Made by a program: the position numbers and the translations under genes. The notes beneath the pieces were generated by a model, which was not told the origin of the DNA, did no database searches, and worked only from the letters and a program-made list of their open reading frames with translations. A stretch of 40,322 nucleotides of DNA from Bacteroidales bacterium. GTDB taxonomy: Bacteria > Bacteroidota > Bacteroidia > Bacteroidales > UBA7960. The stretch's first letter is position 1. Each line of letters starts with the position of its first letter. Shown here piece by piece: positions 1 to 40,322 of this stretch. The stretch lies in assembly GCA_019429055.1 (NCBI GenBank), contig JAHYJP010000016.1:1-40322 (forward strand). The letters run 5' to 3'.

Positions 1-1105
1 CGTTCTTCAGTTTTTCCAGGTCTTTCACCATCAGTGTTGTACCAACCCGGCATGGAACGCATTTACCGCACGATTCGTGCTTAAAGAAACGCAGACAAGA
101 ATGCAGAACTTCATAAACAGAATCTTCTTCCGCCATTACAATTACCGCACCCGAGCCCAGCGTTGCCCCCTTCTCCTTCAGATTATCGTATGTCATCTTT
201 TCATCGAGCATGGATGCATCCACGAAAGTACCCGCAGCACCACCCAATAGCGCCGCTTTGAAAGGTTTGCCGTCCAGCATACCCCCGCAAAGGTCATCAA
301 TAAGCTGGCGCAGAGTTATGCCAAGCTCCACTTCATAATAGCCGGGTTTGCTGACCTGACCGCTTACAGTAAATATTTTGGTGCCCGGTGAGCGCTCGGT
401 ACCAAATTGGCGGTACCACTCCTTACCGTTTTTAATGATCAATGGTACATTGGCCAGGGTTTCCACATTGTTGACCAGGGTGGGAGCGCCAAATACACCC
501 TTTTCCGCCGGAAAAGGCGGTTTGATACGAGGATTGCCCCGCTTGCCTTCCAGCGATTCGAGCATGGTAAGTTCTTCGCCGCAAAGGTAAGAACCGGCAC
601 CCAGTCGGATCTCCACATCACAGTCAAAGCCTGAGTCCAGAATATTTTTTCCGAGGAATCCCTTTTCATAAGCATCTTCAATGGCTTTGCGGGTCCGGGT
701 GATGGAATCGGTGTACTCACCCCGCAGGTAAATAAATACTTTGGTTGCCCTGATTGCATAAGCTGCAATGATGGTTCCTTCGAGATACAGGTGCGGGTCC
801 TGTTCCATAATTACCCGGTCTTTGAATGTGCCGGGTTCTCCTTCATCGGCATTTACTACAACATAACGCTGGGGGCATGCCTGGCACGACTGGCTGGTGA
901 ACTTTTGTTTCATCCCGGTGGAAAACCCTGCTCCGCCGCGACCTCTGAGTCCGGCATCGAGCAATTCATCTATGATAGAGAAAGGTTCCATGGTCAAGGC
1001 TTTTTTCAAGCCTTCGTATCCACCAACTGAAACATAATCTTCGATACTTTCAGGATTTATTTTCCCGATATTTTTAAGTGTAACTCTGGTTTCTTTAATC
1101 ATCAT
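1..1105 (-). CDS. nuoF: NADH-binding flavoprotein subunit, NuoF/HydB-like (3' end outside window)
   Basis: This subunit oxidises NADH with FMN and passes electrons to an Fe-S cluster, in complex I or in a soluble bifurcating hydrogenase or formate dehydrogenase. The frame is open from the ATG at 1105 to the left edge (about 368 residues). Visible landmarks are the glycine-rich NADH/FMN loop LRGRGGAGFSTG (53-64), NADEGEPGTFKDR, GAGSYLCGEE followed by LESLEGKRGNPR, and ESCGKCVPCR near residue 345, which holds three of the four cysteines of the N3-type [4Fe-4S] cluster; the fourth lies beyond the edge. The N-terminus starts directly with the flavoprotein domain, so the thioredoxin-like [2Fe-2S] domain often seen in HydB/HndC is absent. 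It lies 108 bp downstream of the NuoE-like gene on the same strand. Whether the partner is NuoG, HydA or a formate dehydrogenase cannot be decided here. Confidence 0.93.
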   Translation of the reverse strand, partial: MMIKETRVTLKNIGKINPESIEDYVSVGGYEGLKKALTMEPFSIIDELLDAGLRGRGGAGFSTGMKQKFTSQSCQACPQRYVVVNADEGEPGTFKDRVIMEQDPHLYLEGTIIAAYAIRATKVFIYLRGEYTDSITRTRKAIEDAYEKGFLGKNILDSGFDCDVEIRLGAGSYLCGEELTMLESLEGKRGNPRIKPPFPAEKGVFGAPTLVNNVETLANVPLIIKNGKEWYRQFGTERSPGTKIFTVSGQVSKPGYYEVELGITLRQLIDDLCGGMLDGKPFKAALLGGAAGTFVDASMLDEKMTYDNLKEKGATLGSGAVIVMAEEDSVYEVLHSCLRFFKHESCGKCVPCRVGTTLMVKDLEKLKN

Positions 1106-1120
1106 TCTATTTTTTTCTGC

Positions 1121-1210
1121 TCTTTGCGTTCCTTGCGTATTTCCTTGCGTTCTTTGCGGTAAAAAATTGAAAACCGCAAGGGGCGCTAAGGAGGCGCAAT
1201 GTTCGCAAGG
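1121..1210. repeat. TTGCG/CGCAA direct and inverted repeat cluster
   Basis: Four direct copies of a TTGCG-containing unit occur on the plus strand between 1121 and 1158 (TCTTTGCGTT, CCTTGCGTAT, CCTTGCGTTC, TTTGCGGT). They are followed by complementary CGCAA-type copies to 1210. TTGCGGT (1154-1160) pairs with ACCGCAA (1173-1179) around a short A/T-rich loop. CCTTGCG (1143-1149, also 1131-1137) pairs with CGCAAGG (1204-1210). The block fills most of the gap between the NuoE-like and NuoF-like genes, so it would be transcribed as a structured RNA. It resembles dispersed intergenic TTTGCG-type repeats that I recall from Bacteroidota genomes; I saw no second copy in this window. Confidence 0.6.
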
Positions 1211-1213
1211 GTT

Positions 1214-1663
1214 TTATTTGTGCTGTGCAATAATTTCTTCAATGCTTGCTTGTGTTAGGTTGTTGTAAACCTTCTCGTTGATCATCATGGATGGGGCTTC
1301 CTGGCATTGGCCAAGGCATTCGGCCACTTCTAGGGTGAACAGTTTGTCGGTAGTTGTTTCACTGGTCTTAATGCCCAATATGTTTTCAAGATGGCTGATG
1401 ATTCCATCGACCTTTTTGATATGACAAACCGGTGATACGCATATCCGAATGATGTATTTCCCGCGCGGCTTTAAGCTCAGCATACTGTAATAATCCACCA
1501 CACCATAAACCGAACTTTTGGTCATATTCAGGTAGCGGGCCACCTGGTCCATGGCTTCGGTGGTGATATAATTCTCAGGGTTATTGTTCTGCAGGTCGTG
1601 CAGGATGTTGAGAAGACTGTCCTGCGTGGGTTTATGCCTGCTGATGATTTCCTGTGGGCTCAT
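1214..1663 (-). CDS. nuoE: NADH dehydrogenase/hydrogenase [2Fe-2S] subunit, NuoE/HydC-like
   Basis: A 149-residue thioredoxin-like ferredoxin subunit that partners NuoF in taking electrons from NADH. The length is normal for the family. The four ligands of the [2Fe-2S] cluster are present with standard spacing: C75 and C80 (CVSPVC), C116 and C120 (CLGQC). An N-terminal helical bundle with the family's SSVYGVVDYYSML-like segment lies near residues 50-62. It sits just upstream of the NuoF-like gene on the same strand, separated by the TTGCG repeat cluster, so the two are probably co-transcribed. Many Bacteroidota complex I operons lack NuoE/F/G, which makes a soluble NADH-linked hydrogenase or formate dehydrogenase a real alternative to complex I. 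Confidence 0.93.
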   Translation of the reverse strand: MSPQEIISRHKPTQDSLLNILHDLQNNNPENYITTEAMDQVARYLNMTKSSVYGVVDYYSMLSLKPRGKYIIRICVSPVCHIKKVDGIISHLENILGIKTSETTTDKLFTLEVAECLGQCQEAPSMMINEKVYNNLTQASIEEIIAQHK

Positions 1664-1760
1664 GTGTTTTAGGGTTTTTTCAGGCTGTTAAAGTACAAAT
1701 TTTTTCCCGAAATAAGTCCGTAATCAGGTGCTAAAATACTGAATGCAAGCTAGTTTTAAT

Positions 1761-4700
1761 TTAGACCAATTCTATTTTATCATGATCAAGGTATACGATA
1801 TACTTTTTTATATCGCTGTAGCCCATCTTTTTAATGATGGATGCATAGTTATTGATCTGGCGGGTATGATGCGGGTAAGGATCACCGGTTTTATAGTCGA
1901 TAATGACAGCCATTGTATCCTGAAGTACTACCCTGTCGGCACGGAAATATCTTCCCTTTTCGTCGTACATGCCACATTCGTTGCGGACATCCAGGCCATC
2001 AGCATACCATGGACTGATAACAGGATTGTTAAGTATGGAAAGAATTTGTGATTGCAGCCTTTCTTTCTCAGTTTCATCTACCTGCCCGGTTTGTTGCAAC
2101 TGTTTCAGAACTTTTTCAGCATCTTTCGGGGTATGAATTTTTTCCATGATATCGTGCATCCAGGAGCCCCTTTCGGAACTTTCTTCTGACTGCAATACCG
2201 GTTTCTTCTCCAGCTGAAGAGACCTGATGTTTACTTTGCTGGTCCAGGGCGAAGAAATGTATTCCCTGAAAACATCTGCGGAAGTTTCCCGGTTAATATC
2301 ATAATCTTCAGAAGGCAACAGACTATGATTCTCACCAAAAGCATATATGTTCTCTCCTTCCGAAAACATGTTTCTGTGTGCAAGAAAATTTACCAGCAAA
2401 GAAGGTACATTATCCGATTTGGAAGTTTTTCCCGGCAACTTCGTAAAAACAAACAGTTTATCCACTGCCCGGGTAAATGCAACGTACATGACATTTAGGA
2501 TGTCAAGGAGAGTTTTTCCCTGTTCTTCATCATAAATATATTCAAGTGACGTTTCCTGTAATGCTTTCGATATCCTGATCCATGATATTTCGAGGGGTTC
2601 AGCACCAGGCAAATCTTCCAGTTCAATCCATTGCCCGTTTTTGGAGAGTTTTCCAAAACTTACATCGGCAAAAGGATAGATCACCACCGGAAACTGCAAT
2701 CCTTTGGATTTGTGAATGGTCATAACCTGCACTGCATCTACGCCTTCGGGCACCACCACCGAAAATTTCTCAGCATTTTTCTCCCACCATTCCAGAAATC
2801 CCGATGCTGAGGAAATGAATTTATTGCTGTAGTCATAGATCACATCCATAAAGAAAGCAACAAAGGGATCGATGGTTTTTTCTGCCAGAAATTTCTGCAG
2901 GACGGTTTCGGCCAGTTCATAAAGTCCCAGATGCCGGCAATGGCTGAAGGAGAAATCGATACCCTGGTTCCGGAGGTAGTTTTCCAGCAATTGAGAATTG
3001 TGTTCTCCACTCTCCTTATTTTGCCAGATTTGCTGGATATTTCCCAGTGCTTCGGGCAGGGAATGACTGATCTTTCTGCTTTTGACCAGGAACTGCAAGA
3101 ACTCAACATAACAGGTATGATCAGCCGGATTATTAATCAATTTCATTACACTAATCATGAAATTTACCTTAGGCGACTGGCTTAAAAGCAAAGATTCGGA
3201 TGAAATAACATTCAACCCGTTTTCCAGTAAAAACCTTGCAATAGCACTCGCCTGGGCGTTGGCACGACAGAGAATGGTAATATCATTGAGCGGGTGCCCT
3301 TTGAACTGCAGATCCTGTATGGTTTCGAGAATGCGCATACGGGTAAGCTCCTGGTATGACAATTCATCGTCTTCACTTTCAGGGTTTACAAACTCCATAT
3401 GTATAAATCCGCCGGGTTTGTCTTCTCTGTATTTCTGTTCCTGTCCTACATAAATTTTATCCAGTCCGGGAGGCAGAAGGCTTTTGGCAAATTCAAAAAA
3501 ACTGTTGTTAAACTGAATGATTTCCTGCCGTGAGCGGTAGTTGGTGTCAAGTGCCTGTTCCTGGTAATTGCGTTCGAGAGTTGCCTGCCAGTGGTCGCGG
3601 GCTTGGGCCTGGATGCTTTTGGGAATTTCCGGCAGGTATGCAAACTGCTCCACATCGCCGTTTCGCCAGCGATAGATAGCTTGTTTGCCATCGCCCACCA
3701 CCAGGTTCATGTTGCCCGATGCGAGGGAATTGTCAACCAAAGGCAAAAGATTTTGCCACTGCAAACCTGATGTATCCTGGAACTCATCAATCATATAGTG
3801 TTGAAACCGCTCCCCGATACGCTCATAAATAAAAGGAGCCGTTTCCACAGCCACAATTTCCGAAATTCTTTTGTTGAAATCTGAAATGGGCAATACGGAA
3901 TTTTCAGATTTTATTTCATCAATCACTTTTTCCAGCTCACTCAAAACAGCCATGGGAAAAAGATTTTGCTTTACGAGTTTCTGCAATTTGTAAATATCAA
4001 GACCTTTCTCTGCAACATCCTGTATCCGGTAAAAAAGATCTTTCAAATCAGGCTTGATGCTATCAATGGCTGCCACCGCTGCTGCATCAGCTTTTCCGGC
4101 TGTCCATTTATCATCTTCTATCGTGGTTATCACATAGCTGTTGGGCTGGATTCTGTTTTCAACCTGACCTTCGGCAAGCACATGGAACCAGGTCCCAATG
4201 CCGGTTTTGCCACGGTAAAACATATCCAGTTCAATCCCTGAAGTTTGTATCAGTTTCAATCCATTTTTTGCAATTTCCGAAACCGATTTTTCAAATACAC
4301 TGATGCGTTTTTCCAGTTCCCTGTGAATGCGTCCGAACTCATCCAGACCAATCGACTTAAGTCTTTCCACATAAACAGACCCCTTCTCATCCATCAGGTT
4401 GTTTGCCATATTAATAATATCGTATTCGATGTAATGGCTTTTCTCCTGATCGGTGCGATGTTCGATAAACTGCACCAGCAAGCGCGTTAGTGCAGGGTCG
4501 CTGCCGGCCCGGCTGACAAGGATATCCACTGCCTGCCGGAGCAGTTGTGCCTGGTCGAGTTCCACATCGAAATTCAGGGGCAACCGCAGGTCGAAGGCAA
4601 AGCTCCGGATAACGCGATGCACAAAACTATCGATGGTACTGATGCTGAAATCTCCGTAATTGTGAAGTATGAGTGTGAGAGCCTGTTGTGCTCTTCTGAT

Positions 4701-4988
4701 GATTTCGAAAGGCTGCAATTCAGTTTCACTCCTGATTATGTCGAGCAGTCCTCTCCCCTTCCCTTTCCACTGGCTTTCGTCTTTTCCGGCCAAAGCCGAA
4801 AGATCGCCCAACGCTTCAATGACGCGCTCCTTCATTTCTGCTGCTGCGGCATTGGTAAAAGTGATGGCCAGTATGTTGCGGATCTTTTGGGGTTCCTTTA
4901 AAATAATTTTCAGGTACTCTTTTACCAGGGTATAGGTTTTACCACTACCGGCAGAAGATTTGTATACGAGAAAGGGGCGGATTTCCAT
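1761..4988 (-). CDS. AddA/RecB-like UvrD-family helicase with C-terminal PD-(D/E)XK nuclease
   Basis: A superfamily 1A DNA helicase of 1075 residues, expected to process double-strand breaks for recombination. Helicase motifs in order: Walker A SSAGSGKTYTL (about 12-22), DEFQDTS (about 400, motif II), GDGKQAIYRWRNGD, MTIHKSKGLQFPV (about 760, motif V) and YVAFTRA (about 837, motif VI). The C-terminal 80 residues carry FRADRVV and VIIDYKTG followed by QINNYA, the usual nuclease motif set of AddA/RecB. The reading frame can be opened at a TTG at 4991, but the ATG at 4988 is the natural start. AddB, which normally partners AddA, is not next to it. A 15-bp palindrome lies 5 nt upstream of the ATG. 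The NuoE-like gene follows after 97 bp on the same strand, but a functional link is unlikely. Confidence 0.9.
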   Translation of the reverse strand: MEIRPFLVYKSSAGSGKTYTLVKEYLKIILKEPQKIRNILAITFTNAAAAEMKERVIEALGDLSALAGKDESQWKGKGRGLLDIIRSETELQPFEIIRRAQQALTLILHNYGDFSISTIDSFVHRVIRSFAFDLRLPLNFDVELDQAQLLRQAVDILVSRAGSDPALTRLLVQFIEHRTDQEKSHYIEYDIINMANNLMDEKGSVYVERLKSIGLDEFGRIHRELEKRISVFEKSVSEIAKNGLKLIQTSGIELDMFYRGKTGIGTWFHVLAEGQVENRIQPNSYVITTIEDDKWTAGKADAAAVAAIDSIKPDLKDLFYRIQDVAEKGLDIYKLQKLVKQNLFPMAVLSELEKVIDEIKSENSVLPISDFNKRISEIVAVETAPFIYERIGERFQHYMIDEFQDTSGLQWQNLLPLVDNSLASGNMNLVVGDGKQAIYRWRNGDVEQFAYLPEIPKSIQAQARDHWQATLERNYQEQALDTNYRSRQEIIQFNNSFFEFAKSLLPPGLDKIYVGQEQKYREDKPGGFIHMEFVNPESEDDELSYQELTRMRILETIQDLQFKGHPLNDITILCRANAQASAIARFLLENGLNVISSESLLLSQSPKVNFMISVMKLINNPADHTCYVEFLQFLVKSRKISHSLPEALGNIQQIWQNKESGEHNSQLLENYLRNQGIDFSFSHCRHLGLYELAETVLQKFLAEKTIDPFVAFFMDVIYDYSNKFISSASGFLEWWEKNAEKFSVVVPEGVDAVQVMTIHKSKGLQFPVVIYPFADVSFGKLSKNGQWIELEDLPGAEPLEISWIRISKALQETSLEYIYDEEQGKTLLDILNVMYVAFTRAVDKLFVFTKLPGKTSKSDNVPSLLVNFLAHRNMFSEGENIYAFGENHSLLPSEDYDINRETSADVFREYISSPWTSKVNIRSLQLEKKPVLQSEESSERGSWMHDIMEKIHTPKDAEKVLKQLQQTGQVDETEKERLQSQILSILNNPVISPWYADGLDVRNECGMYDEKGRYFRADRVVLQDTMAVIIDYKTGDPYPHHTRQINNYASIIKKMGYSDIKKYIVYLDHDKIELV

Positions 4989-4992
4989 CAAT

Positions 4993-5007
4993 GCTTCAAT
5001 TTGAAGC
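4993..5007. promoter_or_regulatory. Odd palindrome just upstream of the helicase start codon
   Basis: GCTTCAA (4993-4999) and TTGAAGC (5001-5007) form a perfect dyad around one central base. It lies 4-18 nt before the helicase ATG, in the 79-bp gap behind the hydrolase gene. It could be an operator, or a small hairpin that hides the ribosome site. The dyad is seen directly; its role is inference. Confidence 0.35.
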
Positions 5008-5070
5008 GAAGCTATAAAAATTTGCTGAATGAGGAAGAGTTTTCAGATTTGAAAAAAGGCATTTAAATGA

Positions 5071-6432
5071 TTACTTCACCATTACTTTCCTGACGATCTC
5101 CTTTCCTTCACCAAAAAATTGCAGAATGTAGTATCCTGGTTGCAAGGCAGAAACATTTAGGTTGAAGTCCTGCCCGGTTTTGATTTTCAGGTTCAGTTGA
5201 ATCGCGCCATTTAACGAAAGCAGTTGAACTTCTGAAAAAACATGATGGGATGGCATTTTAATGAAAATTATTTCGCTTGCCGGGTTTGGATAAACCCGGA
5301 TATCTGAATCTGTTAAACCGGAAACTGAAGTCGGCATTTCAACCTGTAATGCATCTGACATCCATTTACATGCATTAAAATAGTTAGTTTCTACCTGGTA
5401 ATTACCGGAAATTTCCGGAATCAGGAAAGCTTCTTCTGCTCCGGTAATGGGCTCACCATCCATAAACCATTGATAGCTGTAAGCTTTCGTGCTGTAAAGG
5501 GTATCACCCTGCAAAATGATTTCCGGTTTCCCAATGATAGTATTTTGCATAAATGTAATCCGGGATGAATTTTGAAGCGAGTCCTGAAGCTCATCCCAAC
5601 TTTCACAATTATCTTTCAGAAAAAAGTCTAACCAGGGAGTGGTAATATCGGCTGTGGTTTGCTGCTGCTCTTCGCGGGTTAAAGTGATATTACCCGATGT
5701 TCCTGACTCACCCAGATTGCAATAAAAATTAAAATTGGCAAAATAGCAATGTCCGCCGCCTGTAATACTTACAAGACTTCGCGATTCTGTGGCAAGGGCT
5801 TCGTAAATCGGGATCTGATGTGTTGATTCTGGAGTTACATCATCAGCGCTTCCTGAAATAATAAGTGCAGGTTGAGTAATAATTTGTGCGGCTGAAATGG
5901 CAGATGGATTGGTTTCGGCAGGGGCCAGACCCAGGTACACATCAATATGGTTGCTGTAGGATGTGGCAAGTATTGCAGCTCCGCCACCCATGGAATGCCC
6001 CATGGCGGCTGTGCGACTATTTAAGGTGTGGTACAACGGAGAATCTGAATCATCATTCAGTACCTGAATGGCAGATGCCAGAAATGCGATATCCAGTGCA
6101 AAATCCTGATGGTTTGGGCTAAAACCACCTTCTGTGCGTGGAAAAGCCATGACATAGCCGTGAGAAACGAAATGCGTCCACAGGTTTTCATAAGCACTCC
6201 AGGTCATCAAAAAACCATGGCCGAAAATAAGTAAGGGGAAACTTCCAGGAGCAGGCTCACCCGATTCGGTAACCGGATAATAGATCTCCGTTAAAATGGG
6301 ACGGTTATTCCTGTCGGGGTCGATAAAAGTTATCTGTAAATTACCCACCAAAAATTCCTCAGCTTGTGCCTTTCCGACAAAAATTGCAGAGCAATTCAGT
6401 AACAGAATGAATAACAGTAGTGACGGTTTCAT
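5071..6432 (-). CDS. Secreted alpha/beta hydrolase (PAF-acetylhydrolase/lipase-like) with T9SS sorting domain
   Basis: A 453-residue exported esterase or lipase. Residues 1-24 are a signal peptide ending AQA. The hydrolase fold spans about 30-275, with an oxyanion-type HGF near 72-74, the nucleophile elbow GHSMGG (Ser147), an acidic residue at Asp197/198 (SGSADDVTP) and His228 (GGGHCY), which together make a full catalytic triad. An Ig-like segment follows (about 305-365, YQWFMDGEPITGAE). The last 75 residues are a type A T9SS sorting domain: VYPNPASE at 380, LQPGYYILQF, ending in a KVMVK-type tail. The protein should cross the outer membrane by type IX secretion and be released or anchored at the surface. 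Substrate specificity cannot be read from the sequence. It lies upstream of the helicase on the same strand. Confidence 0.85.
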   Translation of the reverse strand: MKPSLLLFILLLNCSAIFVGKAQAEEFLVGNLQITFIDPDRNNRPILTEIYYPVTESGEPAPGSFPLLIFGHGFLMTWSAYENLWTHFVSHGYVMAFPRTEGGFSPNHQDFALDIAFLASAIQVLNDDSDSPLYHTLNSRTAAMGHSMGGGAAILATSYSNHIDVYLGLAPAETNPSAISAAQIITQPALIISGSADDVTPESTHQIPIYEALATESRSLVSITGGGHCYFANFNFYCNLGESGTSGNITLTREEQQQTTADITTPWLDFFLKDNCESWDELQDSLQNSSRITFMQNTIIGKPEIILQGDTLYSTKAYSYQWFMDGEPITGAEEAFLIPEISGNYQVETNYFNACKWMSDALQVEMPTSVSGLTDSDIRVYPNPASEIIFIKMPSHHVFSEVQLLSLNGAIQLNLKIKTGQDFNLNVSALQPGYYILQFFGEGKEIVRKVMVK

Positions 6433-6612
6433 TTTTTAATTATCATTAAAAAAGAAACGAATTCAACCAAGGGTTGTTCATGGAAGCATTAAAAGTAAAT
6501 ATACTGTTTTTTAAAAATCCCATTCCCCTGCTTTTGCTTTTTTTATTGATCATGCTTTCATAATTTTACACCCGGTATAACGTTACTGTGTAAAACCTTA
6601 ATTTTCATAAAA

Positions 6613-8355
6613 ATGCAAAAGAATCCCGGATTTTTTTCCTTTATTATTTTTCTGAGCATGATGCTCTTTGTGTTGGGTAGTAATTCTTTTACTTACGCAC
6701 AAACACCATCGGTTCGCCTTCAGGATGGTGAATTGATGGGCGAAGGCCCTTACATTGAAGGGGAGAAAAACGGCTTATGGCAATACTATGATCAGGATCA
6801 GGTTTTGCGCGAACGTGGAAATTACGATATGGGAAAACGTATCGGCAAGTGGGAATTTTTTAATGCTGAAGAAATAAAGATCACTGAAATTGATTATGAT
6901 GAAGGATGGTACACCGGCTATTACGCCGATGAAGCCATAAAAGAAACCGGTTCATGGGATAACGAAGGTAAAACAGGTAACTGGATGTACTATTACGAAA
7001 ATGGTCAAAAGCAGGCTGAAGGCGAATATGATAGTGATTCCCGAATCGGTTTCTGGCAGTTTTATACTTTAACAGGGCAACCGGAAGAAACCTACAATTA
7101 CGACACTTTTGCATATGAAGTTTTTTATCCCAACGGAAGGATCCGCGAAAGCGGTAAACGAATCGATGACCGGAAAGAAGGCCAGTATTGCTACTATTAC
7201 CAATCGGGTCAAATCTGGTCGGAAGGCTTATATGAAAAAGATGAGAAAAAAGGCCTCTGGTTATTCTGGTACGAAGATGGCCGGCAATGGGCACAACTGG
7301 AATATGGGGATGGATATAGCAAAACCTGGTATCCTAATGGCAAACCGGAAATGCAGGGTCCTGTAAAAAACGGAAAAAATCATGGAGAATGGGAATTTTA
7401 TTATGAAGATGGATCGCCCAAAGAAGTAACTCACTTTGAACAGGACCGACGAAATGGCCCGTCAAGACGCTACCACCCCAATGGAGAGAAAGAATTTGAA
7501 GGCATATATAAAGACAATAAACTGCATGGTTTTGCCAGCTGGTGGTTCGATAACGGAAACCTTGACATGGAAGGCAACTCCATTAACGACCTGCAGGACA
7601 GTACCTGGGTGTATTACTTCCCCAACGGCAATAAGGCAAGCACAGGCGATTTTGTGAAAGGATTGCAGGAAGGCACATGGACCTACTTTTATACCACGGG
7701 CGAAAAACTTCGCCAGGGCAATTTTGAAAACGGTAAACGTAACGGACTCTGGACCGTATGGTTTGAATCGGGCAGAAAAAGTCATGAAGGCCCCTTTGTA
7801 AATGATGTAGAGCATGGCATTTGGACAAGCTGGTATGAAAGCGGCCAGATGAAAGATCAGGGCCCTTTTAACCAGGCCCGCATGGATGGATTATGGACCG
7901 GCTGGCACGAAAACGGCAGAAAACGATACGAGATTAATTACATCTATGACCCTGCCCAGGAAGGCGAAGTCAGGCATGGAAAATCAACACACTGGCTGGA
8001 GAACGGAAATCTTCAACGGGTAGCCCATTACCAGAATGGTTTGTTACATGGTTTCTTTACACAATATTATACCAATGGTAACATAATGGAAGAAGGCCCT
8101 TATGAAGCAAATATGAAACAGGGTCACTGGGTTTTTTACGATCAGTTCGGCCGCAAAATCAGTGAACAGGGATTTAAGGAAAATCGAATGCATGGGAAAT
8201 TTATTTCATATTATGAAAATAGTCGCAAACGCGAAGAAGGGCAATATGTCGATGGTGTAAAACAAGGTCGCTGGACCATCTGGGATACTGAAGGAAACCG
8301 AATCCGACGCGTAACATTTCAGGATGGCAGAGTTATCGATATGCGTATGAATTAA
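6613..8355 (+). CDS. Exported protein of 22 MORN-variant (YwqK-type) repeats
   Basis: A 580-residue protein made of a signal peptide (about 1-30, ending TYA) followed by about 22 tandem repeats of roughly 23 residues. The pattern is G-x-W-x-x-Y/W-x-x-x-G-x-x-x-x-E-G-x-Y, with units such as GLWQYY, GNWMYY, GEWEFY, GTWTYF and GHWVFY. Repeats of this type are labelled MORN variant or YwqK-family antitoxin in databases, but no toxin lies next to it and the antitoxin name should not be taken literally. The repeat array should form an extended beta-sheet, plausibly a binding or scaffold surface in the periplasm or outer membrane. It is divergent from the hydrolase gene (180-bp gap) and overlaps the MscS-like gene tail to tail by 4 bp. 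Specific function is unknown. Confidence 0.8.
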   Translation: MQKNPGFFSFIIFLSMMLFVLGSNSFTYAQTPSVRLQDGELMGEGPYIEGEKNGLWQYYDQDQVLRERGNYDMGKRIGKWEFFNAEEIKITEIDYDEGWYTGYYADEAIKETGSWDNEGKTGNWMYYYENGQKQAEGEYDSDSRIGFWQFYTLTGQPEETYNYDTFAYEVFYPNGRIRESGKRIDDRKEGQYCYYYQSGQIWSEGLYEKDEKKGLWLFWYEDGRQWAQLEYGDGYSKTWYPNGKPEMQGPVKNGKNHGEWEFYYEDGSPKEVTHFEQDRRNGPSRRYHPNGEKEFEGIYKDNKLHGFASWWFDNGNLDMEGNSINDLQDSTWVYYFPNGNKASTGDFVKGLQEGTWTYFYTTGEKLRQGNFENGKRNGLWTVWFESGRKSHEGPFVNDVEHGIWTSWYESGQMKDQGPFNQARMDGLWTGWHENGRKRYEINYIYDPAQEGEVRHGKSTHWLENGNLQRVAHYQNGLLHGFFTQYYTNGNIMEEGPYEANMKQGHWVFYDQFGRKISEQGFKENRMHGKFISYYENSRKREEGQYVDGVKQGRWTIWDTEGNRIRRVTFQDGRVIDMRMN

Positions 8356-9065
8356 TCCCGGGAAAACTCTTTACTGACAAACTCTCTCAAAGCCTCCTGA
8401 GTTGCCGGAAGCATATCTTCTTTCATAGATTGAAAGGAGATCTCAGCTACATAACTATCATCAACAGGCATAAGACTTACTTTTATTTCTTCTCCCGCAA
8501 TGATCCATGGTAGCTCAAGAACTTTTCTTTTCAAGGATTTCTGAATATTTTGAGCTCCATGCTTCTGGTGTATTTCCAGTTTAATGGTCTGGCTTTTTCC
8601 CCGCCCGTGTGCTGCCATTTTGGTAATTTGTTTTCCTGCAAGCCGGCTGTAGGGGACAATAAGTTTCTCACCATCTCCTGCACGTATTTCCATTGTAATA
8701 TAACCAAGAGATAGGATTGAACCTGAAAAATTTTCGGTTTTGATAAACATGCCGGGCTCCAGTTCCTGGCCGGCACGTAAAACCGCACCTGCAAAAAAGT
8801 CGCGCAACACAAACCATCCAAACAAAAGGACAAAAGCGATAGCCATACTGCCCGACAATACACGATAAATTCCGGTATTACCGAAATGAACAGTAATGGC
8901 CCAGTAAATGAAAACAAACCACAGGATCACTTCCACCCAGGGAAATATTCGTAATACATACGAATGATATTGCTTATTGCGGGCGGCAAGATTAAGAAAA
9001 TAACGACCTCCTCTTAGCAATAAAACAAGAGCAATGGCTACAATTATGGTGATAATAATTTCCAT
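8352..9065 (-). CDS. Small MscS-family mechanosensitive channel-like protein
   Basis: A 237-residue inner-membrane protein with three predicted membrane segments (about 2-20, 42-60, 68-90). These are followed by an MscS-type beta domain: RDFFAGAVLRAGQELEPGMF, then the ENFSGSILSLGYITMEI segment and IVPYSRL. The soluble C-terminal alpha/beta domain runs to the end. Family members release osmolytes on hypo-osmotic shock. At this size it has the minimal MscS core, and the pore helix is only loosely like that of E. coli MscS, so gating is not certain. It lies 76 bp downstream of the large SLC12-ATPase gene on the same strand and may be read from the same transcript, which would pair two ion or osmolyte transport proteins. 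Confidence 0.8.
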   Translation of the reverse strand: MEIIITIIVAIALVLLLRGGRYFLNLAARNKQYHSYVLRIFPWVEVILWFVFIYWAITVHFGNTGIYRVLSGSMAIAFVLLFGWFVLRDFFAGAVLRAGQELEPGMFIKTENFSGSILSLGYITMEIRAGDGEKLIVPYSRLAGKQITKMAAHGRGKSQTIKLEIHQKHGAQNIQKSLKRKVLELPWIIAGEEIKVSLMPVDDSYVAEISFQSMKEDMLPATQEALREFVSKEFSRD

Positions 9066-9141
9066 ATTTCAGCAATTTTTATGAACACGAATCTTTTACC
9101 ATGGTGAATTTTCATACAAAACAAAACAAAAAAGATAAACT

Positions 9142-12100
9142 TCAAATAAGTTTCAGCTCCTTCATTTTCCAAACCAGTGGCTGGTGCAATGCAGGATTTA
9201 TGGAGTAAACTCCCGGAAATTTCTCAACAAGTATTCCTGATTGCCATAAGTTCATAATCCTGTTTGCGGTGATTTCTCTCTCACTTTGCAGTATCTCCTT
9301 CAGCCCGTCAACTGAAAGCCTCAAATGATATACAAACTGAACCAGATAAAAAATATGCTCCCTGGAAAGTTTATCAAGGAATTGCAAATCGGGCGAAGCG
9401 GGTTTATGAATATAGATGGTTTTTCCACTAACCTTTTTAATAGATGCCAGCCACAAGTTGATTGTAACACCGGGATTGCCCTGACTTATGTCGAAAAAGC
9501 GATTGAAAAGGCTGGCGTATTCCCAGGCACTCAACTCGGTTTCATGTTTTTTATTGAGGGTAAAACTCATTCCCCCTGCCCGGTGTCTGAGCATTATCAA
9601 TTCCTGCAACTCCCTGGCATCAAAACCTGTACAAACCACATGGCCTAAAGCCGTGGACTGCAATCCCGTAAGCTGGTTTAAAAGTTTAAGTGAATGAATA
9701 TTCAGATTGATAACAAATAACACTTTTTTATGGTGTGTCCTGATGAGGTTCATGAGTCTTTCTACCACAATAGTACCATTACTTTTTCTTTCCCACCATA
9801 ATTCAAGATCATTGATAATAAAAACGTTGGGTTCCTGCAGATCACTCAGTGAAGTATCAATATCCTGGTGATATGCAGACATGGTCTTTAATAAAGTATG
9901 TTCAAAGAGTTGAACATCAGCGGAACATTCACGCGGAGCTCTGATGTTGTGTATTTGTGCGGGTTGGAAAAATTTTCGTGAAACATATTTGCACAACCCG
10001 GTTTTGCCCGAATTTCTGTCACCGGTAACGATAAGGCATCCCGGTTGTCCGTTTTTAAATCTCCTGATGGCTGTTGATGCTTTGGTAACTTCTTCTTCCA
10101 TTCCCACCCAGAAATCATCGCCAATGCCTGACTGGCCGCTGAACAATTTGCTGTAATAAAAGGGCAGTTGCCTGAGAATCTGCTCTGATGGAGAGTATTC
10201 TTCAAGAAAGGCGTATACATCTTCATTGAAAAGCCCGGCTTGTAAAGCCGGTTTTTCCATTCGACCCATCCAGAGAATACTTTCGCTTTTGGAATAAATC
10301 AGTTTAACAAACTGCTGTTGCACACTAACGGAAAATATCTTTAACCATGCCGCATACCGGGTCCATGCCTGTTGGGTTTTCGATGATTTAAATTTTCTTT
10401 CGATAGTTCCTGATGTTTTGGCAATAATACTAGCCGAAAGCGGAGCAAAAGCATTTTTCAATCCTTTTCGGAAAGTTTCACGGTAGCCTGAAAAAATATT
10501 GCTGATTGCAATTTCCTGCTGATCAATTTTCTTTTTAAAATCTTCAGCCAGTCTTTTCTTTTCGTCCAGGCTTTGCGGATCTTCATCACTTTCATCAAAA
10601 AAGTTGAAATTTATCAACCTGATTACATCCTTTATCCCGGTTACAGATTTTGCCAGTGAGGCTGAAGCCTCAAGTCCCTGTTTCTTGGCAAAGTCAATGA
10701 GTTCAGATGCAAGGGAAAACTCGACGGTTTTTCTCAAACTCACAACTATTTCGTCTGTTTCACCAAAATCGCTTTCTTCAAGTTTCTCTGAAAGGTCTTC
10801 TCCCGCAATGGACATCTCAACCGGAATTTCTGCGAACAAAGCTGTAATTTCATTATACAGATCATTGTAATGTTCATCAAAGTCGACATTCAGGAATTTG
10901 GAAGGCTCAGGTTTTTTAGCTGAAACTCCGGATTTAGCAAATATTTCAAGCTGTTTTTTCAATTCATCAAGAGGCTGTAAAACAGAAGATCTCAGAGTTG
11001 TTTGAAAGTCAAAATTATATTTATTGATTTTTGCTTCTATCCTGTTTTTGAGTGAATTCAAATAAAAATCCAGGTAGATTTTATTGATCAGCAAATTGAT
11101 GTTGGTGTACCAGGTCTCCGGGTATGAAGAAATATAATCGAGTAATTCAGTATCTTTCTTATACGCTTTCGGGAATGGCTTGCTTAAAAAATTAGATCCG
11201 GGTCTTTCCAGAAGATCATTAAACATCTGCAGATCATCAACCAGGTCTCTCTCCAGTGTATTTCCGATACTGCGAAAGAAATTCCCTGTTTTTTCTTCCT
11301 GCAGAGTAATGGATGCATTAAACCTATCCCTTTCCATCTGGATGATGTTTTTTAGCTTTTCTTTATCTGCAGAATCACTTCTGCCTTTTTCGATCAACTC
11401 ATATAGGTCGGAAAGTATTTTCCTGATCTCCACAATATATTCATATGTGTGAAGTGAAAATTGATAATAAATATCCTTTTGGGTTATAAGACGTTTATGA
11501 AAAAGAAAATACTTTGCGGCACGTTCTACTTTTATTTTATAAACCGCCGGTTGACCTGATATGCGTGCAACTAAAAGTTTCCATATCTTGAACAGACCGG
11601 TAATAAAAGAATCAGCTTTCAGCAACCGGAACTCTTTCCAGTTATATTTTATTCGAATATGGGCAGGCATTTCCTGAAGATATTTATCCAGATCTTCAAA
11701 GTACCTGATCGTATTTGTGTGCAGGCTGTCTTTCTGAGATGCAAGTACGTCATTTTTGAAGCCCTTGATGCTTTTTTGTGCCCTGAAGGAAAAATCATTA
11801 AGTATCCGGAGAAATTCTGTTTTTTTATCATCCGGATTTTCAAGTCTGATAGCTCCATCAAGGTGTTCAGTGGTTTTTGATACTATACTTCGGAGCTCAT
11901 CCTGGTAAGTTAGTATTTTGGCAAAAGCCTGATCAAAGCCTTCCTTGTAAAATTTGGCTGTTATACGTTCGAGGTTGTTTGAAATATTAAAAACCTCGTT
12001 GGCAATGATTTCCCACTGGGCAAGCCGGATTTTTTCTGAAATGTTAAATCCCGGTTTATCAACATCTTCAGGCTCGGTTAATTTCTCGTCAACTTCCTTT

Positions 12101-14253
12101 TTAACAACCGCCAGTTCATCAAAGCCCGATGATGCCCGAATAATCATTGTGGTTTTAAGCCCTGTTATCAGTTTATTTATTTGCTCAAAAAAATCTTCGT
12201 CTTTATCACCCAGTTCCAACAAGGTAAGATCCGTATCGATGGATTCTGAGCGCATGATCTCCGACACGGGCAACTGCTCAACACTATTATTGATTACCTT
12301 CACATCTGCTTTAACGCGCTGGTTATCCAGCAGTTGGTTAATTAATTCATAATATCTGTCAGTAAGATTTGAATTTTGATTGACAACCATGATTCTAATA
12401 CGTGCATGTCGCCACTCATTGGCAGAGGTAATAAAACGCATCAGGGCCAATGCCAGACTGATATTCCTGCCCTTTCCGCTCCACCAGATGTCGATTTGCT
12501 TCATTTGGCCAAATCCTGACTCTTTATCATAATTGAGAAAAACCTGGTTATAGTCAAGTTTTTTGAAGGAATTTACAAGTTTCGCTAATGCTTCAGGATT
12601 TCTTGTGTTTTTGGGCCAACCCATTAAAATAGTGTTGGGTTCAAATCCGGAAAACCCATAAATTTTTGAAACGGATTCAATCCCTTCATAAATATCACGA
12701 CAAACATGCCGTCTGGTAAAAACACCCGTGCGATCATGGGCTTCTTCGGCTATGATTTGCTGGTTTTTGCTAAAAAGATTTTTTTCATCCCTGCTTTCAA
12801 TCAGTTCAAAGTTGGTGAATATCCCCAGCTTCCCTACAAGGGCTTTACCCATTTCTATAAGGTAAGGGCGTTGTTTTACTCCACCACTGAAAAGAATAAT
12901 ATTGGGCCGCCAGTTGCGTGGCTTGTGACTGCCTGTGGTAAGTTTTCCGAGACCGGTTTTTACCAGCGATGCCCATACACTGGTCCAGGTATCTCCTGTT
13001 TGTAAGGTTAGTTCCCGGCGTTTCAGAAAAAGAAAAACTCCGATCAGTACCAGCGAAGCGCCTATCATGGCAACAATGTCAAGTTGAATCATCACAACAA
13101 TACAAGCTACTGCTCCAATTATGCTTATTATACCGGGGATTTTAAAACTGGGACGAAAATCAGTTCCTGCCCAGCTTTCAACTGCATAGGTAATGTTGAG
13201 AAATCCGTAAGTGATGATAAAGAAAATGGTAACAATACGTGCTATGACATTAAGCTCACCGATAAGGATTCCCGAAAGGGCAATTACAAATGTAAAGATC
13301 AGCGCATTGCGGGGTTCATTTGAGGCACCGAAGCCTTTTCCCAAAACCGAAGGAGCAATACGGTCAATGGCTGTAGCCTGCAAAATGCGTGGTGCCCCTA
13401 AGATGCTTCCCAGTGCTGACGAAAGTGTGGCACCCATAATACCAACTACAACCAGTTGCGGCACCAGTGCTATCTGAAAAAGTACGTTGGGATCGTTGGC
13501 CAGCAAATCGCGCTCTACAGTATGGGATAAGAAGAATACAAGACCCAGGTATACGAGCAATCCAACCAAAACCGCGCCGATGGTACCGTATGGGATATTC
13601 TTTCGAGGATCCTTCAAATCACCCGACATGGAAACACCCGCCTCAAAACCTGTTACAGCAGGAAAAAAGATGGCAAACAATGCAATCCATGGGAGTGCCC
13701 CATCCATTGGTGCTATTAACGGACGATTGGGGTCAAACTCATGGCTTCCAAGGAATACGGATATCAAAGACAGAATAAGTGCTGCCAGGATAATGTACTG
13801 GGTTTTAATGGCAAGTGATGTACTGATAAAAGTAAGAATGGTAAGCAAAACCAATGCAATGGTGCCGGCAATTCTTACATTATTTATGGTGGCTTCGAAA
13901 CCGAAATAATTCAGTGTTACTTCTGCAAAACCAATCAAATAAAGGCTCACACTAAATGAAAGACCTGCGAAAAGTGCAAGGCCCAATGTACCCCCGATCG
14001 GCAAACCCAGGCTACGGGATATCATGTAATAGGTACCCCCGGTTTCCACTTTTTTATCTGTAGCTATTGATGCTACACTTAAACTGGTAGTAAATGAAAT
14101 TATATGCGCTACGAGTATTATGCCAATGGTTGCCCATAGTCCGGCCTGCCCTACAATCCAGGGCAAACGCAGATACATAATAACACCTAATATGGTTAGA
14201 ATAGAGGGGGTAAATACACCGCTGAACGCACCAAACTTCTTAGCTTTTGCCAT
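9142..14253 (-). CDS. SLC12-like cation-chloride cotransporter fused to a C-terminal P-loop ATPase
   Basis: A 1703-residue fusion. Residues 1 to about 415 form a 12-helix APC-superfamily transporter resembling Na-K-Cl cotransporters: GVFTPSILTILGVIMYLRLP, RLPWIVGQAG, and a SALGSILGAPRILQA segment. Residues about 440-700 match the cytosolic SLC12 C-terminal domain (RPYLIEMGKAL, IDIWWSGKGRNISLALALM, WRHARIRIMVVNQ). Residues about 700-1380 are helical and not recognised. A P-loop ATPase follows, with Walker A GDRNSGKT near 1410-1418 and Walker B VFIINDLELWW near 1475-1485. The last 100 residues (SREHIFYLVQFVYHL ... GILVEKFPGVYSINP) look like a winged helix. Ordinary SLC12 homologues of bacteria end after the second domain. 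The ATPase may gate or sense rather than power transport. A Bacteroidota-type promoter and a dyad precede the gene. Confidence 0.85.
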   Translation of the reverse strand: MAKAKKFGAFSGVFTPSILTILGVIMYLRLPWIVGQAGLWATIGIILVAHIISFTTSLSVASIATDKKVETGGTYYMISRSLGLPIGGTLGLALFAGLSFSVSLYLIGFAEVTLNYFGFEATINNVRIAGTIALVLLTILTFISTSLAIKTQYIILAALILSLISVFLGSHEFDPNRPLIAPMDGALPWIALFAIFFPAVTGFEAGVSMSGDLKDPRKNIPYGTIGAVLVGLLVYLGLVFFLSHTVERDLLANDPNVLFQIALVPQLVVVGIMGATLSSALGSILGAPRILQATAIDRIAPSVLGKGFGASNEPRNALIFTFVIALSGILIGELNVIARIVTIFFIITYGFLNITYAVESWAGTDFRPSFKIPGIISIIGAVACIVVMIQLDIVAMIGASLVLIGVFLFLKRRELTLQTGDTWTSVWASLVKTGLGKLTTGSHKPRNWRPNIILFSGGVKQRPYLIEMGKALVGKLGIFTNFELIESRDEKNLFSKNQQIIAEEAHDRTGVFTRRHVCRDIYEGIESVSKIYGFSGFEPNTILMGWPKNTRNPEALAKLVNSFKKLDYNQVFLNYDKESGFGQMKQIDIWWSGKGRNISLALALMRFITSANEWRHARIRIMVVNQNSNLTDRYYELINQLLDNQRVKADVKVINNSVEQLPVSEIMRSESIDTDLTLLELGDKDEDFFEQINKLITGLKTTMIIRASSGFDELAVVKKEVDEKLTEPEDVDKPGFNISEKIRLAQWEIIANEVFNISNNLERITAKFYKEGFDQAFAKILTYQDELRSIVSKTTEHLDGAIRLENPDDKKTEFLRILNDFSFRAQKSIKGFKNDVLASQKDSLHTNTIRYFEDLDKYLQEMPAHIRIKYNWKEFRLLKADSFITGLFKIWKLLVARISGQPAVYKIKVERAAKYFLFHKRLITQKDIYYQFSLHTYEYIVEIRKILSDLYELIEKGRSDSADKEKLKNIIQMERDRFNASITLQEEKTGNFFRSIGNTLERDLVDDLQMFNDLLERPGSNFLSKPFPKAYKKDTELLDYISSYPETWYTNINLLINKIYLDFYLNSLKNRIEAKINKYNFDFQTTLRSSVLQPLDELKKQLEIFAKSGVSAKKPEPSKFLNVDFDEHYNDLYNEITALFAEIPVEMSIAGEDLSEKLEESDFGETDEIVVSLRKTVEFSLASELIDFAKKQGLEASASLAKSVTGIKDVIRLINFNFFDESDEDPQSLDEKKRLAEDFKKKIDQQEIAISNIFSGYRETFRKGLKNAFAPLSASIIAKTSGTIERKFKSSKTQQAWTRYAAWLKIFSVSVQQQFVKLIYSKSESILWMGRMEKPALQAGLFNEDVYAFLEEYSPSEQILRQLPFYYSKLFSGQSGIGDDFWVGMEEEVTKASTAIRRFKNGQPGCLIVTGDRNSGKTGLCKYVSRKFFQPAQIHNIRAPRECSADVQLFEHTLLKTMSAYHQDIDTSLSDLQEPNVFIINDLELWWERKSNGTIVVERLMNLIRTHHKKVLFVINLNIHSLKLLNQLTGLQSTALGHVVCTGFDARELQELIMLRHRAGGMSFTLNKKHETELSAWEYASLFNRFFDISQGNPGVTINLWLASIKKVSGKTIYIHKPASPDLQFLDKLSREHIFYLVQFVYHLRLSVDGLKEILQSEREITANRIMNLWQSGILVEKFPGVYSINPALHQPLVWKMKELKLI

Positions 14254-14264
14254 GTGGAAGATGT

Positions 14265-14309
14265 TTTGGGTTTACCCAAAGTTAGAATAATTTGGTAAAA
14301 TACCGACAA
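14265..14309 (-). promoter_or_regulatory. Promoter with overlapping TTTGGGT-TT-ACCCAAA dyad for the SLC12-ATPase gene
   Basis: On the minus strand a -7 element TAACTTTG (14284-14277, matching TAnnTTTG) lies 22 nt after a TTG (14309-14307), which places transcription start 15-20 nt before the ATG at 14253. A perfect dyad, TTTGGGT (14265-14271) and ACCCAAA (14274-14280), overlaps the -7 element and the expected start. That is where a repressor would bind. The spacing is 1-3 nt longer than the usual 19-21. Confidence 0.45.
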
Positions 14310-14351
14310 ACTACCACATGTACATTTTTTTCAGGCGGGTTAAGGATTTTA

Positions 14352-14627
14352 TCAGTATTCTGTGCTTTCTTCTATCTTCCGCTGCCTGAAAATCAAAGGT
14401 ATTTGCTTGCCGGTGGGAGCTCCTATTTCCATCAATTGCCAGTTTTTATCGTAATTGGCAATTTTTCGCCTGAGTACAGATACCCTGTCATCGGCCGGGT
14501 CGCATCCTTCCCACTCAACTATTTCAACCTTATACTTGAGTGTGCGTTTGCGACCGTTGATTCGCACATCGATTTCAACATTCTGCTGTGCATCAATTTC
14601 TGGAATTAAAATGACAATTTCTCTCAT
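14352..14627 (-). CDS. Conserved-looking small protein of unknown function
   Basis: A 91-residue soluble protein with no signal peptide or membrane segment. Its composition is that of a real protein: alternating hydrophobic and charged strands in the first half (REIVILIPEID, VEIDVRING), then WEGCDPADDRVSVLRRKI and a basic tail. I do not recognise a domain. The beta-rich first half ending in RTLKYKVEIVEWEG could be a small barrel or ubiquitin-like fold, but this is a guess. It is on the same strand as the SLC12-ATPase gene, 98 bp upstream of it. The ATPase gene has its own predicted promoter in that gap, so the two are not necessarily one operon. Confidence 0.6.
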   Translation of the reverse strand: MREIVILIPEIDAQQNVEIDVRINGRKRTLKYKVEIVEWEGCDPADDRVSVLRRKIANYDKNWQLMEIGAPTGKQIPLIFRQRKIEESTEY

Positions 14628-14967
14628 GACAGGACATTAAAAGTGAATTTAACTTCTATTACCTAAAAACAATTGTTCCAATGGAAACAAGGCCATAAGT
14701 TGGGTTTTGAAACTTTTTCCTTACTTTTTAAAAACCAGGGCAAGGAAAAAGCTGATCAAAAGGACCAATAAAAAAATAACACTTGTAAGGAATTGCATTA
14801 TTGCCGTTTTTGATTAAATACCGGAGTAATTAACCAAACATCATGCAAAGAACATCAATGAGCTGTCTATAAGTACTTTGCAGAAATTACTTGCCACTCA
14901 TGAAAGAGAAGAATGGTTAATTTCGTACAGTTATGTGCGAAATCGGACAAACGTTTACTTCCTTAAT
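14628..14967. other. 340-bp gap between the small protein gene and the FtsX permease gene
   Basis: This A/T-rich stretch holds the candidate 25-residue membrane peptide at 14721-14798 on the minus strand. I see no convincing terminator, tRNA or TAnnTTTG promoter in the rest. Confidence 0.5.
14721..14798 (-). CDS. Candidate 25-residue single-span membrane peptide
   Basis: An ATG at 14798 opens 25 codons ending in TAA. The peptide is a polar cap (MQFLTS), about 17 hydrophobic residues (VIFLLVLLISFFLALVF) and a KK end: a textbook one-helix membrane micropeptide with an N-out, C-in charge bias. Similar tiny proteins serve as subunits of transporters or oxidases, such as KdpF or CcoS, but no such complex lies next to it. 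The first half of the helix is read from T-rich DNA, so chance is possible. Confidence 0.4.
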   Translation of the reverse strand: MQFLTSVIFLLVLLISFFLALVFKK

Positions 14968-17442
14968 TCATTCGCACTTCAGGGCCTTTGACGGGTTGAT
15001 ATACATGGTGCGAAGTGCATGGATACCAATGGCCAGCCAAACTGTTATCGTAACCATAATAATGGCAATCAGAAAAGGTAAAAAACTGATTTTTACTGCG
15101 TATTCAAATCCGGCAAGCCATTGCCCGAGCAGTTTGTAACTTATAGCAACTCCTGATATGCAGGCGATTATGAGCAAAATTAAATAATCATTGAAAAAGG
15201 TTGAAAAAATATCCAGCCAACCTGCACCCATAACTTTCCGGATGCCAATTTCAACCGTTCGTTGCTCCATATTATAGGCAGTAATACCAAACACCCCAAG
15301 GAATGAAATCAGAACGCATAACCAGGCAAAGTATCCGAAGAAACGGCTCAGATTGCTTTGTTTTATAAAGAAATCTTCAATAATATCTTCAAGAAAATAG
15401 AATTCTGCAGGGTAATAAGGGTCAAACTGATCCCAAACCGAGTGAATAATATTCAGCTGTTCTGCTCTGTCACTTTTGTAAAATCTGACAATATAGTAAT
15501 TGGGAAGAGATCGCATGCCCATAACAATCAGCGGTTCAACCGGCTCGTGTAAAGCTGCGTAATGAAAATCATCCATTACACCGGCAATAGGTCTGTTGGC
15601 ACGCAAACGACCTTCAAGGAACTGGAAGTGTGTGGTTATAATTTTTCCGATGGGGTCATCATAACCCATCGAATCCACAAAAGCGCGGTTTACAAAAACT
15701 CCATTGGTTTTATCAAGAATTTCAGGATTGATTTTTTTATCACCGGCAAATATTTTTACACCCATAAGTTCAAGATACTTTCCTGTGGTCTGAATGGTGT
15801 TGAAAGATCTTACGGTTTGCTGATTGTCCTTTTCAAATAACGCAGTATGTTTAATGGGAAGACTACTGAAAATGTAGTTGCTTGATGCAGTTTTTTCGAT
15901 TTTGGGGTTTTCAAGGAAAAGACTGTCAAGAAGATTTAAATTCGACCTGATATCATTATCATGTATCTCCAGCACGGCAATGTTTTGATATTCGTAACCC
16001 GGATCCATCCGCTGCATATAATTCATTTGCTGATAGGCAACAAACGATGCCGAAATCATAAAGGCCGAAATCGTGAACTGAATTGTAACCAAAACCTTTT
16101 TCAATAATATTGATTTTCTACCGGCACGCATCCGCTGCATAAGCAAATTGATTGTGGAAATTTGAGCAAAATAAACCGCCGGAAATAATCCTGCCAGAAA
16201 TGATGTTAAAAAGAAAACAGAAAAGATAATAACCCCAATCATATAATCATCTGCAATCCTGAGTTTTAAATCCAATCCCAGAAAATCATTGATAAAAGGA
16301 ATGATCAACTCAACCATAAACAGAGCTATGAACAAACTTACCAGCGCAGTTACAAATGATTCCACAAAAAAACCTGCAAATAACTGCCTGCTTCCACTTC
16401 CAAGAACCTTTATTATTGCCATTTCCTTTTTCCTTTTGTTAAAATGGCTGATAAGAATATTGGTATAATTGATGGCGGCAACCAAAAGCAGGAATATAGC
16501 TATAACAAAAAATACCCTCACAAGCTGGCGGTTCATTGTCTGTATATGAGCCTTTTCCTTGCTTCGGTCATAGAGCATATCTTCGTCGATATGTATGGAT
16601 GTAAGCTGCTGAAAAACAGGCTTCAAATCAATCTGATGCTTCTCGATAAGTTCAGTAATATGTTTCTCATGAAAGTCAGGCCAGTGATTCTCCAGAAAAT
16701 CATCGGGATCAAAGTCTTCATTGGTCATTATATACGACCACACGATCAAACTACCGAGAGTATTTTCAAAATGCGACCAGTGCACACCCCTGCCAAATGC
16801 CTGTTCGAACATCTGATCCAGTTCATAGAGTGTGGAAACAGAAATCAATGCATTAAAATGAAAATGGGTATTAAGGGGTGAATCTTCAACCACGGCTGTT
16901 ACGGTAAAAAAGCCGGTATTTTTCACCCAAAGTTTTTTTCCGACAGCATTTGAATTTCCGAAGATTTCATTTGCCATACTACGGGTAAGTACAATTGAAA
17001 ATGGAGCTGCAAGAACATTCCGGGGATTTCCTTCCAGAAAATCATACGTAAAGAAATCAAAAAACGTGGAATCAACGGCAAAGACATCTGAATCATAAAA
17101 AAACCGGTCGTTATACCTGTAAACTATATCTCTGAGAAAATAATGGACATGAAAAACCCTGACATAAGATTGAAGTTCTGAAAACTCATTGACCATCAGC
17201 GGAGCCAAACCTGCACTGCTCACTGCAAAGTTTTGTTGCTGATCAAAAATCTGCATTTCTATACCCAGCCTGTAAATATCATTCTTGTGGGTATGCCAGT
17301 TATCGTATGTGGTCTCAAAGCGCAGAAACAGCAAGATCAGCACCGCACTGGCCATGCCCAGGGCCAATCCTGTTATATTGATAACAGTATAAAGTTTTTC
17401 CCTGGCAAGCCTGCGCAGACTGATTCTTGCAAAATAATTCAA
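14968..17442 (-). CDS. FtsX/MacB-type ABC transporter permease
   Basis: An 824-residue inner-membrane permease of the large family common in Bacteroidota. The first helix is at about 18-40 (INITGLALGMASAVLILLFL). A periplasmic MacB-like domain spans about 45-275, FtsX domains lie at about 285-410 and 690-815, and there is a second periplasmic segment between them. TVEIGIRKVMGAG near the end is the typical FtsX coupling segment. No in-frame ATG exists between the upstream stop and residue 30, so the start must be the TTG at 17442. No ATP-binding subunit is adjacent; these permeases often borrow one encoded elsewhere. It lies 25 bp downstream of the small lipoprotein gene, so the two form a unit. 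Substrate is unknown; lipoprotein release or peptide export are the usual roles. Confidence 0.85.
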   Translation of the reverse strand: MNYFARISLRRLAREKLYTVINITGLALGMASAVLILLFLRFETTYDNWHTHKNDIYRLGIEMQIFDQQQNFAVSSAGLAPLMVNEFSELQSYVRVFHVHYFLRDIVYRYNDRFFYDSDVFAVDSTFFDFFTYDFLEGNPRNVLAAPFSIVLTRSMANEIFGNSNAVGKKLWVKNTGFFTVTAVVEDSPLNTHFHFNALISVSTLYELDQMFEQAFGRGVHWSHFENTLGSLIVWSYIMTNEDFDPDDFLENHWPDFHEKHITELIEKHQIDLKPVFQQLTSIHIDEDMLYDRSKEKAHIQTMNRQLVRVFFVIAIFLLLVAAINYTNILISHFNKRKKEMAIIKVLGSGSRQLFAGFFVESFVTALVSLFIALFMVELIIPFINDFLGLDLKLRIADDYMIGVIIFSVFFLTSFLAGLFPAVYFAQISTINLLMQRMRAGRKSILLKKVLVTIQFTISAFMISASFVAYQQMNYMQRMDPGYEYQNIAVLEIHDNDIRSNLNLLDSLFLENPKIEKTASSNYIFSSLPIKHTALFEKDNQQTVRSFNTIQTTGKYLELMGVKIFAGDKKINPEILDKTNGVFVNRAFVDSMGYDDPIGKIITTHFQFLEGRLRANRPIAGVMDDFHYAALHEPVEPLIVMGMRSLPNYYIVRFYKSDRAEQLNIIHSVWDQFDPYYPAEFYFLEDIIEDFFIKQSNLSRFFGYFAWLCVLISFLGVFGITAYNMEQRTVEIGIRKVMGAGWLDIFSTFFNDYLILLIIACISGVAISYKLLGQWLAGFEYAVKISFLPFLIAIIMVTITVWLAIGIHALRTMYINPSKALKCE

Positions 17443-17467
17443 TTTGATTTTGTGTTAGGTTTCTCTA

Positions 17468-17680
17468 TCAGATCGAGTCGCCATCAGCAGTTTCGCTGAG
17501 CGTATCAGATGGCGTTTCAAATAATCGCCCTGCTCTCTCAAGCAATTCGCGACGGTCTTTTTCCAGCTGGATGCTGTCTTCTATCTCCTGCTGTCGTTTT
17601 TCTTCAGATGATGGGCCACATGAAATGAAAAATATTGCCAGAAATAAAATTCCGATGCCTGAGGAAATCTTTTTAATCAT
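17468..17680 (-). CDS. Small lipoprotein, probable partner of the FtsX permease
   Basis: A 70-residue protein with a basic start (MIKK), a hydrophobic helix and a lipobox ending FISC at Cys21, so it is predicted to be lipid-anchored. The mature part is very polar and helical (SSEEKRQQEIEDSIQLEKD). It ends in an acidic, Ser/Thr-rich stretch. I recognise no domain. It is the first gene of a two-gene unit with the FtsX permease 25 bp downstream. Confidence 0.7.
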   Translation of the reverse strand: MIKKISSGIGILFLAIFFISCGPSSEEKRQQEIEDSIQLEKDRRELLERAGRLFETPSDTLSETADGDSI

Positions 17681-17829
17681 AAATCCAACTTTTTAGAACT
17701 GATTGATTGCCGGTAGTTCCAGGTTTAATAAACTCAATTAATAACCCAAAAAATCCCGGTTAAAAAAACGGGTACTAAGATAGTTAAAACTTATAAAAAA
17801 TCGGGGTGGGAGGCTGATATAAAACAGAA

Positions 17830-17859
17830 CCGGCTTCTGCTGTTTTTTGCAGAAGCCGG
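17830..17859 (-). terminator. Rho-independent terminator downstream of the DUF4382 gene
   Basis: CCGGCTTCTGC (17830-17840) and GCAGAAGCCGG (17849-17859) form a perfect 11-bp stem with an 8-nt loop. It lies 36 bp after the stop of the DUF4382 gene. Read on the minus strand it is followed by GTTCTGTTTTAT, a moderate T tract. It closes the sigma-factor operon. Confidence 0.8.
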
Positions 17860-17895
17860 CCTGAAGAAAGTTTAAGGTTTTATTGGGAAAAGAAT

Positions 17896-18909
17896 CTATT
17901 CATCGTCATCATCGCCGTTGCCGTTGTCATCTCCGTTGTCGTCACCGTTGCCATCATCGTTGTCGTCGCTGTTGCCATTATCATCATCTTCCTGATAATA
18001 ATCATCCAGATCAATATCTACCGTGGTAACAAGACTGGGTTCAACCATTATTCCTTCAACCAACCCCAATACCTGGCTGAATTCGCCATCGAGATAGAGT
18101 ACAATTACGAGATCGTACGACACAGGTGCCAGGAAAGCCAGAAAGTAGTGTCCGTCCTCATCAACGGGGTCGCTCACAACAGCATTGGGGAAACGTGGTG
18201 TTTCGGGTTCAGGATCGGCTGCTTCATCTTCAGTGTAGGTACCTTCTTCGTAGGCATAAATTAGGATCTGATGGTCTTCCTGAATGTTGAAAACTTCACC
18301 TGCAATGGCACCTGCCTGATCGTCAACAATAAGGCGAATGGTAGGCTTCAGGATATATTTACCCGAATTACCCGCCTTTACAACTGACTTACGCACATCA
18401 AAATCGGCTGTTACTGAAACCGTACCGTTTGAAGGTACAGTAAACTGGCCTACTGCTTTATAGCCTGACTGGGCTCCGCTGGGAACAAATAGCGGTACTT
18501 CTGATCCATCTTCAAACTCAAGCCAGCAGCCGGGGTTTGAATGGTTACCACCACCCATGGTGGGTGCCTCCAGCATGAATCTTAACTGAGTATAGGTTCC
18601 GGCTTGAAGTTCAAAGAATCCAAGCAGATCTGTTTCACCGCGGGTAAGGTCAAGAAGATTGTAGGTCTGCGGTCCTTCAAAATCTTCAAAGCTGTACCAT
18701 TCATCATCATCCGGAGTATGATACTTTACATCAATAAATGTGATATATACACCGGTTATTCCATCTGTATCAATAGGTGAGTCGGTTATGGAAAGTTTTA
18801 GAGTTCCTTTTCCATCCATGTCGTTGGACGACGGATCTTTTTCGCAAGCTGAAAAAATAAATATCATGATAGCTGCAAAAGATAAAATTAAACTGAGTTT
18901 CTTAATCAT
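17896..18909 (-). CDS. DUF4382 lipoprotein with acidic Asp/Asn/Gly tail
   Basis: A 337-residue lipoprotein; the signal peptide ends in FSAC with Cys22. Residues about 34-190 match the DUF4382 beta-sandwich: GTLKLSITDSPID, VYITFIDVKYH, LLDLTRGETDLLGFFELQAG, YTQLRFML. A second domain follows (about 195-295, AGAIAGEVF onwards), probably a carboxypeptidase-regulatory-like beta fold. The last 35 residues are almost only D, N, G and E in imperfect GDDNGDDN repeats, a likely metal-binding or spacer tail. It is the last gene of the sigma operon, 77 bp after the anti-sigma gene, and a strong terminator follows. By position it resembles the lipoprotein gene found in das-dma type operons. Role at the outer membrane is inferred. 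Confidence 0.85.
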   Translation of the reverse strand: MIKKLSLILSFAAIMIFIFSACEKDPSSNDMDGKGTLKLSITDSPIDTDGITGVYITFIDVKYHTPDDDEWYSFEDFEGPQTYNLLDLTRGETDLLGFFELQAGTYTQLRFMLEAPTMGGGNHSNPGCWLEFEDGSEVPLFVPSGAQSGYKAVGQFTVPSNGTVSVTADFDVRKSVVKAGNSGKYILKPTIRLIVDDQAGAIAGEVFNIQEDHQILIYAYEEGTYTEDEAADPEPETPRFPNAVVSDPVDEDGHYFLAFLAPVSYDLVIVLYLDGEFSQVLGLVEGIMVEPSLVTTVDIDLDDYYQEDDDNGNSDDNDDGNGDDNGDDNGNGDDDDE

Positions 18910-18986
18910 AATTCAAAGTTTTTGGTTAAACAATATTACGCTTATATCCATAAGACGGTGAAAGAAAGAAAAGGGTTGGAATGGGA

Positions 18987-20198
18987 TCAATAAAAAGAAT
19001 AAGAAATAGCAAAAGATAAATTCAGGGATGCATTATGGGTTCGGTTCAGAAAGTCCGGCATTCTTTCATTACCTGAAAAAACGTTATTCAACCCCATTTG
19101 TGCAAACAGTCCTGGTGTGAAAGTAAGATGCCCGGTAAGAGGAAACGGGTATTCGTAACCGAAAATCAGTCCATAATCAAGGTTCTCATATTCATTATCC
19201 ACGTAACGGGAAATACCATTAATAGTTTGTGTGGCCTGTTGCATGAAACCGGTGTAGGCACCTGCCAGAAAATAATGCGGACGAGCATGATTTCCTGCAT
19301 TAAACCGGGCCATCAGCTTCAGGGAATAATAATCCAGAGTGATATCGTTGGTTACAAAATTTCCATTGATATACTCCCTGTATATTTGCCGGTTGCGGTT
19401 AAGCAACATTATTTCAGCTCTTAACCCCAGGCGTTGGGTTAGTCCCGCTCCTATCTGCATACCCAGGTTACTTCCAAAAGACGGGTCGGTAAAAGTCAGT
19501 TCATCACTTTTAAGGCCCGTAAAAGTTTTATCATTAAGCATCCAGGTATTGGCCAACTGCCCTGTAAATCCAATGTAAACAGATGAAAGAAGGTTATCCG
19601 CCCTGATTTCATTAACCCGAAATGACAAGAAATCATCTTTTCCCGCAAATGAAGATCTGAAATTCAACGAATTGCTTTGATCGGCATCCAATTGCATATG
19701 GGCTGCAAGCAAAGGTAACGGCTGCGACCTGGTAACTTCTTCTTCAAATGATGCTTCGCCGGGTTGAACATCCTTAAGAGGACTGATCTGAGCATATTGT
19801 ATCACTTCCCTTGCGGGAATTTCGATATCTGTCCGGGCAGGTGGAATTCCATTTTCTGCCTCAGCAGTAAAACCTTCATCTTCTGGCTTTGTGGCAGCAC
19901 CTGTATCAACTTCACTTTCTTCTGTTTCGCTCACATACAGGGCAGCCTGTTTGGATTCATCGATACCGGAAGGCGATAAAAAATACCATAAACCCAATGT
20001 GGACACGGTAAGAAAAAGCGTTGCAGCAACGGCAAATGCTGCAATACGCTTTTTCCTTGCATGGCTACTGAGGGAGGCATCTAACCGTGTCCATACAGCA
20101 TCAACGTCCAGCTGATCCTGAACCCCGTCCCAAATCGCTTCGGGAGGGGCTTCGGTGCCGGAGTCGACAATTTTTTTATACCATTCGTTAATATTCAT
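18987..20198 (-). CDS. Putative dual-membrane-spanning anti-sigma factor (inner-membrane helix plus outer-membrane beta-barrel)
   Basis: A 403-residue protein with an unusual topology. Residues 1-47 are cytoplasmic and helical (NEWYKKIVDSG, PPEAIWDGVQDQL), the right size for a sigma-binding segment. RKKR precedes a single helix at about 51-73. Residues about 75-200 are a low-complexity acidic and proline-containing linker. Residues about 200-403 are amphipathic strands of an outer-membrane beta-barrel, with strands such as YYSLKLMARFNAG and the C-terminal SFAISYSFY ending in an aromatic residue. One chain would therefore cross both membranes. The gene starts 8 bp after the sigma gene stop, as expected for a cognate anti-sigma factor. 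This matches the Dma (dual membrane-spanning anti-sigma) family described in Bacteroides thetaiotaomicron, as far as I recall it. Confidence 0.8.
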   Translation of the reverse strand: MNINEWYKKIVDSGTEAPPEAIWDGVQDQLDVDAVWTRLDASLSSHARKKRIAAFAVAATLFLTVSTLGLWYFLSPSGIDESKQAALYVSETEESEVDTGAATKPEDEGFTAEAENGIPPARTDIEIPAREVIQYAQISPLKDVQPGEASFEEEVTRSQPLPLLAAHMQLDADQSNSLNFRSSFAGKDDFLSFRVNEIRADNLLSSVYIGFTGQLANTWMLNDKTFTGLKSDELTFTDPSFGSNLGMQIGAGLTQRLGLRAEIMLLNRNRQIYREYINGNFVTNDITLDYYSLKLMARFNAGNHARPHYFLAGAYTGFMQQATQTINGISRYVDNEYENLDYGLIFGYEYPFPLTGHLTFTPGLFAQMGLNNVFSGNERMPDFLNRTHNASLNLSFAISYSFY

Positions 20199-20206
20199 AA
20201 GTGTTT

Positions 20207-20749
20207 TTAATTACCTTTTTCGCCCAGCCAATCTCTGAGCAGTTGTCGTGCCCTGTTAAACTGAGACTTTGATGTTCCTTCCGATATATTAAGCTCCTGC
20301 GCAATTTCTCTGTGTGTATAACCTTCCACTGCAAAAAGATTGAAAACCATGCGCGCACCTTTGGGTAACCTGGCAATGAACTCCATCAGATCTTTTAGCT
20401 GAAGCTCTGGCAAAGCATCATTTCCTGTGGAAATTTCCATATCGGGATATTCTTCAACTATGAATTGTTCTTTCCCCGATTGCCTGAGCATATCAATGCT
20501 TGTGTTTACAACAATTTTTCTTATCCAGCCTTCAAAAGAACCCTCGCTTTTAAAGTTGCCTATATTTTTGAATATTTTGATAAAGGCTTCCTGTAACATA
20601 TCCTGAGCCAGGGGTCTGCTCCCCGCATAGCTCAGACATATACCGTACATTTTACGAGCATACTGCCGGTATAACATCTCCTGGAATTCTCTTTCTCCCT
20701 TCCGGCAGCCCTCAATGATTCTTCCCTCACTGTATAACTCAGTAGCCAT
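20207..20749 (-). CDS. ECF RNA polymerase sigma factor
   Basis: A 180-residue sigma-70 family factor of the extracytoplasmic-function class. Region 2 spans about 22-90, including the -10 recognition helix around DMLQEAFIKIFKNIGNF and the FEGWIRKIVVNTSIDMLR segment. Region 4 spans about 122-175, with a helix-turn-helix in YTHREIAQELNISEGTSKSQ. Region 3 and the N-terminal region 1 are absent, as usual for this class. It sits between a lipoprotein gene (9 bp upstream) and the putative anti-sigma gene (8 bp downstream), so the three are translated from one transcript. It should be held inactive by the anti-sigma factor until an envelope signal arrives. No target promoter can be named from this window. 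Confidence 0.92.
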   Translation of the reverse strand: MATELYSEGRIIEGCRKGEREFQEMLYRQYARKMYGICLSYAGSRPLAQDMLQEAFIKIFKNIGNFKSEGSFEGWIRKIVVNTSIDMLRQSGKEQFIVEEYPDMEISTGNDALPELQLKDLMEFIARLPKGARMVFNLFAVEGYTHREIAQELNISEGTSKSQFNRARQLLRDWLGEKGN

Positions 20750-20758
20750 TAAAAACTT

Positions 20759-21502
20759 TTACTCAAACACAATTGTAAAGGCATTATTCATTCGTGCTGC
20801 TATCTGATTGAAAATATTTCGGTTGTTACTGTTACTTATCTCCAGAATATTCTGTCCGTTTTCCACAATAATGTCGGCATTCATGAATACCGCCGGATTT
20901 ATCAGCCGGAAAAGTGAACCCGCATCCAGCCTTATCATTGCCGTTGATGGCTGATCCTTTCTCAATGTTATTTCCTGGTTGGCTCCGCCTCCTGTGGAGC
21001 GGATGGTAAGGATATCATCAAACGGATACTCAAACCGGATAGTAACCGGACCTAACCCAGGCCTGTTAAACAAACCCTCAAGTTTTAAAGGAATATCATT
21101 ATGATCGTTGCCCAGGTGCAATGAAATATCAATTCGTTTGTAAATGCCCTGGGGTATATCAAAATCTACAGTTGCCTGCGTGCCCTCCTCATGGAGTTTG
21201 GCAACTACCGGAGTCGGAAAATCGGATATAAAATAAACATCCTGACCCTGCTCCCGCTTACCATCAAACTCAATAGCAGCAACTACCAGGGTACCCTTAT
21301 CAATGGTAAAACTAACAGGTCCGGGCTGACCGGCTGAACCGTATCCATTCTTAAAACCTTCTTCATTTTCAGTGTCGCTGTGCGGAGTCATTCCAAAATG
21401 AAAATAAACTTTAGAAGGTAATGCCAGCTCATCTTTGCTGCAGGATGAAAACACCCCCAGGATTATGGCAATAATCGGCCAGAATATTCTTAATTTTTGC
21501 AT
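20759..21502 (-). CDS. Lipoprotein at the head of the sigma operon
   Basis: A 247-residue predicted lipoprotein. The ATG at 21502 is chosen because it gives a short signal peptide ending FSSC (Cys21); an earlier ATG at 21520 would add six residues. The mature part is beta-rich. It carries a stretch (GTLVVAAIEFDGKREQGQDV ... IPQGIYKRIDISLHL) that recalls the layout of the DUF4382 domain in the lipoprotein at the other end of the operon, though I cannot claim homology. It begins the transcript that contains the ECF sigma and anti-sigma genes (9-bp gap). A periplasmic or surface sensing role, or regulation of the barrel protein, is inferred from context only. Confidence 0.7.
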   Translation of the reverse strand: MQKLRIFWPIIAIILGVFSSCSKDELALPSKVYFHFGMTPHSDTENEEGFKNGYGSAGQPGPVSFTIDKGTLVVAAIEFDGKREQGQDVYFISDFPTPVVAKLHEEGTQATVDFDIPQGIYKRIDISLHLGNDHNDIPLKLEGLFNRPGLGPVTIRFEYPFDDILTIRSTGGGANQEITLRKDQPSTAMIRLDAGSLFRLINPAVFMNADIIVENGQNILEISNSNNRNIFNQIAARMNNAFTIVFE

Positions 21503-21598
21503 CTGAAATAAATTGAACATCTAAACATTAAGACGCACAAATTAATCAAAAGGTTGGAATAAATCCACTGTTTTTTAGGGAATATTATCATGATTAAC

Positions 21599-21629
21599 TT
21601 GACATATGGACTCATTTTATTTAAATTTG
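21599..21629 (+). promoter_or_regulatory. Bacteroidota-type promoter of the superoxide dismutase gene
   Basis: TTG (21599-21601), exactly 20 nt, then TAAATTTG (21622-21629), a full match to the TTG-N19-21-TAnnTTTG consensus. Transcription should begin near 21635. The reading frame is open upstream of this point, so only the ATG at 21660 leaves room for a leader. Confidence 0.75.
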
Positions 21630-21659
21630 CTAAATATGTTTCATTCAAAAAAAGCACTT

Positions 21660-22235
21660 ATGACACACACATTGCCCGCTCTACCGTATGCTATGAATGC
21701 GCTGGAGCCAGTTATCAGCGAAAAAACCATCAGTTTTCATTATGGGAAACATCATCAGACCTATGTGAACAAGCTTAATGAACTGGTGCAAGGTACAGAA
21801 TTTGAAAATGCCAGCCTGGAAGACATCATCAAAAAGGCTGAAGGAGGAATCTTTAACAACGGTGCCCAGGTCTGGAACCATACGTTTTACTGGAATTGCT
21901 TGTCTCCCGATGGGAAAAAGGAGCCGGACGGTTCTCTGTTGAAGGCTATCAATAATAAATTTGGCTCCTTTGAGAAATTCAAAGAGGATTTTGCCGCTGC
22001 TGCCGCCACGCAATTCGGTTCAGGCTGGGCCTGGCTGGTAAGAACCGTTGGCGGAGGTTTGGAAATTTTAAAGACCCCCAATGCTGAAAATCCTATGCGC
22101 GAAGGCCACACTCCCCTGCTTACCTGCGATGTCTGGGAACACGCATATTACCTCGACTTCCAGAACCGACGCCCCGACTACGTTAAAGAATTCTGGAACA
22201 TTGTTGACTGGAAAAAGGTGGAAGAAAGGTTTTGA
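21660..22235 (+). CDS. sodB: Superoxide dismutase, Fe-type
   Basis: Converts superoxide to oxygen and hydrogen peroxide in the cytoplasm. The protein is 191 residues, normal for the family. The metal ligands are His27 (FHYGKHHQTYV), His74 (QVWNHTFYWNC), Asp157 and His161 (DVWEHAYYLDF). Gln70, two turns before His74, is the mark of the iron-type enzyme; a cambialistic enzyme is possible. An upstream ATG at 21606 would add 18 residues, but it lies inside the predicted promoter and the added residues do not look like the family. The start MTHTLPALPYA is standard. The gene is transcribed away from the sigma operon and has its own promoter and terminator. It lies next to an oxygen-sensitive glycyl radical enzyme, which fits an anaerobe exposed to air at times. 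Confidence 0.97.
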   Translation: MTHTLPALPYAMNALEPVISEKTISFHYGKHHQTYVNKLNELVQGTEFENASLEDIIKKAEGGIFNNGAQVWNHTFYWNCLSPDGKKEPDGSLLKAINNKFGSFEKFKEDFAAAAATQFGSGWAWLVRTVGGGLEILKTPNAENPMREGHTPLLTCDVWEHAYYLDFQNRRPDYVKEFWNIVDWKKVEERF

Positions 22236-22260
22236 TTTAATCGCCTTCCCAATACCTGGT

Positions 22261-22295
22261 AAGGGTTTCGCTCAATGCGAAGCCCTTATTTTTTT
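22261..22295 (+). terminator. Rho-independent terminator of the superoxide dismutase gene
   Basis: AAGGGTTTCGC (22261-22271) pairs with GCGAAGCCCTT (22277-22287) with one G-T wobble and a 5-nt loop. It is followed by ATTTTTTT. It lies 25 bp after the stop codon. Confidence 0.9.
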
Positions 22296-22320
22296 GATCC
22301 GAAAATACCTTATATTTGTA

Positions 22321-22410
22321 ATGAATAAAAGCACAATGAATCACTACATTTTCATATCTACCCTTTACGGAAACAACGGCAAAGGTTTATATTCCTGCTG
22401 GATTTGCTGA
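22321..22410 (+). CDS. Candidate short leader peptide upstream of the glycyl radical genes
   Basis: An ATG at 22321 (second ATG at 22336) opens a 29- or 24-residue peptide ending GLYSCWIC just before TGA. A -7 type element TATATTTG lies at 22311-22318, though its only TTG is 14 nt upstream (22294-22296), too close for the standard spacing. Transcription from this element would start near 22325 and favour the second ATG. The stop lies 100 bp before the activase start. The Cys-Trp-Ile-Cys ending suggests translation-dependent control, but there is no run of one amino acid and I see no clear attenuator hairpin. Confidence 0.3.
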   Translation: MNKSTMNHYIFISTLYGNNGKGLYSCWIC

Positions 22411-22510
22411 CACAGGTTTCTCCTTTTAATTTTTGACCGGTGGCAGCAATTGTCGTCGTCAATTTTTCTTTCCTTTACAAATACCGGATTATTCAAAATC
22501 TTTTCTTACT

Positions 22511-23317
22511 ATGGACACGCAAATTAAGGGCTTGGTATATGATATCCGCAGTTTTTCTGTCAATGACGGACCGGGCATCCGAAAAACCGTCTTTTTGAAG
22601 GGCTGCCCCCTTCGTTGCTCATGGTGTCATAACCCCGAAAGCTTTAGTTTTAAACCCCTTAAGTGGATCAAAGATGAGAAAACCGGTACTTTTTCCGTTA
22701 CCAAAACAGAAATCATAGGAAATTTTTATACCGCCGATGAGATTGTTGAAGAAGTTGTGGCAGATATACCCTTTTTTGAGCAATCATCCGGGGGTATAAC
22801 GCTCTCGGGAGGAGAACCACTTTCGCAGGCAGAATTTGTATACCAGGTTTTGCTAAGATCACAACAGAATGGTATCCATACCTGTGTGGATACATCAGGA
22901 TTTGCTCCCTGGAAGGACATGGAAAAAGTGGCTGGCGTTACAGATCTTTTTTTATATGACCTGAAACTGGCAGACCCTGATCTTCATAAAAAACATACAG
23001 GAAAGGATAACCAGATAATCATTGAAAATCTGATGAAGTTAAGATTTCTCAAATGCGATCTGCACATCAGAATTCCATTGGTGGAAGGCATTACCGATAC
23101 TACCGATAATCTTGATGGATTGAAAAAAATAATAGAAAAACTTCCCGGATTAAAAAGAATTGATCTGCTCCCTTACCATACCATTGCAAGGATGAAGTAC
23201 CGCAGGCTCAACCTTCCATATGATCTGGAAGAAATGCCCGAATACCCGCTCGAAAAAGCTGAAAAAATTCTTCAAAGCTTTGGCTCAGCAGCCGAAATGG
23301 TTACAGTAGGCGGTTAA
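22511..23317 (+). CDS. Glycyl radical enzyme-activating protein (radical SAM), HypD activase
   Basis: Uses S-adenosylmethionine and a [4Fe-4S] cluster to place a radical on a glycine of the neighbouring HypD-like enzyme. The 268-residue form starting MDTQIKG is preferred over the earlier ATG at 22433, whose extra 26 residues do not look like the family. The radical SAM motif is C32-x3-C36-x2-C39 (GCPLRCSWCHNPES), followed by GGITLSGGEPL. Activases of dehydratase-type glycyl radical enzymes usually carry a ferredoxin-like insert with two more [4Fe-4S] clusters after this motif. Here residues 44-75 keep a short insert (FKPLKWIKDEKTG) with no cysteine, so those clusters are missing. The stop is 28 bp before the HypD gene, forming a two-gene operon. 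Confidence 0.93.
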   Translation: MDTQIKGLVYDIRSFSVNDGPGIRKTVFLKGCPLRCSWCHNPESFSFKPLKWIKDEKTGTFSVTKTEIIGNFYTADEIVEEVVADIPFFEQSSGGITLSGGEPLSQAEFVYQVLLRSQQNGIHTCVDTSGFAPWKDMEKVAGVTDLFLYDLKLADPDLHKKHTGKDNQIIIENLMKLRFLKCDLHIRIPLVEGITDTTDNLDGLKKIIEKLPGLKRIDLLPYHTIARMKYRRLNLPYDLEEMPEYPLEKAEKILQSFGSAAEMVTVGG

Positions 23318-23345
23318 TTCAAAGAAACATTTTACCCAAAAAACC

Positions 23346-25706
23346 ATGAACCCGAGAATAAAAATATTAAGAGAAAAAAGCCTGAAAGCCCATCCTTCGC
23401 TTTCGGCTGAAAGGGCTTTACTGATAACTGAATTTTACCGCGACCGGCTGGATGCATCTGATGCTGTTCCTGTTCAACGGGCAAAATCCTTTGAATATAT
23501 CCTTAAAAATAAAAGCCTATATCTCGGCAAAGATGAACTAATAGTGGGCGAGCGCGGACCCCATCCCAAAGCAACTCCCACCTATCCCGAAATTTGCCTG
23601 CACTCCATTGAAGACCTTGATATCATTCATTCACGTACGAAGGTTTCCTTTTTTGTTGATGAAAAAACCCGCGATGCCTACCAAAATATCATTATTCCTT
23701 TCTGGAAAGGGAAAACCCAGCGCGCAAGGCTTTTTGGTGCCATGAATGATGAATGGAAGCAAGCTTACGATGCCGGAATTTTTACCGAATTTCAGGAGCA
23801 ACGGGCACCCGGACATACTGTGGCCGGGAAAAAAATATTTGAAACGGGAATGCGGGATTACATAAGCAGGATAGAGACCATTGAACTACACATCCAACAA
23901 CAAAATCCTTCAGCGGAAACCCAGGCAAAGCTGGCCCAGCTGGAAGCCATGCGCATAAGTGCCGGAGCCATTATTGCCTTTGCCCGTCGCCATGCTGAAG
24001 CACTGGAAGTCCAGATTAAATCTGAAACTGACCCGCACCGCCAGGATGAACTGGCAGAAATGATTGCCATTTGCCATCGGGTACCTGAAAATGCCCCACG
24101 CAACTTCCACGAAGCCCTGCAGCATTACTGGTTTATACACCTGGGGGTCATCACCGAACTCAACCCCTGGGACTCATTCTGCCCCGGCCGTCTTGACCAG
24201 AACCTGTATCCCTTTTACAGAGAAGGTATTGAAAGGGGCACATTAACCAGAGAGAGAGCCCGCGAACTTCTGCAGGCTTTCTGGATTAAATTCAACAACC
24301 ACCCGTCACCACCCAAAATGGGAGTAACCGCAAAGGAAAGCAATACTTACACCGATTTTAGTCTCATCAATCTGGGTGGTCTTAAGGAAGATGGCTCCAA
24401 TGCCGTAAACGAATTGTCTTTTCTTATACTTGATGTTATTGAAGAAATGCGTCTGCTGCAGCCCAGTTCCATGGTGCAGATCAGTAAAAAAAATCCGGAT
24501 CAATTTGTAAAAAGGGCTTTGCAAATTACCAAAACCGGTTTTGGTCAGCCTTCCTTTTTCAATACGGATGTCATTATTCAGCAGTTGCTCAGCCAGGGGA
24601 AGTCACTTACAGATGCCCGAAATGGCGGCGCATCAGGCTGCGTGGAAACCGGTGCTTTTGGTACGGAAGCTTATACCCTATCGGGTTATTTTAATCTGAA
24701 CAAGGTACTGGAAATAACCCTTCATAGAGGCATCAATCCAGAGAATGGTAAACTTACAGGATTACCCATAGAAAAAGATCCTATGGATCAGGAAGAATTA
24801 TACAAAAACTTTGAAAAACAGCTACAACACTTTATTGACATTAAAATAAAAGGCAACAACATTATTGAAAAGCTTTACGCAGAAAATTTGCCTGTACCTT
24901 TCCTGTCATTAATTGTGGATGACTGCATTATCAATGCCCGCGATTACAATGCGGGTGGTGCCCGATACAATACAAGCTACATTCAGGGTGTGGGTCTGGG
25001 TTCAATTACCGACAACCTGTCGGCCATCAAAAAATGGGTGTTTGATGAAAAGCTCCTGAGTATGGACGAACTCAGAGAAGTTTTGTCAGGAAATTTCGAA
25101 GGCCACGAAAAGTTGCGTCACCGGTTAATACACGACACACCTCATTGGGGCAATAATGATGACAAAGCAGACCGTTTTGCAGTGGATGTATTCAACAGTT
25201 TTTACAATTCTGTAAACGGCCGGCCAACTTACCGTGGTGGAGTTTTTCGCATTAATATGCTACCCACCACCTGCCATGTGTATTTTGGTGAACGAATCGG
25301 GGCCATGCCTGATGGCCGCCTTGCCGGAGAGCCTTTAAGCGAAGGCATCAGTCCCGTTCAGGGTTGCGATATAAACGGCCCTACTGCTGTGGTTCTTTCT
25401 GCTGCCAAAATTGATCATATCAAAACCGGAGGAACACTCCTCAACCAGAAATTTGCTCCCGAATTCTTCAAAAATGATGAAGCGCTGCAAAAAATCTGCG
25501 ATTACATTCGAGCATGGTTCCGGCTCGATGGCCATCATATCCAGTTTAACGTTATCAATGCCGAAACACTGAAAGATGCACAAAAACATCCTGAAAAACA
25601 CCGCGATCTTATTGTAAGGGTAGCCGGATATTCCGATTATTTCAATGATCTGGGCGAAAGCCTTCAGAATGAAATCATCAAAAGAACTCAGCACGGAAAA
25701 TTCTGA
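23346..25706 (+). CDS. hypD: trans-4-hydroxy-L-proline dehydratase (glycyl radical enzyme)
   Basis: Dehydrates trans-4-hydroxy-L-proline to (S)-1-pyrroline-5-carboxylate, which ProC can reduce to proline. The 786-residue length is normal. The thiyl-radical cysteine and base are Cys432 and Glu434 (GGASGCVETGAFG), and the radical site is Gly761 (VRVAGYSDYF). Compared from memory with Clostridioides difficile HypD, the substrate-pocket residues are all kept: Phe149 and His157 (FQEQRAPGHTV), Asp276 (NPWDSF), Ser332, Asp337 and Phe338 (ESNTYTDF), Tyr448, and MLPTTCH. This separates it from pyruvate formate-lyase, which has a Cys-Cys pair, and from glycerol or choline enzymes. The gene follows its activase. 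No proC or hydroxyproline transporter is nearby. The radical is destroyed by oxygen, so it acts under anoxic conditions. Confidence 0.92.
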   Translation: MNPRIKILREKSLKAHPSLSAERALLITEFYRDRLDASDAVPVQRAKSFEYILKNKSLYLGKDELIVGERGPHPKATPTYPEICLHSIEDLDIIHSRTKVSFFVDEKTRDAYQNIIIPFWKGKTQRARLFGAMNDEWKQAYDAGIFTEFQEQRAPGHTVAGKKIFETGMRDYISRIETIELHIQQQNPSAETQAKLAQLEAMRISAGAIIAFARRHAEALEVQIKSETDPHRQDELAEMIAICHRVPENAPRNFHEALQHYWFIHLGVITELNPWDSFCPGRLDQNLYPFYREGIERGTLTRERARELLQAFWIKFNNHPSPPKMGVTAKESNTYTDFSLINLGGLKEDGSNAVNELSFLILDVIEEMRLLQPSSMVQISKKNPDQFVKRALQITKTGFGQPSFFNTDVIIQQLLSQGKSLTDARNGGASGCVETGAFGTEAYTLSGYFNLNKVLEITLHRGINPENGKLTGLPIEKDPMDQEELYKNFEKQLQHFIDIKIKGNNIIEKLYAENLPVPFLSLIVDDCIINARDYNAGGARYNTSYIQGVGLGSITDNLSAIKKWVFDEKLLSMDELREVLSGNFEGHEKLRHRLIHDTPHWGNNDDKADRFAVDVFNSFYNSVNGRPTYRGGVFRINMLPTTCHVYFGERIGAMPDGRLAGEPLSEGISPVQGCDINGPTAVVLSAAKIDHIKTGGTLLNQKFAPEFFKNDEALQKICDYIRAWFRLDGHHIQFNVINAETLKDAQKHPEKHRDLIVRVAGYSDYFNDLGESLQNEIIKRTQHGKF

Positions 25707-25770
25707 GAAAACAAAATATTACTGTCGGTAATTCCTTTTTGAGAAAGACAAATTTGTCGGGGTCAATCAT

Positions 25771-25778
25771 TATCTTTG
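25771..25778 (+). promoter_or_regulatory. -7 promoter element of polA
   Basis: TATCTTTG matches TAnnTTTG and lies 26 nt before the polA ATG. The nearest TTG (25754-25756) is only 14 nt upstream, so the -33 part is weak. It would let polA be transcribed apart from hypD. Confidence 0.4.
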
Positions 25779-25804
25779 GCTTTTCAAATAAAAGATGATG
25801 ATGT

Positions 25805-28609
25805 ATGCCTGAACAGAAAAAACTATTCCTGCTCGATGCCATGGCCCTGATTTACCGGGCCTATTTCGCCCTTAACCGCAATCCCCGCATAAACTCCAAA
25901 GGACTTAACACCTCTGCGGTGCTCGGATTTGCCAATACACTGCTGGAGGTACTTAAAAAAGAAAAACCTACTCATATTGCCGTGGCTTTTGATGCTTTTG
26001 CACCCACACAACGACAAACCGATTTTACTGCTTATAAAGCCAATCGCGAAGACACACCCGAAGATATCGTAACTTCCATTCCGTATATCAAAAAACTCAT
26101 TGAAGGTTTTAAAATTCCCATGCTGGAACTGGCCGGTTACGAAGCTGATGACATTGTGGGAACGCTTGCCAAACGAGCCGAAAAGGACGGATTTACAGTT
26201 TATATGATGACATCTGATAAGGACTTTGGTCAGTTGGTTTCCGAAAATATTTTTATGTATAAGCCCGCCCGCATGGGTAATGGTGCCGAAGTTCTTGGAG
26301 TGAAGGAAATATGCGAAAAGTTTGCTATTGAAAGACCTGAACAGCTTATCGACATTCTTGGTCTTTGGGGCGACGCTTCCGACAATATTCCCGGTGTGCC
26401 CGGAATTGGTGAGAAGAAAGCCAAAAAACTCATAGCAGAATTTGGTTCCGTCGAAAACCTTCTGGAAAATGTGGATAAAGTTGCTGAAAATCGCAGCCGC
26501 GAAAGCCTCAAAGAAAATGCTGAACAGGCTTTGATGTCAAAAAGCCTGGCTACCATTATTCTTGATGTTCCCGTTGAGTGGGATGAAGACCTGTTCAAAG
26601 TCAAGGACCCTGATCCCAATATATTGATACCGCTTTTTGATGAACTGGAATTTCGCACATACGCTAAAAGGGTTTTTGAGCATATCAAAGAAGAAGCCCC
26701 GGAGGCCATGCCATCAAAGGAACAGATGCAGGGGCAAATGGATCTTTTTGCGGGTACCGATGCCTTTAAAGACCCTGCCCGGCAAGCCCTTGAAAAGAAG
26801 GAGCAACTGATGAAAGACAACGATTACAAGGCAGTTGAAAAAGAAGAAGATATCAAAAAACTGATTGATAAACTTAAAAAGTCAGGGTCGTTTTGCTTTG
26901 ATACGGAAACCACAGGTCTTGATATTATTGATGCAGAGCTTGTGGGGATTGCCTTTTGCATAAAACCCGGTGAAGCCTGGTATGTGCCCTTCCCCGAAGA
27001 TCAGGAAAAAGCTCAAAAGCTGGCCCTGGAATTCAAGGGGATCCTGGAAGATCCCAAAATTGAAAAAACCGGGCAAAATCTGAAGTTCGATATCGGGGTT
27101 TTGAAAAACTATGATATTCACGTGAGCGGAAAACTTTTTGACACCATGCTGGCTCATTACCTTCTGCAACCCGATATGCGGCATAATATGGATGTACTTT
27201 CTGAGACTTATCTGAATTACAGGCCCATGAGTATTGAATCACTTATTGGGAAGAAAGGTAAGAATCAGAAAAGTATGCGAGATATTCCTTTAGATACAGT
27301 TACAGCATATGCCTGTGAAGATGCAGATGTTACGCAAAAACTAAGGGAAGTATTTGAACCTATGCTCAGGGAAAACAAGCTTACAAGGCTTTTTGATGAG
27401 ATGGAAACTCCGCTCATTTATGTACTGGCAGATATGGAGAGTCATGGTGTAAAAATAGATACTGAAGCACTCGAAGATTATTCCCTGAAACTTCAGAAAG
27501 ATATTGAGTTAATCGAAAAAGAAATATACCTGCTGGCAGGAACCAAATTCAATATTGGTTCTCCCAAGCAACTGGGCGACATATTGTTTGACAAGTTAAA
27601 AATCATTGAAAAAGCAAAAAAGACTAAAACCAAGCAATACAGTACCAGCGAAGATGTGCTTTCAAAGCTGGTTGACAAACATGAAATAGTTTCAAAAATT
27701 CTTGACTACCGGTCGCTTACCAAGCTCAAATCAACTTATGTGGATGTATTTCCAAGGCTTATAAGTGAAAAAACAGGTCGATTGCATGCTTCCTTCAATC
27801 AAACAGTTGCTGCAACAGGCCGTCTTTCTTCCAACAACCCCAATCTTCAGAATATACCCATCCGTACTGAGCAGGGACGAGAGATCCGTAAGGCATTTGT
27901 ACCGGGCGATAAAAATCATGTACTGCTGGCTGCCGACTATTCCCAGATAGAATTACGCATTATTGCTTCCCTTAGTAAGGACAAAGCCATGATCGAAGCT
28001 TTTAAAAAAGGGCTTGATATTCATGCCGCCACTGCTGCCAAAGTATTTGGCGTTGACCTGGATGAAGTAGATAAAGAAATGCGGCGGAAAGCAAAAACTG
28101 TAAACTTTGGAATTGTTTACGGAATATCGGCCTTCGGTTTATCTGACAGACTCAATATTCCCAGGGGCGAAGCTTTTGAGATCATTGAAAACTATTTTGC
28201 CCAGTATCCGGGTATCAAAAAATACATGGACGAAACCATTGCTTTTGCCCGCGAGCATCAGTATGTGGAAACCATCATGGGGCGCCGGCGGTATATCAAC
28301 GACATCAACAGCTCCAACGGAGCAGTAAGAGGTTATGCTGAGCGAAATGCGATCAACTCCCCCATTCAGGGATCGGCAGCTGATATGATCAAACTTGCCA
28401 TGATCAGGATTCATGAAGAAATGGAAAAGAAAAAGCTTAAATCACAGATGATCCTTCAGGTACATGACGAATTGGTTTTCGATGCATTGGAAAATGAACT
28501 GGATACCCTGAAAAAGATTGTGGAAAACAACATGAAAAATGCCATTAAGCTTGATGTTGATCTGGTTGTGGATATGAACACCGGCTACAACTGGCTCGAG
28601 GCACATTAA
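25805..28609 (+). CDS. polA: DNA polymerase I
   Basis: A 934-residue polymerase for Okazaki fragment processing and repair. The 5'-nuclease domain occupies about 1-290 (LLDAMALIYRAYFA, GYEADDIVGTLA, GLWGDASDNIPGVPGIGEKK). The 3'-5' proofreading domain is intact, with Asp366 and Glu368 in FDTETTGLD, then LKFDIGVLK and YACEDADVT. The polymerase domain carries motif A DYSQIELR (Asp711), motif B RRKAKTVNFGIVYG and motif C QVHDELVF (Asp888). It follows hypD by 98 bp and has its own -7 element, so co-transcription is not required. It is a housekeeping gene with no sign of transfer. Confidence 0.98.
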   Translation: MPEQKKLFLLDAMALIYRAYFALNRNPRINSKGLNTSAVLGFANTLLEVLKKEKPTHIAVAFDAFAPTQRQTDFTAYKANREDTPEDIVTSIPYIKKLIEGFKIPMLELAGYEADDIVGTLAKRAEKDGFTVYMMTSDKDFGQLVSENIFMYKPARMGNGAEVLGVKEICEKFAIERPEQLIDILGLWGDASDNIPGVPGIGEKKAKKLIAEFGSVENLLENVDKVAENRSRESLKENAEQALMSKSLATIILDVPVEWDEDLFKVKDPDPNILIPLFDELEFRTYAKRVFEHIKEEAPEAMPSKEQMQGQMDLFAGTDAFKDPARQALEKKEQLMKDNDYKAVEKEEDIKKLIDKLKKSGSFCFDTETTGLDIIDAELVGIAFCIKPGEAWYVPFPEDQEKAQKLALEFKGILEDPKIEKTGQNLKFDIGVLKNYDIHVSGKLFDTMLAHYLLQPDMRHNMDVLSETYLNYRPMSIESLIGKKGKNQKSMRDIPLDTVTAYACEDADVTQKLREVFEPMLRENKLTRLFDEMETPLIYVLADMESHGVKIDTEALEDYSLKLQKDIELIEKEIYLLAGTKFNIGSPKQLGDILFDKLKIIEKAKKTKTKQYSTSEDVLSKLVDKHEIVSKILDYRSLTKLKSTYVDVFPRLISEKTGRLHASFNQTVAATGRLSSNNPNLQNIPIRTEQGREIRKAFVPGDKNHVLLAADYSQIELRIIASLSKDKAMIEAFKKGLDIHAATAAKVFGVDLDEVDKEMRRKAKTVNFGIVYGISAFGLSDRLNIPRGEAFEIIENYFAQYPGIKKYMDETIAFAREHQYVETIMGRRRYINDINSSNGAVRGYAERNAINSPIQGSAADMIKLAMIRIHEEMEKKKLKSQMILQVHDELVFDALENELDTLKKIVENNMKNAIKLDVDLVVDMNTGYNWLEAH

Positions 28610-28639
28610 TCAGACCTTCTCCATTATTACTTAAAAGGC

Positions 28640-28671
28640 CAAAGCCCGTTCTGAAAAAGAAACGGGCTTTG
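28640..28671. terminator. Terminator between the convergent polA and mltF-like genes
   Basis: CAAAGCCCGTT (28640-28650) pairs perfectly with AACGGGCTTTG (28661-28671) around a 10-nt loop. It lies in the 93-bp gap between converging genes. There is no long T tract on either side, so efficiency is uncertain. Confidence 0.65.
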
Positions 28672-28702
28672 TGTATTATGGTTAAAGAAAAAAGACTAAT
28701 TA

Positions 28703-30154
28703 TTAGCTATCGAGGGCATTTTTATAATGCTCGAATCTTTCAAGAATTTCTGTTACATAATGAAACGGTTCTGAACCTCTTGCGTAACCGTGCTGAACCA
28801 CCGGATCCAGATAATACTTGGGTTTCGATTTATTGAGGACAAAGTAATCCACGTTATCTTTCCATATATCAGGATCTTTGCCGTATTTCTCAGCAAGTCT
28901 CCTTGCATCAAGAACATGGCCGATTCCCACATTATAGGATGCCAGAACAAATTTTATTCTCTCTTCATCATCCTCAATTATGTTTTGGAGTCTTCTGTCA
29001 ATCCAGTTGAGATACTTGATACCTGCCAGGATGTTCTCAACCGGTGAAGAACCTTCAGAAACATTATACATTGATGCAGTATTAGGCATCAATTGCATAA
29101 TACCGAATGCGCCGGCCCACGAAACAGCTTCATTGTTGAAGCGCGACTCCTGAAATGCCAGTGAAGCAATCAGGCGCCAGTCCCATCCTATAATATCAGC
29201 AAACCGCTTGAAGTGGTCGTCGTAAATTGATATTCTTCCTCCTCCCAATGAATGATATTGGCTGCGGGCCATAAAGGAGCTACGCGGATTCTGGAAATAT
29301 TTTCCATACAAATTGGCGTACTGCCGAGTTTGTTTAAAATCGCGCATCCACTCATCAATAGCTTCCTTAAGAAGTGGAGTATCATGACGAACTGCCCATG
29401 ATAAGTTTTGAGCAAAACTCAGCGGAGTTTGGGTATCAATATTGGCATAATAGGTTTGGTTAACCCTGGCAACATGCTCATCGCTTACCGTATAGGCTAT
29501 CTCTCCATTGGCGACCCTTTCAATAAGTTGCTCTGTTTCCTGGTCAACTTCCACAATGTAAATGGTATCACCAATTTCTTCCATCAGGTTATTAAGTCTG
29601 ATAATATGAGATGAGTTTTTCTGAACATGTATAGTTTTTCCTGCCAGATCAAGCTGGTTCCGAACCAGGTAATCCTCAATTTCAGATGAACGCATGTTAT
29701 ACCAGTTGTCAGGCCGGCATTGAATAAGTACCTGGCGGGTTTGACTATGGGGTTCTGTAAAAGCAAGCTGGCTTCTGCGGCTTCTGGTTACAGTAAGATC
29801 CATTGCTATAACATCGCACTCTCCATCGGCCATCAGGCAGCCGAAGTTTTCATTAAGGTCGTTCGATACAAAGACTTCCAACTCAACACCAATATGCTGA
29901 GCAAACATTTTAAGCAACTCAAGGTGAAAACCCATGGGTTGCCCGCGGTATACAAAATAATTGGTGGAGTTATAGTCTGTAGTTGCCTTAAGCACACCTC
30001 TTTCAAGGATGGCCGGCAAATCATTGGGATTGTAAGTTTCTTCCGTTACAATTTCCTCCACAGTAACAGTACTGTTGGTTAAAATCAGTCCGCTGAAAAT
30101 TAGTAGGGGAATTGCAACAACCAAAAGAATTTTTACAAATTGTTGTTGTCTCAT
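28703..30154 (-). CDS. mltF: MltF-like membrane-bound lytic transglycosylase
   Basis: Cleaves the glycan strand of peptidoglycan. The ATG at 30154 gives 483 residues; the frame extends to a TTG at 30190, which would spoil the N-terminal membrane anchor (about 7-26). Residues about 50-285 are a solute-binding-protein-type domain (GVLKATTDYNSTNYFVYRG, CDVIAMDLTVTRSRRSQLAF), the regulatory part of MltF. Residues about 312-480 are the lysozyme-like catalytic domain, with Glu336 in AFQESRF, GAFGIMQLMP, and ASYNVG. The protein acts in the periplasm, held by its N-terminal helix. It converges with polA and has a minus-strand promoter inside an inverted repeat. Its neighbour across the next gap is the operon carrying a penicillin-binding protein. 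Confidence 0.9.
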   Translation of the reverse strand: MRQQQFVKILLVVAIPLLIFSGLILTNSTVTVEEIVTEETYNPNDLPAILERGVLKATTDYNSTNYFVYRGQPMGFHLELLKMFAQHIGVELEVFVSNDLNENFGCLMADGECDVIAMDLTVTRSRRSQLAFTEPHSQTRQVLIQCRPDNWYNMRSSEIEDYLVRNQLDLAGKTIHVQKNSSHIIRLNNLMEEIGDTIYIVEVDQETEQLIERVANGEIAYTVSDEHVARVNQTYYANIDTQTPLSFAQNLSWAVRHDTPLLKEAIDEWMRDFKQTRQYANLYGKYFQNPRSSFMARSQYHSLGGGRISIYDDHFKRFADIIGWDWRLIASLAFQESRFNNEAVSWAGAFGIMQLMPNTASMYNVSEGSSPVENILAGIKYLNWIDRRLQNIIEDDEERIKFVLASYNVGIGHVLDARRLAEKYGKDPDIWKDNVDYFVLNKSKPKYYLDPVVQHGYARGSEPFHYVTEILERFEHYKNALDS

Positions 30155-30180
30155 GATGTTAAAATTTTGCCTGAGCAAAT

Positions 30181-30225
30181 GAGCCGGCAAAGGTAATAAA
30201 ATTTTTTACTTGCAAAAACCGGCTC
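30181..30225 (-). promoter_or_regulatory. mltF promoter flanked by an 8-bp inverted repeat
   Basis: On the minus strand TACCTTTG (30195-30188) matches TAnnTTTG, with a TTG at 30215-30213, 17 nt away. TGAGCCGG (30180-30187) and CCGGCTCA (30219-30226) flank these elements as a perfect inverted repeat. One arm falls at the expected transcription start, about 27 nt before the ATG. The layout suits a two-site operator. Confidence 0.45.
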
Positions 30226-30234
30226 AGTCAGGTC

Positions 30235-30378
30235 ATGATTTACGATGCAAATGTAACTATAAATAATGAATTTTGTTATACGAATGGCGTATTTTTACCA
30301 ACACAACAAACGTTTGCGGAGCTGAAATTCAATCCTGATAAGCCTTTGAGAACGCAAATTTTTGTTTATAACTTTTAA
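30235..30378 (+). CDS. Possible 47-residue small protein
   Basis: An ATG at 30235 opens 47 codons to TAA at 30376. The translation has a mixed, protein-like composition (TNGVFLPTQQTFAELKF, NPDKPLRTQIFVYNF), with no signal peptide or membrane segment. I see no promoter match before it and do not recognise the protein. The frame may be chance in A/T-rich DNA. Confidence 0.2.
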   Translation: MIYDANVTINNEFCYTNGVFLPTQQTFAELKFNPDKPLRTQIFVYNF

Positions 30379-30483
30379 ACTTTTTGCATTTTTTAACCAT
30401 GATTTGGCTCAACAAAGCTTAAATTCTTTTAAATCCTGCAAAACTAAGGGAAGGTTATCATCATAATATTGATTAAATATTAC

Positions 30484-30511
30484 TTGTTTAGGGTAAATGT
30501 TGGTATTTTTG
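30484..30511 (+). promoter_or_regulatory. Promoter of the holB-ricT-gldH-PBP1A run
   Basis: TTG (30484-30486) and TATTTTTG (30504-30511, matching TAnnTTTG) are 17 nt apart, slightly shorter than usual. The -7 element lies 23 nt before the holB ATG. Confidence 0.5.
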
Positions 30512-30534
30512 ACACTCACTAAATTACCGATAAC

Positions 30535-31668
30535 ATGTATTTCAAAGACGTTATAGGTCAGGAAGATATAAAGAAAAAACTCATCAATAATTTTAAAAAC
30601 AACAGGGTAAGCCATGCCCAGTTGTTCCTTGGCCCTGAGGGAAGTGGTAAACTTGCCCTTGCCATAGCCTATGCCCGTTACCTGGCCTGTAAAAAACCCG
30701 GGTCAGAGGATGCCTGCGGTGAATGCCCGTCCTGCCAGAAATACAACAAATTTGCCCATCCCGATCTTAACTTTTTTTACCCCATACCATCAAAAACAGT
30801 AAATGGTACACCCCTTATCGGTAAAGATTTTGCCAGGCAATGGATCACCTTTCTGCAAAAATCGCCTTACTTAAGCCTAAATGACTGGTACAAAGACATT
30901 GATATTGAAAACAAGCAGGGAATCATTAATGCAAGGGATTGTACTGAAATTGTGAAAGTTCTGGGTTACAAATCTTATGAAAGCGATTTTAAGGTTGTTG
31001 TCATCTGGATGATCGAAAGGCTTTATCATGCTGCTGCACCCAAATTACTGAAGATTCTTGAGGAACCCCCTGAGAAAACCTTATTCCTGTTGGTAAGTGA
31101 GAATCAGGATTTGATACTTAACACCATATTGTCAAGAGCACAAATTGTAAAAATTCCTCGACTCAGGGATGATGAAGTCCGCGAAGGACTTATCAGCAAG
31201 TACAATTGTGATCCGGTAAAGGCTGATCAGATTGCATTTCTGGCCGATGGAAATTTTTTTCAGGCACTGAATATGATGGAATCAGAAGAAATTCTGGAAA
31301 ACAACACCGATTTTTTACGCGAATGGCTTAGGGTGTGCTACAAATTCGACACAAGGGAAATCCTGGCTTATGTAGATAATTTGTCAAAGATGGGCAGAGA
31401 ACGACAAAAAACCTTACTATCGTTCGCTCTTGAAGTATTCAGGCAATGTAACCTTTTTAACTATCATGCGGGCGATTTGATAAAGATCCATCCCGATTCA
31501 CGCGATTTTATCAATAAGTTCTCAACCATACTTACTCCGCAGGTTGCCATCAATATGACCGAAGAGTTCTCAAAAGCCATATATCATGTGGAACGGAACG
31601 CCAATCCTAAAATACTTTTTACAGACCTTTCGCTGAAAAGCCACAGGATCATGAAAGCAAAAAAATGA
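30535..31668 (+). CDS. holB: DNA polymerase III delta-prime subunit
   Basis: A 377-residue clamp-loader subunit that helps place the sliding clamp on DNA. The N-terminal AAA+ domain begins DVIGQEDIKKKLI. The P-loop is GPEGSGKL (33-40), where the Ser/Thr that binds magnesium is replaced by Leu; loss of ATP hydrolysis is normal for delta-prime. Cys52, Cys61, Cys64 and Cys67 (CGECPSC) form the zinc module of the family. LLKILEEPPEKTLFLLVSE and ILSRAQIVKIPRL are the Walker B/sensor 1 neighbourhood and the SRC-type motif, with A in place of C. It is first in a four-gene run, and its stop overlaps a possible start of the next gene. Confidence 0.92.
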   Translation: MYFKDVIGQEDIKKKLINNFKNNRVSHAQLFLGPEGSGKLALAIAYARYLACKKPGSEDACGECPSCQKYNKFAHPDLNFFYPIPSKTVNGTPLIGKDFARQWITFLQKSPYLSLNDWYKDIDIENKQGIINARDCTEIVKVLGYKSYESDFKVVVIWMIERLYHAAAPKLLKILEEPPEKTLFLLVSENQDLILNTILSRAQIVKIPRLRDDEVREGLISKYNCDPVKADQIAFLADGNFFQALNMMESEEILENNTDFLREWLRVCYKFDTREILAYVDNLSKMGRERQKTLLSFALEVFRQCNLFNYHAGDLIKIHPDSRDFINKFSTILTPQVAINMTEEFSKAIYHVERNANPKILFTDLSLKSHRIMKAKK

Positions 31669-31700
31669 TTTATTTGCTTAATTTTGTAAGTTCATTAAAC

Positions 31701-32861
31701 ATGACAAAATTGGAAAAAAACAACTTTATATCAAGGGGTTGCCGTTGTGCTCCCCGACCTAATACCACGCGACAGGAAGAACTTCACGCTCACTCATGCA
31801 CCAAACTCAATGTTTTTAACTGGCTGGATGATATAAAACCTCCGAAAAACTTCCCTGCATCCGACTTTGTTGAGGTACGATTCAAAAACAGCCGGAAAGA
31901 CTTTTTCAAAGTGCCTGATGACATCCAACTGGAAGAAGGGGATATTGTTGCTGTTGAGGCCTCGCCCGGACATGATATCGGCATTGTTACCATTGCAGGC
32001 GAAATTGTTTACCTGCAACTGAAAAAAAAGAAAATTGATCATCGTACTACTGAATTTAAAAAAGTTTACAGAAAAGCTAAGGTTACTGACATTGAAAAGT
32101 GGGTTGCAGCAGTAAATCAGGAAGAAGAAACCATGTATGGTTCGCGTGAAACCGCATCAGGTTTGAAACTCGATATGAAGATCAGCGATGTGGAATACCA
32201 GGGCGATAAAACCAAGGCTATTTTTTATTATACTGCCGATGAGCGGGTCGACTTTCGCGAACTCATCAAAGTGCTGGCCGAAAAGTTTAATGTTAGAATT
32301 GAAATGCGGCAAATAGGTATGCGGCAGGAAGCCAGCCGCCTGGGAGGTATCGGATCATGCGGAAGGGAACTGTGCTGTTCAACCTGGCTCACAAATTTCC
32401 GTTCCGTTTCTACCAATGCTGCCCGTACCCAGCAACTTTCTCTTAATCCGCAGAAGCTGGCAGGCCAGTGCTCCAAACTGAAATGCTGTATAAACTATGA
32501 GAATGACAACTATCTCGACGCCATTAAAGATCAACCCGATGCGGAGATTTTGCTGGAAACAGAAAAAGGGAAAGCATTCCATCAGAAAACAGATGTGCTG
32601 CGTAACCTGATGTGGTACTCCTATAAAGACAATCCATCTGCTTTTATTTGTCTTACAGTTGACAGGGTTAAAGAAATTCAAAAACTCAATCGCAGAAAAA
32701 TTTTACCTGAAGAGCTGCAGGAAGCCGGCTTTGTTGAATCTGATACATCTGTTGCCAGCGATAAGGGGTACGAGGAAGATAGCCTTACCCGTTTCGACAA
32801 TCCAAAAACTGCGTCGAACAGGAAAAAGAAAAAAAACAGATCCAAAAGAAATAAACAATAA
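31701..32861 (+). CDS. ricT: PSP1-domain protein, RicT/YaaT-like
   Basis: Homologues of RicT in Bacillus work in a complex that affects RNase Y activity and development; the Bacteroidota role is not known. This form has 386 residues. The PSP1 domain spans about 60-290. It contains VDFRELIKVLA, EMRQIGMRQEASRLGGIG, the cysteine motif GSCGRELCCSTWL, and QCSKLKCCINYE, likely ligands for an Fe-S cluster. A short N-terminal Cys-rich segment (GCRCAP, HSC) precedes it. The C-terminal tail is very basic (NRKKKKNRSKRNK). The frame opens earlier, at 31665, overlapping the holB stop. I prefer the ATG at 31701 because a TAATTTTG element (31679-31686) lies between them and the extra residues look untranslated, but coupling to holB remains possible. 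Confidence 0.88.
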   Translation: MTKLEKNNFISRGCRCAPRPNTTRQEELHAHSCTKLNVFNWLDDIKPPKNFPASDFVEVRFKNSRKDFFKVPDDIQLEEGDIVAVEASPGHDIGIVTIAGEIVYLQLKKKKIDHRTTEFKKVYRKAKVTDIEKWVAAVNQEEETMYGSRETASGLKLDMKISDVEYQGDKTKAIFYYTADERVDFRELIKVLAEKFNVRIEMRQIGMRQEASRLGGIGSCGRELCCSTWLTNFRSVSTNAARTQQLSLNPQKLAGQCSKLKCCINYENDNYLDAIKDQPDAEILLETEKGKAFHQKTDVLRNLMWYSYKDNPSAFICLTVDRVKEIQKLNRRKILPEELQEAGFVESDTSVASDKGYEEDSLTRFDNPKTASNRKKKKNRSKRNKQ

Positions 32862-32953
32862 ATCTCATTCACAAAATTCAGGTTCATCGATCTGGAAAAC
32901 AACCATGACCCAATGAAAACAGACCTGATATTACTTTAAGAAAAACATACAAT

Positions 32954-33436
32954 ATGTCAGAAAAAATCAAAAACCGATTGATTTATTCTTTATCGTTAAT
33001 AATTCTTATCTTTTTTTTCATTGCCTGCAATCCGAATGTGGTTTTTGAAAAAAATCAACCCATTGATAGTGATGGATGGTATTATCGTGATGTTATTACT
33101 TTTTCCCACAACTTTTCTGACACAACCATAATACACGACATTTACCTTAATGTCAGAAACAATAATGAATACCCTTACAGTAATTTTATTGTCTTTTTTG
33201 AAACCGAATTTCCTGACGGAAGGATTTTCCGCGATACCATAGAAACCATTCTTTCCGACAGGCAGGGAAACTGGACCGGTGATGGTTTCGGAAACATTAA
33301 AACCAATAGTTTTCATTTCAGGCGCAATGTATGGTTTCCGCTGGAAGGAGATTATCTGTTCCGCATTGAACATGCCATGCGCGAAGAATACCTGAAGGGG
33401 ATAACCGACATAGGAATTCGTGTTGAAAAGAAATAA
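32954..33436 (+). CDS. gldH: Gliding motility / T9SS lipoprotein GldH
   Basis: A 160-residue lipoprotein needed for gliding motility and type IX secretion in Flavobacterium. The signal peptide ends FIAC with Cys25. The mature part matches GldH: SDGWYYRDVITFS, IYLNVRNNNEYPYSN, ETEFPDGRIFRDTIE, and GDGFGNIKTNSFHFR. It lies 92 bp after the ricT-like gene and 47 bp before the penicillin-binding protein gene. Its presence fits the T9SS sorting tail on the hydrolase at 5071-6432, so the cell very likely has an active type IX system. Many non-gliding Bacteroidota also keep gldH. Confidence 0.9.
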   Translation: MSEKIKNRLIYSLSLIILIFFFIACNPNVVFEKNQPIDSDGWYYRDVITFSHNFSDTTIIHDIYLNVRNNNEYPYSNFIVFFETEFPDGRIFRDTIETILSDRQGNWTGDGFGNIKTNSFHFRRNVWFPLEGDYLFRIEHAMREEYLKGITDIGIRVEKK

Positions 33437-33483
33437 GAGACCTGATTTAACGTTAGAAGAATGCATATTAAAAACATCATATA

Positions 33484-35745
33484 ATGAGCAAAAAAAAGCC
33501 CGGAAACTTCAAAAAATATCTGAAAGTTTTTTGGATCATCGTTTTCCTGCCTTTGGTTCTGGCACTGCTGATCTTTGGTACCATCTCGCTGGGATTATGG
33601 GGATTTATGCCCTCATTTGAAGAACTTGAAAACCCCAAAAGCAATCTTGCCAGTGAAATTTACTCGGCCGATGGCGAACTACTGGGAACTTTTTATATTC
33701 ATAACCGCTCCAACATTGAGTATGATGATTTATCACCCAACCTGGTAAAAGCACTTCTTGCTACGGAAGATATACGATTTCATAACCATTCGGGTGTTGA
33801 TGTCAGAAGTGTTATGCGGGTTATTTTCCGCAACATCATCGGAGGACAGCGAAGTGCAGGTGGAGGAAGTACCCTGACACAACAATTGGCAAAGAACCTT
33901 TTCCCTCGTCAGGAAAGTCCGTCTACTTTGCAACTTGTTATCATCAAGCTTAAGGAATGGGTAACTGCTGCCCGCCTGGAACGCAACTATACCAAAGATG
34001 AAATTATTGCCATGTATTTGAATACCGTTGATTTCGGCAGTCATGCCTTCGGTATCAAATCGGCAGCAAAAACTTATTTCAATACATCTCCCGACTCGCT
34101 CAGAACCGAAGAATCCGCCTTGCTTGTAGGTCTTTTGCAGGCCCCAAGCTGGTATCATCCGGTAAGAAACACCGAAAGATCACTTCAAAGAAGAAATGTA
34201 GTATTGAGCCAGATGACAAGATATGGTTATATAACCCCACAGGAGTTTGATTCGCTCCGTGCAACCCCTGTTGATATGACCAGATTTTCGATACAGGACC
34301 AGAATACAGGCCCGGCAACCTATTTCCGCGAATACCTCCGCAATGAACTTACGGAATGGTCAAAAACAAGGGTAAAACCCGACGGAGAAAACTACAATAT
34401 TTATAAAGACGGATTAAAAATTTATACTACTATCGACAGTCGCATGCAACGACATGCTGAGGCGGCTGTGGCTGAGCACATGGGAGGGTATCTCCAGAAA
34501 GAGTTTTTTGATCACTGGAAAGGATTTCCGAATGCCCCTTTCGGTGCCGATCTGTCAAGTGAAGAAGTTCAACAACTTATGAATAATTCCATGCGACGCA
34601 GCGACAGATACCGCTATTTGCAGCGAATAGGGATGCCTGAAGACTCCATCCGACTCAATTTCAACACACTTGCCCGCATGAGAATTTTCACCTGGGAAGG
34701 CGAAAAAGATACCATCATGACTCCTATGGACTCCATACGGTATTACAAACATTTTCTCAATACCGGACTTATGGCAGTTGAACCACAGACGGGTTTTGTT
34801 AAAGCTTACGTGGGCGGAATTGACTTCAAGCATTTTAAATTTGATCATGTAACCCAGAGTAAACGACAGGTAGGCTCTACGTTTAAACCATTCCTGTATA
34901 CCCTGGCCATGCGTGAGGGCGAATTCGGACCCTGTTCAAAAGTGCCCAACATACCAGTTTCTTTTGAGCTTTGGGATGGAACTGTCTGGACACCCAAAAA
35001 CTCATCTGACCGAAGAGAAGGCGAAATGGTTACTTTAAAATGGGCCCTGGCAAACTCCGTAAACTATATCTCTGCATTTCTTATCAAACGATACAGCCCC
35101 CACGCCCTTATCGATCTCGTTGAAAGGCTTGGAATAACAAGCCCCCTTGATCCGGTTCCGGCCATTGCCCTGGGTACTCCTGATATTTCAGTTAATGAAA
35201 TGGTAGGTGCCATGGCAACTTTTGCCAACAAAGGCGTTCATATTCAGCCGCGCTTTATTACCCACATTGAAGATAACAACGGTAACCTGGTAGAGTCGTT
35301 CAATGTGGTACAAAATGAAGCTATGAATGAGCGCACTGCCTATCTTATGCTTGAACTAATGAAAGGTGTGGTAGAAAGCGGAACTGGTATAAGGCTGCGG
35401 TTACGGTACGGACTTAACAATCCCATTGCCGGTAAAACCGGTACTACACAGAATAACTCCGACGGATGGTTTATCGGGCTTACACCCGATCTGGCTGCAG
35501 GTGTGTGGGTTGGAGCTGAAGACCGCGGTATTCGCTTCAGAACCATAACCCTTGGACAAGGTGCCAATATGGCCTTGCCCATCTGGGCCAAATTTATGAC
35601 AAGATTGTATGAAGATGAGTCTATTAACATATCACAGGGTGATTTTGAACCCCCACTCTCTCCCATGAATATTGTTACAGACTGTGACAGGTTTGAAGAC
35701 GAAGAACCGCCACAAAGAGATATTTTTGATCAGAGCATCTTCTGA
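33484..35745 (+). CDS. Class A penicillin-binding protein 1A (transglycosylase/transpeptidase)
   Basis: A 753-residue bifunctional peptidoglycan synthase with an N-terminal membrane anchor (about 15-40). The glycosyltransferase domain (about 60-240) carries catalytic Glu95 in LLATEDIRFHNHSGVD and the GGSTLTQQLAKNLF motif. The transpeptidase domain (about 410-720) has all three penicillin-binding motifs: Ser465-Thr-Phe-Lys468, Ser525-Val-Asn527, and Lys651-Thr-Gly-Thr654. The protein acts at the periplasmic face of the inner membrane. It is the last gene of the run that begins with holB, and its terminator overlaps the stop codon. The MltF-like lytic enzyme is nearby on the other strand. Confidence 0.95.
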   Translation: MSKKKPGNFKKYLKVFWIIVFLPLVLALLIFGTISLGLWGFMPSFEELENPKSNLASEIYSADGELLGTFYIHNRSNIEYDDLSPNLVKALLATEDIRFHNHSGVDVRSVMRVIFRNIIGGQRSAGGGSTLTQQLAKNLFPRQESPSTLQLVIIKLKEWVTAARLERNYTKDEIIAMYLNTVDFGSHAFGIKSAAKTYFNTSPDSLRTEESALLVGLLQAPSWYHPVRNTERSLQRRNVVLSQMTRYGYITPQEFDSLRATPVDMTRFSIQDQNTGPATYFREYLRNELTEWSKTRVKPDGENYNIYKDGLKIYTTIDSRMQRHAEAAVAEHMGGYLQKEFFDHWKGFPNAPFGADLSSEEVQQLMNNSMRRSDRYRYLQRIGMPEDSIRLNFNTLARMRIFTWEGEKDTIMTPMDSIRYYKHFLNTGLMAVEPQTGFVKAYVGGIDFKHFKFDHVTQSKRQVGSTFKPFLYTLAMREGEFGPCSKVPNIPVSFELWDGTVWTPKNSSDRREGEMVTLKWALANSVNYISAFLIKRYSPHALIDLVERLGITSPLDPVPAIALGTPDISVNEMVGAMATFANKGVHIQPRFITHIEDNNGNLVESFNVVQNEAMNERTAYLMLELMKGVVESGTGIRLRLRYGLNNPIAGKTGTTQNNSDGWFIGLTPDLAAGVWVGAEDRGIRFRTITLGQGANMALPIWAKFMTRLYEDESINISQGDFEPPLSPMNIVTDCDRFEDEEPPQRDIFDQSIF

Positions 35746-35760
35746 TCAGTCTGATTTTTT
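35727..35760 (+). terminator. Terminator overlapping the end of the PBP1A gene
   Basis: TGATCAGA (35727-35734) and TCTGATCA (35741-35748) form a perfect 8-bp stem with a 6-nt loop, followed by GTCTGATTTTTT. The right arm contains the stop codon TGA (35743-35745), so the last codons of the gene are part of the hairpin. Confidence 0.65.
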
Positions 35761-35822
35761 CTACAAATCTATTTACATAAATAGTATGACCGTAAAGAAA
35801 GTTTTGCTGGCATTTGTAGTTT

Positions 35823-38642
35823 TCATTCCTCTCCTGCTCTGATCCTGTCAGCTCTATGGTTGGCTTCGCGAACCAGCTGTGTAGCACGCTCGTCAGCTTC
35901 CCTTTCCAGATTACCTGCCCTTTGATCTGCTGCCCTGATTAGTTCTTCACCTGTTCTTCTTGCGGCAGCTTTGGCTATGGGTCCGCTGGCTTCATCCTCC
36001 AGCCTTCTGGCATTGGTGCGGACTTCGCTCCTGATGGCATCGGCAGCATTTTTGGCTTCGCGGCGAATATTGGTAGCCTGCCTTTCAGCTTCAGTAACAA
36101 CCTGCTGTGCTCTCCTTTCAAGTTCTTCCCTTACCTGTTCCGATGCATCATCAATTCTATCGTCCACTTCATCCCGGATTTCATCAACCACGTCTTGCAC
36201 AGCATCCTGTATGGCATCCTGAACCTGATCTCTTAATCCGCCTGCTGTTTCTGCAAGACTGATGGATATTCTGGGTTCGCTTACTGTTCCGGCAATACCA
36301 ACACCTATATTTACATTTTCAGATGGGGTAATATTCAAACCACGACCTGCTGCCTGACTGATAAGATTATCCAGGGCCTGATTGGCAGCACCGCCAAACT
36401 CTGCGCGCGGAATAACAAGACCCATCATGTAATTAATGGATTGATCGAAGGAATGTGTGCCGCTGATACGGGCACTGGATCGACCGAAACTGATATCGAA
36501 GGGTTCTACCTGAACCCCACCATCTTTAAATTCAAAAAAGATAAGTATATCGCGAACATCAAACTTACGAAACATGTCAAGCCTCAGGTTCTCAGCCAGC
36601 CCTATCAGGGCAGGGCTGTTTTCTATAGTAACAGCTGATGACTGCAAACTACCGCTACCTGCCAGCGAATTAAGCACCGGATCAAGGTTCTGATCAAGAA
36701 GCGACCGCAATGTGAAATTGGCAGAAAACCTGCCTCGTGCTCTTTCTCCTATGGGCGCTATTACGCTGAAAGTATTGAAGGTGTTGAACGTTTTTTGAAT
36801 ATCAAAATTGGAAATATTAAGCCCGAAATCAATTTCAGGGCGGGTTATATCGCGTGCAATATAAGATCCGTTTAGCACCAGTACTCCATCAAGCATATTC
36901 ATCCGAAGGTTTTCCAGGCGAGCTGCCTGATCGGCAATTCTAATATTACCCCGGGCATTGGTAATCTCGAGATCACCAAAGAGTATCTTTTCAAAATTTC
37001 CCTGCAGCAAAAAATTGATATTTGCAGGTATTTCAATGGCCGAAAGGGTAATTGGCTCGTCATCAGGCACTTCTTCGGGCTCTTCGGCCATAAACTGGTT
37101 CAGGTTAAAAAAGGATGAACGTACATCAAAATTACCTCTCAGCATTTCATCACTGAGAACAAATCCAAGAATATTATCAATACGACCGGATGCAGTTATA
37201 TCACTTTCTCCAATAGTAGTTCTGAATGTTCTCAGTTCAGCAAACTGCGACGAGAAGCGTAAATCAGCGGTTGAAATCTCTACCCCTTGCGGGAAAGCTT
37301 CACTTACATAATTCATGTTGTTTACGGAAAACCTTCCGGTAAAAAGAAACTCGTTGTATCGTTCGTTTTCAATGCTTGACAAACGCCCTTTGGCAGTCAT
37401 GTCGCTTTCGATTAAACCAATCAGCGACGCTCCTTCATCCAGGGGATAAAAATCTTTCACCTGCCCCAGGTCAATCCTGCCCTTCAGTTGGGCATCAATA
37501 TTGGGATCAGAAACGGGAGTGCGCAGATTCATCTTGAAATCGACAGGGTTACCGGCCACATTCATGGTAAACCTGCTTACATCCACCACAGTAAGGTCTG
37601 CATCATTTCCCGGATTATTGATCCGGGTAATTATATTTACATCCGTAACAGCGGCGGGAAGACCGGGATACTGAAACATTCCGTTTTCAACATCAATGTT
37701 AATTCCGAAACCCGGAATTCTGTTCTCATCATATACACCCTTAACATGACCATTAAATGCCATACTGCCTGATGTATTCAGTCCTTCATACTCTTTTGCA
37801 AAAATGGCTGGAACAAGGGAAAGAAAAGACTTGAACTCTGTTTGGGGAGATGAAAATGTAAAGTCAAAATCCATAGCTTCACCGGGCCAGGCAAAGGTGC
37901 CTTCAAAAACGGTAACCAGATCGTTTAAAATCAGGCTGTTGTCTTTGAAAGTAAATTCAAAAGTATTAAGATTAGCATCAATATCTGCAGTTAAGTCTAA
38001 AGAAACTCCCCAAAGGAAAGGAATGCCTTCATAACTTACATATAGCGATTCTGCAGTTGTATTACGCACAGCAATACTGGTAAAATCAGCGGTAAAATCA
38101 CCACTTAATGAATGATTAAAGTTTTCCAGGCGTGTGTAAAAATCAAAATATCGGTCATCATAAATAATTTGTGAGTTGCGTACGCGGAAGCTACGGAGTG
38201 CTATTTTAAAGTCGAAGTCTTCATCTGGTTCCACCGTTTCTTCAGAAGGAATGGCTATATCCCAGTTGGCTTTCCCATCTTCAAGCACTTTGAGTAGCAG
38301 GCTGGCATTATCAACCCTGATGGACTTAATTTCGTACCCATCGCTTCCAAAGATGCTCATAATGTTCACTGAAATGAAGAAACTTCCCACATTGGCAAGC
38401 GTATCGCCCTGAAACTCATCAACACCTACAACGGTAAGATCGTTGATGCGCAAGCTGACGTTGGGAAAGTTTCTCAATAAGGAAATACGGAAACTTCCGA
38501 AATCAACCTGTGCATTTACATTTTCATTGATGGCAAGTCTTACCTGTTCAACTATCTTTCCTTTGAATACAACAGGAAGAGCGATCAATAATACCAGTAA
38601 AACAGCTATGGTGATACCGGTTATTTTAAAGAACTTTTTCAT
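35823..38642 (-). CDS. AsmA-family envelope protein with charged helical C-terminal tail
   Basis: A 939-residue inner-membrane-anchored protein. One N-terminal helix (about 5-25, ITGITIAVLLVLLIALPVVF) is followed by a long periplasmic repeating beta region of the AsmA type (about 30-800). It carries the family's C-terminal pattern SSARISGTHSFDQSINYMM and NVNIGVGIAGTVSEPRI. AsmA-like proteins are thought to form hydrophobic grooves that carry phospholipids between the membranes. The last 140 residues are unlike the family core: almost entirely charged, Ala-rich helix (VDEIRDEVDDRIDDASEQ, REAKNAADAIRSEV). They are probably a long coiled coil. It converges with the PBP1A gene. Confidence 0.85.
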   Translation of the reverse strand: MKKFFKITGITIAVLLVLLIALPVVFKGKIVEQVRLAINENVNAQVDFGSFRISLLRNFPNVSLRINDLTVVGVDEFQGDTLANVGSFFISVNIMSIFGSDGYEIKSIRVDNASLLLKVLEDGKANWDIAIPSEETVEPDEDFDFKIALRSFRVRNSQIIYDDRYFDFYTRLENFNHSLSGDFTADFTSIAVRNTTAESLYVSYEGIPFLWGVSLDLTADIDANLNTFEFTFKDNSLILNDLVTVFEGTFAWPGEAMDFDFTFSSPQTEFKSFLSLVPAIFAKEYEGLNTSGSMAFNGHVKGVYDENRIPGFGINIDVENGMFQYPGLPAAVTDVNIITRINNPGNDADLTVVDVSRFTMNVAGNPVDFKMNLRTPVSDPNIDAQLKGRIDLGQVKDFYPLDEGASLIGLIESDMTAKGRLSSIENERYNEFLFTGRFSVNNMNYVSEAFPQGVEISTADLRFSSQFAELRTFRTTIGESDITASGRIDNILGFVLSDEMLRGNFDVRSSFFNLNQFMAEEPEEVPDDEPITLSAIEIPANINFLLQGNFEKILFGDLEITNARGNIRIADQAARLENLRMNMLDGVLVLNGSYIARDITRPEIDFGLNISNFDIQKTFNTFNTFSVIAPIGERARGRFSANFTLRSLLDQNLDPVLNSLAGSGSLQSSAVTIENSPALIGLAENLRLDMFRKFDVRDILIFFEFKDGGVQVEPFDISFGRSSARISGTHSFDQSINYMMGLVIPRAEFGGAANQALDNLISQAAGRGLNITPSENVNIGVGIAGTVSEPRISISLAETAGGLRDQVQDAIQDAVQDVVDEIRDEVDDRIDDASEQVREELERRAQQVVTEAERQATNIRREAKNAADAIRSEVRTNARRLEDEASGPIAKAAARRTGEELIRAADQRAGNLEREADERATQLVREANHRADRIRAGEE

Positions 38643-38827
38643 GGATTTTGATGTTTAAATTGTGCCTGCTGGAATTGAGCTTTTAATGTTTTATTTACAG
38701 TAAAATTATAACAATATTTGGCATATGTCAAGTTAACTTAACTAAAAGTCTTTATCATTCAGGTTTTTCATTGTAACCAAGGCATCTTTAAAGTCGCTGA
38801 CAAACAAAGGAAATAGATAATTTTTCG

Positions 38828-38835
38828 TACTTTTG
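38828..38835 (+). promoter_or_regulatory. -7 promoter element of the alpha-amylase gene
   Basis: TACTTTTG matches TAnnTTTG and lies 58 nt before the amylase ATG. No TTG is found 19-21 nt upstream, so this is a partial match. Confidence 0.3.
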
Positions 38836-38893
38836 ACACCGGAGAAAAGGAGCATTCGCTCTTTGCATCATATTCATTTAATACTTTCGAAGC

Positions 38894-40322
38894 ATGAAGC
38901 TTGCAAAAAAATTTTTAAGTCATTTAATCTCTGTTTTGCTCGTTATTTTCCTGGTAAACAGTACATTAATTGCTCAGATAATCATATCTGATCCCCTGCT
39001 CCCCACCGATGAAACAGAAATTACCATAACATTCAATGCCTTTGGAACCGGTCTTGAAGGATACACCGGCGATGTATATGCCCATACGGGTGTAAATATT
39101 GAGGGTGTAGGTAACTGGCAATATGTTATCGGCGATTGGAACAATAATAATAATCAGCCCCAATTAACCCGCTTAGAAACAGATCTGTATGAACTTGTTA
39201 TTTCACCAAACATTCGGGATTTTTACAATATACCAGATGGTCCGGCTATTATTGGCCTGGCATTTGTTTTTCGTGCTTCCAATGGTTCTCCACAAACTAT
39301 TGATCTTTTCCTTGATGTCTATGAGGCTGCACTAAATGTTGCCATCATTAATCCCCCAAAAGGACAACCCATAATAGAAGATGGCGACGTGATCGAGATT
39401 CTGGCAGCAGCCATCGAATCGCAGGAACTTAAACTTTTTATCAATGATGAAGAAGTGGCCAGTACAACGAACAGCCAGATCACTTATACTTTCGACACCA
39501 GTGAGTATGAATTCGGAACATGGTGGATAACTGCAACCGCATCTGATGGTACCGAAACGGTTCAGGATGAAAGCTATCTGTTTATCAGACCTGAACCTCC
39601 TGTTGCAGATTTGCCCGATGATGTTCAACCCGGTATCAATTATATTGACGATTCCACTGTTACACTTGTGCTTCATGATCCTCCGGCACTGAAAAACTAT
39701 GTTTTTCTTATTGGAGATCTCAACGACTGGATGATTACCGAAGAATACTACATGAATGTAACCCCCGATGGTACACATTACTGGATCACTCTTTCTGACC
39801 TTACCCCCGATACAGAATATGGCTTCCAGTATTTTATCGATAATGAACTCAGGCTTGCCGATCCTTATACCCATAAAATTCTTGACCCCTGGAATGACCA
39901 TTGGATTGCAGATAATACTTATGCTGATCTGAAGCCTTATCCGCATAATAAAACCACAGGGTTGGTGAGTGTTTTACATCCCGGAAGAGCTCCCTATGAA
40001 TGGGAAATTACAAATTTTACACCTCCGGCAAAGGAAGATATGGTGGTGTATGAACTTCATGTTCGTGATTTTGTAGAAACATCTGCCATAAAAACCGTTA
40101 TGGACTCTCTGGATTATCTTCAACGGCTGGGTGTAAACGTAATTGAACTCATGCCCATCAATCAGTTTGGAGGTAATAATTCATGGGGGTATAACCCAAT
40201 GACCTATTTTGCTACAGATAAAGCATACGGAACACGCGAGGATTATAAAAGATTCATTGATGCTGCTCACGCACGCGGTATGGCCGTTGTATTAGACATT
40301 GTGCTCAATCATACCGACGACC
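38894..40322 (+). CDS. Secreted GH13 alpha-amylase (3' end outside window)
   Basis: The first 476 residues of an exported starch-degrading enzyme. A signal peptide occupies about 1-27, ending LIAQ. Residues about 28-150 form a beta-sandwich domain with QYVIGDWNNNNNQ, and a second Ig-like domain runs to about 235. Residues about 245-345 look like an early-set/CBM48-type domain (YVFLIGDLNDWMITEE, YGFQYFIDNELRLADPYTH). The GH13 barrel starts near 385 with MVVYELHVRDF, then GVNVIELMPINQFGGN, SWGYNPMTYFATDKAYGT, and conserved region I in VVLDIVLNH. The catalytic Asp and Glu residues lie beyond the edge. A C-terminal T9SS sorting domain is likely but cannot be seen. The enzyme should act outside the cell on starch or glycogen. 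Confidence 0.92.
   Translation, partial: MKLAKKFLSHLISVLLVIFLVNSTLIAQIIISDPLLPTDETEITITFNAFGTGLEGYTGDVYAHTGVNIEGVGNWQYVIGDWNNNNNQPQLTRLETDLYELVISPNIRDFYNIPDGPAIIGLAFVFRASNGSPQTIDLFLDVYEAALNVAIINPPKGQPIIEDGDVIEILAAAIESQELKLFINDEEVASTTNSQITYTFDTSEYEFGTWWITATASDGTETVQDESYLFIRPEPPVADLPDDVQPGINYIDDSTVTLVLHDPPALKNYVFLIGDLNDWMITEEYYMNVTPDGTHYWITLSDLTPDTEYGFQYFIDNELRLADPYTHKILDPWNDHWIADNTYADLKPYPHNKTTGLVSVLHPGRAPYEWEITNFTPPAKEDMVVYELHVRDFVETSAIKTVMDSLDYLQRLGVNVIELMPINQFGGNNSWGYNPMTYFATDKAYGTREDYKRFIDAAHARGMAVVLDIVLNHTDD

Follow-up and report, generated by a model that had tools for sequence, protein, structure and literature searches.

How can a signal from the outside of a cell cross both membranes within one protein chain? 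This question, which is posed by the Dma/Reo family, is raised again by a locus in a 40,322-nt stretch of DNA from an uncultured Bacteroidales bacterium (the window), where a lipoprotein gene, an ECF sigma factor gene, a candidate anti-sigma gene and a second lipoprotein gene follow each other. The Das/Dma and EcfO/Reo kind of envelope response is already known. New here are twin predicted promoters, a predicted regulon of a single locus, a first lipoprotein (lipo1) as conserved partner, and a lipoprotein slot that looks swappable. In our view, the locus fairly probably encodes a self-contained module for envelope signalling, of the Das/Dma (EcfO/Reo) kind, with two surface lipoproteins as its output.

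Gene order and its conservation

All four genes lie on the minus strand. The first encodes lipo1 (20759-21502; 247 aa, with a further in-frame ATG at 21520) and is followed after 9 bp by the gene of an ECF sigma factor (20207-20749; 180 aa), and after another 8 bp by that of a Dma-type anti-sigma candidate (18987-20198; 403 aa). A 77-bp gap separates the latter from the gene of a DUF4382 lipoprotein (17896-18909; 337 aa), and an intrinsic terminator lies 3′ of this last gene, also on the minus strand (17828-17861; fold of -26.5 kcal/mol, z -6.5). These coordinates agree with the order and the 9-bp and 8-bp gaps given in a preliminary description of this DNA, and the strong terminator it had placed after the DUF4382 gene is found as well. 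Its label of a four-gene operon can be kept in part at most: the gene order stands, but the 77-bp gap contains a predicted ECF-type promoter belonging to the DUF4382 gene itself (P2, see below), on account of which we rejected a plain four-gene operon for that gene. Read-through into the DUF4382 gene from the promoter in front of lipo1 (P1) could still occur, since the RNA of the gap does not fold notably (z -0.8).

To assess conservation, we used 64 named loci, found via the anti-sigma profile and collected with a pattern around N217-T225 of the anti-sigma protein, so that conservation of N217-T225 in this set is by construction. The sigma gene lies upstream of the anti-sigma gene in 60/60 assessable loci, and the lipo1 gene upstream of the sigma gene in 57/57, with four loci excluded because they are cut before sigma and three because they are cut before lipo1. 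The gene profiles were built from a second set, the G-handle loci, which shares many contigs with the named loci (e.g. L060 and L031), and the two sets are not independent. This conservation of gene order is more than chance, and lipo1 is a conserved, family-wide partner of the sigma/anti-sigma pair. Downstream of the anti-sigma gene, a DUF4382 gene is present in 35 of the 64 loci and a related lipoprotein (lipoD) in 15; another 10 lack any DUF4382-like gene in the next 700 bp, and 4 reach the contig end. A superoxide dismutase neighbour, examined as a possible partner of the module, occurs only in L058 and L060 among the 64 loci, many contigs of which end early.

The sigma factor and its predicted membrane-spanning neighbour

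The ECF sigma factor matches Sigma70_r2 (2.5e-16) and Sigma70_r4_2 (2.1e-15) in Pfam; the ECF models compared are generic ones. The host genome has 17 sigma matches; the next gene, inspected for eight of these, is of the Dma type in two. Upstream of the other sigma/Dma pair in the genome (L160), no P1/P2-type motif is present. The anti-sigma candidate probably has the adjacent sigma factor as its cognate partner.

The anti-sigma candidate (minus strand throughout) consists of four parts. A cytoplasmic head with two W-containing units, W23 and W36 (residues 1-48; 20055..20198), is followed by an inner-membrane helix (about residues 52-70; 19989..20045), marked by a hydropathy maximum from residue 52 and spanned by helix H20-74 of an AlphaFold2 model. 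A periplasmic linker of about 126 residues (77-202; 19593..19970), disordered by its pLDDT of <50, then leads to an outer-membrane beta-barrel of 8 strands (residues 207-403; 18990..19580), assigned from the AlphaFold2 model, Pfam and fold searches. The model as a whole has a mean pLDDT of 64.7 and a pTM of 0.50; its eight long strands lie between residues 207 and 401, in blocks with a pLDDT of 67-96, while the modelled head fold is unreliable because the head blocks stand at a pLDDT of about 50. Among PDB structures, the model resembles OmpA barrels most closely, with a Foldseek E of 1.6e-8 and a VIA-align Z of 15.6-16.3 across 170 residues. In Pfam, the protein matches OMP_b-brl_2 (1.3e-11), a family matched at E<=0.1 by 12/25 family members. 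The C-terminal part is thus predicted to be an OmpA-like 8-stranded outer-membrane barrel, as the preliminary description had proposed, and the Das/Dma-type architecture it had named (head, inner-membrane helix, linker, outer-membrane barrel and adjacent ECF sigma) is supported.

The head falls below cut-off for every named anti-sigma family; against the NCBIfam 'anti-sigma factor' model, it has an E of 0.0077 and 16.3 bits, where the cut-off is 100. Its residues Y7, P19, W23 and W36 are invariant in a 25-row alignment, the rows of which come from a protein search without the N217-T225 pattern (two rows are C-terminally cut). In a set of 61 anti-sigma sequences, which includes the window and leaves out fragments of <=330 residues, at least one W unit lies ahead of the predicted membrane helix in 60, and the distance from membrane to barrel is 109-178 residues. 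In some relatives, the head is a tandem array with 2-3 copies of the putative sigma-binding unit. We infer that residues 1-48 bind the sigma factor.

Twin promoter motifs and the predicted regulon

The first three genes are flanked by two exact matches to TTCCAACC-N16-CGTCTTA, both on the minus strand and both conserved in relatives. P1 (21529..21559), a predicted ECF-type promoter, lies before lipo1, with 26 bp from motif to the ATG at 21502. P2 (18951..18981) lies 5 bp past the anti-sigma stop and 41 bp before the DUF4382 ATG, giving the DUF4382 gene its own predicted sigma promoter. When a promoter matrix is trained on one locus group and tested on the other, with dinucleotide shuffles as controls, 21/22 and 32/36 upstream regions in the two cross-tested groups beat every shuffle. 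For the gap before DUF4382 genes, 35/36 beat the 99th percentile and 26/36 every shuffle; lipoD downstream genes often have a shorter-spaced motif that is poorly scored (8/15 above the 99th percentile, 1/15 above every shuffle). Of the 82 sites that reach >=20 bits across 668 kb of locus sequence, 49 lie upstream of lipo1 and 27 within the downstream gap; of the other six, five are within about 150 bp past the anti-sigma gene and one is inside the front part of an over-extended lipo1 frame. P1 and P2 are presumably used by the sigma factor of the locus.

In the 4.18-Mb draft genome (382 contigs, 94% complete, 4.7% contamination), P1 and P2 are the only sites at <=1 mismatch, a strict motif that would miss weaker promoters. 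Among 18 family genomes (the host's own included), picked because they carry the locus, 23/24 such sites fall within it, as compared with three sites for the backwards pattern; one of these genomes (G019) has none. A wide regulon was considered and rejected, as looser motifs are rarer than their backwards patterns: CAAC-N-TTT-N13-14-CGTC gives 4 sites vs 15 in the host genome and 48 vs 162 in 14 relatives, and a 2-mismatch motif gives 5 vs 19. Looser-motif sites outside the locus look like chance. Judged by these motifs, the predicted regulon seems to be one locus, with little besides its own cluster and the two lipoproteins, whereas the regulons described for Dma/Reo members are scattered. 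This would make a minimal system of two reporters, one sensor, one sigma factor and two short matching promoters, and the motif may be of use in searching Bacteroidota for Dma regulons.

The two lipoproteins and the proposed signalling route

In lipo1, Cys21 is followed by S-K-D-E, which conforms to C-X-K-(D/E)2, the measured surface-export optimum in Capnocytophaga (PMC5080379). This signal is present in lipo1 at 28/57 loci vs 4/33 other lipobox ORFs. The DUF4382 lipoprotein has Cys22 followed by E-K-D-P, and an acidic C-terminal tail; the exact signal is not clearly enriched in DUF4382 proteins (8/35 vs 4/33). At least two acidic residues at +2 to +6 are found in 48/57 lipo1 and 33/35 DUF4382 proteins, and in 14/33 other lipobox ORFs. 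Both lipoproteins are therefore likely to be located at the surface.

The downstream lipoprotein belongs to DUF4382 (PF14321; E 7.9e-34, 117.3 bits vs a cut-off of 25) and is the only DUF4382 match in the genome. For lipo1, no Pfam family is found. It is modelled by AlphaFold2 as a beta-sandwich (pLDDT 87) with no PDB match at E<=0.001 in Foldseek; in VIA-align, MbnP is closest (Z 9.0) and putative adhesins of Bacteroides/Parabacteroides score lower (Z 5.1-7.3), a likeness that we treat as a shared beta-sandwich only. The MbnP match is no pointer to a barrel-partner role. Possibly, lipo1 is a very distant DUF4382 relative: profile-profile comparison without the signal peptide gives a probability of 60-72% (reversed controls 0.3-1.7%), in Pfam 1/25 family members match DUF4382 (E 0.054), and HMM searches, run without 2 of the 35 DUF4382 sequences, connect lipo1 to DUF4382 in 2/33 and DUF4382 to lipo1 in 0/57 cases. 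The corresponding comparison of DUF4382 with the other downstream lipoproteins gives 1.8% with smaller and 40-46% with larger sets. The suggestion that different accessory lipoproteins mark a new subtype holds up; the lipoprotein then called unknown is revised to a partner in all assessable loci and maybe a distant DUF4382 relative. A NigD identity of lipo1 was rejected (no NigD Pfam match; hhalign probability 0.1 against 4 NigD sequences). Neither locus lipoprotein matches NigD_N or NigD_C in Pfam, and NigD_C occurs in 0/22 family genomes.

Evolutionary distances, compared as weak correlations without a significance test, give 0.84 for lipo1-barrel (0.51 after removing sigma), 0.14 for lipo1-head and 0.83 for sigma-barrel; for the DUF4382 protein, the values after removing sigma are 0.45 with the head and 0.48 with the barrel.

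From the computed gene order, its conservation, the modelled barrel and linker, and the twin motifs restricted to the locus, we propose that the anti-sigma chain is anchored in the inner membrane, ends in the outer-membrane barrel and holds the ECF sigma factor with its short cytoplasmic head. The sigma factor would be freed, probably via proteolysis or conformational change, when the barrel end is disturbed because the outer membrane is damaged, the barrel fails to assemble or a surface partner changes. At P1, free sigma would drive lipo1, sigma and anti-sigma, a positive loop through which the brake is restored as well; at P2, it would drive the DUF4382 lipoprotein, allowing more of this protein to be made. 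Both lipoproteins would be exported to the cell surface and form essentially the whole output. Being produced together with sigma and anti-sigma, lipo1 would most likely be the surface partner of the barrel, and the DUF4382 lipoprotein most likely the effector.

A plausible alternative, which we rate somewhat below an even chance, is that the barrel is an outer-membrane assembly probe: failure to insert would lead to degradation of the chain and release of sigma, and the lipoproteins would be general envelope-stress products. A single chain that needs BAM insertion would be a natural reporter, and ecfO-reo of Phocaeicola vulgatus are reported to be the genes most upregulated after BcpT or the BamA inhibitor bacteroidetocin A (PMC9308784, PMC13114119). 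By itself, however, an assembly probe leaves both the lipoprotein-sigma linkage in 57/57 loci and the single-locus regulon unexplained. Rather unlikely is a ligand receptor, in which a surface glycan or other molecule binds conserved extracellular loops, the signal passes down the chain, and the lipoproteins serve to capture the ligand or to present it. That Dma2 senses a glycan has been put forward as a hypothesis in print (PMC13088901), and the extracellular half of the barrel is the more conserved one, by 0.41 bits (3/194 circular shifts are equally large, or 8/194 with residues 215-226 left out; 23 of the 25 rows, those of >350 residues, with the two halves delimited manually on the model). 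Yet a conserved rim equally suits a protein partner, the modelled linker is disordered, and no ligand-processing enzyme or TonB receptor is seen beside the module; a Pfam scan of window proteins (4 of the module, 3 neighbours and 9 further ORFs) gives no TonB-receptor domain. That the protein is just a common outer-membrane barrel whose N-terminal extension has no function, sigma being regulated otherwise, would fit a head-sigma link that is predicted only and a head without a named anti-sigma domain above cut-off, but is highly improbable given the four invariant head residues, the near-universal W unit, the constant sigma linkage, and a P. vulgatus protein of the same layout whose genetics are those of an anti-sigma factor (PMC9308784).

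Returning to the self-contained module, it might even be a closed surface homeostat, an idea we regard as doubtful: the sensor would read the amount or state of its own lipo1 outside, the entire regulon would be lipo1, the DUF4382 lipoprotein as a possible distant relative of it, and the sensor pair, and the tandem head units of some relatives would tune the number of sigma factors per sensor.

FecI/FecR TonB-dependent signalling controls an ECF sigma factor from an outer-membrane event via an inner-membrane anti-sigma factor, as is proposed for our locus; in the latter, however, barrel and anti-sigma head are one chain, and none of the four module proteins matches FecR in Pfam. Das1/Dma1 and Das2/Dma2 of Bacteroides thetaiotaomicron, compared by description, share the dual-membrane-spanning anti-sigma factor and adjacent ECF sigma (PMC13088901). 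There, the vesicle effect of Dma1 requires NigD1 (BT_4005). Dma2, in contrast, has its effect with no rise in nigD1, and the genes next to it in the operon, DUF4943, DUF4858 and BT_1555, are dispensable for vesiculation (PMC13088901); in place of these, our locus has lipo1 and DUF4382. Because Dma1 needs NigD1 and Dma2 acts otherwise, a vesicle role is not transferable to the present subtype.

EcfO/Reo (P. vulgatus, Bacteroides fragilis) likewise has an ECF sigma next to a cytoplasm-to-surface anti-sigma factor, induction of the sigma gene itself and, as predicted here, surface lipoproteins as prominent outputs. In P. vulgatus, it is triggered by toxins that damage the envelope and switches on NigD lipoproteins of the cell surface; one nigD gene has the adjacent locus tag (M0N98_03762 beside 03761 and 03760) (PMC9308784, PMC13114119). 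Its targets are scattered and its lipoproteins are NigD, in contrast to the predicted one-locus regulon with twin promoters and to DUF4382 plus a possible distant relative. In another Bacteroidales genome (L245), an operon reads NigD-sigma-Dma; its sigma factor matches our sigma profile at 6e-45, and its Dma-type protein has no match to the anti-sigma profile at E<=1. The order is that of lipo1-sigma-anti-sigma, so the lipoprotein slot looks swappable, which suggests a general plan of surface lipoprotein, sigma and Dma in which the lipoprotein family is exchanged between lineages.

Gene order and proposed working of the module

The four genes of the module lie on the minus strand, starting with the lipoprotein gene lipo1 (20759-21502). 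This is followed by the ECF sigma gene (20207-20749), the gene of a 403-residue membrane protein that forms the anti-sigma candidate (18987-20198), and the DUF4382 lipoprotein gene (17896-18909), after which comes a terminator (17828-17861, also minus). The first two intergenic gaps measure 9 bp and 8 bp, as the preliminary description had claimed, and the third, between the anti-sigma and DUF4382 genes, is 77 bp.

The best-supported reading of this module is an envelope-sensing switch. The head of the anti-sigma candidate (residues 1-48) would hold the sigma factor, and disturbance of the barrel end would release it. Freed sigma would then act on P1, the promoter motif before lipo1, serving lipo1, sigma itself and its anti-sigma brake, and on P2, the matching motif before the DUF4382 gene, serving the DUF4382 lipoprotein. 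The tight linkage of lipo1 to sigma and anti-sigma points to lipo1 as a stoichiometric partner of the barrel; its own predicted promoter points to the DUF4382 protein as the bulk output. Across 33 loci, evolutionary distances of lipo1 and the barrel correlate at 0.84 and, after removing sigma, at 0.51, a weak signal calculated without a significance test; the lipo1-head correlation, likewise without such a test, drops to 0.14 after the same removal. Sigma and barrel distances, however, also correlate in these loci (0.83), and those of the DUF4382 protein follow the head as well as the barrel. The trigger of the switch may be failed barrel assembly or a surface ligand, and control of vesicles by the module is possible but not indicated.

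Predicted twin promoters and regulon

An alignment of five loci has a conserved block before lipo1, TTCCAAC(C/T)TTTT...CGTCT. In the window, the promoter motif is present without mismatch at P1 (21529-21559, minus) and P2 (18951-18981, minus); a third site, at 37246, has three mismatches and is at chance level. Of 58 upstream regions, 33 contain a strict form of the pattern, compared with a mean of 0.18 after mononucleotide shuffling. A matrix trained on one locus group, tested on the other and compared with dinucleotide shuffles places a site above every shuffle in 21/22 and 32/36 upstream regions. In DUF4382-type gaps, on which the matrix was not trained, 35 of 36 score above the 99th percentile and 26 above every shuffle. 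For gaps before other downstream lipoproteins these counts are 8/15 and 1/15, and 13 of the 15 contain a related motif, mostly with a spacing one or two bases shorter. All 82 sites of at least 20 bits in 668 kb of loci fall at the two promoter positions after a gene-table check of six cases assigned elsewhere, five of them no more than some 150 bp past the anti-sigma gene and one near the front of a lipo1 frame that had been over-extended. For 28 more distant pairs or their lipoprotein genes, the same matrix scores a site above the 99th percentile of shuffles ahead of 12.

If no more than one mismatch is allowed, the 4.18-Mb assembly, which is incomplete (382 contigs, 94% complete, 4.7% contamination), contains no sites but P1 and P2. 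Across 18 family genomes, including this one and picked for carrying the module locus, 23 of 24 such sites lie inside that locus; the remaining one is G015:C73:1013, and one genome (G019) has no site. The same pattern read backwards gives three sites in these genomes, and patterns with looser criteria are found less often than when reversed. The predicted regulon is thus this locus alone, as far as a strict motif and a draft genome can show.

The anti-sigma candidate and the lipoproteins

The AlphaFold2 model of the anti-sigma candidate, built from a 25-row alignment (mean pLDDT 64.7, pTM 0.50), has a helix at 20-74, a stretch at 77-202 where pLDDT stays under 50, and, from 207 to 401, eight long strands; its head is modelled at low confidence. 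The barrel resembles OmpA (Foldseek E 1.6e-8; Z 15.6-16.3 across 170 residues). In 61 sequences, 109-178 residues (median 131) separate the hydropathy-predicted membrane helix from the barrel, which is long enough to cross the periplasm. Invariant residues in the 25-row alignment are Y7, P19, W23 and W36 in the head and G210, N217, T218, W219 and T225 at the barrel start. With barrel halves set by hand from the model, the extracellular half is more conserved than the periplasmic half, a difference equalled in 3 of 194 circular shifts, or 8 of 194 without residues 215-226.

Some heads are repeated. One locus (L048:6732-7033) carries a tandem array of three copies of a 110-nt unit, 96 bp apart, the other two sharing 70% and 75% identity with the first; another (L047:6898-7091) has two copies at 73% identity, and five more (L163, L178, L179, L236, L237) have two units as judged by eye. 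These tandem heads support the head as a modular, putative sigma-binding unit, and suggest that sensor capacity could change by duplication.

Lipo1 has no Pfam match, and one of 25 members of its family matches DUF4382 (E 0.054). Profile-profile comparison of lipo1 with DUF4382 gives 60-72% probability with signal peptides removed (the 97.5% obtained with them kept is an overstatement), and with the other, related downstream lipoproteins 67-89% (67 and 89% in larger sets, 74% in a smaller set); reversed controls reach at most 1.7%. DUF4382 against those downstream lipoproteins gives 1.8% in small sets and 40-46% in larger ones. HMM searches are weaker, with the lipo1 profile finding 2 of 33 DUF4382 proteins and the DUF4382 profile 0 of 57 lipo1 proteins. 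Judged from sequence comparison, it is possible to probable that lipo1 and DUF4382 are distant relatives.

The lipo1 model is a beta-sandwich (pLDDT 87). The start of lipo1, C-S-K-D-E, fits C-X-K-(D/E)2, the optimum measured for surface export in Capnocytophaga (PMC5080379), and that of the DUF4382 protein, C-E-K-D-P, fits it in part. When all loci are compared, the exact motif is found in 28/57 lipo1 proteins, 8/35 DUF4382 proteins and 4/33 other lipobox ORFs, and at least two acidic residues at +2 to +6 in 48/57, 33/35 and 14/33, respectively.

Distribution and known dual-membrane-spanning systems

Of 59 related genomes, 26 have a match to the anti-sigma protein, and 25 of the 26 belong to the window's own family, represented by 35 genomes. 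In the anti-sigma search, the nearest named relatives of the window's genome are metagenome genomes under the labels Bacteroidales or Bacteroidetes, many of them derived from CSSed isolates; cultured relatives among the matches are Anaerophaga thermohalophila and Geofilum rubicundum, and the Mollicutes label of the closest relative is taken to be a mislabel. In the 64 named loci gathered with the anti-sigma profile, sigma is directly upstream of anti-sigma in 60/60 assessable cases, and lipo1 comes immediately before sigma in 57/57. The sigma to anti-sigma gap is 242-259 bp in L069, L077 and L081, and at most 16 bp or overlapping in the other 57. On the 3′ side of anti-sigma, 35 loci have DUF4382, 15 another related lipoprotein, 10 no recognisable gene within 700 bp and four a contig end; in four of those ten (L105, L106, L118, L121), the next same-strand gene is lipoprotein-like by eye.

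Class-wide, the anti-sigma profile matches in 138 of 216 good genomes, many matches being partial or in short barrel proteins. Among the class loci covered with wider flanks, five carry lipo1 (L234-L237, L239); it was not detected in L161-L179. In L235, the motif after the anti-sigma gene (5661) precedes not a lipoprotein gene but one for an 874-residue protein (5929-8553) with a signal-peptide-like start, which makes the second output slot variable. A second sigma/Dma-type pair occurs in the window's genome (L160:1624-3607; barrel Pfam 27.1 bits, cut-off 27). Upstream it has a lipoprotein-like gene of a different kind (702-1505, Cys-S-R-D-E-D) and no match to the promoter motif.

Anti-sigma factors of this layout are described for B. 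thetaiotaomicron (Dma1-3; PMC13088901) and P. vulgatus (PMC9308784, PMC13114119) and, by way of citing texts, for B. fragilis EcfO/Reo. In P. vulgatus, loss of the anti-sigma factor raises a regulon including surface NigD lipoproteins, and envelope-damaging toxins also induce it (PMC9308784, PMC13114119). None of 22 genomes from the window's family has a NigD_C match. Another Bacteroidales genome (L245:3845-6361) has overlapping genes in the order NigD, sigma, Dma-type (Pfam NigD_C 4.1e-33; NigD_N 5.2e-13; sigma region 4 4.8e-15; barrel 3.2e-6, slightly below the curated cut-off); the lipoprotein slot is thus in the same place as in the window, and the lipoprotein family differs. The literature searched, with subscription papers largely outside it, yields no account of the lipo1/DUF4382 subtype; for DUF4382 it offers one paper, on archaeal glycoproteins, and nothing joining this domain with a sigma factor and anti-sigma.

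Around the module, an Fe/Mn superoxide dismutase gene (21606-22235, plus strand) is divergent from it and, among the 64 named loci, was detected in close relatives only (L058, L060). A small lipoprotein-like ORF (17468-17680, minus; 70 aa, beginning MIKKISSGIGILFLAIFFISCGPSSEEK) lies between the terminator and an FtsX/MacB-type permease gene (14968-17442). Further away, an alpha/beta hydrolase (5071-6432, minus) combines a Pfam 'PET hydrolase-like' match (2.3e-19) with a C-terminal secretion sorting domain.
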